DNA from: Planctomycetota bacterium
GTDB taxonomy: Bacteria > Planctomycetota > Phycisphaerae > Phycisphaerales > UBA1924
Direction: 5' to 3'
Length of the DNA: 64,000 nt
Assembly (NCBI GenBank): GCA_033763975.1
Contig: JANRJM010000014.1
Span: 1-64,000 of the forward strand
Shown: one piece after another, positions 1 to 64,000 of the stretch
Numbering within the stretch: position 1 is the first letter of the stretch
Layout of the letters: the number at the start of each line of letters is the position of its first letter
The notes under the pieces: generated by a model
The model's input: the letters and a program-made list of their open reading frames with translations, nothing else
The model's database searches: none
What the model was told of the DNA's origin: nothing
Program-made: the position numbers and the translations under genes

Positions 1-60
1 CCCCCCGCCGGCCCCCGCGCCGGCCCCCGCGCCGGCCCCCGCGCCGGCCCCCGCGCCGGC
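1..60. repeat. 12-bp tandem repeat inside mutS, coding (Ala-Gly)n
   Basis: The unit ccggcccccgcg is repeated almost without variation to the window edge. Read on the minus strand in the mutS frame it gives Ala-Gly-Ala-Gly per unit. It is an in-frame low-complexity expansion in the ATPase domain and may continue outside the window. Confidence 0.9.
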
Positions 61-2313
61 CAGGTGCTCCACGATCGCCCACGCCAGCGAGAGCCCGTCG
101 AGCGTGGACGTCCCCCGCCCAACCTCGTCGAGCACCACCAGCGAGCGCGGCGTCGCGTGGTTCACGATCGACGCGGTCTCGATCATCTCGACCATGAACG
201 TCGAGCGCCCGGCGTGCAGCGCGTCGTCGGCGCCGATCCGCGTGAAGATGCGGTCGACGATGCCGATCGTCGCGCGGTCCGCCGGCACGAACGACCCCGC
301 GTGCGCCAGCAGGCACAGCAGCGCCGTCTGGCGGATGAACGTGCTCTTGCCCGCCATGTTGGGCCCGGTGATGAGCGCCAGCCGGGCCCGCGACTCGTCC
401 GAAGCGTCGAGCCCGAGCTCCACGTCGTTGGGCACGAACGACGCGCCGAGCGATTCATCCAGCACCGGGTGACGCCCCGCGTGGATCCGCAGCACGGGCT
501 CCTCGACCATCTCGGGACGCACCCACCCGCGGGCGCTCGCCTTGTCGGCGAAGGCGAGCAGCGCGTCGAGCTCGCCCAGACGCCGGCCGGCGAGGTCGAT
601 GTGCCCGAGCGCCCCGTGCGCCCGGGCGCACAGGTCGGCGAAGAGGTCGCGCTCGCGCTGCAGCGCGCTCGCCTCGGCGGTCGAGACCTTGCGCTCGAAC
701 TCGCGCAGCTCGGGCGTGGTGAAGCGCTCGGCGTTGCGGAGCGTCTGCGTGCGCGTCAGCCCGGCCGGGGCCTGGCGCGCCTGGGCGGTGGGCAGTTCGA
801 TGAAGTACCCGAACACGCGGTGGAACCCGACCTTGAGCCCGGGCAGGGCGTACTTGCCGGCGAGGTCGCCCTGGTACGCCGCCAGCCACGCCCCGGCGTC
901 GCGCTGCAGCCCGCGGGCCTCGTCGAGCGCGGCGTCGACGCCGTCGCGGAACAGCCCGCCCTCGCGCAGGTGCGGGGGCGGGTCGTCGACGCACAGCCGC
1001 GCGATCTCCGAGGCGATCGGCCCCGTGTGCACGCCGGACCGCGCCAGGTCCGCGCGGATCTCGGCCAGGGGCTGGCACCCCTCCAGCAGCCCGGCGATCA
1101 CCCCCGCGCGCTCGAGCGACCTCCCAAGCCCGACCAGATCGCGCGGCGAGAGGCGCGCCAGCGCGAGCCGTGCGCCCAGGCGCGGCACGTCCTGCACGCC
1201 GTCCAGCGCCGCCCCGACCCGCCCGGCCAGCGTGCGGTCCTGCGTCAGCACGCCCACCGCGTCGTGGCGGGCGCCGATCTCGCCGGGGTCGCGCAGCGGG
1301 CAGCAGAGCCAGCTCCGCAGCAGGCGCCGGCCCATAGACGTGCGCGCCGACCCGCGCTGCCCGGGCCCCAGGAAGATCGACAGCAGCGACCCGTCCGGAC
1401 GCGGGTCGCGCAGCGTCCGCTCGACCTCCAGCGAGCGCAGCGACACGGCGTCGACCACGCAGAGCCGCGCGGGCGTCTCGCGTCGCGGCGGGCGCAGGTG
1501 CGCGAGCGTCGGACGCGCCACCGCCAGGTTCCCCAGGGCCCGCACGTCCTCCTCGCTGAGCGTCTGTGTCTCGCGCAGGTACCGCACGAGCACGCCCGCG
1601 GGGATCGCCTCGTCGGAGGCGTCCTCCAGCCCGAACCCCGCGAGGGTCGCGACGCGGTACTGCTCGAACAGGGCGTCCAGGGCCTCCTGGCGGCGGAAGT
1701 TCCACGCGGGGCGGGGCGTGCCGTGGATGCGCAGGGCCTCGAGCACGTGCGCGACGCGCGCGGGCGGCGCCCCTTCGCCGCTGTCGCAGTAGAGCACCTC
1801 GCGCACGCCGCGCCGGGCGAGCTCGTCCACCAGTTCGTGGGCGGGGGCGTGCAGCACGACGAACTCGCCGGTGGAGACGTCGACGACGCCCACCGCCGCG
1901 GGCGAATCGGCGCCCGGCGCGGTGAACGCCACCGCCGCGAGCGCCCCGGGCGCGTCCTGCTCGATCAGCGCGTCGTCCACGAGCGTGCCGGGCGTCAGCA
2001 CGCGCGTGACGGCCCTGGGCACGACGCCCTTGGCCTGCGAGGCGTCGATCATCTGCTCGGCGACCGCGACGCGGAACCCCGCGCCGATCAGTTTGCGCAG
2101 GTAGGTCTCGAGCTGGTGGTGCGGGACGCCGGCCATCGGCACGCCCTCGCTGCGCTGCGTCAGCGTCAGGCCGATCGCCTTCGACACGTTCACCGCGTCG
2201 TCGTCGAACATCTCGTAGAAATCGCCGATGCGGAAGAGCAGCACGCACCCGGGGTGTCGCTTCTTGAAGCGGGTGTACTGCTGCATCGCCGGGGTGTCGC
2301 GCGACGTCGTCAT
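1..2313 (-). CDS. mutS: DNA mismatch repair ATPase MutS (C-terminus beyond window)
   Basis: MutS binds mismatches as a dimer and uses ATP to recruit MutL. The start ATG at 2313 opens a protein whose mismatch-reading motif GDFYEMF lies at residues 30-36. Walker A GPNMAGKST falls near residue 650 (about position 365) and Walker B LDEVGRGTS near residue 726. The reading frame is still open at the left edge, so the C-terminus is missing. After the helix DGLSLAWAIVEHL the frame enters a 12-bp tandem repeat (positions 1-60) that encodes alternating Ala and Gly, at the point where family members normally continue into the FATHY strand. The gene is divergent from the small gene at 2388. The family call is certain; the length of the Ala-Gly insert cannot be seen. 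Confidence 0.97.
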   Translation of the reverse strand, partial: MTTSRDTPAMQQYTRFKKRHPGCVLLFRIGDFYEMFDDDAVNVSKAIGLTLTQRSEGVPMAGVPHHQLETYLRKLIGAGFRVAVAEQMIDASQAKGVVPRAVTRVLTPGTLVDDALIEQDAPGALAAVAFTAPGADSPAAVGVVDVSTGEFVVLHAPAHELVDELARRGVREVLYCDSGEGAPPARVAHVLEALRIHGTPRPAWNFRRQEALDALFEQYRVATLAGFGLEDASDEAIPAGVLVRYLRETQTLSEEDVRALGNLAVARPTLAHLRPPRRETPARLCVVDAVSLRSLEVERTLRDPRPDGSLLSIFLGPGQRGSARTSMGRRLLRSWLCCPLRDPGEIGARHDAVGVLTQDRTLAGRVGAALDGVQDVPRLGARLALARLSPRDLVGLGRSLERAGVIAGLLEGCQPLAEIRADLARSGVHTGPIASEIARLCVDDPPPHLREGGLFRDGVDAALDEARGLQRDAGAWLAAYQGDLAGKYALPGLKVGFHRVFGYFIELPTAQARQAPAGLTRTQTLRNAERFTTPELREFERKVSTAEASALQRERDLFADLCARAHGALGHIDLAGRRLGELDALLAFADKASARGWVRPEMVEEPVLRIHAGRHPVLDESLGASFVPNDVELGLDASDESRARLALITGPNMAGKSTFIRQTALLCLLAHAGSFVPADRATIGIVDRIFTRIGADDALHAGRSTFMVEMIETASIVNHATPRSLVVLDEVGRGTSTLDGLSLAWAIVEHLAGAGAGAGAGAGAGAGAGGG

Positions 2314-2387
2314 GGCGAGGAAGCAGCGTACCGCCCGGGAGCCCCCGCACCAAGGCCCCGCACCCGACACCCCGTACGATTCGACTG

Positions 2388-2717
2388 ATGGGGCACGAGT
2401 ACCAGGATCGCGTGAGCCTCGAACTCGCCCGCATGATCGCGGCGGAGCTTCCCCAGCGCCCCGAGTGGATCGTGATGGCATTGGACAATCTCGATCGGTG
2501 GACCGCGCGGAACCACGACGCACCGGGCCTCCTCCGCTGCTATGCGGAGTGGCGCGCGATCCTGGGCCGCCCGGTCGAGGAGGTCTGCCGCGTCCTGACG
2601 GAGAAGAGCGACGAGGGCCAGCGCCTGCGCCAAAGTTCGCCCTTCGCGGGCGCGATCCCGTACGCGGTGGTGTGGGACGTCAAGCGGCGAGTGCGAGATG
2701 AACAGAACGCAGCTTGA
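2388..2717 (+). CDS. Small protein upstream of a nucleotidyltransferase-fold gene
   Basis: This is a 109-residue soluble protein without signal peptide or membrane segment, rich in charged helices (EWIVMALDNLDRW, CYAEWRAIL). It contains a DEGQRLRQSSPFAG stretch that I recognise from small proteins encoded directly before DUF6036-type nucleotidyltransferase genes. Its 3' end overlaps the next gene by 20 bases, so the two are probably translated as a pair. It is divergent from mutS with 74 bases between starts, and no strong ribosome binding site is visible. A toxin-antitoxin or regulatory partner role is inference from the overlap only; no function is shown by the sequence. Confidence 0.75.
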   Translation: MGHEYQDRVSLELARMIAAELPQRPEWIVMALDNLDRWTARNHDAPGLLRCYAEWRAILGRPVEEVCRVLTEKSDEGQRLRQSSPFAGAIPYAVVWDVKRRVRDEQNAA

Positions 2718-3237
2718 GCACATCCTCAGGGCCGCCGCCGGCATCACCGGCGAGACGGAGTTCGTCGTCATCGGCTCGCAGGCCGTGCTTGGCCAGTTTG
2801 AATCGCCGCCCTCGGAACTCACGGATTCCATGGAGGCAGGTGTCTGTTCGAGCCGGACGAGCGTTGCAGCGGACCTGATCGACGGTTCGATCGGCGAGGG
2901 ATCCCCGTTCCATCGGACCTTCGGATACCACGCGCACGGGGTCGGGCTCGAGGCGGCCACCTTGCCCGACGGCTGGCGGGCTCGCCTTGTACCCCTCCGC
3001 AGCGAGCGAACCGCCGGCGCAACGGGCTGGTGCCTCTGGGTGCACGACCTGGCGATCTCCAAGCTCGTCGCCGGGCGCGAGAAAGTCGTTGCCTACCTCG
3101 GCGCGATGCTCCGGCACGGACTCGTCGATGCCGGCACGCTCCGAGCACGACTCGCCGACACGCCGCTTGCCGATGCGCTCCGCTCGGCGGCGGCCGCCAG
3201 ACTTGATCGCATCATCGGCACACTCCGGCCCGCTTAG
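2698..3237 (+). CDS. DUF6036-like nucleotidyltransferase-fold protein
   Basis: This 179-residue protein has the start of a nucleotidyltransferase fold (FVVIGSQAVLG, residues 22-32) and the C-terminal HDLAISKLVAGREK block typical of DUF6036/AbiEii-like proteins. In relatives, as I remember them, the second strand reads S-x-E-A-D-V-Y. Here it is SMEAGVC (residues 44-50), so the expected aspartate is glycine and the protein may not transfer nucleotides. It overlaps the preceding small gene by 20 bases, which suggests a bicistronic module similar in layout to toxin-antitoxin pairs. Its stop overlaps the stop of the convergent M24 peptidase gene by four bases. Confidence 0.75.
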   Translation: MNRTQLEHILRAAAGITGETEFVVIGSQAVLGQFESPPSELTDSMEAGVCSSRTSVAADLIDGSIGEGSPFHRTFGYHAHGVGLEAATLPDGWRARLVPLRSERTAGATGWCLWVHDLAISKLVAGREKVVAYLGAMLRHGLVDAGTLRARLADTPLADALRSAAAARLDRIIGTLRPA

Positions 3238-4406
3238 CCCAGCCGCTCGATCTCCCGCTGCACGCAGCTCGTGATGCGCGGGCCGCTCGCCGGGTCGTTG
3301 AACACGTCGACCTCCAGGCGCACGCCGAAGTCGCTGAAGTACAGCCCGGGCTCGACGGTGAACCCGACGCCCGCCAGCATCTCGCGCGTGTCGCGCGTCT
3401 CGGTGTTGTCGATGTTCACGCCCAGCCCGTGCACCTTGGGGCCCGGCGACAGGCTGTGCCCCGTGCGATGGCGGATGCCCTCGCCGAACCCCGAGTCGCG
3501 CAGCACGCCCATCGCGGCCTCGTCGATCTCCCAGCCCTGCACCGCCCGCTTCGCGCGCCAGCGATCCTGCGCGAGCGCGACCGCCGCGTCGCGCGCGCCC
3601 CGCACGGCCTCGAACACCTTCACCTGGCGCTCGCTGGGCGTGCCGCAGCACCCCACCCACGTGATGTCGCTGTGGATGTTCTCGTCGCCCGGCACGCGCC
3701 CCCACAGGTCGATCAGCACCCAGTCGCCCGCGCGGATCGGCGACGGCGAGGTCTCCGAGGGCTCGAAGTGCGGGTCGCCCGCGTGCCCATTCACCGCGAC
3801 GATCGGCCCGTCGGGATACTCCAGCCCCTCGCGCCCGAAGTGCTCGCGGATGCGCTGTACCACGCGGAACTCATCCGTCGGCGTGCCCGCCGCGAGCGCC
3901 GCGCGGATGAACGCGAAGGCGTCGGCCATGATCCGGGTTGTTGCGGCGCAGGCCCGCTCGTGGTTGGCCGTCGCCTCGGCCGACCATCGCGCCACCGTCG
4001 CCTGGATGAGATCCGCCGACGAGACGACCTCCGGGCCCATCGCCCGCACGAGTTCGACCGTGCCGGCGTCGACGATCCCGACCACCGGCAGGTCGCACCC
4101 GGCCGAATATTCCATCGCCACCCGGCGCGCCCCGCCCAGCACCTCGCGCACGGCGGCGTGGTACTCCTTCCACGTCAGGTACAGCCGGCGCGCAACGTCC
4201 ACGCCCTTGAAGCTCGACGCGTCGATGTGGCTCACGATGAGCGTCGGCTCGCCACGCGCGGGGATCACCAGCCCCACCCGGCGCGTGAGGAACCGCTTCC
4301 CGGGCAGCAACTGCGACAAAACACTGTTCGAGCCCCGGAAATCGTGCACGAGCCAGGCGTCGATCCCGCGCTCCCGCATGAACTCCTGCGCGTGGGTGTG
4401 GTGCAT
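3234..4406 (-). CDS. M24 family metallopeptidase (Xaa-Pro dipeptidase-like)
   Basis: This 390-residue cytoplasmic protein has the creatinase/aminopeptidase P architecture: an N-terminal domain (about 1-140) and a C-terminal pita-bread domain. The five metal ligands are visible: Asp233 (LIDLWGR), Asp247 (HSDITWVG), His317 (HRTGHS), Glu352 (VEPGLY) and Glu365 (RLEVDVF). The family cleaves X-Pro dipeptides or related amide bonds with a dinuclear Mn/Co centre. The ATG at 4406 was chosen because the upstream extension of the frame is low in similarity. The gene is divergent from the redoxin fusion at 4455, leaving only about 48 bases for both promoters. Substrate is unknown. Confidence 0.9.
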   Translation of the reverse strand: MHHTHAQEFMRERGIDAWLVHDFRGSNSVLSQLLPGKRFLTRRVGLVIPARGEPTLIVSHIDASSFKGVDVARRLYLTWKEYHAAVREVLGGARRVAMEYSAGCDLPVVGIVDAGTVELVRAMGPEVVSSADLIQATVARWSAEATANHERACAATTRIMADAFAFIRAALAAGTPTDEFRVVQRIREHFGREGLEYPDGPIVAVNGHAGDPHFEPSETSPSPIRAGDWVLIDLWGRVPGDENIHSDITWVGCCGTPSERQVKVFEAVRGARDAAVALAQDRWRAKRAVQGWEIDEAAMGVLRDSGFGEGIRHRTGHSLSPGPKVHGLGVNIDNTETRDTREMLAGVGFTVEPGLYFSDFGVRLEVDVFNDPASGPRITSCVQREIERLG

Positions 4407-4454
4407 CCCGCCATCGTTGGCAGGCGGCGGCCCGCGGGCTCGTACCATCCCGCG

Positions 4455-6341
4455 ATGACCCGATCCACCGCCCGGCTGGCGCTCCTCGCGCTGCTCTCCC
4501 TTTCCGCCGGCGCCCTGCACCCGCGCCCCGCGCAGCCCGAAGTTCCGCCCGGCCCCGCCGCCGACCCGGGCGAACGCCTCGAACGCCTCGCGCGCGAGGA
4601 CGACCCCGACGCGCTCGGCGTCGGGCGCATCGCCCCGGACCTCACGCTCTCGCTGCTCTCGGGAGAGCGCCGCACGCTGTCATCGCTCCTCGAGGGCAAG
4701 AAGGGCCTCGTCATCGCCGCGACCAGCGTGGGCTGCCCGGTGTCGTCGAAGTACGCCCCGCGCCTGGCGGCCCTCGAACGCCAGTTCGCCTCGCGCGCCG
4801 TGCCCGTTGTGCTGCTCAACACCGTCCCGATCGAATCGCTGGACGACGTCCGCGGGCAGATCCGCGACGCCTCGTTCAAGGGGCCCTACGCCACCGACCG
4901 CGATCTCAGCATCGCCCGCGCGCTGGGCGCCCGCACCACCGCGGAGGTCTTCCTGCTCGATCCCGCGCGGCGCGTCGTCTACCGCGGCGCGGTCGACGAC
5001 CAGTACGCGATCGGGGCCGCCCGCAACGCCCCCAAGCGCGCGTTCCTCAAGGACGCGGTCGACGCGCTGCTCGCCGGGCGCGATCCCAAGGTCCGCGCCA
5101 CCTGGGCACCGGGCTGCCTGCTGGAGATCCCGCCCGCGCCGGGCGCGGTGAACCGCCCCGCGCCGAACCCCGCGCCCGAGGAAGGGTACCGCCCCGCGCC
5201 GGCACCGCAGGACGTGCCGACCTACTTCGGGCGCGTCGCCGACATCATCGCGCGCAACTGCGTCGAATGTCATCGCATGGGGGGCGTGGGCGCGTTCCCG
5301 CTCGACTCCTTCCCCGCGCTGCACGCCCGGGCCGCGATGGTCGAGGCCGTCGTGCGCGACCGCCTCATGCCGCCCTCGCACGGCGTGTCGACGCCGCCGG
5401 GCGAAGACTCGCCGTTCGCGCACACGCGCGCGTTGTCCGTGCGTGATCGCGCCGACCTGCTGGCCTGGCTCCGCGCAGGCCGCCCCGCCGGCCCGCCGCG
5501 TGATCTACCCCGCACCCCGCCCGCCCCCACCACCTGGCGCATCGGCCCGCCGGATGTCCTGCTGGTGACCCCGGCCGCCCCGCTCCCGGCGGAGGGCCCG
5601 CTCCTGCACGCGCGGCGGGTCATGGTCCTCGACGCCGACATAGACCACCGCGTCGGGGCGTTCGAACTGCGCCCGGTCGAGCGCGACAGCATCCACCACG
5701 CCCTCGTCTGGCTTATCCCACCCGGCGGACGCGTGCCCGCGCCCGACGACATGCCCGCTTCGCCCCAGTTCCTGGGGTCCTACGGCGTGGGGGACGGGCT
5801 CGTGGAGTACCCGCCCGGCGCGGCACGCGCCATCCCCGCGGGGTCGCTGCTCGTCATCGACCTCTACGCGCGCCCCATGGGCCGCCCTATGCAGGCCAGC
5901 CTGCGCCTCGCCTTCCGCGAGGCCCCGGCGCCGGCCTCGCGCGAGGTCCGCACGCTCGTGCTGGCGGCCCCCGAGATCGACCTGCCGCCGGGCGCGCCCG
6001 ACATCACCTCGCGCGCACAGACAACGCTCGAACGCGAAACCACTGTCCTCGCCTTGTGGCCCGTGATGCGCTGGCGGGGACGCGCGCTCACGCTTCGCGC
6101 GTTGCTCCCCGACGGGCAGGATCGCACGCTCCTGGACCTTCCCGCGTACGACGCGCGCTGGCAGATCCGTTACGCGCTGCGCGAGCCGCTGACGCTGCCG
6201 GCGGGCACAAGCCTGACGCTCGAGGGCGTCTTCGACAACTCGGCGTCCAACCCCTCGAACCCCGAGCCCGCCGACCACGTGCGGCTCGGCGCCAGCGCGG
6301 CGAGCGAGGCGCTCGTGGTCGCCATCGAAACCCTGGAGTGA
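4455..6341 (+). CDS. Secreted redoxin - cytochrome c - PHM-like fusion protein
   Basis: This 628-residue protein starts with a signal peptide. Residues about 55-220 form a thioredoxin/AhpC-like redoxin domain with a single candidate cysteine (TSVGCPVSSKY, Cys94). A c-type haem motif CVECH follows at 269-273, with the downstream RLMPPSHG motif able to supply a methionine ligand. The C-terminal half resembles the copper type II ascorbate-dependent monooxygenase N-domain, with a His-His pair at 414-415 (SIHHALVW). Such three-part fusions are common in planctomycete and myxobacterial genomes. The likely place is the periplasm; substrate and electron partner are unknown. The resolving cysteine of classical peroxiredoxins is not evident. 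Confidence 0.85.
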   Translation: MTRSTARLALLALLSLSAGALHPRPAQPEVPPGPAADPGERLERLAREDDPDALGVGRIAPDLTLSLLSGERRTLSSLLEGKKGLVIAATSVGCPVSSKYAPRLAALERQFASRAVPVVLLNTVPIESLDDVRGQIRDASFKGPYATDRDLSIARALGARTTAEVFLLDPARRVVYRGAVDDQYAIGAARNAPKRAFLKDAVDALLAGRDPKVRATWAPGCLLEIPPAPGAVNRPAPNPAPEEGYRPAPAPQDVPTYFGRVADIIARNCVECHRMGGVGAFPLDSFPALHARAAMVEAVVRDRLMPPSHGVSTPPGEDSPFAHTRALSVRDRADLLAWLRAGRPAGPPRDLPRTPPAPTTWRIGPPDVLLVTPAAPLPAEGPLLHARRVMVLDADIDHRVGAFELRPVERDSIHHALVWLIPPGGRVPAPDDMPASPQFLGSYGVGDGLVEYPPGAARAIPAGSLLVIDLYARPMGRPMQASLRLAFREAPAPASREVRTLVLAAPEIDLPPGAPDITSRAQTTLERETTVLALWPVMRWRGRALTLRALLPDGQDRTLLDLPAYDARWQIRYALREPLTLPAGTSLTLEGVFDNSASNPSNPEPADHVRLGASAASEALVVAIETLE

Positions 6342-6382
6342 CGCGGCCCGCGGCGACGCCGACCTTCCGCGCTCCGGAACTT

Positions 6383-7480
6383 CTACCCCAACGTCTTCAC
6401 GGCGCGCACCAGGCCCGCGGCGTCCGACTCGCGCAGGCGCCCGATCGAGCCGACGCGGAAGCACGGCGCGTTCGACACCTTGCCGGGGTAGATCACGTAG
6501 CCCATGTCGGCCAACCTGCCCGCGAACGCGTTGAACGAGAACCCCGGGCGGTCCGGGTACAAAAAGCTCGTGATGATCGGGCTGAGCAGTTCGTCGGGCA
6601 GCAGCGTGCGATACCCCAGCCCGCGCAGGCCCTCCACCACGATCTTCTGCACGCGCGCGTAGCGCGCCAGGCGAGCCGGCGGCCCGCCCTCCTCGCGCAG
6701 TTCCTCCAGCGCCCGACCCAGCGCCAGGATCACGTGCGTCGGGGGCGTGAAGCGGAACTGCCCGTCGCTCTCCAGCCCGCGCCACTGTTCCCACAGGTCC
6801 AGGCTCAGCGTCCGCGCCCGCCCCTCGCACGCCTCCAGGTCGCGCCGGCGCGCCAGCACGAAACTCAGCCCCGGCACGCCCTCGACGCATTTGTTCGACG
6901 AGCTCACCACCCACGACACGCCGGGCATCGACGCGCAATCCACCGGCAGCGCGCCGAACCCGCTCATCGAGTCGATCATGCAGGGCACGCCGTGCCGGTG
7001 CGCCGCCGCCGCGATCGCTTCGATCGGGTTCACAAGCCCGGTCGTCGTCTCGCAGTGCACCACCGCCAGGAGCGCCGGCTTCTCCGGCGCGCTCGCGAGC
7101 GCCCGGTCCACCGCCTCCGCCTCGATCCGCTGCGTCTCGGGCGCTTCGACCACGCTCGTCGCGATCCCGTGGCGCTTGCCGATGCCCGCCATCCGGCGCC
7201 CGTACGCGCCGTTCACCGCGACCATGAGCCCGCCGCCACGGGGCACCGCCGTCGAGAGCACGCTCTCGATCCCGAACGTCCCGCTGCCCTGCATCGGCAC
7301 GCACGCCCACTCGCCCGCGGGTGCGCCGCCCACCTCCAGCAACGCCGCCCGGACGCGCGCCACCACGCCCAGGAACTCGGCATCGCGCGACCCCAGGTCG
7401 CGCAGCATCGCCTGCTTGACGGTGCGGCTGGTGGTCAGCGGCCCGGGCGTGAACAACGGACGGTCGGATGATCCTTCCAT
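6383..7480 (-). CDS. phnW: 2-aminoethylphosphonate-pyruvate transaminase
   Basis: This 365-residue fold-type I PLP enzyme moves the amino group of 2-aminoethylphosphonate to pyruvate, giving phosphonoacetaldehyde and alanine. The N-terminus LFTPGPLTTSRTVK is the PhnW signature. Asp170 in MIDSMSGFG and the PLP lysine Lys197 in SSSNKCVEG are in place. Other members of this superfamily (serine-glyoxylate or alanine-glyoxylate aminotransferases) are less similar at these motifs. No phnX, phnY or C-P lyase gene is nearby, so the use of the product is not shown here. The ATG at 7480 is preferred; an in-frame upstream start at 7519 would add 13 residues. Confidence 0.88.
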   Translation of the reverse strand: MEGSSDRPLFTPGPLTTSRTVKQAMLRDLGSRDAEFLGVVARVRAALLEVGGAPAGEWACVPMQGSGTFGIESVLSTAVPRGGGLMVAVNGAYGRRMAGIGKRHGIATSVVEAPETQRIEAEAVDRALASAPEKPALLAVVHCETTTGLVNPIEAIAAAAHRHGVPCMIDSMSGFGALPVDCASMPGVSWVVSSSNKCVEGVPGLSFVLARRRDLEACEGRARTLSLDLWEQWRGLESDGQFRFTPPTHVILALGRALEELREEGGPPARLARYARVQKIVVEGLRGLGYRTLLPDELLSPIITSFLYPDRPGFSFNAFAGRLADMGYVIYPGKVSNAPCFRVGSIGRLRESDAAGLVRAVKTLG

Positions 7481-7591
7481 AGCGCGAAGAGTAGCCTCGC
7501 GGGGCGGTTCTTCTTTCAATGGCGTCGGTTCTTGGTATCATCCCGCCGGGGCGGGCGCGACCGCGTTCGGCCCCTCGTGAGGAGGAGACCC

Positions 7592-9058
7592 ATGCGATCG
7601 TTCTCGTTCCTGCGCGCGTCCTTGCTGCTCGTGGTCGCCATGCTCGCCGGCCCGATCGCGGGCGCGCAGACGTTCTCCAACAACACCACCTGCTTCATCA
7701 GCTCCGGCCCCCCCACCGGCGCACCGGGCTGCTACTCGAGCAACATCACCGTCTCGGGCGTCCCCACCATCTACAACATCTCCGTGACGCTCAACGGCTG
7801 CGACCACACCTACGCCGCCGATCTTGACATCCTCCTCGTCGGGCCCGACGGCCAGACCGTCATGCTCATGTCCGACTGCGGCGGGCCGGGCGACCTCGTC
7901 AACACCACCCTCACCTTCCGCGACAGCGGCCCGCTCATGCCGCAGAACGCAAACATCCCGTCGGGCGCGTACCGCCCCACCAACTACGACCTGAACGACG
8001 TCCTTCAACCCCCCGCACCCCCCGCCCCGCACGGCACGCAGCTCGATACCTGGGTCGGCGCGAGCGCCGACGGCACCTGGCGGCTGTGGGTCTACGACGA
8101 CGCCGACGCCGACGGCGGTGACATCAACGGCTGGTCCATCTCCTTCAACACCGCCCTGCCCTCGACGCCCATCCGCACCGGGTTCACCTATCAGGGCCTG
8201 CTCCGCGACGCCTCGGGCACGCCCCTCAACTCCACCGTCGACATGCGCTTCTCGCTCTGGTCCCACCCCAGCACACCGATCGAAGCCAACCGCATCGGCA
8301 GCGTCCTCCAGGTCTCCGCCTTGCCGGTCGTGAACGGCGACGTCCAGGTCTCGCTCGACTTCGGCACCAACATCTACTCCGGCGCCGCCAAGTGGCTCCA
8401 GGTCGAGGTCGCCGACGCCGGCTCGGGCAACTTCGACGTCCTGTCACCCCGCCAGCCCATCACCATTTCGCCCGCCGCCGGAACCGCCTTCCGTCTCGTC
8501 GATCCCGTATTCCCGGATGAGCCGGGCGTCTTCTCGACGGGCCTGGGGTTCGTCTCGATCGGCGATTACGTTCAGCCGTCATCGAACATCAAGCTCGTCG
8601 TCGGCGGGAACGCCGGCAAGCCGGGCGGGGGTTCGTGGGCCGTCCTCTCCGACCGGCGCCTCAAGCACGACATCGCCCCGCTCTCCTCAAGCCTGGACCG
8701 CCTGCTCCAACTCCGCGGCGTGTCGTTCCTGTACACGCCCGACGTCGCGTCGCGCGAGCGACCCGGCCGGCGCGTCGGCTTCGTGGCGCAGGAGGTCGAG
8801 CCCATCTTCCCCGACTGGGTCGACACGGGGCCCGACGGGATAAAGACCGTGACGTTCCGAGGCTTCGAGGCGATCACCGTCGAGGCCCTGCGCGACCTGC
8901 GCGCCGAGTCCGACGCCGCCGTCAACGCCGCGCACGCGGAGATCGAGGCGCTCCGCCAGCAAGTCGCCGCACGCGATGAGCGTCTGCAGGCCCTGGAACG
9001 CCGGCTCGCAGAACTCGAGGCGCGCCTGAAGCCCCAGACCGGCGCCGAACAGCCCTGA
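7592..9058 (+). CDS. Secreted protein: P-domain, TxFTYQG module, C-terminal S74 chaperone domain
   Basis: This 488-residue protein starts at an ATG with a GGAGGAG ribosome binding site and a clear signal peptide (cleavage near AGAQ). Residues about 25-190 resemble a proprotein-convertase P-domain (LDILLVGPDG, DGTWRLWVYDDA, INGWSISF). A TGFTYQGLLRD module shared with the protein at 13382 follows. Residues 353-440 match the peptidase S74 intramolecular chaperone domain of phage tail spikes, with the Ser353-Lys358 pair in SDRRLK and the VGFVAQEVEPIFP block. The last 50 residues are a heptad coiled coil. The S74 family trimerises and cleaves itself before the serine. No phage genes are near. Confidence 0.85.
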   Translation: MRSFSFLRASLLLVVAMLAGPIAGAQTFSNNTTCFISSGPPTGAPGCYSSNITVSGVPTIYNISVTLNGCDHTYAADLDILLVGPDGQTVMLMSDCGGPGDLVNTTLTFRDSGPLMPQNANIPSGAYRPTNYDLNDVLQPPAPPAPHGTQLDTWVGASADGTWRLWVYDDADADGGDINGWSISFNTALPSTPIRTGFTYQGLLRDASGTPLNSTVDMRFSLWSHPSTPIEANRIGSVLQVSALPVVNGDVQVSLDFGTNIYSGAAKWLQVEVADAGSGNFDVLSPRQPITISPAAGTAFRLVDPVFPDEPGVFSTGLGFVSIGDYVQPSSNIKLVVGGNAGKPGGGSWAVLSDRRLKHDIAPLSSSLDRLLQLRGVSFLYTPDVASRERPGRRVGFVAQEVEPIFPDWVDTGPDGIKTVTFRGFEAITVEALRDLRAESDAAVNAAHAEIEALRQQVAARDERLQALERRLAELEARLKPQTGAEQP

Positions 9059-9100
9059 GCCCACGCGAGCAGTCACCGCGCGCCCCGGCGCCGCACGCGG

Positions 9101-9865
9101 TTACCGCGCGCCCACCTCGCGCCACGCCGCCAGCACCCGAGGCCGCACCACGCCCGTCCACACCTCATAGCCCTTCGCGTTGACGTGCAGCCCGTCGGAC
9201 TCGAAGAGCGATGGCTCGGGCCGCCCGTCGGCGCCGAGCATCGGCGTCGCGATGTCCAGGAACTCGGCGCCGGGGGTCCGCGCGCAGTATGCGCGCACAA
9301 GGTCGTTCGCGCGGCCCATCGCCCCCCAGTTCTCCCATCGCGCCAGGCTCGGCTTGATCGCGATGTACAGCACCCGCACCCGGGGCCAGGCCCGGCGCGC
9401 CCGCCGGTCAAACTCGATGAACCCCGCCGCCGCCGCCTCGCTGTCCGTGTTGTCCGTGCCCAGGTCGTTGTCGCCGCAGTAGTACACGATCACCGCGGGC
9501 CGCTGAGGCGTCACCACGCGGTCGAACACTTCCAGCACCTCGCCGGTCTTCGAACCCCCGAACCCGCGGTTCACCACCGGCACGGGCTCCATGTCCGCCG
9601 CCAGCGTCCGCCACATCCGGATGCTCGAACTGCCGACGAACACCACCCGCCCCGGCACCGGCGGCGTCGCCCGGTCCGCCGCCTCGAACGCCCGGATCTC
9701 CGGCTCGTACCACGCCTCGGCCGACGCGGTCGCGGCTGGCGCCTCGCCGCCCGCCGCGCGATCACCGGACTGCGGCGACTCGGCCCCGCCGCTTCGGCAC
9801 CCGCCGATGCTCGCGATGGCGATAACGCCGGTCCAACACGTCATGCATCGTCGCTTCATGCCCAA
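9101..9865 (-). CDS. SGNH/GDSL-type hydrolase lipoprotein
   Basis: This protein of 254 residues has a lipobox-like signal (ASIGGC, cysteine near residue 23), so it is probably anchored to a membrane as a lipoprotein. The SGNH blocks are visible: nucleophile serine in FVGSSSIRMW, glycine in GFGGSKTGEV, the GDND block for the oxyanion hole, and the Asp-His pair in SDGLHVNAKGY. These enzymes hydrolyse acyl esters, often on carbohydrates or peptidoglycan; the substrate cannot be told. An alternative start is the Met at residue 3. The gene lies between the S74 protein (convergent) and the ECF sigma gene (divergent). Confidence 0.88.
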   Translation of the reverse strand: MGMKRRCMTCWTGVIAIASIGGCRSGGAESPQSGDRAAGGEAPAATASAEAWYEPEIRAFEAADRATPPVPGRVVFVGSSSIRMWRTLAADMEPVPVVNRGFGGSKTGEVLEVFDRVVTPQRPAVIVYYCGDNDLGTDNTDSEAAAAGFIEFDRRARRAWPRVRVLYIAIKPSLARWENWGAMGRANDLVRAYCARTPGAEFLDIATPMLGADGRPEPSLFESDGLHVNAKGYEVWTGVVRPRVLAAWREVGAR

Positions 9866-10030
9866 GAGCGTACCCGGGGCGCCCGGACGACGGGCGCGCG
9901 CCCGGGTTCTCTCGATCAGACCGCGCGCATCCGGGGTCGAAGGCTCTTCTCAGGGTGCGAGGATCAGGTATGCTGCGCGGGCAGGAGGGCGCCCCAGTTG
10001 TCCGCCGATGATGTTGCAGTTCCTCCCGTG

Positions 10031-10603
10031 ATGGACGCGCGCGCGTGGGAGCAACTGCTCGCGATGGCGAACCCGTCGCTGTTGCTCATCGCGATCGATC
10101 GGCGGATCGGCCCCGCGCTCGCGGCTCGCGTGTCCCCCGACGACGTCCTGCAGGAGACGCTGCTCATCGCGTGGAATGATCGAGCCCGATTCACCCGCGG
10201 CGGGCCGCGGGCATTTCGCGAGTGGCTCCTCACAATCGCCGAACACCGCATCATGGGCCTGGCCGATCATTTCGGCGCCGCGAAGCGTGGCGGCGGTGCG
10301 GGCGGGGTGTCGCTCATCGAGTCGCACGATCAGGCCGCGAACACCCCCGCCTCCGCCACGCCCAGCCGCATCGCGTGGCACCGCGAGCGGGCCGACGCGC
10401 TGCGCCTCGCCTTCGACGCGCTCGACGAGGAACTCCGGGAGATCGTGATGCTGCGCATCGTCGAGCAGCGCACGCTCGACGAGATCGCGGCCCACCTCGG
10501 CCTCAGCCAGTCGCTGGTCCGCCGGCGGCTGCGGCGCGGCGCCGAACTCTTGCGGTACAGCCTCACGGGCGTGCTCGGCTCAAAGACCTCGACTTCTTCA
10601 TAA
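10031..10603 (+). CDS. ECF RNA polymerase sigma factor
   Basis: This 190-residue sigma-70 family protein carries region 2 (SPDDVLQETLLIAWNDRARF, residues 35-54) and region 4 (ALDEELREIVMLR ... LDEIAAHLGLSQSLVRRRLRR). It lacks regions 1 and 3, as in ECF sigma factors. A linker rich in Gly, Ala and Ser separates the two regions. It sits 53 bases upstream of a receptor-like Ser/Thr kinase, an arrangement that recurs in planctomycetes and suggests that the kinase or its signal controls the sigma factor. No anti-sigma gene is nearby. The target promoters are unknown. Confidence 0.93.
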   Translation: MDARAWEQLLAMANPSLLLIAIDRRIGPALAARVSPDDVLQETLLIAWNDRARFTRGGPRAFREWLLTIAEHRIMGLADHFGAAKRGGGAGGVSLIESHDQAANTPASATPSRIAWHRERADALRLAFDALDEELREIVMLRIVEQRTLDEIAAHLGLSQSLVRRRLRRGAELLRYSLTGVLGSKTSTSS

Positions 10604-10656
10604 TTCCAGTTTCGCCGACACTTCGCATCGCTCGAAGCCCCTCTCCTCTGTCGCCC

Positions 10657-13227
10657 ATGGACCCGAGCCCCCCAGACGATCCATCCGATGAAGGCACGCG
10701 GGCCAACCCCGCCGCAGGCGAGCGCGCCCGCGCCGCGCGCCAGGAACTGCTCGACGAGTTCTTCGACCGCGCGGTCGGGTCCATTCAGATCGGCAACCCC
10801 ATCCCGTTCCCCGACGAGATCCGGGCCGATCCCTCGCTCTGCGCCGCCGCCGAGCGCCTCGCGGATGTCGCCAAGGTCCTCTGCGGCTCGGCCGCGCCCG
10901 GCATGGATCTCCAGGGCTACACCATTCTCTCCGAACTCGGCCGGGGTGGGATGGGAGTCGTGTACCTCGCCCGCCAGGAGCGCCTGGGGGGCCGACCCGT
11001 CGCCATCAAGGTCCTCCCCGCGCACATCGCCGGCTCGCTCTCGGCGCGCGCGCGATTCAAGGCCGAGGTCATGTCCGTCGCGAAGCAACGTCACGCCGGA
11101 ATCGTGTCGGTCTACGACATCGTCGAGGAAGGCGAGACCCTCGCCTACATCATGGAATGGGTCGACGGGCTGACCATGCAGCAGGCCATCGACCTGTGGA
11201 CCGATCACGCCGGCCCCGACACGCACCAGCAGCGGATGGCCGTTCTCAACGAGCGGCTCTGCGTCGCCAGGCCTGACGAGGGCTTCATCGGGTTCGTCAC
11301 GCGGGTCGCGGAAGCGATCGCGCGGGCCCTCGCCTCGGTGCACGCGACGGGCGTGGTCCACCGCGACGTCAAACCCTCCAACATCCTGGTGCGCCGGGAC
11401 GGCACGCCGCTGCTCTCGGACTTCGGCCTCGCCAAGGACGCCGCCCGCGACAGCCTCACGGTGGGCCCCGGCTTTCTCGGCACCCTCGCCTACGCCGCCC
11501 CGGAGCAACTCCGCGGCGAGGAACTCGACCACCGCGCCGACATCTTCTCGCTCGGCGCAACGTTGTATCACCTGCTCCTCCTCTCGCCCCCGACTCGCCA
11601 CGCAAGCGTGCCCGCCGCGCTCCGCTCGCTCCAGCAGGGCGACCACCTCGCCGCACTCAGAACCGCCCCTGATCTTCCGACGCACCTTGTCCGCATCATC
11701 GAACGCGCGATGGCGTTCGATCGCGACCGGCGCTTCCCGTCGGCGCAGCACATGGCCGACGCGTTCGCCTCGCCCACGCCAGGGCCCCGCCCGGAAGCAC
11801 GCCGCCGGCTCACCCGGGGCGGGACCGCGGCGGTCGCGTTGCTCGCGCTCGCCGGCTCGTCATCGCTCTTCGCGCTGCGTCGCTGCGATCCGCGCGCCGG
11901 CCCGGACATCTGGCAATCCCCGACCCGCATCACGATCGAGAACCCCACCCCGGGCGATTTGTTCGGGCACGCCGTGAGCGGCTTTGGAGATCGTCTTCTC
12001 GTCGGCGCGGTCCAGGCCGATGTGCCCGGACGAGACGACGGCGTGGATGCGGGGCGCGCCGCCATATTCGTCCACGAGAACGGCGCCTGGCGCCAGGAAG
12101 CCGAACTCACCGTCCCGGACCTCTGCCACTCCCGCAGGTTCGGCGAGAGCGCGCTCCTCGTGGGCGACACCGCGATCGTGGGCGCCCCCGGCACACCCGT
12201 CGACGGCCTCCCTGTCGCCGGGGCCGTCTATGTCTTCAATCGCGTCGGCGCCGAGTGGCGACAGACCCAGCGCATCACCGCACCCGTTCCCTTCGAACAG
12301 GACGGCCTCGGCTATCGCATAGACGGCAGCGGCGACATTGTGGTCATCACGAGCTTTTTCCGATCGCCCGCCGCCGCCAAGGATGGGCCCCGCGCCTTGC
12401 CCGCCGGCGCCGGCCCGGCGCATGTGTTCCGCCTGAAAGACGGCCGCCTGACGCTTCTGCAAACCCTCTCCCCGGACAGTCTCCGAAGCCCGGAGATGCC
12501 TGGCATCTCACCCGGAGTCTTCGAAGGCGGGGAGTACATCGTGCTCGCCGGCCCCTTTGCCAACACGGCCGTGGGCGATCAGACGGGCGTCGTCTACATC
12601 TACAGGCGCAGCCCCACAACCGACCGGTGGGATCTCGTCCAGGAGTTGTGGGACCCCTCGATCCGGCCCTACGACAACTTCGGCACCCATGTGGTGGCCT
12701 TCCGACCCAAAGGATCGCCCCCCGGCCCCGCGGGCGTGCACCTGGCCATTTCCGCCGCCACGTGGTCGTACCCCGAAGCCACGCGCGTGGGCAAGGTCCT
12801 TATCTTCCGCCCGGAGCCCGCGGCGACCGGCAAGGCCGAATCGTCCGACGGCCTGCGCTGGGTCCTCGACAGCGAGATCGCCCCCGACGTCGCGAACCGG
12901 TTCCACAACTCGCTCTTCGGCCTCTGGTTCACCGAGTTCGACGGACGGCTGGCCGTCTTTCACAAGCGCCCCGGAAGCCGAACACTCAGGTGCGGGGTCG
13001 CCATCTACGAACCGACGCCGCACGCCTGGCAACTCGAGCGCACGATCTACCTCGGCGGGCAGGACGACGACGACCTCGGCATCAGAATGGACACGTGGCT
13101 CAGCCGCACGAGCGGCCACGCCCGACGCCACATCGTCTTCAGCGCGCCCAAGTTCGACTGGCCCCAGCCCGCCGACGTCCACCAGGACCGCGGGGCGGTC
13201 TGGAGCTGGTCCTTGCCCGCCCGCTGA
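10657..13227 (+). CDS. Transmembrane Ser/Thr protein kinase with FG-GAP-like ectodomain
   Basis: This 856-residue protein has a cytoplasmic kinase domain with a Gly-rich loop (LGRGGMGVVY, about 94), the VAIK lysine near 118, the HRDVKPSN catalytic loop near 235 and DFG near 255. One membrane helix lies at about 390-408 (AAVALLALAGSSSLFAL). The outer part (410-856) consists of repeats such as FGHAVSGFGDRLLVGA and VGDTAIVGAPG...GAVYVF, which look like FG-GAP/integrin-type propeller blades. The kinase is fully equipped for catalysis. It lies directly downstream of the ECF sigma gene and probably senses extracellular ligands. It is followed by genes for secreted surface proteins. Confidence 0.93.
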   Translation: MDPSPPDDPSDEGTRANPAAGERARAARQELLDEFFDRAVGSIQIGNPIPFPDEIRADPSLCAAAERLADVAKVLCGSAAPGMDLQGYTILSELGRGGMGVVYLARQERLGGRPVAIKVLPAHIAGSLSARARFKAEVMSVAKQRHAGIVSVYDIVEEGETLAYIMEWVDGLTMQQAIDLWTDHAGPDTHQQRMAVLNERLCVARPDEGFIGFVTRVAEAIARALASVHATGVVHRDVKPSNILVRRDGTPLLSDFGLAKDAARDSLTVGPGFLGTLAYAAPEQLRGEELDHRADIFSLGATLYHLLLLSPPTRHASVPAALRSLQQGDHLAALRTAPDLPTHLVRIIERAMAFDRDRRFPSAQHMADAFASPTPGPRPEARRRLTRGGTAAVALLALAGSSSLFALRRCDPRAGPDIWQSPTRITIENPTPGDLFGHAVSGFGDRLLVGAVQADVPGRDDGVDAGRAAIFVHENGAWRQEAELTVPDLCHSRRFGESALLVGDTAIVGAPGTPVDGLPVAGAVYVFNRVGAEWRQTQRITAPVPFEQDGLGYRIDGSGDIVVITSFFRSPAAAKDGPRALPAGAGPAHVFRLKDGRLTLLQTLSPDSLRSPEMPGISPGVFEGGEYIVLAGPFANTAVGDQTGVVYIYRRSPTTDRWDLVQELWDPSIRPYDNFGTHVVAFRPKGSPPGPAGVHLAISAATWSYPEATRVGKVLIFRPEPAATGKAESSDGLRWVLDSEIAPDVANRFHNSLFGLWFTEFDGRLAVFHKRPGSRTLRCGVAIYEPTPHAWQLERTIYLGGQDDDDLGIRMDTWLSRTSGHARRHIVFSAPKFDWPQPADVHQDRGAVWSWSLPAR

Positions 13228-13381
13228 CTCCGGCGATTTCCCCTTTTTCTCCGACGAATCACGGCGCGAACTCCCCTCTCGGATGTCGCCCCGTCTGCTT
13301 CGATCCGTCCCGGCGCCCGTCGGCGGCCCGGACACCCAAGCCAGACGAGCAGCGCGAACTTTTCCGAGGGAGCGAGCACCC

Positions 13382-16048
13382 GTGGCACACACCAATCGCA
13401 GCGTTCGCCGGATGATCACCATCGCCACCTTGCTCGCCGCCGCCGGTTCGGCGTGTGGTCAGGCGGTCGGCACCGCCTTCACCTATCAGGGCTCGCTCTC
13501 GGACGCGGGCACGCCCTCGAGCGGCTTCCACGATCTGCGCTTCCAGTTGTACACGGAGAGCGGCTCGCCCGTCGGCCCGCTGCTCTGCTCGAACGACGTG
13601 CTGCTGGGCGCAAACGGGCAGTTCACCGTGTCCCTCGACTTCGGGAGCGCCTTCCTCGGCGACCTGCTCTCGCTCGAGATCCAGGTGCGCGCCGATGCCG
13701 GCCAAACGCTCCCGTGCGCGAACACCACCGGCTTCACGGTGCTCGCGCCGCGCCAGACACTGAACCCCACGCCCAACGCCATGTGGGCCACCAACGCCAG
13801 CACCGCCGCCAATGCCAGCGCCGCCATCAACTCGACCAACCTCAACGGCCAGCCGGCATCGTTCTACCAGAACGCGAACAACCTCACGAACGGCTCGCTG
13901 CCGAGCTCCCGCTTCTCGGGCACCTACGCATCCCAGGTCAACCTCAGCAATCCCGCGAACCTGTTCTCCGGCGCGTTCACCGGCTCGGGCGCCGCGCTCA
14001 CCCAGCTCAACGCCTCGAACATCGCCAGCGGCACGCTCGACGTGTCGCGCCTTCCCGCCGTCGTCGCCCGCACGAACATCGTGCAGAGCTGGAGCGCTCA
14101 GCAAACATTCCAGACTCAACCCTTCTTTACCTCACCCGGATTTCCCTTCGCCGTTTCTTCCAACGGCCTCGTCACGAACCTCAACGCCGATCTCCTCGAC
14201 GGCCTGCACAGCTCCGCCTTCGCCCTCGTCGCCCACACCCACACTGCCGCCGACATCGCATCCGGCACGCTCGTCGACGCTCGCCTCTCCTCCAACGTCG
14301 CGCTCCTCAACCGCGCAAACGCCTTCGGCAACTTCCCGAACACCTTCCTCGGCAGCGTCGGCGTCGGCACCGCCAGCCCCTCCGGCAAGTTCGAGGTCGC
14401 CTCTGGTGGCGGCTCCTTCGTCCGCGTCACCACCGGCAACGGCGATATCGAATACAACGGCGGCCTCGACGGCGTCATGGTCTTCACCAACACGATCGCC
14501 ACCGGATCCACCTCGTTCGTGAAGTCCGACGGCTCCCCACAACTCGTCATCAACCACACCAACGGCCGGGTCGGCATCGGTACCTCGACACCCACCGCCC
14601 CGCTCGACGTCCGCGGCGCCGCGGCCACCCCCGGCACCTTCACCGTCACGCCCGGCCAGCTCTTCGGCGTCACGAACTCCGTCGCCGTCACGCTGGATAC
14701 CCCCGGCGTCGGCGTGATCGGCGTCTCGGACAACTTCCTCGTCAACAACGGGCTCACCGTCAATGGCACCAGCACCTTCAGCCACGCCAACTTCAACAGC
14801 ATCGGCGTCTCGAGCACCGGCGTCGTCGCGAACCTCAACGCCGATCTCCTCGACGGCCAGCACGCCTCCGCCTTCCTCACCTCCATCCCCGTGCCGCTGA
14901 CGCTCTCGGGTTCCGTCAGCGCGGCCGGAACCATCAACGGCACCAACACACGCCTTGACGGCATTGGCATTCAGGCCATTTCCACCGGGACCGACGGCAT
15001 CGCCCTCCTCGCGTCGGCAACTGGCGACAACCCCTTGGGCGTGGCCATCGGCGTTCGGGCCGAAACAGCAGATCAGAACGGCATCGGCATCCACGCCCGC
15101 GCCACACACTCCGCTGGAGCCAATACCGGACTCCAGGCCGAAACTGCCAGCAGCAGCGTGAACGCCGCCGCGATCCGCGCCTTCGCCACCAACGGCGCCC
15201 GAGGCCTCGTCGCCGGCTCGACCTCCTCCGAAGCGGTCCTCGCGACCAGCTCCACCGGCACCGCCATCCGTGCCAACGCCACCAACGGCGGGCGAGGCGT
15301 CGTCGCCGACTCGACCTCCTCCGAAGCGGTCCTCGCCACCAGCATCACCGGCACCGCCGTGCGCGGCGTCACCAACACCGGCGGCACCGCCGTGTACGGC
15401 GAACGCGCCGCCAACGGCAACAAGGGCTGGTTCGGCGGCGCCGGCGAGGGCGCCTGGGCCGAATCCCCCACCGGCGTCGGTCTCGTCGCGCTCAGCGGCG
15501 CGGCCGGCGGCGCCGCCATCTACTGCCGCAACGACGGCGGCGGCCTCGCGATCAACTGCGACGGCGAGGCCCAGGTCCGTGTCCTCACCATCGTCGGCGG
15601 CTCAGACGTCGCCGAGCCCTTCGACGTCGCCGCCAGCCTCGCCACCGACACCACCACCGCCGTCCAGGCCATCCCCGGCATGGTCGTCTCCATCGACCCC
15701 GCCAACCCGGGCGCCCTCGTCGTCTCCACCACCGCCTACGACACCAAGGTCGCCGGCATCATCTCCGGGGCAAACGGCCTGGCCCCCGGCCTCACCCTCC
15801 GCGCCATCGATCAGCAGCACGCCGACGGCGACCACCCCGTCGCCATGACCGGCCGCGTCTGGTGCTACGTCGACACGTCCTTCGGCGCCATCGAGCCCGG
15901 CGACCGACTCACCTCGAGCCAGACGCCAGGACACGCGATGAAGGTGCGCCCCGGCGCCGACGCCAGCGGCTCCGTCATCGGCAAGGCCATGACCCCCCTC
16001 GCCCAGGGCGAGAAGGGCATGGTCCTCGTCCTCGTCAACCTCCAGTGA
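13382..16048 (+). CDS. Large secreted tail-fibre-like repetitive protein
   Basis: This 888-residue protein is read from a GTG at 13382 (GAGGG ribosome binding site 11 bases upstream), which gives a proper Arg-containing signal peptide ending near SACGQ; an ATG at 13412 is an alternative. The mature N-terminus has the TAFTYQGSL module also seen in the S74 protein. The middle holds tail-fibre-like repeats: LNADLLDGLHSSAF and LNADLLDGQHASAF, and paired blocks around STSSEAVLATS. The last 150 residues (from GGSDVAEPFDVA) form a globular end domain (VAGIISGAN, MTGRVWCYVD, GDRLTSSQTPGHAMK) that recurs in Phycisphaerae. It is rich in Asn, Thr and Ala. A surface or extracellular fibre role is inference. 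Confidence 0.82.
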   Translation: MAHTNRSVRRMITIATLLAAAGSACGQAVGTAFTYQGSLSDAGTPSSGFHDLRFQLYTESGSPVGPLLCSNDVLLGANGQFTVSLDFGSAFLGDLLSLEIQVRADAGQTLPCANTTGFTVLAPRQTLNPTPNAMWATNASTAANASAAINSTNLNGQPASFYQNANNLTNGSLPSSRFSGTYASQVNLSNPANLFSGAFTGSGAALTQLNASNIASGTLDVSRLPAVVARTNIVQSWSAQQTFQTQPFFTSPGFPFAVSSNGLVTNLNADLLDGLHSSAFALVAHTHTAADIASGTLVDARLSSNVALLNRANAFGNFPNTFLGSVGVGTASPSGKFEVASGGGSFVRVTTGNGDIEYNGGLDGVMVFTNTIATGSTSFVKSDGSPQLVINHTNGRVGIGTSTPTAPLDVRGAAATPGTFTVTPGQLFGVTNSVAVTLDTPGVGVIGVSDNFLVNNGLTVNGTSTFSHANFNSIGVSSTGVVANLNADLLDGQHASAFLTSIPVPLTLSGSVSAAGTINGTNTRLDGIGIQAISTGTDGIALLASATGDNPLGVAIGVRAETADQNGIGIHARATHSAGANTGLQAETASSSVNAAAIRAFATNGARGLVAGSTSSEAVLATSSTGTAIRANATNGGRGVVADSTSSEAVLATSITGTAVRGVTNTGGTAVYGERAANGNKGWFGGAGEGAWAESPTGVGLVALSGAAGGAAIYCRNDGGGLAINCDGEAQVRVLTIVGGSDVAEPFDVAASLATDTTTAVQAIPGMVVSIDPANPGALVVSTTAYDTKVAGIISGANGLAPGLTLRAIDQQHADGDHPVAMTGRVWCYVDTSFGAIEPGDRLTSSQTPGHAMKVRPGADASGSVIGKAMTPLAQGEKGMVLVLVNLQ
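15190..15350 (+). repeat. Internal direct repeat within the tail-fibre-like gene
   Basis: Two copies of a stretch of roughly 100 bases lie side by side and encode the paired segments around STSSEAVLATS (beginning near 15190 and near 15290). The bases are nearly identical between the copies, which points to recent in-frame duplication of one rung of a repetitive fold. Confidence 0.7.
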
Positions 16049-16107
16049 TCGGCGTCACCGCTGCTCCCCGCTCGCGATCGCACCATCCGCCCTCCTGGAG
16101 ACCATCC

Positions 16108-17460
16108 ATGTTCCGCTCGCTCCTGCTCCTGCTCGCGGCTTGCCTCTGCGTCGACGTGTCGGCGGCCCAGGACTTCGTGCCCGGTCGCCGCGAAGCGGTC
16201 GGCGTCGTGCAAGGCCCGTACGACGGCAATGGCCTCGCCGAATCGACCGTCTACGACCATCTCTTTGACTTCCAGGGCCCCTGGGCCTCGCTCGTCTTCA
16301 CCAACGTCAACCTCGGCACGTCCAGCCGCCTCGAGATCATCTCGAACCTCGACGGCAGCGTCGAGGAGTTCGTCGGCGGCACCATGGCCAACTGCCAAGG
16401 CCGCTCCTCGCTCTTCAACGGCGGCCAGATCGTGGTGCGGCTGCACGTCGCGCCGAACGATCGGGGCGTGGGCTTCCGCCTCGACTCCGCCGACGTCGGT
16501 CAGCACCAGTTCACCGAACGCTCTCTCTGCGGCGAGGACAACCGTTCACGCTCCACCGACAACCGCATCGCGCGATTCATAAAGTTCAACACCAACGGCA
16601 GCATCGGCATCTGCACAGCGTACCTCTCGAGCGCCGGCATCTTCATCACCGCAGGCCACTGTTTCGACGCCGACGGCGACGGCAACCGCGACGCCAACAA
16701 CGGCTACAGAGTCGAGTTCAACGTGCCCTCGTCAAACTCCAACGGCACGATCGTCTTCGCGGCGCCGCAGGATCAGTACCCGGTGAACAACTCGCAGTTC
16801 CTCCACGACCCGAGCGTGATCGCAGGACGCGACTTCGCCTGCTTTGACACCACCACGAACAGCAGCGGCCAGCACCCGCAACAGCGCCAAGGGTACTTCC
16901 GTCTCTGCGGAACCGGCACATTCCTCGTCGGCGCCGACCTGCGCGTCACGGGGCACGGGGACGATACCGGCATCAACTATGCCACCCAGCAGACCTCGAC
17001 AGGTCAGGTGCTGAGCAACCTGAGCGTTGGTTTGCCCGTCCCGCATTGGTACGCCTTCTACCAGGCCGACACCGAAGCCGGAAGCTCAGGTTCTCCCCTC
17101 TTCGTCGACTCCAGGCCCGGCTACGCCGCCGGCATCCACACCGACGGAGGGTGCTCGCTCGAGTTCCCTCCCGCAGGCAACGCCGGGACCGATATCCGCC
17201 TGCCCGCGCTCAACGCCATGCTCGCCGATTTCCCCGGACCAGACTCCCGCTTCGTGGATCGGACGCACGCCCACCGCGTCACCACCATGGGAAGCGGCAC
17301 ACCATTGGACCCGGACTGGAATGTCACTCGCTCCGCCACCACCGTCGCCAACGGCGGCACCGTGTACATCACCGACGGCACGTACAACGACATCGGCCGC
17401 TTCGACCGCCCGCAGCGCTGGGTCGCCCCCTTCGGCGGGGTCCGCATCGGCGTTCCCTGA
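16108..17460 (+). CDS. Secreted trypsin-like serine protease with shared C-terminal module
   Basis: This 450-residue exported protein starts with a signal peptide (cleavage near VSAAQ) and has CTGGAG as ribosome binding site. The first 150 residues form an unassigned N-terminal domain. The trypsin-like triad is His184 (ITAGHC), Asp242 (RDFACFD region) and Ser327 (AGSSGSP, in place of the usual GDSGGP). The last 65 residues (FVDRTHAHRV ... GVRIG) align with the C-terminus of the metalloprotease encoded next, and look like the first rungs of a pectate-lyase-like helix. The gene is 59 bases after the tail-fibre-like gene and 40 bases before the metalloprotease, so the three are probably cotranscribed. 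The target of cleavage is unknown. Confidence 0.85.
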   Translation: MFRSLLLLLAACLCVDVSAAQDFVPGRREAVGVVQGPYDGNGLAESTVYDHLFDFQGPWASLVFTNVNLGTSSRLEIISNLDGSVEEFVGGTMANCQGRSSLFNGGQIVVRLHVAPNDRGVGFRLDSADVGQHQFTERSLCGEDNRSRSTDNRIARFIKFNTNGSIGICTAYLSSAGIFITAGHCFDADGDGNRDANNGYRVEFNVPSSNSNGTIVFAAPQDQYPVNNSQFLHDPSVIAGRDFACFDTTTNSSGQHPQQRQGYFRLCGTGTFLVGADLRVTGHGDDTGINYATQQTSTGQVLSNLSVGLPVPHWYAFYQADTEAGSSGSPLFVDSRPGYAAGIHTDGGCSLEFPPAGNAGTDIRLPALNAMLADFPGPDSRFVDRTHAHRVTTMGSGTPLDPDWNVTRSATTVANGGTVYITDGTYNDIGRFDRPQRWVAPFGGVRIGVP

Positions 17461-17500
17461 CCCCGACCTCGAATCTCACCCTCACCAAAGGGCCCGTCTC

Positions 17501-18913
17501 ATGTGGCGCCTACCCCTCAGATTCGGCCTCTTCGCCGCCGCCCTGGTGATGCCCGGCGCCGCGCCCGGCCAGTCGATCGCGCCCCCGTCCGTCCCCGTCG
17601 TGCCCGCTCGCGCACTCGGCCCGGCGATCGACGGCGGCACGCGCACCACCCTCGCGCTCCCCGCCGATCTCCCCGCCACCTTCGCAGTTGACATCCCGGC
17701 CGGACCGCACGCCGGACGGCTGATTCTCACCAAGTACCTCGTTCGTGCGAGCAACTCCCGCGTCCTCGTCGAGGACGAACCCGGGCGCCTCACCCCCGTC
17801 AAGCCCGCACCCGCATCCACCTACCGCGGCACCGTCGAAGGCGTCGAAGGCGCCCAGGTCGCGGCGTCCATCATCGACGGCCAACTCCACGCGATCATCT
17901 TCACGCCCGGCGGCCAAACCTGGGGCATCGAGCCCGCCCCCAACCCAGACCTCGCGAACCAGCACGTCGTCTACACCACGGCCGACATGCGCGCGTCGCC
18001 GGGCACCTGCGGCCTGACGACCACGCCCAATCCTCTCGACCCCGACGCCCTCATTGAAGCGGCCAACGTCGAGCTCGATGAGTTCCGCCTCCAGACCCTC
18101 CTCTGGGCGCGCATCGCCTTCGACGCCGACTATGAGTACTACAACGTCAACCGCCGCGACCCCGCCCGCGTCCAGGCCGAGATCGAGCTGCTCCTCAACG
18201 CCACCAACCTCGCGTACGAGCGCGCCTGCCGCCTCAGCCATGTGCTCGGCGACATCATCATCCGCACGACAGAGGATGACCCGTACACGGGAAATGATTC
18301 CGTCGCGCTCCGCGACCAGTTCCGCGCGCATTGGATCGGTAACCATCAGGGAGTCTCTCGCGACATCGCCTACATGATGTCCGGCAGGACGTTCACCGAC
18401 AATCACATCGGCATCGCGTTCCTGGGCGGCATGTGCGGCAGCCCTCACAGCGGCAACGGCTACGCCATCTCGGCCTCCTTCGTCAGCACCTTCATCCAGC
18501 GAGTCACGCTCATGGCCCACGAGCTCGGCCACACGTGGAACGCCGAGCACTGCAACCAGCTTGATCCCCCGGTCACGCCGTGCACCATCATGTGCTCGGC
18601 CATCGACAGTTGCTCGCCGGTGGGCGCCCCAGACTTTGATCCCTACTCCGCCGCCGTCATCCGCCAGTTCGCCGCCGGCCGCACCTGCCTCGACCCCAAC
18701 AGCCCCATCATCTGGGTCGACTTCAACTACTCCGGCTCCACCCCCAACGGCAGCTACACCACGCCGTTCACGACCTTCAACGCCGCCCTCGCCTTCGCCC
18801 AGCCCGGACAGACCATCGCCATCAAGGGCGGCTCCAGCAACGAAACCACAGGCCGCATCACCACGCCCCTCACCCTCGAAGCCTTCCCCGACGCGACCAC
18901 CATCGGGCGCTGA
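17501..18913 (+). CDS. Secreted reprolysin-like zinc metalloprotease with shared C-terminal module
   Basis: This 470-residue protein has a signal peptide (cleavage near APGQ), a propeptide-like N-terminal region to about 160, and a metzincin domain with the extended zinc motif HELGHTWNAEH (His340, Glu341, His344, His350) and a Met-turn at CTIMCSA (Met364). Family members are extracellular endopeptidases. After the catalytic domain comes a module of about 65 residues (IWVDFNYSGS ... TTIG) that matches the end of the trypsin-like protease encoded just upstream. The protein ends directly after this module, so the module may be a sorting or attachment signal. It is the last gene of the block before the tRNA gene. 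Confidence 0.88.
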   Translation: MWRLPLRFGLFAAALVMPGAAPGQSIAPPSVPVVPARALGPAIDGGTRTTLALPADLPATFAVDIPAGPHAGRLILTKYLVRASNSRVLVEDEPGRLTPVKPAPASTYRGTVEGVEGAQVAASIIDGQLHAIIFTPGGQTWGIEPAPNPDLANQHVVYTTADMRASPGTCGLTTTPNPLDPDALIEAANVELDEFRLQTLLWARIAFDADYEYYNVNRRDPARVQAEIELLLNATNLAYERACRLSHVLGDIIIRTTEDDPYTGNDSVALRDQFRAHWIGNHQGVSRDIAYMMSGRTFTDNHIGIAFLGGMCGSPHSGNGYAISASFVSTFIQRVTLMAHELGHTWNAEHCNQLDPPVTPCTIMCSAIDSCSPVGAPDFDPYSAAVIRQFAAGRTCLDPNSPIIWVDFNYSGSTPNGSYTTPFTTFNAALAFAQPGQTIAIKGGSSNETTGRITTPLTLEAFPDATTIGR

Positions 18914-18984
18914 TCGCTCGCCCGCCCGCGATCGACCACACGACGCCGCCGCGCCGCCATACGCCCGGTCGGGCACACCCCTCC

Positions 18985-19022
18985 CCCAAAAAGCGACAAA
19001 GCCCCGAAGATCGGGGCTTGTC
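18985..19022 (-). terminator. Rho-independent terminator downstream of tRNA-Ala
   Basis: On the minus strand a stem of AAGCCCCGA with CGGGGCTT, closed by a TCTT-type loop, is followed after GTCGC by a run of T. It lies just 3' of the tRNA gene and ends its transcript. Confidence 0.85.
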
Positions 19023-19029
19023 CTTCAAG

Positions 19030-19102
19030 TGGAGCGGAGGAGAATCGAACTCCCGACCTCATCATTGCGAACGATGCGCTCTACCAGCTGAGCTACCGCC
19101 CC
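19030..19102 (-). tRNA. tRNA-Ala (anticodon CGC)
   Basis: A complete 73-nt cloverleaf reads leftward. The acceptor stem GGGGCGG pairs with CCGCTCC and contains the G3-U70 wobble that identifies alanine tRNAs. The D arm, anticodon loop TTCGCAA (anticodon CGC, codon GCG), and T arm with TTCGATT are standard. The anticodon stem has one G-U pair next to the loop. The 3' CCA is not encoded and must be added by the CCA enzyme. A terminator follows directly. Confidence 0.96.
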
Positions 19103-19183
19103 ATCGCGTGTCCGCGGGTGGTCGCCACGCCGCGGGGGCCACTATAGGTCTGCACCGGGCGTTCTTCCGCGCTTCTTGGCGGG

Positions 19184-19251
19184 CTGGTTCCGGGGTGGTG
19201 CTGGTTCCGGGGTGGTGCTGTTTCCGGGGTGGTGCTGTTTCCGGGGCGGGC
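19184..19251. repeat. Four tandem copies of a 17-bp repeat
   Basis: The unit ctggttccggggtggtg occurs at 19184, 19201, 19218 and 19235; copies three and four read ctgtttcc, and the last ends gcgggc. It lies in the gap between tRNA-Ala and the zinc uptake operon. It is not inside any gene I accept. Confidence 0.9.
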
Positions 19252-19365
19252 CTTTCCAGTCCCCGTGCGTCGGGGCACGGCCGCGTGTGGGGGTGGGAAC
19301 CTATCCGGGCCCGGTGCTCTCCGTTTCCCGCGCCCCCGCGCGAACCCACGCGGCCTATTGTCCTT

Positions 19366-19383
19366 ACTGAGAATCGGTTCTCG
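19366..19383 (+). promoter_or_regulatory. Fur/Zur-type operator candidate upstream of zinc uptake operon
   Basis: The palindrome GAGAA-TCGG-TTCTC (19369-19382) lies about 30 bases before the start of the metal-binding protein gene, in a local dip in GC content. Its form resembles TGAGAAT-type boxes of Fur-family repressors. With a zinc ABC system downstream, Zur control under zinc sufficiency is the natural guess. No regulator gene is in the window. Confidence 0.5.
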
Positions 19384-19412
19384 TCTTCCGCCCGCCCCCC
19401 GAGGCCCGCCGC

Positions 19413-20447
19413 ATGCATCCTCCTCTCCGCCCCGCCGCCGTCGCGCCCGCCATCCGTTCCGCATCGTTCCGCCCCGCGGCCGCCCGACGGCTGCCGCCGC
19501 TCCTCGCCCTTCTCGTGGCGTTCCTCTCGCCCCTGCTCGCCATGGCGGCTCAGCCCGCGGCACCCGCGGCCCCGGCAGCGAGCGCCACCCCCGCGCCCCC
19601 CATCCGCGCGGTCGTCACCATCCCACCGCTCAAGGGCATCCTCGAGCCCCTCCTCCCCGAGGGCAGCACCGTCACGGTGCTGATGCCCCCCGGGCGCAGC
19701 GAGCACGGCTACGAGTTCACGCCCAAGGACCTCGCCGCGGTCGCCCGCGCCGACCTGGTCTTCTACGTCGGCCTCGCGCTCGAACCCCGCGTGGAGCAGA
19801 CGCTCGCGAAGGACCCCCGCCCCACGCGCCAGGTCGTCTGCTTCGCCGACGCCGTGGGCATCAAGGCCGACGCCGCGCACGAGCACCACGATCACGACCA
19901 TGACGAACACTGCGACCACGGCCCGGTCGACCAGCACCTCTGGCTCGATCCCGTGCTGGTGGCGCAGGTCGTGCCCGCGCTCGCGACGAGCGTGCGCGCC
20001 GCGGCCGAACGCGCGGCCCCGCTGTCGCCCGCCGCGCGCAACGACCTGGCCTCGCGCGAGGCATCGCTGGTGGCGCGGGTGCGCGCGGTGGACGACGCCT
20101 GGCGCATCCGGCTCGCCCCGTTCCAGGGCCGCCCGATCGTGACGCACCACAACGCCTTCCCGCGCCCCGCCGCCCGCTACGGCCTGCGTGTGGCGGCGGT
20201 CATCCGAGGCTTCGAGAACGCCGAACCGACGCCGGCCCGGCTCGCCGAGGTCGTGCAGGCGATCCGCGCCGAGCGCGTCCGCGCGATCTTCGCCGAGCCT
20301 CAGTTCAACCAGTCGACCGCGCGCCGCATCGCCCAGGCCGCGGGAGTCTCCGTCGCCACCCTCGACCCCCTGGGCGACGGCGACTGGTTCCAGCTCATGG
20401 GCTCGAATCTCGACGCGCTCGCGGCGAACCTCGCCGCAAAGAACTAG
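19413..20447 (+). CDS. znuA: Zinc-type ABC transporter substrate-binding protein
   Basis: This 344-residue protein of the cluster A-I (ZnuA/TroA) family captures Zn2+ (or Mn2+) outside the cytoplasmic membrane. It has a long, basic and hydrophobic N-terminal export signal ending near AMAAQ. Candidate metal ligands are in DQHLWLDPV and THHNAFPRP and an acidic residue in DPLGDGD. A His/Asp-rich loop (HEHHDHDHDEHCDHG, near 150-165) precedes the first of these and is typical for zinc rather than manganese carriers. It is the first gene of a tight operon with ATPase and permease, 11 bases before the ATPase gene. The operon is preceded by a Fur/Zur-like palindrome. Confidence 0.92.
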   Translation: MHPPLRPAAVAPAIRSASFRPAAARRLPPLLALLVAFLSPLLAMAAQPAAPAAPAASATPAPPIRAVVTIPPLKGILEPLLPEGSTVTVLMPPGRSEHGYEFTPKDLAAVARADLVFYVGLALEPRVEQTLAKDPRPTRQVVCFADAVGIKADAAHEHHDHDHDEHCDHGPVDQHLWLDPVLVAQVVPALATSVRAAAERAAPLSPAARNDLASREASLVARVRAVDDAWRIRLAPFQGRPIVTHHNAFPRPAARYGLRVAAVIRGFENAEPTPARLAEVVQAIRAERVRAIFAEPQFNQSTARRIAQAAGVSVATLDPLGDGDWFQLMGSNLDALAANLAAKN

Positions 20448-20458
20448 GCTCTCCCCGC

Positions 20459-21337
20459 ATGTCTACCCCCGCGGTCGAGTACCGCGACGTCTCATTCGCG
20501 TACCCGGCCCGTGCGGGCGACGACGCGCCCCGCACCGTCCTCGAGCGCGTCTCCCTCCGCGTCGAGGCGGGCGAGCGCCTCGGCATCCTCGGGCCCAACG
20601 GCGGGGGCAAGTCCACCCTGCTGAAACTCACCCTCGGCTTGCTCGATGTCCAGCACGGCGACGTCCGCGTCTTCGGCATGCACCCGCGCCACGCCGCCCG
20701 ACAGGGCATGGTCGGCTACGTCCCCCAGCGACCCACCTGCGAACTGGCATTTCCGCTCTCGGCCCGCCAGGCCGTCGAGATGGGCCCTTCCCTCGCCCTG
20801 TGGCCCTGGCAGCGACTCTCCGCCGACGCCCGCGCCCGCATCGACCGCGCCCTGCGCGTCGTCGGCGCCGACGACCTCGCCCACCGCCCCATCGGCCACC
20901 TCTCCGGCGGGCAGTTCCAGCGCGTGATGATCGCCCGCGCGCTCGCCACCGGCCCGCGCCTGCTCCTCCTCGACGAGCCCACCGTCGGCATCGACATCGC
21001 CGGACAGCAGCAGTTCGCCTCGCTCCTCGCGCGCGTGCGCGACGAGATCGGCGTCACCGTCGTCGTCGTCAGCCACGACATCCGCGCCGTCGCCGCCGGC
21101 TGCGACCGCGTCGCCTGCCTCAGCCGCACCCTGCACTCCCACGTCGCGCCGCACGGCCTCACCCCCGACGTCCTCGCCGAGGTCTTCCGTCACGACGTCG
21201 CTGGCATCTTCGGCGACGTCCACGTGCACGCCCACCCCGCCCACGCCTGCACCGATCCCTCGCACGCCCACGCCCCGCCCGTCGCCCCGCTCGGCATCTC
21301 CGCCCCCGCCGCCACACCCAACCGCCCACCGCGATGA
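20459..21337 (+). CDS. znuC: Zinc-type ABC transporter ATPase
   Basis: This 292-residue cytoplasmic ATPase powers metal import. It shows Walker A GPNGGGKST, the signature HLSGGQFQR, Walker B LLLLDEPTVG and the switch histidine in VVVSHDIR. The C-terminal 45 residues are an added tail rich in histidine (DVHVHAHPAHACTDPSHAHA) that may bind zinc and adjust activity; this tail is not needed in typical ZnuC proteins. Its stop overlaps the start of the permease gene by four bases (ATGA), which indicates translational coupling. Confidence 0.92.
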   Translation: MSTPAVEYRDVSFAYPARAGDDAPRTVLERVSLRVEAGERLGILGPNGGGKSTLLKLTLGLLDVQHGDVRVFGMHPRHAARQGMVGYVPQRPTCELAFPLSARQAVEMGPSLALWPWQRLSADARARIDRALRVVGADDLAHRPIGHLSGGQFQRVMIARALATGPRLLLLDEPTVGIDIAGQQQFASLLARVRDEIGVTVVVVSHDIRAVAAGCDRVACLSRTLHSHVAPHGLTPDVLAEVFRHDVAGIFGDVHVHAHPAHACTDPSHAHAPPVAPLGISAPAATPNRPPR

Positions 21338-22227
21338 ACACCCTGCACTACCTCACCTCGCCCGACCTCTGGCGCCTGTACTGGCCCGGCGTCGTCGCCG
21401 GCGTCGCCCTCGCCGCACTGTGCTCGGCGCTCTCCGTGCTCGTCGTCCTCAAGCGCCTCGCGTTCATCGGGCAGGGTGTCAGCCACGCCGCGTTCGGGGG
21501 CGTGGGCGTCGTCGCGCTCGTCGGGCTCACCGGCGCGCTCGCTTCGTCGGGCCCGCTCGGCGGGTTGGGCGCGGTCGTCCAGTTCGCCATCATCTTCGCC
21601 TTCTGCCTCGGCGCGGCCCTGCTCATCGGCCTGCTCAGCGGGCGCGCCGCCGAGCCCGACACCGCCATCGGCATCGTGCTCGTCGCGTCCATGGCCGCCG
21701 GCGCCATCATGCTCCACTACGCGCCCAGCACCGTCTCGTGGGAGACCTTCCTCTTCGGCAGCATCATCGACGTCGCGTGGACGGACGCGGGCGTCGCGTG
21801 GGGCGTGGCCTTGCTCGCCGCCGGTGCGCTCTGGTGGTTCCGTCGAAGCCTGGTGTTCTGGGCGTTCGACCCCGTCGTCGCCCGCGCGATGGGCGTGCGT
21901 CACGCCGCCATGAACGTCCTGCTCATGACGCTGCTCGCGCTCGCCACCGTCACCGCGATGAAGCTCGCCGGCGTCGTCCTCGCCACCGCGCTGCTCGTGC
22001 TCCCCGGCGCGGTCGCGCTGCGCCTCAGCACGCGCTGGCGCCCCGTGCTCGTGACGGCCGCCGTCACCTCCGGGATCGGCGTGCTCGCCGGCATCATCCT
22101 CAGTTTCGAGATGAACTGGCCGACAGGCCCGTCGATCGTCTGCGTCCTCGCCGTGCTCTTCGCGCTCGCCCGCGCGGGCGACCGTGTCCGCGCGCGCGTT
22201 GCTCCACCAGCAGGAACCGCCCCATGA
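21334..22227 (+). CDS. znuB: Zinc-type ABC transporter permease
   Basis: This 297-residue integral membrane protein of the ABC-3 family has about eight hydrophobic helices. Characteristic blocks are LKRLAFIGQGVSHAAFGGVG near residue 45 and MKLAGVVLATALLVLPGAVA near 215. It forms the transmembrane channel with the ATPase upstream. Its start overlaps the preceding stop and its own stop overlaps the start of the next small gene, both as ATGA, so ATPase, permease and small protein form one translational unit. Confidence 0.93.
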   Translation: MNTLHYLTSPDLWRLYWPGVVAGVALAALCSALSVLVVLKRLAFIGQGVSHAAFGGVGVVALVGLTGALASSGPLGGLGAVVQFAIIFAFCLGAALLIGLLSGRAAEPDTAIGIVLVASMAAGAIMLHYAPSTVSWETFLFGSIIDVAWTDAGVAWGVALLAAGALWWFRRSLVFWAFDPVVARAMGVRHAAMNVLLMTLLALATVTAMKLAGVVLATALLVLPGAVALRLSTRWRPVLVTAAVTSGIGVLAGIILSFEMNWPTGPSIVCVLAVLFALARAGDRVRARVAPPAGTAP

Positions 22228-22412
22228 AAGCCGAAACCCTCCTCGCCGAACTCAACCGCCTCCGCAAAGACCTGAAGGAAGACCCCGCCGACCTCGAGTG
22301 GCTCACGCTGCAGCACGCGTTCATCTTCATCTCGTACAAGATGAGCGATTTCCAGAAGTACGTGGAAGAGCAGACGGCCAAGGGCGCGTTCACGCAGTTC
22401 GACGAGCCCTGA
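22224..22412 (+). CDS. Small protein coupled to the zinc transporter genes
   Basis: This is a 62-residue, charged, soluble protein (MKAETLLAELNRLRKDLKED at its N-terminus; LQHAFIFISYKMSDFQKYVE in the middle). The start ATGA overlaps the permease stop. I do not recognise a named family, but the length, codon use and tight coupling support a real gene. It has no cysteine and one histidine, so direct zinc binding looks unlikely. A role in assembly or regulation of the transporter is only a guess. Confidence 0.75.
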   Translation: MKAETLLAELNRLRKDLKEDPADLEWLTLQHAFIFISYKMSDFQKYVEEQTAKGAFTQFDEP

Positions 22413-22453
22413 ACGCGCTTCCGGGCGGGGTCTTTCCGGGCCCCGGTTCAGGG
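22407..22453. terminator. Large hairpin at the end of the zinc operon
   Basis: CCCTGAAC (22407-22414, containing the stop codon of the small gene) pairs with GTTCAGGG (22446-22453), and GC-rich arms inside can extend the structure. There is no U-tract after it, so it could be a processing or stability element or a factor-dependent terminator. Confidence 0.4.
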
Positions 22454-22490
22454 CAAAACCCTCGCTATTTCCCCGCGCTTTCCCATGTTC

Positions 22491-22518
22491 CCACTGTGGA
22501 CTTCCTGTCAATCAGTGG
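22491..22518. promoter_or_regulatory. Inverted repeat CCACTG-N16-CAGTGG upstream of a promoter candidate
   Basis: CCACTG at 22491-22496 and CAGTGG at 22513-22518 form a symmetric pair 11 bases before the -35-like element. It could be an operator for the RNA locus that follows. Confidence 0.3.
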
Positions 22519-22529
22519 AACCTTTTCGC

Positions 22530-22558
22530 TTGCCGCGGCGTACCAAATTTCCGATACT
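22530..22558 (+). promoter_or_regulatory. Sigma-70-like promoter candidate for the structured RNA locus
   Basis: TTGCCG (22530-22535) and GATACT (22553-22558) are 17 bases apart and lie in a short stretch of lower GC content. Each box matches the consensus in four of six positions. A transcript would begin near 22565 and could run to the terminator at 22876. Confidence 0.4.
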
Positions 22559-22559
22559 G

Positions 22560-22751
22560 ATGCATCGCGTGCAGCGCGGGACGAACCCGGGACCAAACCC
22601 CCCGGACCCCTGCGAGGCCCGCGACGACCGCGAAGCCCTTCCGGAAGGCGACGCGGGCGATGAGCCGCGGGCGACGGCCCGCGGAGTAGGAGCCCGGCTT
22701 CGAGGTCTACAGCCCTCGGACGTGCGGGGAGTCTTCTACGAAAGGAGGTGA
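22560..22751 (+). CDS. Possible 63-residue leader protein (doubtful)
   Basis: An ATG at 22560 opens a frame rich in Arg, Pro, Asp and Gly that ends ...FYERR; its TGA stop lies inside the AAAGGAGGTGA sequence of the next element. It would be nearly leaderless if the promoter at 22530 is used. I know no relative. Most of its length could equally be non-coding RNA. It is listed because stop and ribosome binding site overlap in the way seen in coupled leader genes. Confidence 0.25.
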   Translation: MHRVQRGTNPGPNPPDPCEARDDREALPEGDAGDEPRATARGVGARLRGLQPSDVRGVFYERR

Positions 22752-22876
22752 TCCAGTGTCTGACTGTATCAAGGGGCTGCGTCGATAAGACGCACTCGAC
22801 GGACTGCGTCGCGCAGCCCGCTACGACTCGAAACGTAGAGCCGGCCCGGTCGCAAGATCGGGCCGGTTTTTGTTTT
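22740..22876 (+). ncRNA. Structured RNA candidate with 16S-tail complement, mini-ORF and terminator
   Basis: GAAAGGAGGTGATCCAG (22740-22756) is the exact complement of a bacterial 16S rRNA 3' tail. Seven bases after GGAGG a GTG at 22756 opens a 10-codon frame (VSDCIKGLRR) ending with TAA at 22786. GACGCA (22789-22794) can pair perfectly with TGCGTC at 22778-22783 or with TGCGTC at 22805-22810; the second state nests inside GGGCTGCG/CGCAGCCC (22774-22781 with 22812-22819). CTACG/CGTAG (22821-22838) follows, then a terminator. This layout resembles an attenuator or a regulatory RNA. No rightward gene follows; the next gene is convergent. I cannot match it to a known RNA family. Confidence 0.45.
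22841..22876 (+). terminator. Rho-independent terminator, GCAA tetraloop
   Basis: CCGGCCCGGTC pairs with GATCGGGCCGG over 11 bases around a GCAA tetraloop, followed by TTTTTGTTTT. It is strong and points rightward, so it ends a plus-strand transcript from the 22.5-22.8 kb locus. Confidence 0.92.
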
Positions 22877-22903
22877 GCCGCATGAATCGCCCGACCCGAG
22901 CTC

Positions 22904-23884
22904 CTACGGCGTGCCCGCATACGCCTCAAGGAACGACGTCACGTCGTCACCGCTCACCACGCCGTCCCGGTCAAGGTCAGCACCTGGTCGGAGTTCCGCC
23001 AGGTCCTGAGAGAACATCTGAAGGTCCAACCCGGTTACTTCGCCATCGCCGTCGATGTCCGCAGACGAGAGCCCCTCGCCCGGGTCGGGTGACCCTTCTT
23101 GAAGTATCGGCACCACCTGCAGCAGATTGAATCGCGAGACCGTCCATGGTGGGGCTTCATCACTCAGCACACCTCGGTGAATCAATCGGACCGTCATGCG
23201 GTATACATCTGGCTCGCTCGGATCGCTCTCGACAAACTGCACGCCCGTGCTCGATTGCGGCACAACAAACGTGCGGCGCGACTCCGCATCCGGCGTGATA
23301 AAGCCGTATTGGGTGCCGGATTCCCGCAGCGAAAGCGCATGCCACTCGTTCGTCAACACGTTAAGAGCCAGTACCTGCCCAATGATCTCCGGATTGCCCT
23401 GATCCTCCACGTGAACCTCGAACGAATGTTGGCTTCGAAAGTCGACGTATGTGGACATCTCCGCGCCTGTCAGCATCTGCAGACGGACACCCACTTCGAT
23501 GCCGGCCTGCTGCCAGAACATCGTCCCCTGCGACGTCACGAGCGAGTACCACTGGGGCACGACCATAGCGGTGCTCTGCTCTCCCGCGGGCGTGCGCAGC
23601 GTGTACTCCAGCATCAGCGGGTCGTGCCCGGGGTAGTCCTGCGGCTCGTGTCCGAACGCCGTGGTCACGCTGTCGATGCTCGCGGCGTACACGTACCGCG
23701 TGAGCTCCACCGTGCCCCTCCACGAATAGGTCTGCCATACCACGTCCCCGGGCGTCCAGAAGATGATCTCGGGCACGTTCTTCGCGCGGAGCATCGCCAG
23801 CAGCATGCGCAGCCCCGCGGGGTTTCCCTGGTAAAAGTCAATATCCCTGTTCTGAGAGTCAGACACATGCGCATACTGAGCCAC
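22904..23884 (-). CDS. C-terminal part of a dockerin-type secreted protein, split by TAG
   Basis: This 326-codon open frame is in the same frame as the gene that ends at 23885 and is separated from it by a single TAG. It begins with a GTG directly after that stop and has no signal peptide and no ribosome binding site of its own. The first 50 residues continue the last strands of the upstream catalytic-like domain (DIDFYQGNPAGLRML, EIIFWTPGDVVW). A beta-rich region follows, and the end is a dockerin-like pair of calcium loops (ADIDGDGEVTGLDL and ADLDRDGVVSGDDV). It is best read as the 3' part of a recently broken gene, or as a readthrough product. Confidence 0.75.
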   Translation of the reverse strand: MAQYAHVSDSQNRDIDFYQGNPAGLRMLLAMLRAKNVPEIIFWTPGDVVWQTYSWRGTVELTRYVYAASIDSVTTAFGHEPQDYPGHDPLMLEYTLRTPAGEQSTAMVVPQWYSLVTSQGTMFWQQAGIEVGVRLQMLTGAEMSTYVDFRSQHSFEVHVEDQGNPEIIGQVLALNVLTNEWHALSLRESGTQYGFITPDAESRRTFVVPQSSTGVQFVESDPSEPDVYRMTVRLIHRGVLSDEAPPWTVSRFNLLQVVPILQEGSPDPGEGLSSADIDGDGEVTGLDLQMFSQDLAELRPGADLDRDGVVSGDDVTSFLEAYAGTP

Positions 23885-25408
23885 CTACGGCACCAACTTG
23901 TCCCACCGATTCCCCTCGAACGAGTTGATCACCGACTCCGCCGCGTGACGGTGCAGACGCGTCGACGCCTCGAACCGTGTCTCGTACGGCGTGCCCGGCA
24001 GGTACTGGTTCGGCTGGCGGTGCCCGAGGTGCGTCGTCAGCGGATTACCGTACTCGTCGGTTCCGAGTTGGAGGTAACTCACCGGGTACAACTCCGGCGA
24101 GTCCACCATCCCGGGTGACGACTGGGCAGACCCGAACGACTGCACATACCCCGCCCACACGTCGTACCGCGCGGGAGACGTCGCCACGTTGTGTCGCGTC
24201 TGCGGCGGCTGGGTCGCCGGCAACTGGCCGAACACCGGCTGGTGATCGATCCAGCACCGGTTCAACTCGTTCACCGGCCCGCTCTGCTGCGGCGGCAGGT
24301 GCCATCCCACCTGGTCCAGCGCGCCGTCGGTCCGCGTGCCGTTGTAGTTGCCCACGCGGATGCTCGAACCGAACTTCGCGCGCAGCACGCTGTACGCCGC
24401 GTTGTCCATCACCGCCTGGTGCACGTTCCGCCAGATCGACATCCACCAGATCATGTAGGGACGGTTGTCGGGATGGTCGGCACGACGATTGAAGTTGAAC
24501 GCATCATCCGGGTCAACTATCCACCCGTACGCCGCGGCGGCCGCATTCCACATCTCCGCCAGCGTCATGCCGTCCGAGCCGGGGAACGACTGGGGCGGCA
24601 CCCACCCCGGCGAGCCGGGCACCTTCCACGTGTTCCAGATCGAGTTCGGATCGCCGGCCTGCGACGCGAGAAACCACGGCATAAACACGCCGTTGCGGCT
24701 GCCGGTCGTGAGAATGAACGCCTCGACGTCGAAGTAGAACCGCCAGTCACTCACCGGCGGGAATGCCGGGTTGTTCACCCGGATCGCCGCGATCTGTGCG
24801 TCAAGTTCATCGACGAACTCCACCATCCAGGCCCTCAGCGGCCCGCCGAGCGTCGCATTCACCGGGAACGGATGCCGCCACGGGCGCGCGTCGAACCGTG
24901 CATCCCCCGGATAGTTCGGCGAGTTCGGGTCGGGCGGGTAGTTTGTCGGTGCCTCGGGAAAGTTGAACGGCGTGAGAGGCGTGCCGTTTGGCCAACGCAG
25001 GACATCCGGCCCGGGGTCCTGCGTGGTGCCGGGGGTCCAGAAGCCCAGGGCGGGGAGGTTCTGTTCGGTAGCGAACCACGTCGGGTCGGAGCGTTCGGTG
25101 TCGTGCCCAAAGCCCCGCACGATCACGCACACATTGTCCGGCGTGATGAGATTGCTCGTGAAGTCGGCGAGCACGCGCTGCGCGAGAGCCGCCGCAGCGG
25201 ACTCGGGTGTCGGATTCTGCGGGTTCGGGTAGTAGGGACGCCAGTGCACGTCCACCGTCTGCATTGGCGTGACGAACGGATCGCCGCCATACCCCGTCGG
25301 CGTACTCTGCCACATGATGGACAGAGGAAACACACGAACCGGCTGCGCTGGTTGTGCGAACACAGGCAGCGAGAGCAGCGACACAGCGATCAGAAGCTGC
25401 GTGCGCAT
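23885..25408 (-). CDS. N-terminal part of a dockerin-type secreted protein (TIM-barrel-like), ends at in-frame TAG
   Basis: The ATG at 25408, with GGAG eight bases upstream, opens a protein of 507 residues with a signal peptide (LLSLPVFAQ). The mature part starts PAQPVRVFPLSIMWQ and has the look of an unassigned TIM-barrel domain (DWRFYFDVEAFIL, NRPYMIWWMSIWRNVH). It stops at TAG (23885-23887) just after RWDKLVP, while the frame continues at once into the dockerin part. A TGG in place of TAG would restore a protein of about 835 residues and give the plausible sequence LVPWVAQ. Its N-terminus is repeated in the truncated paralogue at 26587. Function unknown; a glycoside hydrolase-like enzyme is a guess. 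Confidence 0.8.
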   Translation of the reverse strand: MRTQLLIAVSLLSLPVFAQPAQPVRVFPLSIMWQSTPTGYGGDPFVTPMQTVDVHWRPYYPNPQNPTPESAAAALAQRVLADFTSNLITPDNVCVIVRGFGHDTERSDPTWFATEQNLPALGFWTPGTTQDPGPDVLRWPNGTPLTPFNFPEAPTNYPPDPNSPNYPGDARFDARPWRHPFPVNATLGGPLRAWMVEFVDELDAQIAAIRVNNPAFPPVSDWRFYFDVEAFILTTGSRNGVFMPWFLASQAGDPNSIWNTWKVPGSPGWVPPQSFPGSDGMTLAEMWNAAAAAYGWIVDPDDAFNFNRRADHPDNRPYMIWWMSIWRNVHQAVMDNAAYSVLRAKFGSSIRVGNYNGTRTDGALDQVGWHLPPQQSGPVNELNRCWIDHQPVFGQLPATQPPQTRHNVATSPARYDVWAGYVQSFGSAQSSPGMVDSPELYPVSYLQLGTDEYGNPLTTHLGHRQPNQYLPGTPYETRFEASTRLHRHAAESVINSFEGNRWDKLVP

Positions 25409-25459
25409 GGCGAGGTCTCCGGTAGCCCCGAGCACGCAAGGGCGATTTCTTGTAGCAGA

Positions 25460-26572
25460 TTACCGTCGCGCTCGACGCGCTGTTGCGGAGAACGCAAGAA
25501 CGAACATAAAAATCGTGTTGGGAGATGGAATTGAAACGATGAAGCCTTCGACAGGTCCGCCGTTCAACCCTGTATAGCCGACGATCGTGCTTCCATCCGC
25601 CGAGACCGCGGTTGCGGTAAGCAGATTGACCCCCGCCGGCACCTGCACGCCGTGGAAGGCGAGGTAGGCGCTCAGCGGCTCCATGCCGCGGCCAGGCGTC
25701 CAGATCGCCGCGGTCTGGAAGGGAGCGGATACGTACCCCACCACCACACTTCCCGAATCATCCACAGCGGTCGCGGCACTCCGCGAGTAGCCCGATGCAA
25801 AGCCGAGCGCGACGGGCTGGCCGCTGATCCACATAACTGCACCTTGATTCCCCGCACCGTACCTTGTGTCCCCGACTACCACCCTTCCGTCGAAGTTCGT
25901 CCCATAGGCCCTGGCTTCATTCGTCGAGTCGAGCCCCGCAAGAACCTGCATTCCGACGTCCTCACGCCACGCGAACGCTTCGGAGTATCCCCCTCCTCTG
26001 CTGTGCCCGACGATCGTCGTTCCGTCGCGCGAGATCGCCGCGGCCTCGCTGTACACATGCCCGGGCTGCGTGTACCCCAGCCCCACCAGCCCCGTCGTGC
26101 TCGTACAGCGGAACGCCTGCCCGATCGCCCCGTCGAACGACTCGCTGCGGCCGACGACAATCGAGCCGTCGTGATTCGCGTCCTGCGCGAACGCCGACTG
26201 GTACCCGGGCAGGCGGCCAAGGATGTCGAGGCTCGGACTGCCGATAGTCCAGCGGTACGCGTCAATCCCATACTGTCCGACAAGCGTGCCCCCGTCACCG
26301 GAGATGCCGTAGGAATACGACCCGAACGGCAAGCCGAGTACTACCCCGACGTCACGTCGCCCATCCGCACGCGTCCACCAGAAACCCTGCGCCGGGTTGC
26401 CGGGCGACCCGCCGCTGGCAACTCTTCCGTCGTCGGAGAGCCCGTAGGCCCGAGACGAGAATCCCGCCGGCCCGAGGCCCAAGAGGTCGAACGTCTGCCC
26501 CGTCGCCGACGAGGCCACCACGCCCGAGAACAGAGCCGTAGCCAGAGCAAATGTGCCGCGCGGCGATGCCAT
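25460..26572 (-). CDS. HAF-repeat extracellular protein with PEP-CTERM-like end (copy 1)
   Basis: This 370-residue protein has a signal peptide (FSGVVASSATGQ) and about six HAF-type repeats (YGISGDGGTLVGQ, ISRDGTTIVGHS, VDDSGSVVVGYV, VSADGSTIVGYT) that predict a beta-propeller. It ends with IPSPNTIFMFVLAFSATARRARR, a degenerate PEP-CTERM sorting signal: Pro motif, hydrophobic helix, Arg cluster. Such proteins are exported and processed by an exosortase. It is closely related to the gene at 26909, including a long identical block around VVGRSESFDGAIGQAFR. It is followed 51 bases later by the dockerin gene and preceded by a truncated copy of that gene. Confidence 0.85.
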   Translation of the reverse strand: MASPRGTFALATALFSGVVASSATGQTFDLLGLGPAGFSSRAYGLSDDGRVASGGSPGNPAQGFWWTRADGRRDVGVVLGLPFGSYSYGISGDGGTLVGQYGIDAYRWTIGSPSLDILGRLPGYQSAFAQDANHDGSIVVGRSESFDGAIGQAFRCTSTTGLVGLGYTQPGHVYSEAAAISRDGTTIVGHSRGGGYSEAFAWREDVGMQVLAGLDSTNEARAYGTNFDGRVVVGDTRYGAGNQGAVMWISGQPVALGFASGYSRSAATAVDDSGSVVVGYVSAPFQTAAIWTPGRGMEPLSAYLAFHGVQVPAGVNLLTATAVSADGSTIVGYTGLNGGPVEGFIVSIPSPNTIFMFVLAFSATARRARR

Positions 26573-26586
26573 GTCGGGAATATACC

Positions 26587-26844
26587 TCATCCGCCAGAGA
26601 ACGCCAGAGCAATCGTGTTGAAGGCCGTGGGCGAGTCGGAGTGGTTGACCGGATCGGGGAACTGTCCCGGCACATGAATCTGCACGCCGACCATCGAGAC
26701 GAAGAGCGGGTCCGCCGGCACCACATTCGTCGGCGGATGATTCTGCCACATGATGGACAGAGGAAACACGCGATCAGGCTGCGCGGGCTGCGCACGCGCG
26801 GCACTCACGAACACGCAGAGAACGAGAAGCATCATGATGCGCAT
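26587..26844 (-). CDS. Truncated paralogue of the dockerin protein (N-terminal remnant)
   Basis: This 85-residue frame has a signal peptide (CVFVSAARAQ) and then PAQPDRVFPLSIMWQ, which matches the start of the protein encoded from 25408 (PAQPVRVFPLSIMWQ). Similarity fades after about 40 residues and a TGA ends the frame 14 bases before the start of HAF copy 1. It appears to be what is left of a second dockerin-type gene after duplication of the two-gene unit. Whether a short secreted product is made is unknown. Confidence 0.65.
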   Translation of the reverse strand: MRIMMLLVLCVFVSAARAQPAQPDRVFPLSIMWQNHPPTNVVPADPLFVSMVGVQIHVPGQFPDPVNHSDSPTAFNTIALAFSGG

Positions 26845-26908
26845 GGGAGCACTCCTCTATTTGCTCCGCGCATACAGGAGCGAGACTGCTTGGATCTGGA
26901 AACATATC

Positions 26909-28024
26909 CTACCGATTCGCGCGGCGCGCCGTTGCGGGAAAGAAGATCATAAATATTAAGATTGCACTGGGTGCCGGAACTGTAGCTATCCATCCTTGCA
27001 GACCCGGGCCCGGGATTCCGGTGTACCCCACGAACGTCCGCCCATCCGCCGACACCGCGGTGGCGGTGAGCAGGTTGATCCCCGCCGGCACCTGCACGCC
27101 GTGGAACGCGAGGTAGTCGCTCAGTCGCTCCATGCCGCGATCGGGAGTCCAGATCCCGGCTGTGACTCCAGTCGATCCGCCGAGACCGCCGACGATGACG
27201 TTACCGTCATCGCTTGTGGCATTTGCAATGCTCTGGAAGTACCCGGAAGCTACTCCAAGCGATTCGGATACGCCATTGATCCACCGGACGGCCGTCAGAG
27301 ACGACACGGACACCCCGACGACGATGCTCCCGTCGTGGTTTACGCCGTGTGCACGGGCGTCGATGCCGCCCGCAATATCCGGCAGTGCGACCATACCGCT
27401 CGTCGACGTCCATACGAACGCATCGGAGTAACCCCCCCGGCTGTGCCCGACGATCGTCGTGCCATCGCGCGAGATCGCCGCGGCCTCGCTGTACGCATGC
27501 CCGGGCTGCGTGTACCCCAGCCCTACCAGACCCGTCGCGCTCGTCCACCGGAACGCCTGGCCGATCGCGCCGTCGAACGACTCGCTGCGGCCCACGACAA
27601 CCGAACCGTCGTAACTCGCGTCCTGCGCATAGGCGTTCTGGTACCCCGCTTGGCGCCCCAGGATCTCGAGCGTTCCGCCACGCCGGAATCGGTACGCGTG
27701 AAACGTCGAATCGCCCGCGTACCTCGCCCCGCCGACCGCCGTCGTGCCGTCGCCCGAGACGCCGTAGCCCCAGCCGGCGTACGGAGAAGATGTATTCGGC
27801 GCAAAGTGCTCAAACCCGCCCTGCGGCGTCCAGAAAAAGGCCCCGCCGACGCCGTTGCCGACGACCACGCCCCCGTCGTCGGACAACCCGAACGCCCACT
27901 CGCTCGTGATCCCCGGCGGGCTGCTGAGAAGCTGGAACGTCTGCCCAGCTGCCTCGGGCGCGAACACCCCCACGCCCGAGAACAGGGCCGCGGCGAGGGC
28001 AAGGACGGTGGGTCTGCGGTTCAT
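26909..28024 (-). CDS. HAF-repeat extracellular protein with PEP-CTERM-like end (copy 2)
   Basis: This 371-residue protein has a signal peptide (FAPEAAGQ), HAF-type repeats (FGLSDDGGVVVGN, YGVSGDGTTAVGG, TSDDGNVIVGGL, VSADGRTFVGYT) and a C-terminal VPAPSAILIFMIFFPATARRANR segment that fits a divergent PEP-CTERM signal. It is the upstream copy of a duplicated pair and is highly similar to the protein at 25460 from about residue 130 on. The start ATG at 28024 has no good ribosome binding site. The role is unknown; a surface-exposed propeller is inferred. Confidence 0.85.
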   Translation of the reverse strand: MNRRPTVLALAAALFSGVGVFAPEAAGQTFQLLSSPPGITSEWAFGLSDDGGVVVGNGVGGAFFWTPQGGFEHFAPNTSSPYAGWGYGVSGDGTTAVGGARYAGDSTFHAYRFRRGGTLEILGRQAGYQNAYAQDASYDGSVVVGRSESFDGAIGQAFRWTSATGLVGLGYTQPGHAYSEAAAISRDGTTIVGHSRGGYSDAFVWTSTSGMVALPDIAGGIDARAHGVNHDGSIVVGVSVSSLTAVRWINGVSESLGVASGYFQSIANATSDDGNVIVGGLGGSTGVTAGIWTPDRGMERLSDYLAFHGVQVPAGINLLTATAVSADGRTFVGYTGIPGPGLQGWIATVPAPSAILIFMIFFPATARRANR

Positions 28025-28161
28025 GAGGAGAATCTACATCACGCGGCGAGGAATGCCAGCGGAATCGTCCCCGCCCGTGCATGCGGCCCCACGTGCACGG
28101 ACCTGCCGTCACGCCGCGGCGATGTTCACATCGCGCGCAAACCCGCAGCCTCAATAAAAAG

Positions 28162-28194
28162 GCGTCCGCGCGCGGGGTGCACGCGCGGACGCCA
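28162..28194 (-). terminator. Rho-independent terminator reading leftward
   Basis: GGCGTCCGCGCG pairs with CGCGCGGACGCC over 12 bases; on the minus strand it is followed by TTTTTATT (28154-28161). It is placed to end transcripts coming from mraZ, 330 bases after the mraZ stop. Confidence 0.88.
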
Positions 28195-28250
28195 ACTCTC
28201 GCGGGCCAAAGACCGGGCCGGGCCACCATGCGCCCGCCGAGCCGCCGACC

Positions 28251-28373
28251 GGCGCGTCCCTGCGCCGACCGTCGCTCTCGCCCGTTCTCCGGCGGGAGGC
28301 GTCCCTGCCTCCCTCCGTCTGCCCGTGACTTCTCAACGGGAGCGGCCGTGCTCCCGCGGGGCATCCGTGCCCC
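28251..28373. repeat. Array of four short hairpins with a common hexaloop
   Basis: Four inverted repeats follow one another: GGCGC-gtccct-GCGCC (28251), GGGAGGC-gtccct-GCCTCCC (28294), CGGGAGC-ggccgt-GCTCCCG (28337) and GGGGC-atccgt-GCCCC (28358). Stems differ, but the loops are all six bases with the pattern NNCC(C/G)T and each stem closes with C-G. They lie in the gap downstream of mraZ. Confidence 0.75.
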
Positions 28374-28409
28374 TCAACCCCGCCGCGGCGTTCTCACCCC
28401 GCGCCGATT

Positions 28410-28499
28410 CACCACTCTCCCACTCTCCCACTCTCCCACTTCACCACTCTCCCACTCTGCCACTCTCCCACTCTCCCACTCTGCCACTCTCCCACTCCA
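28410..28499. repeat. Octamer tandem repeat (C/G)CCACTCT
   Basis: About ten copies of the eight-base unit cccactct or gccactct, with one interrupted copy (cccacttca). Non-coding, ending 27 bases from the mraZ stop. A degenerate relative lies at 38690-38840. Confidence 0.85.
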
Positions 28500-28525
28500 C
28501 CCCTACGGCCTCCCCCGCCCCCATC

Positions 28526-29014
28526 TCACGTCGGGGTCTTCTCCCCGGTCGCCCCATCCCCGGTCCGGCCTGGTGCTCGGAAGTTCCTCGCCCGCTGGGC
28601 GAGCTTCTCGAACCGGTCCTGCATCCTCGCGCCCCACGCCGCCCGGTCCATCACTTCCAGCCGGTACCTCGCACCGACGACCACCACCTCGTTGGGCAGC
28701 TTCGTCAGTTCCAGGTGCAGCTTCGGGATCGAGATCCGCCCGGCCGAATCGAGCTCCAGCCGCTCCGTCAACCCAAAGAACGACGTCTCGAACTCCTGCT
28801 CGTCCTCGCCCGGGGTCAGCGTGCCTTCCGCCTGGCTCGCGAACTGCCGGAACATCGGTTCGGTGAAGAGCATCAGCCCGTGCCCCGGCCACGGGATGCA
28901 GTAGAACGCCGACCCGTCCCGCGTCGGATCCAGCAGCGACCGGAACTTCGCCGGAACGGCCAGACGCTGCTTCGCGTCGATCGTCAGTTCCGCGAACCCC
29001 GTGAAGATCATCAC
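28526..29014 (-). CDS. mraZ: MraZ family transcriptional regulator (orphan)
   Basis: This 162-residue protein has two AbrB/SpoVT-like DNA-binding repeats: FTGFAELTIDAKQRLAVPAKF (residues 4-24) and GLTERLELDSAGRISIPKLH (about 80-100). MraZ normally opens the division and cell wall cluster and represses it. Here no rsmH, ftsL, ftsI or mur gene follows: downstream there are only repeats and HAF genes. The upstream region holds four GTG(G/T) repeats with 10-base spacing, the form known for MraZ boxes, so self-repression is likely. The second Met (29011) is an alternative start. A C-terminal tail of about 20 residues is disordered. Confidence 0.93.
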   Translation of the reverse strand: MMIFTGFAELTIDAKQRLAVPAKFRSLLDPTRDGSAFYCIPWPGHGLMLFTEPMFRQFASQAEGTLTPGEDEQEFETSFFGLTERLELDSAGRISIPKLHLELTKLPNEVVVVGARYRLEVMDRAAWGARMQDRFEKLAQRARNFRAPGRTGDGATGEKTPT

Positions 29015-29140
29015 CCGTCCTCACCCGGTTGCTCATGGCGCGTCTCCACGCGGCGTGCCGGAATTCACCGGCGGTCCGGGGCGCTCCCTGCCCCCTCCCG
29101 GCCGCACGCCGCCCCGCGGGCTCGCACGACCGATGCATGA

Positions 29141-29180
29141 TAACCACATCGCCACACTTTGCAACACTCTGCTCCACTTC
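29141..29180 (-). promoter_or_regulatory. MraZ box: four 10-bp spaced GTG(G/T) repeats with promoter
   Basis: On the minus strand GTGG, GTGT, GTGT and GTGG begin at 29077+100, +90, +80 and +70, that is at 29177, 29167... more exactly their top-strand cores are 29074+70=29144-29147, 29154-29157, 29164-29167 and 29174-29177, exactly ten bases apart. A TTGCAA / TATCAT promoter pair with a 16-base spacer overlaps them. The arrangement fits autorepression of mraZ. Confidence 0.7.
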
Positions 29181-29310
29181 ACCACATTTGTGGGCAAAAT
29201 GTGCAAAACCTGGCGGCGAACGCCACCAAGATCCAAACAGAATCCGCACTCATCCCGTGCTCGCGCAGGCCGCACGCCTCAGGACGCACGCCCGCGCTTC
29301 CTTCGAGGTT

Positions 29311-30474
29311 TCAGGCTGGGTGGCACAGGCGTCCCGCGTGCGCGCTGATTCCCGCCGCGAACGACTCCTCCCCGAACCGCGCCGCGTTCTCGCGGCACGC
29401 CCGTCCCGCATCGCGCGGGCACCGCGCCATCGCCGCCGCCATCGCCTCGGCGCTCTCGCCGTCGTACAGCGCACCGGTCACGCCGTCCAGCACGCTGTCG
29501 CGCGCCCCGCCAGCCCGACGTGCCACCACCGGCAGCCCGCACGCCTGCGCCTCGACCGCGATGATGCCGAAGTCCTCGATCTGCGGGAAGAGCAGCATCC
29601 GCGCCGCGCGATACTCCGCGCGCAATCGCTCGTCGCCGACGCGCCCCAGGAACTCCACGCGCCCGCTCACCTCGCACGCCACACGCCGCACGCGCTCCGC
29701 GTCGCTGCCCTCCCCCACCACGCGCAGCGCCCGCCCGCCCAGCGCCGACGCCCGGATCGCGACCTCGGTCCGCTTGTACGGCTCCAGCGCCGCGACGACG
29801 AGCGCGTGCTCGCCTCGACGCGCGTCTTTCTCCGGAGGCGTGTAAAACCCCGTCCGCACCGGCGGAAAGACCACCTCGCTCTCGCGCCCGAAACACCGAG
29901 CGATCTCGCGGGCCGTGTGCGTCGAGTTCGCGAGAAACCGCGTGACGTGGGCGCTCGTCGCGCGGTCCCACGCGCGGAACCTCGGGCCCGCAAGGCGCAG
30001 CCCGGTTCGCACCAGCGCACCCGCTCCCGCGTACGCCCCGCGCTGCGACCAGACGTACCGCGCCGGGCTATGGCAATAGCACAGGTGCGCGACGCCCTCG
30101 GGCGCACGCAGCCCCTTGATCGCCGCCGAACTCGTCGAGATCAGCAGGTCGTACGGCGTGCGCGCATGATCGCGCGCCAGCCGCGCCGACAAGTCCGCGA
30201 CCGCCCGGGGATACAAGGGCAGCAGGTGCCGGCGCAGCGCGTTCGCGCCCGGCAGGCGCCCGACGCGCGACACGACGCGGGGCAGGGCGTCGAGCGTTGG
30301 TGTCAGCGCCGCCCCGGAATCGAACATCGTGTAGACGGGCCCCACCTCGCACCAGGCGGACATCGCCCGCGCGATGGCGTCGAGCACGAACTCCCCGCCC
30401 CGCAGCCCGACGAGCCAGTCGTGCGCGAGCGCGACGCGAGGACGGGTCGCCGCGTGTTCTACAGTCGATCCCAT
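29311..30474 (-). CDS. Glycosyltransferase family 4 (GT-B) protein
   Basis: This 387-residue GT-B fold protein would transfer a sugar from a nucleotide donor. The N-terminus RVALAHDWLVGLRGGE is typical of GT4 enzymes acting on exopolysaccharide or lipid carriers. Other motifs are NSTHTAREIARCFGR, VVAALEPYKRTEVAI and the donor-site block PQIEDFGIIAVEAQACGLPVVA with the EX7E glutamates. No signal peptide; cytoplasmic or membrane-associated. The start codon at 30474 overlaps the start codon of the divergent amidohydrolase gene, so the two genes share all promoter DNA with each other's coding sequence. The acceptor sugar is unknown. Confidence 0.88.
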   Translation of the reverse strand: MGSTVEHAATRPRVALAHDWLVGLRGGEFVLDAIARAMSAWCEVGPVYTMFDSGAALTPTLDALPRVVSRVGRLPGANALRRHLLPLYPRAVADLSARLARDHARTPYDLLISTSSAAIKGLRAPEGVAHLCYCHSPARYVWSQRGAYAGAGALVRTGLRLAGPRFRAWDRATSAHVTRFLANSTHTAREIARCFGRESEVVFPPVRTGFYTPPEKDARRGEHALVVAALEPYKRTEVAIRASALGGRALRVVGEGSDAERVRRVACEVSGRVEFLGRVGDERLRAEYRAARMLLFPQIEDFGIIAVEAQACGLPVVARRAGGARDSVLDGVTGALYDGESAEAMAAAMARCPRDAGRACRENAARFGEESFAAGISAHAGRLCHPA

Positions 30475-31645
30475 GACATTCACGTTCGTCAGCGCGGGCG
30501 CCCAGGCCGCGACCGCGGCCAATCGCTTCGGCGTCGATTATCGCCTCGAGGCCGCCCGCCTGCCGGCGCCCCCCTGCCCGATCATCGACGTGCACGCGCA
30601 CGTGAACGGCGCGGGGGCCGCCCCCATCTGGCGCGACGTGGCCGACCTCTTCGGCATCCGGCGGGTGCACACCATGGTCCGCCTCGCCGACGCCCCCCGC
30701 GTCCGCGACATCCTGGGCGACCGCGTGCGGTTCATCGCCTTCCCCGATTTCCGCGCCGAGCGCCGGCCGGCCATGACCGAGGGCTTCCTCGCCGATATCC
30801 AGGCATTCCACGACGGCTTCGGCGCCAAGATCGTCAAGCTCTGGAACGCGCCCCGGATGCGCGAGTTCTTCCCCGGGGCCGCGGGCGACGACATCGTCCC
30901 GTTCGACAGCCCGTGGCGCGTGCGCCACGCCCAGCTCGCCGAATCGCTCGGCATGGGCTTCATGGTGCACGTCGCCGACCCGGACACCTGGTTCGGCACG
31001 CGCTACGGCGACGTCGCGATGTACGGCGCCAAGATCGACCAGTACCGTTCGCTCCGCGTGATGCTCGACCGCTTCAAGGGCCCGTGGATCGCGGCCCACA
31101 TGGGCGGCTGGCCCGAAGACCTCGCGTTTCTCTCCACGCTGCTCGAGTCGCACCCCAACCTGTACCTCGACACCTCCGCCACCAAGTGGATCGTCCGCGA
31201 GATCAGCCTGCACCCGGCGCCCGCCGCCCGCGAGTTCTTCCAGCGCTGGCGCGGACGCATCCTCTTCGGCTCAGACGTCGTCACCACCGACGAGCACCTC
31301 GCCCCCAAGCCGCCGGACCCCAAGAACCACCCGATGGCCGACCTGGCCGACAGCCCCGCCGCGGCGTTCGATCTCTACGCCAGCCGCTACTGGGCGCTGC
31401 GCACGCTGTGGGAAACCGACTACGACGCGGAGAGCCCCATCGCCGACCCGGACCTCGCGATGGTCAACCCCGCGCAGTACGGCCAGATGAGCGCGCCGCG
31501 CCTGCGCGGGCTCTCGCTCCCCGCCGACCTCCTCCGCGTCATGTACCACGACGCCGCCGCCGCGCTCTTCGCGTCGCTGGGCGAGCCGCTCACGGCTCCT
31601 GCGCGGGCGGATCCAGCGGCGTCCCGAACGACGACAGGTAGTTGA
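30473..31645 (+). CDS. Amidohydrolase-2 family protein
   Basis: This 390-residue cytoplasmic protein has the TIM-barrel metal motif DVHAHVNG (near residue 42), a second histidine region FMVHVADPDTW, WIAAHMGGWPED with the third histidine, and the FGSDVVTTDE aspartate. The family includes decarboxylases and hydrolases of cyclic or aromatic acids. The ATG at 30473 overlaps the ATG of the divergent glycosyltransferase gene. Its 3' end overlaps the end of the convergent lipoprotein gene by 56 bases. The substrate is unknown. Confidence 0.85.
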   Translation: MTFTFVSAGAQAATAANRFGVDYRLEAARLPAPPCPIIDVHAHVNGAGAAPIWRDVADLFGIRRVHTMVRLADAPRVRDILGDRVRFIAFPDFRAERRPAMTEGFLADIQAFHDGFGAKIVKLWNAPRMREFFPGAAGDDIVPFDSPWRVRHAQLAESLGMGFMVHVADPDTWFGTRYGDVAMYGAKIDQYRSLRVMLDRFKGPWIAAHMGGWPEDLAFLSTLLESHPNLYLDTSATKWIVREISLHPAPAAREFFQRWRGRILFGSDVVTTDEHLAPKPPDPKNHPMADLADSPAAAFDLYASRYWALRTLWETDYDAESPIADPDLAMVNPAQYGQMSAPRLRGLSLPADLLRVMYHDAAAALFASLGEPLTAPARADPAASRTTTGS

Positions 31646-32219
31646 ACGCCCGGCGCAGCGCCGCCACGTCCTCCGCGCTTCGACGGGCGCCGATGGACCC
31701 CGACAGGAACGACGGCCCCAGCAGGTCCTCGAACCCCGGCGTCGCGCGGATCAACTGCACCGTGCCGTCGCGAATGCTCCCGCCCAGCGACTCGCCGTTG
31801 AGATCGCCGGACTGCGCGAAGAACCCGCCCCCGCCGTACACGCCCAGTTCGCCCTGCGAGAGCACGAGCACGCGCACCGCCGCCGTGCTGGCGCCCGTCG
31901 CGATCGGCGTCTTGCCCGACTTGGGCACGATGAACATGTTCACATGGACGATCGTCCCGCTCACCGTGCTGGCGTCGCCACCCTCCGCCCACACCTCGCG
32001 GGGCAGGTCGGTGAGGAAAAAGTCCGCCGACAGATTGCTCGTGGGCTCGAACACCCGCGTCGGCAGGTCGCAGGCGAACCGTGCCCGTTCCTCACCCCGC
32101 GAGGTCACGCGCAGCGAGCCAGCACTTCCGACGGTGCCGCACCCGACCAGACCCAGAGCGCCCGCGCACACCCACGACCCCGCCCGCATCATCCGCCCCG
32201 CACGCATTCGCATCCCCAC
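31590..32219 (-). CDS. Putative lipoprotein
   Basis: This protein of up to 209 residues starts with an Arg/Met-rich n-region and a lipobox LGLVGC (cysteine near residue 27), so it is probably lipid-anchored. The mature part has beta-rich stretches (SGTIVHVNMFIVPKSG, STAAVRVLVLSQGELGVYGGG) and an end with charged helix (ARRSAEDVAALRRAFNYL). I recognise no family. Several Met codons at the N-terminus (32219, 32213, 32207) make the start uncertain. Its 3' end overlaps the amidohydrolase gene by 56 bases, tail to tail. Confidence 0.78.
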   Translation of the reverse strand: MGMRMRAGRMMRAGSWVCAGALGLVGCGTVGSAGSLRVTSRGEERARFACDLPTRVFEPTSNLSADFFLTDLPREVWAEGGDASTVSGTIVHVNMFIVPKSGKTPIATGASTAAVRVLVLSQGELGVYGGGGFFAQSGDLNGESLGGSIRDGTVQLIRATPGFEDLLGPSFLSGSIGARRSAEDVAALRRAFNYLSSFGTPLDPPAQEP

Positions 32220-32349
32220 ACGATACCGCCTGCGGCGTCCGGCGTCGCCCGGGGCCGCAATCTCGGGGGACCGATTCGGAACCCGGAGGTGTCCCGAGCG
32301 TCGTACTCAGTATCGGGCCTACCGCCGCCCGCGTTTTCAGGAGCACAGC

Positions 32350-33441
32350 ATGGATTGCTCGCGACTTCTTCTGGGCCTTGCACTCTCCGCTTCGGTCTCG
32401 CTCCCCGCCATCGCGCAGGGGCCGCGCCCCAGCGATATCGCGCGGTACACCGGTGCATCGCCGGGCACGATCGTCATCCAGCAGTCCCCGCGCCGCAACC
32501 TGGGCATCGGCACCAGCAGCCGCGCGAACATCAACCTGCTCTCCACCCGCCGGTTCTACACCACTCTGCCCGTGCCGCCGATCGTGAACCCGCCGCGTCC
32601 TTGCCCGCCTCGTCCCTGCCCGCCTCATATTCAGCCGCACCCGTACCCGATCTCCACCGGGTCGGGCCTCTCCGTCGGCGGCTCGTACAGCGGCGACGGG
32701 CTCGACGTCTCGTTCGGCGTCGGCTCCGGCGGCGTGGGCGGCGTGAGCGGCTACCCGGGATCGCACTGCGATCCCTGCGGCGGCTCGCACGCCGGCTACT
32801 GCCCGCCCATCGTCATCGCGCCCCCCTTCTACTACACGAACAGCCTCTACTACTCCCACGGGCGTGTCTGGGGAGCCCAGCCCGTCAACCTCCTGCGGGG
32901 CGACGGCCCGATCGACCCGCGCCTCTTCACACCGCAGCCCGCGACGGCTTCGCAGCCTCCCGCGCAGCAGCAGCCCGTCCAGTTCTCGTCCGGCACCCCA
33001 TCCACGCTCGCGGAGCACGGCGTGCGGGCGCTGCTCGACGGGCGACCGCGCGAGTCGATCGCGGCCCTGCGTCGGCACCTGGACGATGCGCCCGACGACG
33101 CCCGCGCGATGCGCGTCCTGGCCATCGCGCTGCTCGCCGACCGCAACGCCGCCGACGCGGTGCCGGTCATGCGCCTCGCGTACCGCACCGACCCGCTGCT
33201 GGCGCGCGAGCCGCTCATCCCCCAGGCCCTGGGGTTCCGCGACAACGAGTTCCGCCAGATGCTCACGCGCGCCGTCGCGCACGCGCACGAGGTGAACTCG
33301 AGCTCGGCGTGGCTCACCGTCACCGTGCTGATGCAGGGCGAGGAGCGCGACGACGTCGCGCGGACCATGCTCGCCCGCGCGAAGAAGGCCGGGCTCGAGC
33401 CCGCGGTGCACGACGCCCTCGCGCCGGAACTCGCCCGCTAA
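32350..33441 (+). CDS. Secreted Pro/Gly-rich protein with C-terminal TPR-like region
   Basis: This 363-residue protein has a signal peptide (SLPAIAQ). The mature N-terminal half is low in complexity: Pro/Cys clusters (PPRPCPPRPCPP), then Gly/Ser/Tyr-rich beta segments. From about 220 the protein turns helical and Ala/Arg-rich with TPR-like repeats (GVRALLDGRPRESIAALRRH, LAIALLADRNAADAVPVMRL). The combination suggests an envelope protein with a flexible head and a scaffold end. No named family is recognised. Confidence 0.8.
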   Translation: MDCSRLLLGLALSASVSLPAIAQGPRPSDIARYTGASPGTIVIQQSPRRNLGIGTSSRANINLLSTRRFYTTLPVPPIVNPPRPCPPRPCPPHIQPHPYPISTGSGLSVGGSYSGDGLDVSFGVGSGGVGGVSGYPGSHCDPCGGSHAGYCPPIVIAPPFYYTNSLYYSHGRVWGAQPVNLLRGDGPIDPRLFTPQPATASQPPAQQQPVQFSSGTPSTLAEHGVRALLDGRPRESIAALRRHLDDAPDDARAMRVLAIALLADRNAADAVPVMRLAYRTDPLLAREPLIPQALGFRDNEFRQMLTRAVAHAHEVNSSSAWLTVTVLMQGEERDDVARTMLARAKKAGLEPAVHDALAPELAR

Positions 33442-33531
33442 CGCGACGCTCCCGCTCCCGCGGCCTCAGCACGCGCGGCGCACATAGGGGCGGCGCAGGC
33501 GTTCCGCCCGTGCTCCTTCTATCCTCCCGTC

Positions 33532-35607
33532 ATGATCAAGCCCCTCCGCCTCGCCCTGCTCGCCGGTTTTCTCCTGCCGTTGTCCGCCAGCGCCGAAGAG
33601 GGCATGTGGCTGCTCACGGCCCCGCCCACCCAGCGCCTCGCGCAGGTCCACAACTTCTCGCCATCCGCCGAATGGCTGCTGGAAATGCAGCGGGCGGCGG
33701 TGAACGTCGACGGAGCCTCGGGCTCGTTCGTGTCGTCCTCCGGGCTCATCATGACCAACCACCACGTCGCCAGCACGTGGATCCAGGAACTCTCGTCCGC
33801 CGAGCACGACTACATCAAGAACGGGTTCCACGCCCGCACCCGCCAGGAAGAACTTCCCATCCCCGGGGCCGAGGTCTCCGTCCTGTGGGACATCGAGGAC
33901 GTGACCGAGAAGATCAAGGCCGCGGGCAAGGGCAAGTCTCCCGAGGAAGCCAACAGCGCGATCCTGCGGGCGATCGCGGAGCTGGAGAGCGCCGAGAAGC
34001 AGCGGAGCGGGATGCACGCCCGCGTCGTCACGCTCTACGGCGGGGGCGTGTACCACCTGCACCGGGTGAAGCGCTACACCGACGTGCGCCTCGTCTTTGC
34101 CCCCGAGATCCAGGCCGCGTTCTTCGGCGGCGACACCGACAACTTCGAGTACCCCCGCTTCTGCTTCGACGTCGCGTTCGTCCGGGCCTACGAGAACGGC
34201 GCCCCTGTGCAGTCGGAGAACTTCCTCCGCTGGAGCACGCAGGGTTCGCAGGAGAACGACCTGGTCTTCGTCTTCGGGCACCCGGGCAGCACCGAGCGCC
34301 TGCTGACCATCGCCGACGTCGAGCACCGGCGCGACGTCGCGATCCCCACGCGCCTGGAGTGGTACTGGCGCACCGAGAACAAGCTCACCGCGTTCGCGAA
34401 CCGGTCCGCCGAGAACCGACGGATCGCGAGCGACGACATCTTCGGGGTCGCGAACGGGCGCAAGGCGTTTACGGGCATGTACCACGGGCTGCTCGATCCG
34501 GCGCTGATGGGCGCCAAGCGGGACGAGGAAGCGAAGCTCCGGGCCGCCATCAAGGCCGACCCGGCTCTGGCGGCCCGCGTGGGCGACGCCCTCGACCGGC
34601 TGGAGAGCGCCGTCGAGGACGCGGCGCGGACGCACGAGCGCGACTGGGCGATCTCCCGCGCGTTCCGCCTCAGCCGCCTCGTGCAGCACGCCGACACCCT
34701 CGTGTCGCTCGCGTCCGAGTGGCCCAGGCCCAACGCCGACCGGCTCCGCGAGTTCCGCGACGCCGCGATGCCCGGCGTCATCGCCGACCTCGAGGCCACC
34801 ACCCCGGTCTACCCGCAGTACGAGACGTTCCTGATCGCCGACGGCCTGGCGTACCTCGCCCAGCACCTCGGGGGCGATGACCCGCTCGTGCGCTCGCTCC
34901 TCGACGGCAAGTCGCCCGAAGATCGCGCCGCCGAACTCGTCGGCGCTTCGAAACTCGGCGACGCCTCGCACCGGGCCGCACTCGTGAAGGCCGGCCCAAG
35001 CGGGCTGGCGAAGGCGCTGAAGGACTCGGACGAGCCGCTGCTCGCATTCGCCCGCACGCTCGACCCCGTGCTGCGCGAGATCACCGCGCGCCGGGAGTCC
35101 GGGCTCGAGGCCGTCTCGCGCGATGTCTACGCCCGCCTCGCCGACGCGCGGTTCGCCGCCTTCGGCAAGACCACCTACCCCGACGCCACGGGCACGCTGC
35201 GCCTGTCGTACGGCACGGTGAAGTCGTACCCGGAAGGCGGAGGCACGGTGCCGGCGTACACGACGATGGGCGGCCTGTTCGAGCGGGCCGCGGCCCGTGA
35301 CGAGTCCGAGTTCGATCTCCCGGACTCGTGGACCAAGGCCAAGGACGCGCTGAACCTCGGCACGCCATTCAACTTCGTGTGCACCGCGGACATTATCGGG
35401 GGCAACAGCGGCTCGCCGGTGGTGAACCGCGAGGGGCGGGTCGTCGGGCTGATCTTCGACGGAAACATCCAGAGTCTTCCCCTGGCGTTCCAGTATTCCG
35501 ACAAGCAGGCACGGGCAGTCGCCGTCGATAGCCGCGCGCTGGTGGAGGGCCTGCGCGTGGTCTACAAGGCCGACGCGCTCGTGCGCGAGCTGACCGCGGG
35601 CGACTAA
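33532..35607 (+). CDS. S46 family dipeptidyl-peptidase (DPP7/DPP11 type)
   Basis: This exported 691-residue protein has a signal peptide ending near SASAEE and the S46 hallmark GSFVSSSGLIMTNHHVA with catalytic His77/78. The conserved DNFEYPRFCFDVAFVRAYE block supplies the catalytic aspartate, and GGNSGSPVV carries the nucleophile Ser626. These enzymes release dipeptides from oligopeptides in the periplasm and are used by bacteria that live on proteins. The length fits the family (about 700). Whether it prefers hydrophobic (DPP7) or acidic (DPP11) residues cannot be told with confidence. Confidence 0.93.
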   Translation: MIKPLRLALLAGFLLPLSASAEEGMWLLTAPPTQRLAQVHNFSPSAEWLLEMQRAAVNVDGASGSFVSSSGLIMTNHHVASTWIQELSSAEHDYIKNGFHARTRQEELPIPGAEVSVLWDIEDVTEKIKAAGKGKSPEEANSAILRAIAELESAEKQRSGMHARVVTLYGGGVYHLHRVKRYTDVRLVFAPEIQAAFFGGDTDNFEYPRFCFDVAFVRAYENGAPVQSENFLRWSTQGSQENDLVFVFGHPGSTERLLTIADVEHRRDVAIPTRLEWYWRTENKLTAFANRSAENRRIASDDIFGVANGRKAFTGMYHGLLDPALMGAKRDEEAKLRAAIKADPALAARVGDALDRLESAVEDAARTHERDWAISRAFRLSRLVQHADTLVSLASEWPRPNADRLREFRDAAMPGVIADLEATTPVYPQYETFLIADGLAYLAQHLGGDDPLVRSLLDGKSPEDRAAELVGASKLGDASHRAALVKAGPSGLAKALKDSDEPLLAFARTLDPVLREITARRESGLEAVSRDVYARLADARFAAFGKTTYPDATGTLRLSYGTVKSYPEGGGTVPAYTTMGGLFERAAARDESEFDLPDSWTKAKDALNLGTPFNFVCTADIIGGNSGSPVVNREGRVVGLIFDGNIQSLPLAFQYSDKQARAVAVDSRALVEGLRVVYKADALVRELTAGD

Positions 35608-35627
35608 CCCGGGTCCGGCCGGCAACA

Positions 35628-36485
35628 ATGCGGGCCATGAACTCGCTGCGCACCCTCGTGGAGTCGCGGGCCTTTGGTCTCACCGTGCTGGGCGTCATCC
35701 TGGCCAACGGTGTTCTCATCGCGTGGCAGACCTACGCCCCCGAGGCCGGCTGGATCCGCTCGCTGCTCGCCATCTGCCTCGGGATCTTCGTCGGTGAACT
35801 CATCCTGAAACTCTCGGTGGCGACCCGGTTCGGCACCCTGGGCGCCTTCCTGCGCGACGGCTGGAACATCTTCGACATCATCGTCATCGCGGGGAGTTTT
35901 CTCCCGCAGTCCGACCCCACGCTCGCCGCCATCGCGCGGGTGATCCGCGTGCTGCGCGTCTTCCGCCTCGTGCGGTCGGTCCCGGAGCTGCGAGTCATCG
36001 TGACCGTTCTTGTGAAGAGCCTGGTCAGCATGAAGTACATCTCGCTGCTGGCGCTCGTCATCCTCTTCATCTACGGCGTGATCGGCGTCAAGCTCTTCGG
36101 ACCCTTCATGCCCAAGGAGTACGGCACGCTGCACGAGAGCGCGTTCACGCTCTTCCGCGTGCTGACGGGCGACAACTGGAGCGACCTCCGCTACGCCGCC
36201 GACGGGCAGCCCTGGCAGTGGAAGAGCACGCTGTACCACGTCAGTTGGATCATCGTGAGCACGTTCCTGCTGATCAACCTGATCGTGGGCGCGGTGCTGA
36301 ACAACTACCAGCAGGTGCAGGAGGCCGAGGCCAACCTCCGCGACGGGCCGCGCGATCTCTCCGACGAGCGGCTGCACGCCCTGGCCGAGGAGATGCAGGC
36401 CATCCTCCGCGCCCGCGGGCATTCCGGCGAGCGCAGCCGCCAGGCACCCCCCGAGCACACCCGCGCCGGCAGCTATTCTTCCTGA
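35628..36485 (+). CDS. One-domain voltage-gated cation channel
   Basis: This membrane protein of 285 residues has six helices in the ion-transport family order. S4 carries arginines at every third position (RVIRVLRVFRLVR, about 103-115). The pore has the filter region FRVLTGDNWSDL (about 175-186), with Asp instead of the Glu found in NaChBac-like channels (TLESW). The T-G-D-N-W order resembles, as I recall it, one repeat of eukaryotic T-type calcium channels. The C-terminus continues as a coiled-coil-like helix (EAEANLRDGPRDLSDERLHAL), as in tetrameric bacterial channels. A second Met (35637) may be the real start. Selectivity for Na or Ca is open. Confidence 0.9.
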   Translation: MRAMNSLRTLVESRAFGLTVLGVILANGVLIAWQTYAPEAGWIRSLLAICLGIFVGELILKLSVATRFGTLGAFLRDGWNIFDIIVIAGSFLPQSDPTLAAIARVIRVLRVFRLVRSVPELRVIVTVLVKSLVSMKYISLLALVILFIYGVIGVKLFGPFMPKEYGTLHESAFTLFRVLTGDNWSDLRYAADGQPWQWKSTLYHVSWIIVSTFLLINLIVGAVLNNYQQVQEAEANLRDGPRDLSDERLHALAEEMQAILRARGHSGERSRQAPPEHTRAGSYSS

Positions 36486-36536
36486 TTCACCGGCGTCGCC
36501 CGACGCGCCCGATCCGGGGCGCCCCCCGGGCGGCCC

Positions 36537-38051
<1,515 letters not shown>

Positions 38052-38085
38052 GGGCGGCAACTCGACGTTCCCTCTTCCCCGCTCG

Positions 38086-38160
38086 ACGAGCCCCGAGCGT
38101 GAGCGAGGGGGCTTCTTACACTTCCGCGTCTTCCGTACGAGCCCGAAGCGCGAGCAAGGG
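38086..38160. repeat. Two copies of an ACGAGCCC(C)GA..GCGAGC..AGGG element
   Basis: Copies at 38086-38111 (acgagccccgagcgtgagcg then agggg) and 38137-38160 (acgagcccgaagcgcgagca then aggg). I know sequences of this form as dispersed intergenic repeats in planctomycete genomes; this is from memory. Confidence 0.6.
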
Positions 38161-38379
38161 TTCCCTTCTTCCGCTTTGTCCGCTCCGAGCCCGCCCCGCC
38201 AGCAGAGCCCGCCTTCGAGTCCTCCCCCTTGGGGGAGGTGGCGAGTCTTCGAGCCGGAGGGGGCTTCGGCCTCCACCACGGACTCCTCACCTCCTCACGT
38301 CTTCTTCCTCGCCCCCCCGCCCCACACCTCCTTACGCCGTCTTCCTCGCCCCCCGCCCCAACGGGGCGCCGGGCTGTAG

Positions 38380-38423
38380 CCACGGGTGGAGCGACGCTGC
38401 TCTGAGCGTCGCGGAACCCGTGG
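38380..38423. repeat. REP-like double-stem palindrome
   Basis: CCACGGGT (38380-38387) pairs with ACCCGTGG (38416-38423), and inside it GCGACGCT (38391-38398) pairs with AGCGTCGC (38405-38412) around a six-base loop. The symmetric 3-base internal bulge suggests a dispersed palindromic element. Confidence 0.75.
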
Positions 38424-38689
38424 GAACCAACCCCCCATCGCTCCTTGCCCCGGAGGGGCAACGGAGCCTGCTGCGCACCACCACGACCCGCGCCTTACAC
38501 CGCCACCCCTTCTCAGATCAACATAACAATACGTTAAATTCGTAATCGACTCACAAATCCCATTCGACCATCCCCCGCTCCAAAGATCTCGCCCCCAGCA
38601 CCACCTCTGCGCGCAAAGTAGCGGTCATTCCCCGCCCCGCGCTTGCCCCATCCGCGGCCTTCACACACGCTCATCACATGACCACGCCG

Positions 38690-38840
38690 CACTCCTTCAC
38701 CACGCCTCCCACCTCCTCCCCTCACTCTGCCACTTCCCCCTCTTCCCACTCAACCACTCCGCCACTTAACCACTCTGCCACTTCTCTCCCCCAACACACC
38801 GCCTCTTCCCTCCCCACCACTCTGCCACTTCTTTCCCCCT
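38690..38840. repeat. Degenerate CCACTCT/GCCACTT octamer tract
   Basis: Pyrimidine-rich tract with many cactctgccact, cacttcccc and ccactcaacc units, related to the regular octamer array at 28410. It ends about 50 bases before the DUF1579 gene. Confidence 0.65.
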
Positions 38841-38891
38841 TCCCTCCCCCGCCCGGGTATCCTCTTGCCCCAACACCCAGGAGGCCCGACC

Positions 38892-39428
38892 ATGATGACT
38901 CCCCCGCAAAAGCAGCACGAGTGGCTCAGGCGTTTCGTCGGCGAGTGGACCAGCGAGTTCGAGTGCGTGATGGGCCCGGACCAGCCGGCGATGAAGTCGA
39001 AGGGGCGCGAGGTCGTGCGCATGGTCGGCGACCTGTGGGTGGTGTTCGAGGGCGAGGGCGAGATGCCCGGCGGGGGCACGATGACCTCGATCCTGACGCT
39101 GGGCTTCGACCCCGCGAAGGGCAAGTTCGTCGGCTCGTGGATCGGCTCGCCCATGGCCACCATGTTCGTCTACCAGGGCGAGTTCACGCGGGGCGGCGGC
39201 AACTGGGGCGGCGGGCCGGCCTCGGGCGATGTCCCCGGCTCGGCAGATGTCCAGGTCCTGCCGCTCAACACGGTGGGCCCGAGCTGGGCCGACCCGACCA
39301 AGCAGGCGAACTACCAGGACGTCATCGAGCTGCACGGCCCGAACAAGCGCCTGCTGTGGTCGCAGGCCCAGGGCGACGACGGCGCCTGGACCCGGTTCAT
39401 GACGGGCACCTTCACCCGCGTGAAGTAA
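38892..39428 (+). CDS. DUF1579 family protein
   Basis: This 178-residue soluble protein starts at an ATG with an AGGAGG ribosome binding site. The motifs HEWLRRFVGEWTSEFE, LGFDPAKGKFVGSWIGS and MFVYQGEF are typical of DUF1579, whose members have a beta-barrel (lipocalin-like) fold and unknown function. A Gly/Trp-rich loop (TRGGGNWGGGPASGD) lies in the middle. It is convergent with the small gene at 39439, with ten bases between stops. Confidence 0.88.
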   Translation: MMTPPQKQHEWLRRFVGEWTSEFECVMGPDQPAMKSKGREVVRMVGDLWVVFEGEGEMPGGGTMTSILTLGFDPAKGKFVGSWIGSPMATMFVYQGEFTRGGGNWGGGPASGDVPGSADVQVLPLNTVGPSWADPTKQANYQDVIELHGPNKRLLWSQAQGDDGAWTRFMTGTFTRVK

Positions 39429-39438
39429 CGCCGCGGCG

Positions 39439-39876
39439 TCAGACCATCGGACGCAGCGGCGTCGTGCTGTCGCCAAATCCCAGCCCCTCGAAGCCTTCGC
39501 CCCGGCGGAACCGGAACGTCCCCAGGTCGACCGTGGTCGACGCCGTCTTGGTGACGGGATCGATCTCGGCGACGGGCGTGTTCCAGGCGACGGGCGTGCG
39601 GAAGACCGGCGTGTCGCCCTCGCGGACTTCGCAGTACAGGTCGGGCTTGTCCTCGCCGAGCGAGGCGGCGACCTCGCCCGTCAGGCCCGAGCGGAACGCG
39701 CTGCTGGTGCAGAGCACCTGCGCGACGCCGTCGGCGGAGAGGGCGGACTCGCCCAGCAGGTCGTCGCGCAGCAAGTCGCGGTCGAGGAACCGCACGCGCA
39801 GGGCGGGGTCGGAGAGTGGTGCGCCGGTGTCGTCGCGGACGAAGCGCGCGATGAACTTGAGGATCTGCTCGGCCAA
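39439..39876 (-). CDS. Conserved small protein of unknown function, TTG start
   Basis: This protein has 145 residues and no signal peptide. The start is a TTG at 39876, chosen because a strong GGGAGG ribosome binding site lies seven bases upstream and no ATG or GTG in frame fits. The sequence (ILKFIARFVRDDTGAPLSD, LRVRFLDRDLLRDDLLGES, DLYCEVREGDTPVFRTPV) predicts beta strands similar to a transthyretin- or C2-like sandwich. I recognise no named family. It is divergent from the PrxQ gene at 39955. Confidence 0.7.
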   Translation of the reverse strand: MAEQILKFIARFVRDDTGAPLSDPALRVRFLDRDLLRDDLLGESALSADGVAQVLCTSSAFRSGLTGEVAASLGEDKPDLYCEVREGDTPVFRTPVAWNTPVAEIDPVTKTASTTVDLGTFRFRRGEGFEGLGFGDSTTPLRPMV

Positions 39877-39954
39877 CGGGCACCTCCCTTCACGTCGGAG
39901 TCTAGAGGCGCATGGCGCGGCGGGCGACGCGCTTCGCGGGCGTATTATTTTCAC

Positions 39955-40632
39955 ATGGGCTTCATCCAACCGGGCGAGGCGGCGCCGGATTTTCGCCTGC
40001 AGGACCAGCACGGGAAGACGCACGCGCTGCGTGACTTCCGCGGGCGTGCGGTGGTGATGTACTTTTATCCCGAGGACGACACGCCCCTGTGCACGGGGCA
40101 GGCGTGCCAGTTCCGCGATCATCACCAGGACTTCGCGCACATCAAGACGGCGGTGCTGGGCGTGAGCCCGCAGGACGTCGCGTCGAAGCGCGCGTTCGCC
40201 GATCGGCACGCGCTGGCGTTCCCGCTGCTGGCCGACGTGCCGGGCGCGGACGGCGTGCCGCCGACGAGCGCGGCGTACGGGGCCTACGGCGAGAAGAACA
40301 TGTACGGGCGCATCGTGCGGGCCATGCTGCGGACGACGTACCTCATCGCGCCCGACGGCACGGTCGCGAAGCGATGGGACCGGGTCAAGACGCCCGGGCA
40401 CGCGGCGGCGGTGCTCCGGGCCGCTACGGCGCTGCACGCGGGCGAACTGCTCGCGACGCGCACGCCCAAGCCGCCGAAGAAGGCGCCGCGCCCGCGACAG
40501 AAGACGCGGACCCAGGGCGGGCACCCGGGCTACTCCGGGGTGCAGACATCGAAGGGCAAGCGCACGCCCGTGCGGAGCGCGGCGTCGCGCGCGAAGGCGC
40601 CGGCACGGACGCGCGGAAAGCGTGGCGCCTGA
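39955..40632 (+). CDS. bcp: Peroxiredoxin PrxQ/BCP with basic C-terminal tail
   Basis: This thiol peroxidase reduces H2O2 and organic peroxides. Residues 1-160 form the thioredoxin-like domain with peroxidatic Cys46 and resolving Cys51 in PLCTGQACQFRD, the PrxQ spacing. The remaining 60 or so residues are an unusual tail of Lys, Arg, Pro and Ser (KPPKKAPRPRQKTRTQ, KGKRTPVRSAASRAKAPART), which looks like a nucleic-acid-binding or DNA-compaction tail. Classical BCP proteins end near 155-160. The tail may place the enzyme on the nucleoid; this is inference. Confidence 0.9.
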   Translation: MGFIQPGEAAPDFRLQDQHGKTHALRDFRGRAVVMYFYPEDDTPLCTGQACQFRDHHQDFAHIKTAVLGVSPQDVASKRAFADRHALAFPLLADVPGADGVPPTSAAYGAYGEKNMYGRIVRAMLRTTYLIAPDGTVAKRWDRVKTPGHAAAVLRAATALHAGELLATRTPKPPKKAPRPRQKTRTQGGHPGYSGVQTSKGKRTPVRSAASRAKAPARTRGKRGA

Positions 40633-40667
40633 ACGCGGGCGGGCGGGCCGACCGGTACGATGCTGCC

Positions 40668-42200
40668 ATGAGCACTCGCATTGCCCGTCGTGGTGGGGTG
40701 GCGCTGGTCGCGATCGCGTCGGGAGCCCTGCCCGCGCTGGCGCAGATCGGCGGCGCCGGGAACATCTCGAACCTGTGGGAGCGGACCTGCGCCAACTGTC
40801 ACGGCGACGAGGGCCAGGGCGGGGGCGCCGGCACACGCACCCTGCTGACCGCCGCGCTCTTCGACCAGTCGCACGACCGCCCGTTCTTCGACGCGATCAA
40901 GAACGGCGTGCCCGACATGGGCATGATGGCCTTCGGCAAGACCCTTTCCGACGAGCAGATCTGGGCGCTCGTCGTGCACATCCGCGAGCTGCAGCACCGC
41001 GCGCTTCGGCGCGAGCGCGGCTCGCCGGGCGCTCGCCCCGGCTCCGTGCGCTCCACGCACCACACGTTCCGCGTCGAAGAAGTCGTGAAGGACGGGCTCG
41101 CCACACCCTGGGCCGTCGCGTGGCTTCCCGACGGGTCGATGCTCATCACCGAACGCGCCGGGCGCCTGCGCGTGTGGAAAGACGGCGTGCTCAGCCCGCC
41201 CGTCGCCGACATTCCCAAGTCCGTCGAGATCGGCCAGGGCGGGCTCATGGAGGTCGCCGTCCACCCGGACTACGCGACGAACGGGCACGTGTACCTCGGG
41301 TACGCCAAGGCGGCCCCGGGCGAACGCCGCCCGCCGACGATGACCACGATCTCGCGCGGGAAGCTGGACCTCACCGACCCCAAGTCGCCCAAGTGGACCG
41401 ACGAGAAGGTGATCTGGGAGGCGAAGCGCGAGCACTTCCTCGCGACGGGCCTGCACTTCGGCAACAACATCGTCTTCTCGGCGCCCCAGGAGGGCGGCCG
41501 TCGGTACCTGTACTTCTGCATCGGCGAGCGCGGACGCATGGAGATGGCCCAGGACGTCACGCGCCCCAACGGCAAGGTGCACCGCGTGTGGGACGACGGC
41601 GAGGTACCGAAGGACAATCCGTTCGTCGAGACGACCGGCGCGTACGCGTCGATCTGGTCCTTCGGCCATCGAAACCCGCAGGGGCTGGTCTTCGATCTCA
41701 ACGGCGTGCTGTGGGACACCGAGCACGGGCCGCGCGGCGGGGATGAACTCAACGTCGTTGTGAAGGGCCGCAACTACGGCTGGCCCACCGTGTCGTACGG
41801 CATCAACTACAACGACGCGCCGTTCCGCACGCCCTTCCCCGACCTCGCCTCCGGCGAAGGCCACACCGGCAAGGTCGCCGAGATCGTCATGCCCGTGTTC
41901 CGCTGGCTGCCCTCCATCGGCGCGTGCGGCCTGGACGTCGTCCGCAGCGAGAAGTTCCCGAAGTGGAACGGCGATCTCGTCGCCGGCGGGCTCTCGGGCG
42001 AGAACGTCGACCGCCTCCGCGTCACCGGCGACGCCTCCGGCTCCGGGCAACTCGTCGAGCGCGAGGAACTCATCCACGGGCTCGGACGCGTGCGCGATGT
42101 GGCGTGCGGCCCGGACGGGCTGGTCTACGTCGTGCTCAACGGCAGCCCGGACGAAGTCGGCGGCAACAACCGGATCGTGCGGCTGGTCCCCGCGGAGTGA
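40668..42200 (+). CDS. PQQ-type sugar dehydrogenase fused to cytochrome c
   Basis: This 510-residue exported protein has a signal peptide (ALPALAQ). Residues about 35-110 are a small c-type cytochrome with CANCH (ERTCANCHGDEGQGG) and a Met ligand in DMGMMAFG. The rest is a six-bladed propeller of the soluble aldose sugar dehydrogenase (YliI/Asd) family: LATPWAVAWLPDGSMLITERAGRL, GGLMEVAVHPDY, SIWSFGHRNPQGL, EHGPRGGDELN and GRNYGWPTVSYG. The enzyme probably oxidises sugars with PQQ and passes electrons to its own haem. No PQQ synthesis gene is in the window. Confidence 0.9.
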   Translation: MSTRIARRGGVALVAIASGALPALAQIGGAGNISNLWERTCANCHGDEGQGGGAGTRTLLTAALFDQSHDRPFFDAIKNGVPDMGMMAFGKTLSDEQIWALVVHIRELQHRALRRERGSPGARPGSVRSTHHTFRVEEVVKDGLATPWAVAWLPDGSMLITERAGRLRVWKDGVLSPPVADIPKSVEIGQGGLMEVAVHPDYATNGHVYLGYAKAAPGERRPPTMTTISRGKLDLTDPKSPKWTDEKVIWEAKREHFLATGLHFGNNIVFSAPQEGGRRYLYFCIGERGRMEMAQDVTRPNGKVHRVWDDGEVPKDNPFVETTGAYASIWSFGHRNPQGLVFDLNGVLWDTEHGPRGGDELNVVVKGRNYGWPTVSYGINYNDAPFRTPFPDLASGEGHTGKVAEIVMPVFRWLPSIGACGLDVVRSEKFPKWNGDLVAGGLSGENVDRLRVTGDASGSGQLVEREELIHGLGRVRDVACGPDGLVYVVLNGSPDEVGGNNRIVRLVPAE

Positions 42201-42240
42201 CCGCGCGGGCGCACGCCAGACACGCGGGGGGATCATCGGC

Positions 42241-42705
42241 ATGGGCACAGTCAGAGGCATCGGGCGCCGCGACGGTCTTATGCGGCTGCTGCTGGTCGGG
42301 GCCGCGGGATGCCTGGCGGCGGGCGGGTGCGCCGGGCGGGCATCGACCGGGCCCGGCGCGTCGCCGGCGGAGGTCATCGGACGTACGTGGCAGATGGCGG
42401 CCTCGACGCCCGACGAGCAACGCCCGAGCCTCACGCTGGGGGCCGACGGGCGCGCGACGGGCGTTGCGGGCGTCAACCGCTTCTTCGGCACGTACGCGCT
42501 CGAGGCGGACGGCTCGTTCGAGATGGGCCCGATCGGGGCGACCAAGATGGCCGGTCCGCCGGCGGTGCAGGCGGCGGAAGACGCGTTCCTGGGCGCGCTC
42601 GGGCAGGCCGATCAGTGGCGGGTGCGGCGGGGCCTGCTGGTGCTGGCGGGCAAGGGCGGCGAACTGCGGTTCCAGCCGGCGCCGAATGAGCGGTCAGCCG
42701 AGTGA
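42241..42705 (+). CDS. META-domain lipoprotein
   Basis: This protein of 154 residues has a lipobox LAAGGC (cysteine near residue 30) and one META (HslJ-like) domain: RTWQMAAS, PSLTLGADGRATGVAGVNRFFGTY, and MGPIGATKMAGP with the family's methionine/alanine end. HslJ-type proteins are linked to heat resistance or protease inhibition; function here is unknown. An internal ATG at 42280 would shorten the n-region. The 3' end overlaps the convergent zinc-ribbon gene by 12 bases. Confidence 0.88.
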   Translation: MGTVRGIGRRDGLMRLLLVGAAGCLAAGGCAGRASTGPGASPAEVIGRTWQMAASTPDEQRPSLTLGADGRATGVAGVNRFFGTYALEADGSFEMGPIGATKMAGPPAVQAAEDAFLGALGQADQWRVRRGLLVLAGKGGELRFQPAPNERSAE

Positions 42706-43092
42706 GAAGTACGCGCGCACGCGTTCGAGCAGGGAGAAGTGCGAGAGATCGGTGAACTCGCCCGCGTCGAGGAGCACCCCGCCGCAGACCGTGCAGGAGA
42801 GCAGGTGGACATGTCGCTGGCGCAGGTCGCGCGTTCGGATGAGGAGCGCGGCGCAGCGGGGGCACTTGGGCGAGGCGGGCGCGCCGTTGGGGGCGCGGGG
42901 CGAGGGATCGGGCTCGAGGGCGGCCACGGCGCCCGGGGCGGCGAGGACTTTCTCGAGTTCCAGGGCGTCGAACCACAGGGCGTGGCAGCCGCCGCACTTG
43001 TCGACGCCGACGCCGTCGACGGTGACGCGCTGCATGATGTAGCCGTCGAGCGGGCAGAGCAGGGCGTCGGGCGGGCCGGGATCGGGGGCCAT
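42694..43092 (-). CDS. Double TFIIB-type zinc-ribbon protein
   Basis: This 132-residue protein carries two zinc ribbons. The first has CPLD (residue 13) and CGGCHALWFDALELEKVL, the second CPRCAALL and CTVCGGVLLDAGEFTDL. The CGGxWxDxxE-type signature is that of zf-TFIIB proteins. Such proteins are thought to bind nucleic acid or partner proteins; no role is known. No signal peptide. It is divergent from the kinase gene at 43179. Confidence 0.85.
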   Translation of the reverse strand: MAPDPGPPDALLCPLDGYIMQRVTVDGVGVDKCGGCHALWFDALELEKVLAAPGAVAALEPDPSPRAPNGAPASPKCPRCAALLIRTRDLRQRHVHLLSCTVCGGVLLDAGEFTDLSHFSLLERVRAYFSLG

Positions 43093-43178
43093 GCGGGAGC
43101 GTAGGTGCGAAAGCGCGACGGACGGACGTCCCGCGAGGGCTTGGTCCGGTACGATCGCGGGCGACGAGAGAGCCGGGG

Positions 43179-45422
<2,244 letters not shown>

Positions 45423-45464
45423 GCGCCGGCGCACAGGAGACCGCACCGTGAGGCGCAGAGCGGC

Positions 45465-46466
45465 ATGAGCGAACTGAACGTCGATCGCGCGATGTCCAGG
45501 ATCTTGCAGGAGGCCGCCCGCGCGCGGGGCGTGGAAGTGACCGCCCTCTCGGAGGGCTGGGTGCTGCGGCTGGCCCGCGGGGGCGTCGTGCGCTGCGTCC
45601 ACGGGTACGCGTTCGACCTCAACTCCGCCGCCACGCACGCGATCGCGTGCGACAAGGCCGCCACGTCGGAGGTGCTGGGCGCCGCGGGGCTGGCGCGTGT
45701 CGAGCACCGGCTCTTCCTGAACCCGGACCTGTCCGCGTACGTGCGTCACCCGGGCAACTGGCGGGGCATGCTCGAGTTCTTCGAGGCGCACGGGCGCGAC
45801 GTGGTCGTCAAGGACAACACCGGCACGGGCGGACGCGACGTGCAGCGGGCGCGCTCGCACGTGGCGCTGGAAGCGGCGGCGCTCGCGCTGTTTGAACGCG
45901 GGCGCAGCGTGGCGCTCTGCCCGTTCGTGCCCATCGACGCCGAAACCAGGTTCGTCGTGCTGGCCGGACGCTGCGAGGTCATGTACTCCAAGGTCCGCCC
46001 CGCGGTCGTTGGCGACGGGGTCCGCACCGTGCTGGAACTGCTGGGCGATCTCGTGGCGCGCGGCGGGCTGACCCGCGAACTGTCGCGCCTGCTCGCGACG
46101 ATGGACGCCGAGACCGCCGGGGCGCTGCGCGACCGCCCCGCCCCGGGCGAGACGCGCGTGGTGAACTGGCGCCACAACCTGGGGCAGGGCGCGTCCATCG
46201 AGCTCCACGCGCCCGACGACGAGGCGTTCGCCGAGCCGCGGCGCCTCGCGCTCAGCGCCGCGGGCACCATGAACCTCACCTTCGGCAGCGTCGACGTCGT
46301 CCGCGTCGGAGCCGCCTGGCGCGTGCTCGAGGTCAACAGCGGCGTCATGATGGAAGCGCTCGCCGGCACCCCGTCGGGCGCCGGCGTGGCGCGGCGGGTG
46401 TACGAGCGGGCGCTCGATCTCATGTTCGACGGCGCGCCCGCCCCGACCGGCTCCGCCGGGGCCTGA
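45465..46466 (+). CDS. ATP-grasp family ligase
   Basis: This protein of 333 residues has the ATP-grasp order: substrate domain with YAFDLNSAATHAIACDKAAT, ATP-binding VVVKDNTGTGGRDVQRARS (near 120-138), the linker LCPFVPIDAETRFVVLAGR and the metal site WRVLEVNSGVMMEAL near 290. It is related to RimK/glutathione synthetase/cyanophycin synthetase-like enzymes that form amide bonds. It lies 42 bases after the kinase gene and 77 bases before the amidohydrolase pair. Its substrate is unknown. Confidence 0.85.
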   Translation: MSELNVDRAMSRILQEAARARGVEVTALSEGWVLRLARGGVVRCVHGYAFDLNSAATHAIACDKAATSEVLGAAGLARVEHRLFLNPDLSAYVRHPGNWRGMLEFFEAHGRDVVVKDNTGTGGRDVQRARSHVALEAAALALFERGRSVALCPFVPIDAETRFVVLAGRCEVMYSKVRPAVVGDGVRTVLELLGDLVARGGLTRELSRLLATMDAETAGALRDRPAPGETRVVNWRHNLGQGASIELHAPDDEAFAEPRRLALSAAGTMNLTFGSVDVVRVGAAWRVLEVNSGVMMEALAGTPSGAGVARRVYERALDLMFDGAPAPTGSAGA

Positions 46467-46543
46467 CACCCGCATGACGGGGCGTGATCCGCTACGCTGC
46501 GGAGCGCCGCGTCGGACGGGTGAGGCGGGGCGAGGGAGCGTGC

Positions 46544-47968
46544 ATGCGGGACATCGTGCAGCGGCTGGTCGGCGTCGTGCTCGGGGCCGTGCTCGGGGCC
46601 GGGGGTCTGCTCGGCTCTGCTTCGCCCGCGCACGGGCAGGAAACGCCCGTCGCGTTCGTCGGGGCGCGGGTCGTCCCGGTCGCGGGCGAGGCGCTCGACC
46701 GGGGCGTGGTAGTCGTGCAGGGCGGGAAGATCCTCCGGGTGGGCCCGATGGACACGCCCCTCCCGCCCAACGCCACGCGCGTGGACGTCAGCGGCAAGGT
46801 GATCCTGCCGGGGCTGGTCGACACGCACAGCCACATCGGCGGGGCGGCGGGCGCCGATTCGTCGGGCCCGATCCAGCCCGACGTGCGGGTGTGGGACTCG
46901 CTGAACCCGCTCGATCCCGGCTTCCGCCGTGCCATCGCGGGCGGAATCACCACGGTGAACGTGATGCCCGGCTCCGGGCACCTGCTGAGCGGGCAGACGG
47001 TGTACCTGAAACTGCGGACGCGACCCGGCGCGGCACGCTCGATCGAGGACCTGTGCATCTACGCCCCCAACGCGACGCGCGAGACGGGCACGCCGCTCGG
47101 CGGCATCAAGATGGCCAACGGCACGAACTCCATCGGCGGGGCGCCGTTCCCGGGCACGCGGGGCAAGTCCGCGGCCCTCGTGCGTCAGCGCTTCATCGAC
47201 GCGCAGGCGTACCGCGCGAAGAAGGACCGGGCCGCCCGAGACAACACGCCCGACGCCGCCCCCGCGCCCGACCTCGCGCTCGAGGCGCTGGGCGAAGCGC
47301 TCGACGGCACGCGCATCGTGCACCACCACACCCACCGCGCCGACGACATCATGACCGTCCTGCGCCTGCAGCGCGAGTTCGGCTTCCGCGTCGTGCTGCA
47401 CCACGCCAGCGAGGCCTGGAAGGTGGCCGGCGAGATCGCCCGGGCCGAGCGCGAGACCGGCGGCAAGGTGCTGGGCACGTCGGTGATCGTGATCGACAGT
47501 CCGGGCGGGAAGCTCGAGGCGGCGGAACTCTCGTGGACGACCGGCGGCGCGCTCGAGCGTGCGGGCGCCTCGGTGTGCATCCACACGGACGACTGGATCA
47601 CGGACTCGCGCCTGTTCCTGCGGTCGGGGGCGTTCGCGGTGCGGGGCGGGATGAGCGAGGCCGGGGCGCTGCGGGCGCTCACCATCGACGGCGCCCGCAT
47701 GCTCGACCTGGCGGATCGCGTCGGCACGCTCGAGCCCGGCAAGGACGCCGACCTCGTCGTGCTGAGCGGCGACCCGTTCAGCGTCTACACCGTCGTCGAG
47801 CAGACGTGGGTCGAGGGCGTCAAGGTGTTCGACCGTGCCGACCCGAAGGACCGCCTCTGGGCGGTCGGGGGCTTCGGCGCGGGCGAGCCGCAGAAGCCCT
47901 ACCTCTGCTGCGCCGAGGGCGCGGGGGGCGTGTGGGTCTGGCGCTCGCAGCAGGAGGGCGGGCAATGA
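46544..47968 (+). CDS. Secreted amidohydrolase (metal-dependent, active-site residues present)
   Basis: This 474-residue protein has a signal peptide ending near AHGQE and GAGGGAG-like ribosome binding sequence before the ATG. The amidohydrolase barrel has the metal motif VDTHSHIGG (His95, His97), the histidine-rich strand IVHHHTHRADDI, LHHASEAWK and VCIHTDDW, and ends with the family's EPGKDADLVVLSGDPF. Substrates in this exported imidazolonepropionase-like family are unknown, perhaps cyclic peptides or amides. Its stop overlaps the start of the second amidohydrolase gene (ATGA). The pair likely forms a heteromer. Confidence 0.9.
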   Translation: MRDIVQRLVGVVLGAVLGAGGLLGSASPAHGQETPVAFVGARVVPVAGEALDRGVVVVQGGKILRVGPMDTPLPPNATRVDVSGKVILPGLVDTHSHIGGAAGADSSGPIQPDVRVWDSLNPLDPGFRRAIAGGITTVNVMPGSGHLLSGQTVYLKLRTRPGAARSIEDLCIYAPNATRETGTPLGGIKMANGTNSIGGAPFPGTRGKSAALVRQRFIDAQAYRAKKDRAARDNTPDAAPAPDLALEALGEALDGTRIVHHHTHRADDIMTVLRLQREFGFRVVLHHASEAWKVAGEIARAERETGGKVLGTSVIVIDSPGGKLEAAELSWTTGGALERAGASVCIHTDDWITDSRLFLRSGAFAVRGGMSEAGALRALTIDGARMLDLADRVGTLEPGKDADLVVLSGDPFSVYTVVEQTWVEGVKVFDRADPKDRLWAVGGFGAGEPQKPYLCCAEGAGGVWVWRSQQEGGQ

Positions 47969-49236
47969 GCGTTCGAACGGTCGTCGCGGGCCTGGTGCTC
48001 GCGTGCGTCACGTCGTGCACGATCGCGCAGGTCGCGGTGCGGGCGCGCGTGCTGCACACCATGAGCGCCCCGGGCACGGGGCGGCTCGACAACGCGGTCG
48101 TCGTCATCACCGACGGCAAAGTCGCCGCCGTCGGGCCCGCCTCGAGCACGCCCATCCCCGAGGGCTACCGCGTCATCGACGCGCCCGTCGCGACGCCCGG
48201 GCTCATCGACGCCCGCTGCACGATCGGCGTGTCGGGGCTGCTCAACCAGCGTCAGGACCAGGACCAGCTCGAGACCTCCGGCGCCATGCAGCCCGAGCTC
48301 CGCGCCATCGACGCGTTCAACCCGCTCGACCCGCTCGTCGCCTACGCACGGTCGCTCGGCATGACGACCATCCACACCGGGCACGCCCCGGGCGAACTCG
48401 TCTCCGGGCAGACGGCGGTCATCAAGACCACCGGCGAGCCGGTCGAGCTATCCACGCTCGTCGAGACGGCCGCGGTCGCCGCGACCATCGGCCCGGGCGC
48501 CCAGCGGGGCGGGGGCGCGCCCGGCACCCGCGCGAAGGCGATCGCCATGCTGCGCGACGAGCTGATCCGCGCGCGCGAGCGCGTCCGCAAGGCAGCGCGC
48601 GACGCCGAGCCGAAGGCCGACGCAACGCCCGACCCCGACAGCGCCACGCCCGCCGCCAAGGCCGACGAGCGCACGCGCAACCTGCGTGAAGAGGTGATGG
48701 ACCGCGTCGTGCGCCGCGAGGTGCCCCTGCTCATCACGTGCAACCGCGCCCAGGACATCGACGCGGCGTTGCGCGTGGCGCGTGAGTTCGAGATCCGCGT
48801 GGTGCTCGACGGGGCCGCCGAGGCGCCTCTGCGCACCGACGAGATCAAGGCCGCGGGCGTGCCCGTGCTCATCCATCCCACGATGGCACGCGCGTACGGC
48901 GAACTCGAGAACCAGTCGTGGGAGACGGCGGGCGTGCTCGCCAAGGCCGGGATCCCGGTCGCCATCCAGGGCGGGTACGAGAGCTACGTGCCCAAGGCGC
49001 GGATGGCGATCTTCGAGGCCGCCGTCGCGGCGGCGCACGGGCTGGGCTTTGAGGGAGCGCTCGCCGCGGTCACCCGAGACGCGGCGGCGATCCTGGGCAT
49101 CGGCGATCGCGTCGGGTCGATCCGCGTCGGCATGGACGGCGACCTTGCGCTCTTCGACGCCGACCCCTTCGAGTACCGCACGAAGTGCGTGGGCGTGGTG
49201 ATCGACGGGCGCGTGTACGACGACACGCCGCGCTAG
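47965..49236 (+). CDS. Secreted amidohydrolase-like protein lacking metal ligands
   Basis: This 423-residue paralogue of the preceding protein has a signal peptide (SCTIAQ) and the same fold order (TPGLIDARCTIG, ELVSGQTAVIKTTGEPV, IRVGMDGDLALFDADPFEY). The metal sites are lost: HSH of the partner is RCT here (residues 84-86), HHHTHRADDI is LITCNRAQDI, and CIHTDDW is AIQGGYE. A charged linker rich in Ala, Asp and Lys (about 195-225) is inserted. It is probably catalytically inactive and may support its partner. It is translated with it through the ATGA overlap. Its stop shares the palindrome CTAG with the stop of motB. Confidence 0.88.
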   Translation: MSVRTVVAGLVLACVTSCTIAQVAVRARVLHTMSAPGTGRLDNAVVVITDGKVAAVGPASSTPIPEGYRVIDAPVATPGLIDARCTIGVSGLLNQRQDQDQLETSGAMQPELRAIDAFNPLDPLVAYARSLGMTTIHTGHAPGELVSGQTAVIKTTGEPVELSTLVETAAVAATIGPGAQRGGGAPGTRAKAIAMLRDELIRARERVRKAARDAEPKADATPDPDSATPAAKADERTRNLREEVMDRVVRREVPLLITCNRAQDIDAALRVAREFEIRVVLDGAAEAPLRTDEIKAAGVPVLIHPTMARAYGELENQSWETAGVLAKAGIPVAIQGGYESYVPKARMAIFEAAVAAAHGLGFEGALAAVTRDAAAILGIGDRVGSIRVGMDGDLALFDADPFEYRTKCVGVVIDGRVYDDTPR

Positions 49237-50147
49237 TGCGGGCTGTGCCCGCCCGGCGGCGTCGCTCGCGGCTCGGGCGCCGGCGCGGGCGCGTCGCCCG
49301 GGGCCGGGCTCGCCGCGTCGGGAGACTGTCGAGGCGTGCCCGCCGGCCTGGCGTACGGATCGTCGGGGATCAGGTCGGTCGTGACGATGATCTCGACGCG
49401 CTGGTTGGTGCGGTCCTCGTCGCGATCGAACGCGCGGGGGACGACGCGCTGGCCATCGCCGCAGGCGACCAGGCGCAGCGCTTCCCAGCGCACGCCGGAT
49501 TCGACGAGCGCGAGGCCGACGTTCTGCGCACGCTCGTAGGAAAGCTGGCGTGCGCGGACGGGGTTGTGCATGACCTCGAACGGGCTGACGTGCCCGCGGA
49601 CCTCGATCACCCAGCGCTGGTCCTTGAGGCGGGTGGCAAGGTCCACCGCGATCGCACGCTCGGCGGCGCCCATGACGGTCGATCGATCGTCGAAGGGGAT
49701 GACGCCGGTGATGGTGGCCTTGGTGCCCGCGGGAAGGCTCTGGACCTTGTTGTGCCCGCCGCTGGGCGCGTCCTCGCTGGTGGTGCCGGAACTGCGCCGC
49801 AGCAGGTAGCGGATGAGGGCCTGGTCTTCGGGACGCTTGGACTTCAGGTCGACGGGGTTGTTGAACCCCTCGCGGACGGACAGGACGAACTCCATGAGCA
49901 CGTCGGACTTGGCGCCGCCCATCTCCGCTTCGCCGCCGATCCCGCCGGCGGTGTTCTTCTGCATGTTCATCGCCAGCAGGATGACGAAGAAGCCCATGAT
50001 GAGCATGACCATGTCGGCGAAGGAGATGAGCCACTCCGGGGCGCCCTCGTGCCCTTCCTCGTGACCCCCGCCGTGCGGGGCGTGCCCGCCCCCGCCGCCG
50101 TGCGAGCCCCCGCCCTCGTGTCCTTCCTTGTGCTCGTGCTCGCTCAC
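49233..50147 (-). CDS. motB: MotB-type stator protein (OmpA-like domain)
   Basis: This 304-residue protein has one membrane helix (WLISFADMVMLIMGFFVILLAMN) with the proton/sodium-binding aspartate Asp45, followed by an OmpA-like peptidoglycan-binding domain (VIEVRGHVSP, RARQLSYERAQNVGLALVESG, NQRVEIIV). The cytoplasmic N-terminus is unusually rich in His, Glu and Gly (HEHKEGHEGGGSHGGGG), which may bind metal. The C-terminus is Pro/Ala-rich. It is encoded 16 bases after motA. No other flagellar genes are present, so it may drive a flagellum encoded elsewhere or another envelope machine. Confidence 0.9.
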   Translation of the reverse strand: MSEHEHKEGHEGGGSHGGGGGHAPHGGGHEEGHEGAPEWLISFADMVMLIMGFFVILLAMNMQKNTAGGIGGEAEMGGAKSDVLMEFVLSVREGFNNPVDLKSKRPEDQALIRYLLRRSSGTTSEDAPSGGHNKVQSLPAGTKATITGVIPFDDRSTVMGAAERAIAVDLATRLKDQRWVIEVRGHVSPFEVMHNPVRARQLSYERAQNVGLALVESGVRWEALRLVACGDGQRVVPRAFDRDEDRTNQRVEIIVTTDLIPDDPYARPAGTPRQSPDAASPAPGDAPAPAPEPRATPPGGHSPH

Positions 50148-50163
50148 GGGAACCTCCGGCCGG

Positions 50164-50946
50164 TCAGGCGGCGACGCGGAGCTTGTTGCGGGTCGGCGCG
50201 GGGACGAACGCCATCATCTTCTCTTCGGTGATGCGCGGGTTGTCGCCGGCCTGGATGGACAGCACGCCCTGCAGCATCATCTCGCGCGCCAGGATTTCTT
50301 CACCCGAGCGCAGCGAGAGCTTGTCGCCCATCGGCCCCGCGACGGCGTTGGCGAGCACCGTCCCGTACATCGTCGCCACCACCGCCACCGCCAGCATGTG
50401 ACCCAGGTGACCGATCTCCGCGTCCGCCAGCCCGCCGAACATGCCCACCTGGCCGATCAGCGTCGCCACCAGCCCGTACCCGGGCGAGTACAGCTTGATC
50501 AGGTCGAAGAACTTCTTGCCGGCCTTGTGCCGGTCCTGCATCGCGAGCAGTTCCATCCGGCACGTGGACTCGATGTTCCCCGGCTCCACCCCGTCGACGG
50601 CCATCTTCAGGCTCGCCTGGAGGAACGGGTCCTTGATCGAGGACATCTCCGACTCCAGCGCCAGGATGCCGTCGCGCCGGGCGCGCTCGGCCAGCTTGCC
50701 CATGATCTTGATCACCTCGGCCGGGCGGGTGCCCTTGTCGAAGAAGAACCGCTTCACGTACCCGGGGATCTGCGAGATCCGGTCCATCGGCATCGCCATG
50801 AAGATGACCGAGATGGTGCCGCCGAACACCATGATCACGCCCTTGGGCGAGTAGAACATCCCCCAGTTGCCGCCCGACGCCATGAAGCCGACGACCGCAC
50901 AGCACGCGACGCCCAACAGGCTCCCGATGACGCTGCTCTTGTCCAT
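50164..50946 (-). CDS. motA: MotA-type stator protein
   Basis: This membrane protein of 260 residues has helices near 8-26, 36-58 and two more at about 150-215. The conserved block PGYGLVATLIGQVGMFGGL and the ISVIFMAMPMDRISQIPGYVK loop identify the MotA/PomA family. It forms the ion channel around MotB. The start ATG at 50946 has AGAGG seven bases upstream and is preferred to the Met at 50961. The ion (H+ or Na+) cannot be decided from sequence alone. Confidence 0.93.
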   Translation of the reverse strand: MDKSSVIGSLLGVACCAVVGFMASGGNWGMFYSPKGVIMVFGGTISVIFMAMPMDRISQIPGYVKRFFFDKGTRPAEVIKIMGKLAERARRDGILALESEMSSIKDPFLQASLKMAVDGVEPGNIESTCRMELLAMQDRHKAGKKFFDLIKLYSPGYGLVATLIGQVGMFGGLADAEIGHLGHMLAVAVVATMYGTVLANAVAGPMGDKLSLRSGEEILAREMMLQGVLSIQAGDNPRITEEKMMAFVPAPTRNKLRVAA

Positions 50947-51036
50947 GGACGTACCTCTCACGCGGCGGCGCGTACGAGAGGTATCGGTCAGTTCACGCGG
51001 CGTCTTCGCCCGTCCCAGCGGATCCGCAGGTTCCGG

Positions 51037-51558
51037 TTATCGGCGCACGAACGTCCCCGCTTCGCGATCCTTCACCACTCCGGGGAACGCCAGCGCCCGC
51101 CCGTGCGCCACGCAGTACACCCCGGGCCCCAGCACGCCCGTCGCGAAGATCGCCTCCGTCAGGTTCTGCAGCGCGTCCGACCGCGTCACCTCGTACGGAC
51201 GCATCGCCCCCGATAGCACGATCGGCACCCGCGGCGCCGGAAACCGGCGCACCAGCGCCTCGCCCGTCAGGTTCAGCGTGTCCGTCCCGTGCAGCACCAC
51301 GATCCCCGACGCCTCCGTCGAGAGCTCGTGCCCGCCCCCGCACGCATGAACGGCCTCGGCGATCCGCGTGCGGTCGTCGTCCGTCATCAGCAGGCTGTCC
51401 TTGCTCATCAGCTCGACCACGTTCACCCGCGTCTCTTCCAGGCGCAGCCGACGCAGCATGCGGTGCACCATCGACCGCGTGTTCTCCAGCGCGCCGGAGC
51501 GCTCGTTGAACGTCTTCTCGATCGTGCCGCCGGTGGTGATGATCGTGACCTGTCTCAC
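51037..51558 (-). CDS. Short asparaginase-family protein (N-domain only)
   Basis: This 173-residue protein matches only the catalytic N-terminal domain of L-asparaginases: ITTGGTIEKTF with the first threonine nucleophile, VVLHGTDTLNLTG with Thr-Asp, and the lysine/serine region IVLSGAMRPYEVTRSDALQNLTEA. Normal asparaginases have about 330 residues with a second domain that completes the site. Short stand-alone forms exist, so this may be a functional variant and not a fragment. The GTG start overlaps the TGA stop of aroA (GTGA), so it is coupled to aroA translation. Confidence 0.85.
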   Translation of the reverse strand: MRQVTIITTGGTIEKTFNERSGALENTRSMVHRMLRRLRLEETRVNVVELMSKDSLLMTDDDRTRIAEAVHACGGGHELSTEASGIVVLHGTDTLNLTGEALVRRFPAPRVPIVLSGAMRPYEVTRSDALQNLTEAIFATGVLGPGVYCVAHGRALAFPGVVKDREAGTFVRR

Positions 51559-52931
51559 GGGTGTGGCTCCGACTGACCGGGATCGTACAGCCGCGCGAAG
51601 TCCGCCCAGAACCCCGGGTACGTCTTGCGCACGCAGCCCGGGTTGCGGATGTGCACGCCCGGCCGGCGCAACGCCACCAGCGCCAGCGACATCGCCATCC
51701 GGTGGTCGTCGTACGTGTCGAACTCCACCGCGTCCTCGCGCATCCGCGCGGGCGGGGTGATGCGCATCGCGTCCGGCTCGCCCGGGGGCGCTTCCACGCG
51801 CACCCCCAGCTTCGCGAACTCGCGGCACATCGCCTCGTGCCGGTCGCTCTCCTTCACCCGCAGCGTCCGCAACCCCCGCAAGAGGCTCGTCCCGCCCGCG
51901 AAGCACGCCACCGCGCCCAGCGTCATCGCCGCGTCCGGCATCGCCGAGCAATCCGCCGTCACCGGCTCCAGGCGCGCCGGCCCGCACACCCGCACGCACC
52001 GTCCCACCCGGTCGACGCGTGCGCCCATCCGCGCCAGCACGTCCGGAAACTCCGCGTCGCCCTGCAGCGACGACGTGTCCAGACCTTCCACCCCCACCGC
52101 GCCCCCCGCCAGCAGGGCCCCGGCCCCCCACCAGTACGTCCCGCCGCTCGCGTCGGGCTCCACGTCGTACGAGAACGCCCCCAGCCCCGCGTGCTCGCTG
52201 AACACCCGGATCAGGCGCAGATCGTCCGACGTCCGCGCGGTCGCCCCAAGCCGCGCCAGCAGCCCGAGCGTCATCGTGATGTACGCCGGGCTCGTCACCA
52301 CGCCCGTCAGCCGCACCGTCAGCCCACCCAGCCACGGCGCCATCAGCAAAATCGCCGACACGAACTGGCTCGACTGCGTCGGCCCGAGCGTCAGCGGGTC
52401 CGGCACCGGGGCCCCCGCGTGCGGCGGGGTGATGCGGACCGGAGGCCTGCCGGGCGTGCCCAGATACTCCACGCCGCACCCCAGCGCCCCCAGCGCTTCG
52501 CCGAGTTCGCCGATGGGCCGCTCACGCATGCGGGGCGAGCCGTCGATCGTCACCGGGCCCGACGCCCGCAGCGCCGCCGCCGCCAGGAATCGCGCGGCCG
52601 TTCCCGCGTTGCGGCAGTCCAGCGTCACGCCCCCCGGCGGCACGGGCCAGCGCCCGCCAACCCCCCGCACGCGCACCGCCCCGGGCGTGCGCTCCACCGT
52701 CGCGCCCAACGCCCGCACGCAGGCCAGCATGACCTCGCTGTCTTCGGCGCCGTCGAGCACCCCCCGGATTTCGCTGTGCCCCTCGGCCAACGCCGCCAGC
52801 AGCACCGCGCGGTTCGTCAGGCTCTTGGACCCCGGCGGGCGGATGTCGACCGCCACGCTCCGCCCATGGGCGCAGGGCAGCGGGAGCGGATCGGGGAGCG
52901 CCTCCAGCGGCCCGCGCAGGGCCGCCAGCAT
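51555..52931 (-). CDS. aroA: 3-phosphoshikimate 1-carboxyvinyltransferase (EPSP synthase)
   Basis: This enzyme of 458 residues joins phosphoenolpyruvate to shikimate 3-phosphate in aromatic amino acid synthesis. Visible motifs: PPGSKSLTNRAVLLAAL near 32, LDCRNAGTAARFLAAA, GPTQSSQFVSAILLMAP, LRVKESDRHEAMCREFAKLG and FDTYDDHRMAMSLALVALR. The PEP-site motif reads CRNAGTA where many bacteria have LGNAGTA/xGNSGTx. The ATG at 52931 has a GAGGGCGAG stretch upstream; a GTG at 52961 that overlaps the stop of the groES-like gene is an alternative start. It is the middle gene of a coupled trio. Confidence 0.95.
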   Translation of the reverse strand: MLAALRGPLEALPDPLPLPCAHGRSVAVDIRPPGSKSLTNRAVLLAALAEGHSEIRGVLDGAEDSEVMLACVRALGATVERTPGAVRVRGVGGRWPVPPGGVTLDCRNAGTAARFLAAAALRASGPVTIDGSPRMRERPIGELGEALGALGCGVEYLGTPGRPPVRITPPHAGAPVPDPLTLGPTQSSQFVSAILLMAPWLGGLTVRLTGVVTSPAYITMTLGLLARLGATARTSDDLRLIRVFSEHAGLGAFSYDVEPDASGGTYWWGAGALLAGGAVGVEGLDTSSLQGDAEFPDVLARMGARVDRVGRCVRVCGPARLEPVTADCSAMPDAAMTLGAVACFAGGTSLLRGLRTLRVKESDRHEAMCREFAKLGVRVEAPPGEPDAMRITPPARMREDAVEFDTYDDHRMAMSLALVALRRPGVHIRNPGCVRKTYPGFWADFARLYDPGQSEPHP

Positions 52932-52957
52932 CTCGCCCTCGCTCCCGCCCGCGCCGC

Positions 52958-53302
52958 TCACGGCGCGCCGTCCTGCCCGTCGCGCCGGAACACAGCGACG
53001 ACGTCCTCGACCGGCACCACCCACAGCCGGTTGTCGCCCTCAAAGTCCACGGGGATCGCGTGCTTCGGGTTGAACAGCACGCGGTCGTACCGGCGGATCG
53101 GGTAATCGGCGTCGCGCTCCACCTGCGCCGACACGGCTACCACGCGCCCCGTGATCGTGGGGATCTCGATCTTGTCCGGCAGGTGAATCCCGCTCTTGGT
53201 CTGCTTCTTGTCGTCGTCCTTGCGGATCAGGACGCGCTTGCCGATCGGCTCGACGGTCTCGATGGCGCGAGCCGCGGAGCCTTCGGGTTCTCGTGTAGCC
53301 AT
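52958..53302 (-). CDS. GroES-like co-chaperonin
   Basis: This protein of 114 residues has the Cpn10 fold pattern: IGKRVLIRKDDDKKQTKSGIHLPD (mobile loop region), TITGRVVAVSAQVERD, YDRVLFNPKHAIPVDFEGD and LWVVPVEDVVAVF. The mobile loop and roof are divergent from E. coli GroES and no groEL is adjacent, so it may be an additional, specialised copy. Its stop overlaps a possible GTG start of aroA. It is divergent from apt with 81 bases between. Confidence 0.88.
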   Translation of the reverse strand: MATREPEGSAARAIETVEPIGKRVLIRKDDDKKQTKSGIHLPDKIEIPTITGRVVAVSAQVERDADYPIRRYDRVLFNPKHAIPVDFEGDNRLWVVPVEDVVAVFRRDGQDGAP

Positions 53303-53383
53303 CGCCGTGATGCTATGCCCGGGGCGATGGCGCGCGGGGGCTCCGCCCGCTACGCTGGGGCGGGCCGGGCCCGGGAGGTACGC

Positions 53384-53917
53384 GTGGGCGATTCGATCGT
53401 GCGGTCGTTGGAGGCGTTGATCGTGGACGTGCCGGACTTCCCCAAGCCCGGCGTCACGTTCAAGGACTTCACGCCCCTGCTGGGGAACCCGCGCGCCCTC
53501 GCGCTCGCCGTCGAACTCATGGTGAACCCCTTCCGGGGCCGGGGCGTGGAGGCCGTCGTCGGCGCCGAATCGCGCGGGTTCATCTTCGGCACGGCGATCG
53601 CGCAGGCGCTCTCGGCGGGGTTCGTGCCCGTCCGCAAGGCCGGGAAACTCCCCCGCGCCACCCGGGGCGTGTCGTACGACCTCGAGTACGGGTCCGACCG
53701 CCTGGAAATGCACGCCGACGCCCTCCGCCCCGGGCAGCGGGTCCTGCTCGTCGACGACCTGCTCGCCACGGGCGGCACGCTGCGGGCCTGCGCGGAGATG
53801 ACCGCCGCCGCGGGCGCGGGCATCGTCGGCATGACCGTGCTCATCGAGCTCGCCGGGCTGCGAGGGAGAGCCAAGTTGCCGGCGGACGCCGAGGTGCACG
53901 CGGTGCTGACGTATTAG
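53384..53917 (+). CDS. apt: Adenine phosphoribosyltransferase
   Basis: This purine-salvage enzyme makes AMP from adenine and PRPP. The 177 residues start at a GTG with a GGGAGGT ribosome binding site. Motifs: VPDFPKPGVTFKDFTPLL near 17, VVGAESRGFIFG, PVRKAGKLPRAT, and the PRPP loop VLLVDDLLATGGTLRA near 128-143. Length and motif order match the bacterial family. No U-tract terminator for this gene is seen before the leftward terminator at 53978. Confidence 0.96.
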   Translation: MGDSIVRSLEALIVDVPDFPKPGVTFKDFTPLLGNPRALALAVELMVNPFRGRGVEAVVGAESRGFIFGTAIAQALSAGFVPVRKAGKLPRATRGVSYDLEYGSDRLEMHADALRPGQRVLLVDDLLATGGTLRACAEMTAAAGAGIVGMTVLIELAGLRGRAKLPADAEVHAVLTY

Positions 53918-53965
53918 ATTCATCAACGGGCCGCGTAGGTCGTGCTTTTTGTAACACCGTGCGGG

Positions 53966-54003
53966 TGAAAAGAAAAACCCCTCCCCGGGGTACCGGAGAG
54001 GGG
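53966..54003 (-). terminator. Rho-independent terminator for the first PEP-CTERM gene
   Basis: On the minus strand CCCCTCTCCGG... pairs with ...CCGGGGAGGGG and is followed by TTTTTCTTTTC (53966-53977). It lies about 55 bases after the stop at 54059. Confidence 0.88.
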
Positions 54004-54058
54004 TCGAGTCACTTGCGTCTATGGGAGGAAGACTCCCGGTAGAAGAAGCGAAGAGAAC

Positions 54059-54946
54059 TTAGCGGCGGCGGCGGGCCACCATCAGGCCGCCCAGGCCCAG
54101 GAGGGCCATCGAGGCGGGGGTCGGGACGACGTTGATCACGGCGTCAACGGCGAAGGGGGTGGTGAAGATGGAGCCGGGGGTCGAGTCGGAGAGGCTCGAG
54201 AACCAGCGGGTGTTGGGACCGCCGTAGTTCGACGCGGAGGTCGAGCGGCCGAAGCCGTTGTCCGGGGTGGTGACGGTCAGCGAGCGGACGTCGGTGCTCG
54301 AGGAGAGGGTGAAGCCGAACTTGAAGACCACCAGGCCCGTGGTGCCGAGGACGGCGGGCGGGAAGTTGGTGGGGCGGGCGGGGCCGACGTTGCCCTGGGC
54401 GATCGAGACGCCGCCGCCGCCGTTGGTGTTGTTCGCCGCGCCGGCGCCCGAGGAGGCGCCCACGCCGATGAAGTTCGTCACGTCGTTACGGGCGATGCGG
54501 AGGAAGCTGCCGCCGCTGATGTTGTGGAGGTGGCCACGCAGGAAGGTCGAGGTCGTGGTGGCGTTCGCAGCCCAGGGGGTGATGCGGCCGTACGCGCCGG
54601 GCTCGTCGTTGACGAAGCCGCCGCTGGTGTTGCCGCCGACGGGGCCGATGCCGTTGTTGCCGGGGGTGCCCGCGGTGGTGATCACCGAGTCACCGGCGCC
54701 CCAGTTCGAGACCACGGGCTGGAAGACGATCTGGCCGAGGGCGACGGGCGAGCCCGTGCCGACGTAGGACACCACGGCGCGAACTTCGATCGTGTCGCCG
54801 GGCATGGCGTCCAGGTTCGAGGTCCAACCCGAGTTGTTGCCGGGGTTGGCGATGCGGGCCTCGTAGCGAAGCTCCGTATCACCCGTCGTGGCGATGGCGG
54901 CCGAGGCCAGGCCAGCGACAGCAATCATACCGATCACGTTCTTCAT
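54059..54946 (-). CDS. PEP-CTERM surface protein (copy 1)
   Basis: This exported protein has 295 residues, a signal peptide (MIAVAGLASAAIA) and a strong GGGAGGAG ribosome binding site. The mature domain is beta-rich (TELRYEARIANPGNN, DTIEVRAVVSYVGTG, GGNTSGGFVNDEPGAYG, FAVDAVINV). The end VPTPASMALLGLGGLMVARRRR is a textbook PEP-CTERM sorting signal: PxP/PxS motif, hydrophobic helix, Arg cluster. An exosortase, not in this window, would process it. It is about 85-90% alike by eye to the next gene, with its own terminator and the same upstream element. Confidence 0.92.
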   Translation of the reverse strand: MKNVIGMIAVAGLASAAIATTGDTELRYEARIANPGNNSGWTSNLDAMPGDTIEVRAVVSYVGTGSPVALGQIVFQPVVSNWGAGDSVITTAGTPGNNGIGPVGGNTSGGFVNDEPGAYGRITPWAANATTTSTFLRGHLHNISGGSFLRIARNDVTNFIGVGASSGAGAANNTNGGGGVSIAQGNVGPARPTNFPPAVLGTTGLVVFKFGFTLSSSTDVRSLTVTTPDNGFGRSTSASNYGGPNTRWFSSLSDSTPGSIFTTPFAVDAVINVVPTPASMALLGLGGLMVARRRR

Positions 54947-54991
54947 GACAATCTCCTCCCAAATGGGTACCTGTCTGTCTCTCTGCACACT

Positions 54992-55017
54992 GAGAACGAA
55001 AGGACTCGTTCCTGACC
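54992..55017 (-). promoter_or_regulatory. Conserved GGTCAGGAACGAGTC element upstream of PEP-CTERM copy 1
   Basis: The minus strand reads GGTCAGGAACGAGTCCTTTC then GTTCTC, 46-71 bases before the start codon. The same element precedes copy 2. GGAAC is the usual -35 core of ECF sigma promoters, with GTG(T/C)-A about 18 bases downstream as a possible -10. Conservation is clear, the ECF reading is inference. Confidence 0.5.
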
Positions 55018-55350
55018 GAGGCGGAGAATAGCAGGAGCCATTCTGGACGGCAAGATGATTTTGAGAGCGTTCCGGCAGATTTGGCGCGGCCGCCCCCGTC
55101 CCAGGCCCTCGACCGCCCCGGCTAGCCGTGCGCAACCCCTCGCTCCGGGGGCATGATGCCCCCTCAAATTTCCCCGTTTCCACGAGCGAAAAACACACTT
55201 TACGTTCTTTGTTTGGTGGTTTGGCTCCGATTCTGTGGGACGGGTTGCCAAATCGCCTTCGAAGCCGCTGGAATTCACGTTTTCTTGACGTCGCCGGCGT
55301 GCGGCGAGGGCTGAAACGTGGTGGTCGGGCCCATCGGGCGCAATGAAAAA

Positions 55351-55376
55351 CCCCCTCCCGGAGGTCCGGAAGGGGG
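55351..55376 (-). terminator. Rho-independent terminator for the second PEP-CTERM gene
   Basis: On the minus strand CCCCCTTCCGG pairs with CCGGGAGGGGG around a short loop and is followed by TTTTTC. It lies about 55 bases after the stop at 55431, at the same spacing as in copy 1. Confidence 0.88.
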
Positions 55377-55430
55377 CGAGTCATCGCGTCTCTGGGAGAG
55401 GTGTCTCCCGCGTAGAACTGCGAAGAGCGA

Positions 55431-56315
55431 TTAGCGGCGGCGGCGAGCCACCATCAGGCCGCCCAGGCCCAGCAGGGCCATCGAGGCGGGCGTCGGGACG
55501 ACGTTGATCACGGCGTCAACGGCGAAGGGGCTGGTGACGATCGAGCCGGGGGTCGAGTCCGACGAGCTCGAGAACCAGCGGGTGTTGTCCGCGCCGTAGT
55601 TCGAGGCGGCGGTCGAGCGACCGAAGCCCTGCGCGGGGGTCGTCACGGTGATCGTGCGGAGCGCGGTGTCGGAGGAGAGCGTGAAGCCGTACTTGAAGAC
55701 GACCAGGCCGCTGGTGCCGAGGACGGCGGGCGGGAAGTTGGTCGGACGAGCGGGGCCGATGTTGCCCTGGGCGATCGAGACGCCGCCGCCGCCGTTGGTG
55801 TTGTTCGCCGCGCCAGCGCCCGAGGAGGCGCCCACGCCGATGAAGTTCGTCACGTCGGCGCGAGCGATGCGGAGGAAGGTGCCGCCGCTGACGTTCTGGA
55901 CGTGCCCGCGGAGGAATGTCGAGGTCGTGGTGGCGTTCGCAGCCCAGGGGGTGATGCGGCCGTACGCGCCGGGCTCGTCGTTGACGAAGCCGTTGTTCGT
56001 GTTGCCGCCGACGGGGCCTATGCCGTTGTTGCCGGGGGTGCCGGCGGTGGTGATCAGCGTGTCACCAGCGACCCAGTTGCTCTGCACGGGCTGGAAGACG
56101 ATCTGGCCGAGGGCGACGGGGGCCGCCTGGCCGATGTACGAGACCACCGCGCGGACTTCGATCGTGTCGCCGGGGGCGGCGTTCAGGTTCGAGGTCCAGC
56201 CCGTGTTGTTGCCGGGGTTGGCGATGCGGGCCTCGTAGCGAAGCTCCGTCTGGCCCTGGGCCATGGCGACGGAAGCCAGGCCGGCGACAGCAATCATCCC
56301 GATCACGTTCTTCAT
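55431..56315 (-). CDS. PEP-CTERM surface protein (copy 2)
   Basis: This 294-residue paralogue of the gene at 54059 has the same signal peptide start (MKNVIGMIAVAGLAS), mature beta domain and identical C-terminal VPTPASMALLGLGGLMVARRRR. Differences are scattered substitutions, such as NTNNGFVND for NTSGGFVND and ALRTITVTT for DVRSLTVTT, so both copies seem to be under selection. It has a TGAGGAG ribosome binding site, its own terminator and the conserved GGAACGAGTCGTTCGTTC element upstream. Both may form a surface layer or matrix component. Confidence 0.92.
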   Translation of the reverse strand: MKNVIGMIAVAGLASVAMAQGQTELRYEARIANPGNNTGWTSNLNAAPGDTIEVRAVVSYIGQAAPVALGQIVFQPVQSNWVAGDTLITTAGTPGNNGIGPVGGNTNNGFVNDEPGAYGRITPWAANATTTSTFLRGHVQNVSGGTFLRIARADVTNFIGVGASSGAGAANNTNGGGGVSIAQGNIGPARPTNFPPAVLGTSGLVVFKYGFTLSSDTALRTITVTTPAQGFGRSTAASNYGADNTRWFSSSSDSTPGSIVTSPFAVDAVINVVPTPASMALLGLGGLMVARRRR

Positions 56316-56364
56316 GACAATCTCCTCACAAGTTCTAGGTGGGACGAAAATCCCTCTACACGCG

Positions 56365-56389
56365 GAGAACGAACGACTCGTTCCTGACC
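56365..56389 (-). promoter_or_regulatory. Conserved GGTCAGGAACGAGTC element upstream of PEP-CTERM copy 2
   Basis: The minus strand reads GGTCAGGAACGAGTCGTTCG then TTCTC, 50-74 bases before the start. It contains the symmetric core AACGA-G-TCGTT. The bases between this element and the start codon differ from copy 1, except for the ribosome binding site, so the element stands out as conserved. Confidence 0.5.
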
Positions 56390-56608
56390 CACTGTGAACG
56401 TGATGCGTCTTCCGTCCTCGGCAAGGTTTTTTTCCCTTTGGCGTGAGGTTTTTGCTGATTCGGTCATCAATCGACCCACACAAAATCCAAAAAAGACCCA
56501 CTCCTGCCCTCCGGCGCGGGGTTCGTCACGCCCAAAAAGGTTCGCGCGCTCGCCCGGATGCCCGCCAAGCCCCATGGGGGCTCGGCCAACAGCACCCCGC
56601 AAGCCCGG

Positions 56609-57631
56609 TCACGCCCCCCCGGACGCCCCGCCCAGGTTCAGCGTCCCGCGCTTCGCGTGCCACTCCGCGGCTTCGCGGGCGTTGGACGCGCTGATGTCGG
56701 GCGCCACCCCGCCGCGATGCGCCCGGATGGCCTCGACCTCCGCGCGGGTCAGGCGGATGCTGTCCAGCTCGTAGTCGCGGAACGCCTCGACCGTCAGCGG
56801 CACGATCGGCTCGATGAGGCGCAGCATCGCCTCGGCGTACACGCGGATCTCCATCTGCGCGTGCGCGTCCAGACGCAGCGCCAGGAATCGCAGGATGTTG
56901 TGCAGATCGCACTTCCAGTACCACTCGGTGTACACGTTCACCGGCAGCCCGATGCGCGCCAACTCGCGCGACACCCCCGCCTGCGTGAGCGACAGGTACC
57001 GCTCGTACAACGCCTCGGCGTCACGCAGGTACTGCACGAAGGCCTCGGCGGTCGCGGACTCGTCCGCGGCGAACGTCTCCTCGCCCCCCTGCCGGTTCGC
57101 CCGCGACTGCTTGCGCACGTTCTCGGCCTCGGGCATGTAGAAGCGGTCGCGGACGATCGAGTACCGCGCCGAGTACTCGTTCACGTTCGCCGTCCGGTGC
57201 CGGATCCACTGGCGCGCGATGAAGATCGGCATCGCGATGTGGAACTTGAACTCGATCATCTCGAACGGCGTCGTGTGCCGGTGACGCAGCAGGTACCGGA
57301 TCAGCCCGCGATCTTCCGACACCTGCTTGGTGCCCTGCCCGTACGACACGCGGGCGGCCTGCACGATCGCCGCGTCGGCCGTCTGCCCCTCGGGCACCAA
57401 CCGCGGCATCGCGTCCACCAGCGCGATGAACCCGTGGTCGAGCACGCCGATCTGCATGCGGGCGGCTCCGCCCATCACGTCGCGGAACGGGCGCTCGGGG
57501 TCGGTGCGCTCGATGGGGCGCTGCGCGGGCGGGGTGTCCGGGGCCTCGACGCGCACCGGGGCCGCGCCCGCGGGCGTTGACGGGTGGGCCGGCCCCGGCG
57601 GGGGCGAGGACGAGCGGAGCGGGTCGGTCAT
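56609..57631 (-). CDS. thyX: Flavin-dependent thymidylate synthase
   Basis: ThyX makes dTMP from dUMP with methylene-THF and FADH2. The motif RHRx7S is present: RHR at 144-146 and Ser154 in RHRTANVNEYSARYS; where many homologues have Ser at the sixth position of this stretch there is Asn149. Other blocks are LLRHRHTTPFEMIEFKFHI and DLHNILRFLALRLDAHAQMEIR. The protein has 340 residues; the first 58 (Pro/Ala/Ser-rich) are not part of the enzyme and the real start may be later, for example the Met at 53 (MGGAARMQIG). It is the last of four leftward genes. Confidence 0.94.
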   Translation of the reverse strand: MTDPLRSSSPPPGPAHPSTPAGAAPVRVEAPDTPPAQRPIERTDPERPFRDVMGGAARMQIGVLDHGFIALVDAMPRLVPEGQTADAAIVQAARVSYGQGTKQVSEDRGLIRYLLRHRHTTPFEMIEFKFHIAMPIFIARQWIRHRTANVNEYSARYSIVRDRFYMPEAENVRKQSRANRQGGEETFAADESATAEAFVQYLRDAEALYERYLSLTQAGVSRELARIGLPVNVYTEWYWKCDLHNILRFLALRLDAHAQMEIRVYAEAMLRLIEPIVPLTVEAFRDYELDSIRLTRAEVEAIRAHRGGVAPDISASNAREAAEWHAKRGTLNLGGASGGA

Positions 57632-57690
57632 GCGCGACAGTACCAGCGCCCGGGCGGATCGGACTGACAGCGTGGCGCGCCGGCGCCCGT

Positions 57691-59199
57691 CTACTTCGCG
57701 ACCAGCGTGACGGTGGTCGTGCCGACCAGACGGACGCGCCGGTACGACACTTCGACGGCTTCCCCGGGCTCGAAACTGCTCAGCACGCGGACGAGTTCGG
57801 CGAGGTCGCGGGTCGGCCGCCCCCCCACCGCCGTGATGACGTCGCCCGGGCGCAGGTCGACCTTGGGATCGGCCTTTCGTCGGCGCACGGAGCGGACGAC
57901 CGGCCCGTCGCCGCTGCCGTTCTCGACCTCGACGCCCAGGCTGGCCTTACCGGGCGCGATCTCTTCGGCGACCTCGGGAAGCGCGCGGACCCAGGCGCGA
58001 AAGTCGGCGTTGATCTGCTCGATGGGCATGTCGAGGGCGACCTCGAGCGACTTCACGCCGCTGGGGTCGTCGCGGTAGTTCGTCGTGTAGTGGGTGTACC
58101 ACGCGCCCAGGCGCTCGCGCTGGGCGAGGTACAGGAAGACGCCGCGGGCGATGGCGTAGTGCGCCAGCGGGCGCGACGACGTGAACTTGAGTTGGCTGAG
58201 TCGGGCGAGGTCCTCGATGGGCATGAGCGTGCCGATGCGCTCGATGCGTCGGAGGGTGTTGGTGCGCCAGGAGGGCACGGGCCGGACCGAACCGTCGGGC
58301 GCGAGGTCGTAGTCCTCGGCGAGGCTGCACAGGCCCTCCATGATCCAGATGGGATGGGCCTGGCCGCGCCGAGTCATCGCGCGCCAGTGCAGCACGTGCA
58401 GGAACTCGTGGCGGAGCGTGGCCCCCAGGTCCATGGCGACCAGCCGCTTGGAGTCGTGCTCGTACGAGCCGGCGATCATGCTCGTGCCGCGGACGGCGGT
58501 GCGCCCGTACACCGACGTGGTCCAGGCGTCGAAGTCCTTCTGTGTGGGGAGCACGACGATGACCCACGCGTCGTTGGCGGCGTCGGGGTCCGAGAGCACG
58601 CCCGGCATCGCGGTCGTCTCGCACCAGTCGGCGAGGCGCGCGAGTTCGTCGCTCACCTTCGCGTCCGACTCGCCGTTGTACGCGGAGAGGTACACCAGGC
58701 GCAGGCGGTCGTCGCGCCACTCGCGGTACGTGCCGGTGAGCAGCGACTTCTGGTGCGCGAGGTTCGCCTCGAGGGCCGCGGCCTGGATCGCCGGCCAGTT
58801 GTCGACGATCCGCGTGAACCCGGGCAGCTCGCGCACGCGCGCGAGGTGCGTGTCGCGGCGCAGGTGCGCGATGTCGGAGAAGCCCAGCTCGATGGCGCGC
58901 TCGAGGAACTCCAGCCCGCCGGGCGCGTCGCCCTGCAGCGAGCGGCAGCACGCCAGGTTGTAGTGGATCACGAAGTTGCGGGGCTGGATGGCGAGTTGCC
59001 GGCGCAAGAAGCCCTCGGCCGCGGCGTAGTCGGCGCGGTTGAACGCCTCGAGCGCCCGACGGAAATAGTCGTTCGCGAGGGCCTGCCGGTCGGGGTCGCG
59101 GGCCTCGGGCTGCGCGAGCGCCCGCGCGGCGTGCGGGGCCGCGAGCGCGAGCATCGCCGCGAGAACGAGACGGACGAAGATGGAGCGCTGTGGCTGCAC
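57691..59199 (-). CDS. Exported TPR - peptidase MA - PDZ protein
   Basis: This 502-residue protein has a signal peptide ending near ARALAQ. Residues about 40-130 are TPR-like repeats (ALEAFNRADYAAAEGFLRRQLA, FVIHYNLACCRSLQG). A gluzincin site follows: HEFLH (His264, Glu265, His268) and the third ligand Glu288 in WIMEGLCSLAED, as in peptidase MA-like/DUF1570 proteins. Residues about 410-500 form a PDZ domain (GVEVENGSGDGPVVRSV, LRPGDVITAVGGRPTRDLAELV). It is likely a periplasmic protease or adaptor. It lies 39 bases after purN. Confidence 0.87.
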   Translation of the reverse strand: MQPQRSIFVRLVLAAMLALAAPHAARALAQPEARDPDRQALANDYFRRALEAFNRADYAAAEGFLRRQLAIQPRNFVIHYNLACCRSLQGDAPGGLEFLERAIELGFSDIAHLRRDTHLARVRELPGFTRIVDNWPAIQAAALEANLAHQKSLLTGTYREWRDDRLRLVYLSAYNGESDAKVSDELARLADWCETTAMPGVLSDPDAANDAWVIVVLPTQKDFDAWTTSVYGRTAVRGTSMIAGSYEHDSKRLVAMDLGATLRHEFLHVLHWRAMTRRGQAHPIWIMEGLCSLAEDYDLAPDGSVRPVPSWRTNTLRRIERIGTLMPIEDLARLSQLKFTSSRPLAHYAIARGVFLYLAQRERLGAWYTHYTTNYRDDPSGVKSLEVALDMPIEQINADFRAWVRALPEVAEEIAPGKASLGVEVENGSGDGPVVRSVRRRKADPKVDLRPGDVITAVGGRPTRDLAELVRVLSSFEPGEAVEVSYRRVRLVGTTTVTLVAK

Positions 59200-59238
59200 G
59201 GGTGCTGTTCTCGGACGCCGGGGCGGCGCACGCCCTCT

Positions 59239-59847
59239 TCAGACGCCCGAGGGTGGGCGCCGGTTCTCGAAGAGCATCGTCAACGCGGCGGGGTACGCCT
59301 CGCACTCTTCCGCGAACACGCGGGCGGCGAGCGTGTCGGGCGTGTCGTCCGCCAGCACCGGGCACCGGCGCTGCACGATGATCTCGCCCCGGTCGTACTC
59401 GTCGTCGCACAGGTGAACGGTGCAGCCGGATTCGGTGTCGCCGGCGGCGAGGACGGCCTCGTGCACCCGGCGCCCGTACATACCCGGGCCGCCGTGGCGC
59501 GGCAGGAGCGCGGGGTGGATGTTCACCACGCGTCCCTCGAAGCCGCGCGGGATGTGGAGTTTCTTGAGGTACCCCGCGAGCACGAGGTAGTCCGGGCGGT
59601 AGGGCGCGAGGATCGAGGCGAGACGGTCGGCGGGGATCTCGCCGGGGTGCACCTCGGAGGGGACGCCCCGTTCAGACGCTTTCGCCAGCGCGCCGCAGTG
59701 CGACGACGCGACGAGCACGACGATCTCTGCGCGGAGCGCGCCCGCGCGGATCCGATCGTGCAGGTTCCCGAACGTCCGCCCGCCCCCGGAAGCAAAGACG
59801 GCCAGGCGCGGCGGGGCGTTGGTCGGGGTGGGCGTTGCGTCGGGCAT
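59239..59847 (-). CDS. purN: Phosphoribosylglycinamide formyltransferase
   Basis: This third enzyme of purine synthesis formylates GAR with 10-formyl-THF. The 202 residues contain the GAR-binding start LAVFASGGGRTFGNL, the catalytic Asn-His in VVNIHPALLPRHGGPGMYG and the catalytic aspartate in DDEYDRGEIIVQRR. The usual SGxGSN start motif is SGGGRTF here, and the PGLHTHR-like loop is GPGMYGR, so the substrate loops differ from E. coli PurN. It lies nine bases after the thioesterase gene. Confidence 0.9.
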   Translation of the reverse strand: MPDATPTPTNAPPRLAVFASGGGRTFGNLHDRIRAGALRAEIVVLVASSHCGALAKASERGVPSEVHPGEIPADRLASILAPYRPDYLVLAGYLKKLHIPRGFEGRVVNIHPALLPRHGGPGMYGRRVHEAVLAAGDTESGCTVHLCDDEYDRGEIIVQRRCPVLADDTPDTLAARVFAEECEAYPAALTMLFENRRPPSGV

Positions 59848-59856
59848 GGCGAACGG

Positions 59857-60252
59857 TCAGACGGTCGGGGGATCGCGGAACGGGATGGGCTTGCCCGCGG
59901 CGTCGACCGAGACCATGACCATCGTCGCCTTGGTGACGCTCACGCACTCGCCGGAGGTGAATCGCTCCGCCTCGACCTCGACCTCGACGGTCACGCTCTT
60001 GGTGCCGGTCTTGGAGGTCGTGGTGTAGAAGTTGACGACATCGCCGACATGAACGGGAGACTTGAACTCGACGCGATCAAGGGCCGCGGTGACCCAGCGG
60101 TGCTGCCCGTGCCGGCGCGCCTCGACGAATCCGGCCTGGTCGAGGTAGGACAGGATGACCCCGCCGAAGACGGTCCCGTAGTGGTTGGTGTCGCGGGGAA
60201 GCGTCGCGACGCGCAGGGCAAGCGAACGGCTGCCGGTGGTGGGCGGGGGCAT
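59857..60252 (-). CDS. Acyl-CoA thioesterase (hotdog fold, YciA-like)
   Basis: This 131-residue protein carries the hotdog signature RDTNHYGTVFGGVILSYLDQ (residues 20-39) with the Asn-x-x-Gly and Asp catalytic positions, and VEFKSPVHVGDVVNFY and CVSVTKATMVMVSVD strands. YciA-type enzymes release fatty acids from CoA. It is the first gene of the leftward group (thioesterase, purN, peptidase, thyX) and divergent from the DinB-like gene at 60318. Confidence 0.9.
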   Translation of the reverse strand: MPPPTTGSRSLALRVATLPRDTNHYGTVFGGVILSYLDQAGFVEARRHGQHRWVTAALDRVEFKSPVHVGDVVNFYTTTSKTGTKSVTVEVEVEAERFTSGECVSVTKATMVMVSVDAAGKPIPFRDPPTV

Positions 60253-60317
60253 GGCGGAGGGTAGCGGGCACGACGCGGGGCGCTACCCTGTCTGTTCACC
60301 ACACGAGGGACGCTCAG

Positions 60318-61082
60318 ATGGAACAGACGCACGCGGAGTCGGGCGCAGCGACGGGCGGGGGCGGCTGCTGCGGCGGGAGCGCCAAGAGCCCGGGCAAAGA
60401 AAGCGAAGGCTGCTGCGGCGGGTCGGGCAAGCAGGGCGGCGGGTGCTGCAAGACGGCCCGCGAGCCCCTGACGTCCATGACCGTCGAGCAGTTGAAAGTG
60501 ATCGAGACCGACCGGCTCATCATGCGGTTCCGGCGCGGCATCGAGAGCGTGGACCGGCGCGTCTTCGAACTTTCCGAGCGCCAGATCGACCAGGCCTTCC
60601 TGCCCGACGCGGGCGTGGGGCGCTGGCCCGTGCGCGTGCTGCTCGGGCACATCGCCGACGCCGACCTGGCGGCGATCCACCGGATGCGCCGGGCCGTCGC
60701 GGAGGACAGCCCGCTCTTTACCGAGTGGGACGAGAACGCGTTCATCGACGCGAACATGTACGGGAACGTGCACGAGGGGTACGCGGAGACGCCCGAGGGC
60801 GACCACGCGCGCGTCATGCAGGCCCTCGGGGGCCCGCTCGCGACGATCCACACGCTGCGCCAGTGGACGAGCCAGTGGCTGCTGTCGCTCGAGCCCGCCG
60901 CGCTGGAGCGCCGGGGCATGCACCCCACGCTGGGGCCCCTGAGCGTCCGCGACCTCGTGGCGATGTACACCTGGCACCTGGAGCACCACTGCGGGTTCCT
61001 GGTCCGGAAACTGGATCTCATGCTGGGGCGGGCGCCGGCGGAATCGACGCCGGGGGCTTCCGCCTGCGGGTGTGCGCGGTAG
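60318..61082 (+). CDS. DinB-like protein with N-terminal Cys-Cys pairs
   Basis: This protein of 254 residues has a DinB/YfiT-type four-helix domain (about 50-240) with metal-binding histidines in LLGHIADAD and MYTWHLEHHCG. Before it lies a Gly-rich tail with three Cys-Cys pairs (17-18, 32-33, 43-44) spaced by GGS repeats, and the protein ends CGC. DinB enzymes often use bacillithiol, mycothiol or other thiols. The cysteine pairs could bind a soft metal or act in thiol chemistry; this is inference. It is followed 41 bases later by a prepilin-like gene. Confidence 0.85.
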   Translation: MEQTHAESGAATGGGGCCGGSAKSPGKESEGCCGGSGKQGGGCCKTAREPLTSMTVEQLKVIETDRLIMRFRRGIESVDRRVFELSERQIDQAFLPDAGVGRWPVRVLLGHIADADLAAIHRMRRAVAEDSPLFTEWDENAFIDANMYGNVHEGYAETPEGDHARVMQALGGPLATIHTLRQWTSQWLLSLEPAALERRGMHPTLGPLSVRDLVAMYTWHLEHHCGFLVRKLDLMLGRAPAESTPGASACGCAR

Positions 61083-61123
61083 ACTGGTTCCAGCGGGCCT
61101 GTGGGGTTCTGGAGTCGCGGGCC

Positions 61124-62020
61124 ATGACGACGCGGACGGATCAGGGGCGGGCGTTCACGCTCATCGAGCTGCTGGTTGTCATTGCGATCATCGCGGTGCT
61201 GATCGGCATCCTGGTGCCGACGCTGGCCTCGGTGCGGGCGGGGGGGCGTCTGGTGGTCTGCTCGTCGAACCTGCGTCAGCAGGGCGTGTTCATGCTGACC
61301 TACGCCCAGGAGTCGCGCGAACGGCTGCCCCCCAAGCTGCACATCCTGAATGAGCGCCTGGACGACGGCTCGACCGAGTCCAACGCGTGGCTCATCAACG
61401 CGTTCCTGGCGCGCTGGCAGGGCGTGCGGTTCGTGCCGGGAGCCGACGGCTGGGGCGTCCCGTCCGGGGTCTGGCGCTGCTCGGAGATCGGCCCCACCCG
61501 CGAGCGCGAGCGCTACACCCACAACGGCATTCTGCACCATGCGCCCAACGGGTGGCTGTTCAGCACGGTCGTCGAGGACCGGGTGAACGCGTCGGTGTTC
61601 GTCTCGAACCAGGCGCACGCCGGGTGGGACGGGCGGTACGCCGGCAGCGAGTGGCGCCGCATCGACCACCTGCAGCGCTCGCAGCAGACGATCGCGATGC
61701 TGGACAACGTCTCGGCCTGGGTCCCCGGGCACGGGCACTTCGACGCCCTGGAGTTCGTCGAGTCGGGGTGCCAGATCACCCGCACCGACAACGCCTGCGG
61801 CGACCGCAAGTCCGGCTCGCACGACCGCATGGCGGTCCGCCCCGCGCTCTTCGCCGACGGGCGCGCGGCGCCCGTGCCCTCCACCGACGAGTACTGGTTC
61901 GACGGGCAGGCGTCGTACTCGCTCGACGGCGGGCCCGGGATCATGCTCTGGCGCCGCGAGGCCGAGCACCTCGCGTGGTACGTGGCGCCCCGCGACGCGG
62001 GCGAGGGCGGCGGCGAGTGA
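61124..62020 (+). CDS. Prepilin-like protein (N-terminal methylation motif, DUF1559-like)
   Basis: This 298-residue protein has the type IV prepilin signal GRAFTLIELLVVIAIIAVLIGILVPTL, cleaved after the Gly/Ala before FTLIE, which anchors it in the inner membrane until pseudopilus assembly. The following VCSSNLRQQG block and the H-x10-DG type end (SHDRMAVRPALFADG) are those of the large planctomycete DUF1559 family. Trp- and Tyr-rich loops lie between. Function in secretion or pili is unknown; no assembly genes are near. GGAG lies ten bases before the ATG. Confidence 0.9.
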   Translation: MTTRTDQGRAFTLIELLVVIAIIAVLIGILVPTLASVRAGGRLVVCSSNLRQQGVFMLTYAQESRERLPPKLHILNERLDDGSTESNAWLINAFLARWQGVRFVPGADGWGVPSGVWRCSEIGPTRERERYTHNGILHHAPNGWLFSTVVEDRVNASVFVSNQAHAGWDGRYAGSEWRRIDHLQRSQQTIAMLDNVSAWVPGHGHFDALEFVESGCQITRTDNACGDRKSGSHDRMAVRPALFADGRAAPVPSTDEYWFDGQASYSLDGGPGIMLWRREAEHLAWYVAPRDAGEGGGE

Positions 62021-62039
62021 ACGGGGAGTACGCCGGCTG

Positions 62040-63713
62040 ATGGACGGGGTGTTCGACCAGCGGCGGTACCTCATCCCGTTCCGATCGGGGCTGCTGCCCC
62101 AGATCTTCACGGACACGCTGATCATCGGCGGGGGCGTGGCCGGGCTGCGCGCGGCGCTGGCCGCGGGCGCGCACGGCGAGGTCATCGTGCTCCTCAAGGG
62201 TGACGCGCGGGGCACGAACACCGCGTGGGCGGCCGGGGGCGTCGCGGGCGTGCTGAGCGACACCGACACGCCCGAGTCGCACGTGCACGACACGCTGGTC
62301 GCCGGCGCGGGCGGGTGCGACGACGCGGCGGTGCGCCTGCTCGTCGAGCGGGGCCCTCGCCGCCTGCAGGAACTGATCGACTGGGGCATGAAGGTCGATC
62401 GCGGCGCCGAGGGCGAGCTCTCGCTGGGTCGCGAGGGCGGGCACGCGCACGCGCGGATCCTGCACGCCGGGGGCGACGAGACCGGGCGCGAGCTGCAGCG
62501 GGTGCTGCTGGAGCGGACGCGCGAGGCGAGCTCGGTGCGGGTGTTCGAGCGGTGCTTCGCCCTGGACCTCATCACCCCCAGCACCGAGGTGGGTTCGCCG
62601 GTGATGGGGGCGATCACGCACCACCCCAAGTTCGGGCTGCAGGTGATCTGGGCGCGCTCGACGATCCTGGGCTCGGGCGGGGCGGGCATGGTCTATCGCG
62701 AGACGACGAACCCCCCGGGCGCGACGGCCGACGGGCTGGCGATGGCCTATCGCGCGGGCGCGACGCTCGCGGACATGGCGTACGTGCAGTTCCACCCGAC
62801 GACGCTGTACCTGCCCGGGGCAAGCCGCTCGCTGATCACCGAGGCGGTGCGCGGCGCGGGGGCGCACCTGCTCGACGCGTCGGGGCGTCGGTTCATGGTC
62901 GACGTGCACCCGCTGGCCGAGCTCGCGCCGCGCGACATCGTGGCGCGGGAGATCGTCCGCACCATCCACCGCCAGGGCACCAGCCACGTGCGCCTCGACT
63001 GCCGGCACGTGCCGGACTTTCCCCGCCAGTTCCCGGGCATCGCCGCCCTGCTCCGCAAGTTCTCGCTCGACGCGACGCGCGACCTCATCCCCGTGCACCC
63101 GGCGGCCCACTACATGATCGGGGGCGTGCGCACCGACCTCGAAGGGCGCACCGACGTGCCCGGGCTCTTCGCGATCGGCGAGGCGGCGAGCACGGGCGTG
63201 CACGGCGCCAACCGCCTCGCGAGCAACTCGCTGCTCGAGGGGCTCGTGTTCGGCGAGATCGCGGGGCGTCTGGCGGGCGAGGCCGGGCGCCTGTCGCCGT
63301 CGAACGGGCGGGCGCCGGTGCCCATCGTGTCGGACATCCGCCCCAGCGATCTGGGCGAGCTCGACCTGTCCGACGTGCGCTCGAGCCTGCGCTCGGCGAT
63401 GTGGAAGAACGTGGGGATCGAGCGCTCCGGGCAGCGCCTGGCGAGCGTCGTCGAGATGATCGACTTCTGGGCGCGGTACACCCTCGACAAGATCTTCGAC
63501 GACCCCGAGGGCTGGGAGACGCAGAACATGCTGCTGGCCGGCGCGGTGATCGCCCGGGCCGCCGCGTGGCGCAAGGAAAGCCGCGGGTGCCACTGGCGGG
63601 CCGATTGCCCGGAACCGAACGCCGCGTTGCGCGTCCACGATCTGTGGCGCCGCGGGCGATCGAGCGTCGAGACCGCGCCGGTCGCGTCGCGGGCACAGGA
63701 GACGCCGGCATGA
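62040..63713 (+). CDS. nadB: L-aspartate oxidase
   Basis: This flavoenzyme converts aspartate to iminoaspartate for NAD synthesis. The 557 residues show the FAD fingerprint TLIIGGGVAGLRAALAA near 26-42, TNTAWAAGGVAGVLSDTDTPE, the HPTTLYLPGASRSLITEAVRG substrate loop, PVHPAAHYMIGGVRTDLEGRT and EAASTGVHGANRLASNSLLEGLV. The succinate dehydrogenase FAD-linking His is replaced in this family as here. nadA and nadC are not in the window. Its stop overlaps the start of the next gene (ATGA). Confidence 0.95.
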   Translation: MDGVFDQRRYLIPFRSGLLPQIFTDTLIIGGGVAGLRAALAAGAHGEVIVLLKGDARGTNTAWAAGGVAGVLSDTDTPESHVHDTLVAGAGGCDDAAVRLLVERGPRRLQELIDWGMKVDRGAEGELSLGREGGHAHARILHAGGDETGRELQRVLLERTREASSVRVFERCFALDLITPSTEVGSPVMGAITHHPKFGLQVIWARSTILGSGGAGMVYRETTNPPGATADGLAMAYRAGATLADMAYVQFHPTTLYLPGASRSLITEAVRGAGAHLLDASGRRFMVDVHPLAELAPRDIVAREIVRTIHRQGTSHVRLDCRHVPDFPRQFPGIAALLRKFSLDATRDLIPVHPAAHYMIGGVRTDLEGRTDVPGLFAIGEAASTGVHGANRLASNSLLEGLVFGEIAGRLAGEAGRLSPSNGRAPVPIVSDIRPSDLGELDLSDVRSSLRSAMWKNVGIERSGQRLASVVEMIDFWARYTLDKIFDDPEGWETQNMLLAGAVIARAAAWRKESRGCHWRADCPEPNAALRVHDLWRRGRSSVETAPVASRAQETPA

Positions 63714-64000
63714 CCTTCGCGCCCGGCCAGCATCGAACGCGCCGGCGCGCGCTGCTCGCCCGCCTGGGCCTGCCCGGACTCGTGCTGCTCGCGGGCGGGT
63801 GCGTCGAGACGCGCGTCATCCGCTACGAGCCGTTCCTGGGCGGGCTTCCCGGGGCGCAGAGCAACACGCCCGTGCGGCGTGATTTCGGCGACTACGTCGA
63901 CCCCGCCGCCATCCCGGTGGAGCAACTGGAGCGCGAGGTCGAGCCCGGCAAGAAGGTGCTCGTGGCGCGCAGCGCCCGCCACCTCATGATCCACATCCAC
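63710..64000 (+). CDS. Lipoprotein, start only (cut by window end)
   Basis: The first 97 residues of a protein coupled to nadB by an ATGA overlap. It has an Arg-rich n-region, hydrophobic helix and lipobox LLAGGC (cysteine at residue 31). The visible mature part (ETRVIRYEPFLGGLPGAQ, VEPGKKVLVARSARHLMIHI) shows no known domain. The pairing with nadB may be incidental. Confidence 0.8.
   Translation, partial: MTFAPGQHRTRRRALLARLGLPGLVLLAGGCVETRVIRYEPFLGGLPGAQSNTPVRRDFGDYVDPAAIPVEQLEREVEPGKKVLVARSARHLMIHIH

Follow-up and report, generated by a model that had tools for sequence, protein, structure and literature searches.

What is a locus for in which an exact complement of the 16S rRNA 3' end stands directly before a ten-codon reading frame and is followed by hairpins and a terminator? 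It lies in a window of 64,000 nt (the whole stretch of DNA that was analyzed, from a bacterium of the order Phycisphaerales, phylum Planctomycetota), and the original prediction made from that window noted that its parts have the order of an attenuator with nothing to attenuate, and suggested that the RNA itself may act, for instance by holding 30S subunits or by sensing ribosome state. In this work the conservation, fold, reading frames and distribution of the locus were analyzed in related genomes and in other phyla. Its features are collected in Table 1.

Table 1. Features of the planctomycete locus, in positions of the window.
Feature	Position	Strand	Evidence or remark
Candidate promoter, TTGCCG / GATACT	22530-22535 / 22553-22558	+	17-base spacer; conserved in relatives
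Putative transcript, about 306 bases	22565-22870	+	bounds deduced from the -10 element (start) and the terminator (end)
Helix P1	22625-22635 with 22649-22659	+	two-sided changes in 8/10 pairs; 90.4% of cells paired
Hairpin P2, CCGCGGGC-GACG-GCCCGCGG	22665-22684	+	two-sided changes in 8/8 pairs; 99.0% of cells paired
P3 extension, GTAGGAG/CTTCTAC	22686-22692 / 22733-22739	+	beats all 200 shuffles; at least 6 bp in 47/96 copies
Hairpin P3	22693-22697 with 22724-22728	+	two-sided changes in 3/5 pairs; 97.1% of cells paired
Landing site: 16S 3'-end complement (extended Shine-Dalgarno), GAAAGGAGGTGATCCAG	22740-22756	+	17 bases, exact
Mini-ORF, 10 codons, MSDCIKGLRR	22756-22788	+	10-18 codon frame in 93/97 copies
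Helix P5, GGGCTGCGT/GCGCAGCCC	22774-22782 / 22811-22819	+	two-sided changes in 9/9 pairs; 96.0% of cells paired
Hairpin A, TGCGTC/GACGCA	22778-22794	+	stop codon in loop; at least 4 bp in 77/96 copies
Hairpin B, GACGCA/TGCGTC	22789-22810	+	encloses P6; at least 4 bp in 80/96 copies
P6, inside hairpin B	GACG loop 22798-22801	+	two-sided changes in 4/4 pairs; 89.7% of cells paired
Intrinsic terminator	22837-22870	+	terminator scan; kept in relatives

Distribution of the RNA

A nucleotide search gave matches with an E value of 0.01 or better in 45 of 61 genomes (the window's own included), many of them through short stretches only. A covariance model of 207 positions and 39 pairs, built from 25 copies, found the RNA in 188 of the 301 genomes of the order, representing 114 of 148 genera; 185 of the positive genomes have one match and three have two. 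Under the strict filters used, and with genomes that are partly incomplete, the model had no match in the other 113 of 301, so that its presence throughout the order is not established. When the model was applied to a phylum-wide draw, 24 of 199 genomes were positive, 17 of them outside the order with scores of 24.3 to 69.8 bits, and the exact 17-mer is present in 11 of 392 genomes of the phylum. The counts given below derive from 100 model matches. A second, 53-base match of locus L209 and the matches L199 and L206, in which the site is unrecognisable, were removed to leave 97 copies, and removal of L145, which occupies the same place as L182, left 96; pair counts were made on all 99 distinct rows, with the short L209 match kept. 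The model alignment takes in five contigs titled Phycisphaerales or Phycisphaeraceae (L030, L040, L084, L097, and L103).

A covarying fold with two exclusive hairpins

In the alignment of 99 copies, which was fitted to the model, a procedure that favours the structure, standard pairs fill 94.9% of cells as against 79.4% after shuffling and at most 48.2% after sliding, 32 of the 39 pairs have two-sided changes, and the covariation score is 0.473 (0.192 shuffled, at most 0.107 slid). Two-sided changes were already present in 21 of 39 pairs when RNAalifold was run on a MAFFT alignment of the 25 copies. The pairings are conserved in related genomes, where five of the six helices show two-sided changes; the sixth, which consists of three pairs within the landing site, has none. 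P1 begins with GACGACCG at 22623-22630 and carries CGGGCGATGAG on its 3' side, ACGACCG being found at P1 in 68 of 96 copies, and P3 terminates directly before the landing site. The 5' strand of P5 is made up of the final codons of the mini-ORF and its 3' strand precedes the terminator. A GACG loop caps P2 in 90 and P6 in 89 of the 96 copies, and the two hairpins bearing this same loop stand separately on either side of the landing site.

Two mutually exclusive hairpins sharing GACGCA had been predicted, and both exist in the window, with the common strand at 22789-22794, and recur in relatives. Both are possible in 72 of 96 copies, and in all 72 the middle strand is shared. The mean scores of A and B lie above those of all 200 shuffles. 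When middle strands were exchanged between copies (100 swaps), A remained possible in 57.2 copies on average (maximum 65, observed 77), B in 59.8 (maximum 69, observed 80), and both together in 43.4 (maximum 52, observed 72). These shuffles and swaps ignore the relatedness of the copies, and P5 bases entered both tests, so the outcome supports mutual exclusivity of the hairpins and does not prove it.

The mini-frame and its peptide

The predicted ten-codon frame behind the 16S complement reads GTG TCT GAC TGT ATC AAG GGG CTG CGT CGA TAA, with its stop at 22786-22788 and with the final G of the landing site as the first base of its GTG, and its start, frame and stop proved to be conserved. Among the 97 parsed copies, 93 open a frame of 10-18 codons at the expected place, 90 of them with GTG; if a shift of one or two bases is allowed, the start is GTG in 92 of 96 copies, ATG in two, TTG in one and unplaced in one. 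The distance from start to P5 was followed in the 91 copies in which at least six of seven bases agree with the P5 landmark. It is a multiple of three in 87 of these, with six different values and most indels in threes (exceptions: L021, L023, L212, and L221), and the stop sits 12 bases past the start of P5 in 76. The codon at the stop position, taken over 86 copies, is TAA in 42, TGA in 18 and TAG in 16. Since the spacing runs in threes and the stop keeps its place, the start, frame and stop of the mini-frame are under constraint. Taken together with the fold, this leaves us in hardly any doubt that the locus encodes a real, conserved and structured RNA with a translated mini-frame.

The evidence for selection on the residues themselves gives a mixed picture. 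Over 86 copies, similarity is above that of column-permuted nucleotides at the Cys-Asp-Cys core, at Leu and at the codon before the stop (0, 0, 0, 0, and 1 of 300 permutations attained the observed value) and is not above it at Thr, Lys/Arg, Gly and Arg/His (101, 268, 283, and 61 of 300), in permutations that ignore the relatedness of the copies. Phycisphaerales, one Planctomycetaceae contig and loci found in the phylum of a Myxococcales genome (VSSDCTHTAGEVVSC) all have the DCT core; the peptides otherwise vary by group, for example VSRVILERGVGT in Rhodobacterales and KRCHLAGIAR in Bradyrhizobium. The micropeptide (xDCTKGLRx) might be the product that matters, with the RNA as merely its structured messenger, and the conserved frame, the residues above permutation and the recurrence of DCT across these groups all speak for this. 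Against it stand the different sequences of Rhodobacterales and Bradyrhizobium, the four residues that do not exceed permutation with relatedness uncontrolled, the involvement of the final codons in P5, and the position of most covarying pairs outside the frame. On balance we regard this explanation as unlikely.

The landing site and the 16S tail

The exact 17-base complement was verified against the 3' end of the genome's own 16S gene, which lies on the minus strand of contig C6, matches the Rfam SSU model over its full length and ends in ...CTGGATCACCTCCTTTCTAAGG, the last part of which is complementary to GAAAGGAGGTGATCCAG. The 14-base core AAAGGAGGTGATCC has just two occurrences in the 3.27-Mb assembly, one in the 16S gene and the other at the landing site. 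A duplex of landing site and 16S tail is predicted at -29.9 kcal/mol, whereas no candidate start of the 44 long ORFs of the window does better than -16.7 kcal/mol, and among 18,280 20-mers sampled from the window the landing site alone attains -29.9 kcal/mol. At least 15 contiguous pairs with this genome's 16S tail can be formed in 84 of 96 copies if G-U pairs are included, and in 55 with Watson-Crick pairs. Predicted accessibility of the site is no better than average (unpaired probability of 0.31, as against 0.33 for the median stretch); in 43 of 96 copies its value exceeds that of the median stretch.

The 17 bases span what we take to be the whole free tail of 16S rRNA after helix 45. Such an extent might point to a guide or quality-control RNA for maturation of the 16S 3' end or for 30S integrity, in which the complement would check for an intact free tail. 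In keeping with this, some copies carry CTCCTACGG, which is identical to a stretch of the 16S gene's complement close to the end of that gene and is complementary to a helix-45 strand as well. It stands no more than 110 bases past P5 in 16 of 97 copies (among them L010, L014, L016, and L022) and in 1 of 1,993 control windows, and in the window's own copy it lies past the terminator. The element is, however, present in part of the copies only and, by eye, often sits within a small hairpin of its own, and the conserved start codon, frame and stop indicate translation. We regard such a guide or quality-control role, too, as unlikely.

The transcription unit and its neighbors

A promoter candidate had been predicted with no coordinates attached. 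The one that is conserved in relatives is given in Table 1, and the pattern TTGnnn-16..18-nAnAnT is present in the 130 bases that precede P1 in 62 of 96 copies as against 7 of 846 control windows, though it was picked after the alignment had been viewed and the control windows are all upstream and mostly coding. The remaining 34 copies have no such pattern, and a generic promoter scan at its threshold did not report the element at 22530-22558. The strong terminator that had been predicted is present and conserved, with a terminator-like site no more than 150 bases past P5 in 93 of 96 copies and in 151 of 1,404 control windows; under a stricter energy cut the copies stay at 93 and the control windows drop to 27. 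The 63-codon frame said to end inside the 16S complement does exist (ATG at 22560, stop TGA at 22749-22751) and is not conserved. Among the 80 copies with TGA in the site the median upstream opening is 28 codons and at least 60 open codons are found in 23, the value for the window being 112, and the frame was dropped as a part of the element.

The statement that no gene follows holds in the window, where the first long frame downstream (22904-23884) is convergent on the minus strand. In relatives, simple ORF calls for 94 copies put the next frame on the plus strand 48 times and on the minus strand 46 times, and the largest downstream clusters of similar proteins, drawn up without a family search, hold 8 of 96 loci each; no gene was found consistently downstream of the RNA among the 96 loci. 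Upstream in the window are a small ORF and a frame read as a znuB-type permease, and upstream clusters comprise 32 loci (with one protein that reads as a znuB-type permease) and 14 loci (read as FtsK-like), all on simple ORF calls with names given by reading in place of a family search. Further along the window, two adjoining minus-strand frames (25460-26749 and 26909-28024) encode similar proteins with DGS(I/V)VVGRSESFDGAIGQAFR and related repeats in common and look like a tandem duplication.

These neighborhoods bear on whether the locus attenuates transcription of a gene that follows it or encodes a leader peptide for one. The sequence of promoter, leader frame, exclusive hairpins and terminator is the one expected of an attenuator, but the strand of the next frame is balanced, downstream clusters are small and the window's own next long frame is convergent. 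With no consistent same-strand gene downstream, a cis attenuator was rejected, and we consider it very improbable. A misplaced antisense fragment of the 16S gene, or a coincidental match, would account for 17 exact bases and has next to no probability, as the flanks are unlike 16S, a minus-strand 16S fragment was looked for and is absent (no SSU match in the window, no similarity beyond the tail), and the site is conserved at one structural place across the order; the locus is neither chance nor a 16S fragment. The conserved promoter and terminator, the covarying helices, the mostly single copy and the balanced strand of the next gene instead lend good support, on these sequence comparisons, to the suggestion that the functional unit is the RNA itself.

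Similar loci in other phyla

An exact scan with AAGGAGGTGATCCAGTG returned at least 117 stretches. Among the matches listed (80) the titles are mostly alphaproteobacterial; eight are Phycisphaerales, Phycisphaerae or Phycisphaeraceae, and the few further ones are Krumholzibacteriia, Acidobacteria, Myxococcales, Lujinxingiaceae, SAR92, Nitrosomonadales and Planctomycetaceae. A frame of 9-26 codons follows in 134 of 138 unique 16-mer loci, Phycisphaerales included and the four without such a frame scored as misses, compared with 1,584 of 8,254 control GTGs. Around single genomes, with the centre genome counted, the 16-mer was present in 14 of 58 genomes when the sample was the phylum of a Krumholzibacteriia genome and in 8 of 57 for that of a Myxococcales genome. 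For the phylum of an Acidobacteria genome the figure was 1 of 60, and for the class to which a Brevundimonas genome belongs it was 3 of 58; reversed-pattern controls gave none among the matches listed. Scans with an exact pattern miss variants.

In RNAalifold consensus folds made group by group, which carry no test of covariation, either the frame or the landing site is covered by a helix. The Shine-Dalgarno sequence has an internal CACCTC-type stretch as its partner in the Rhodobacterales (38 sequences) and in Bradyrhizobium (10); in the Krumholzibacteriia-type (13, including L255, whose frame is unrelated and does not align) and Myxococcales-type (8) loci, GGAGGTGG-like codons pair with a later CCACC; and in the other Rhizobiales-type loci (39) the first frame codons pair downstream. 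Sequestration of the Shine-Dalgarno sequence is reflected in unpaired probability in the Rhodobacterales (median 0.13 vs. 0.33), and single-sequence folding gives it no support in Bradyrhizobium (0.32 vs. 0.29). Rhodobacterales loci such as L024, L031, and L050 have an ACCTCC, a mimic of the 16S tail, before the terminator as predicted partner of the landing site, which in such folding models is a possible internal competitor for the 30S subunit. Bradyrhizobium loci such as L059 and L066 have a TCACCTC inside the 14-codon frame that pairs with the landing site in the consensus fold.

The planctomycete model scored 21.6 to 55 bits at seven planctomycete loci; at the remaining 45 loci it did not exceed 22.6 bits, a good part of which came from the landing site. 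A GACTGTA(C) soon after the start is common to several groups and, with the shared layout, suggests common descent across phyla but does not prove it. When 20 loci were compared with the 4,227 families of Rfam, CC2171 passed its cut-off in three of the eight alphaproteobacterial loci (L039, L053, and L076), and no family was found at this place in the other 17 of the 20 (Bradyrhizobium, two; Rhodobacterales, two; Ancylobacter, one; Krumholzibacteriia-type, Lujinxingiaceae, Acidobacteria, planctomycete, and others).

Discussion

Our preferred reading, to which we give a probability of roughly 60%, is that the locus produces a free-standing small mRNA or regulatory RNA that captures 30S subunits, its fold changing as the mini-frame is translated. 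Points against it are the merely average accessibility predicted for the landing site, the hairpin tests in which relatedness is uncontrolled, the 113 genomes of the order in which the model had no match, the copies that lack the promoter pattern, and the terminator-like sites in control windows. The complement would capture 30S subunits with a free 3' tail. Full pairing over 17 bases would reach the first base of the GTG, and the duplex must therefore partly open before the start can be read. A ribosome on the mini-frame would then cover the 5' strands of P5 and A, which could free the middle strand so that B forms and the fold changes, and this refolding would probably alter the life span of the RNA. 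The RNA could in this way register, and slightly titrate, initiation-competent 30S subunits. Holding of 30S subunits or sensing of ribosome state, as first suggested, would fit both the anatomy of the locus and the behavior ascribed to rreB. An RNA that is mostly single-copy, that bears a full-length address for the 30S subunit and that no gene follows suggests a layer of regulation acting on the small subunit itself. The planctomycete copies, with their deep covarying alignment, defined two-hairpin switch and conserved loops, make it possible to test for 30S capture, for translation-dependent refolding and for a partner that recognises the GACG loops.

In the literature searched, where the matches inspected were partial and largely off topic, we found no planctomycete description of this RNA and no work following rreB, and the portions of PMC9373788, PMC10117765, and PMC5082802 available to us contain nothing on it. 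The "Rhodopirellula-1" motif of Proteobacteria and Planctomycetes, given in a table of PMC2864571 as an uncertain RNA and probably cis-regulatory, could overlap with it.

An exceptionally strong Shine-Dalgarno sequence that can single out a class of 30S particles is also described, in the available part of PMC9976891, for rpsU of Flavobacteriales, and the likeness extends to a subset of 30S subunits told apart by the state of the 16S tail. In that system, however, the sequence drives the bS21 gene (PMC9976891, same part), whereas here bS21 is separate and, in the five cases read, has an ordinary start region. It was found elsewhere than the RNA locus in 24 of 26 genomes, and its start regions in our genome and four relatives, taken at the ATG just before the domain, reach -7.6 to -13.6 kcal/mol, one alternative upstream TTG giving -17.2 kcal/mol. 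Autoregulation of bS21 through an extended Shine-Dalgarno sequence was accordingly rejected. In 4 of the 24 genomes with bS21 (G001, G003, G011, and G015) the RNA lies 3-7 kb from that gene, a nearness we take as local gene order because the start regions read there are without an extended Shine-Dalgarno sequence.

The present RNA would resemble 6S RNA in the idea of an RNA that mimics the ideal nucleic-acid substrate of a central machine and is then used by it as a template. The two differ in their target, 6S RNA acting on RNA polymerase, and no Rfam 6S model matches at this place at its cut-off. As a speculation of low probability, an ancient class of small-subunit RNAs across Planctomycetota, Alphaproteobacteria, Krumholzibacteriota and others might be the translation counterpart of 6S RNA, with an initiation-site mimic that parks the 30S subunit and releases it upon mini-frame translation and refolding, and with twin GACG loops that dock a partner.

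Closer comparisons are found among the Alphaproteobacteria. The consensus of Rfam RF01867 (CC2171, a Caulobacter sRNA), for which the part of PMC5596092 at hand lists a Mesorhizobium candidate, has the same GAAAGGAGGUGAUCCAGUGUCU near its start and a GC-rich terminal hairpin. Membership was rejected: at the Rfam cut-offs the whole window gave only one tRNA, and four of five planctomycete relatives match RF01867 at 25.2 to 27.5 bits where 75 are needed. Other Rfam matches, reported by E value, were taken for chance.

With 17 bases of complement before a 10-codon GTG frame, the locus has one of the features of the rre type, a complement to the 16S 3' end of at least 16 nt before a short ORF. The rreB of Bradyrhizobiaceae reportedly encodes 14 amino acids and the rreR of Rhodobacter and Roseobacter 18, and loci of these lengths and groups were recovered in our scans. 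For rreB it is reported that it has a Shine-Dalgarno sequence of 17 bases and co-sediments with 30S subunits, that it is weakly translated owing to this length and to its GTG, and that changing the start codon to a stop stabilises its transcript; we know of no agreed function for these alphaproteobacterial counterparts. By eye, MSDCIKGLRR is unlike VSYTKRCHLAGIAR or VSRVILERGVGT, and the planctomycete RNA was set aside as rreB or rreR proper. What is shared is a complement of 16-17 bases to the 16S 3' end right before a GTG mini-ORF, on a short free-standing transcript that in the planctomycetes is putative and predicted from the conserved promoter and terminator. The planctomycete RNA differs in peptide and host and in its larger fold, with P1, P2, P3, P5, P6 and the GACG loops, and its model has no pairing of the Shine-Dalgarno sequence with an internal CACCTC-type stretch, unlike the folds of Rhodobacterales and Bradyrhizobium. 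Grouped by function, it is probably the planctomycete counterpart of the alphaproteobacterial small mRNAs with an extended Shine-Dalgarno sequence (rreB, rreR, and CC2171), and by its sequence it looks like a structured variant that widens this already known type.
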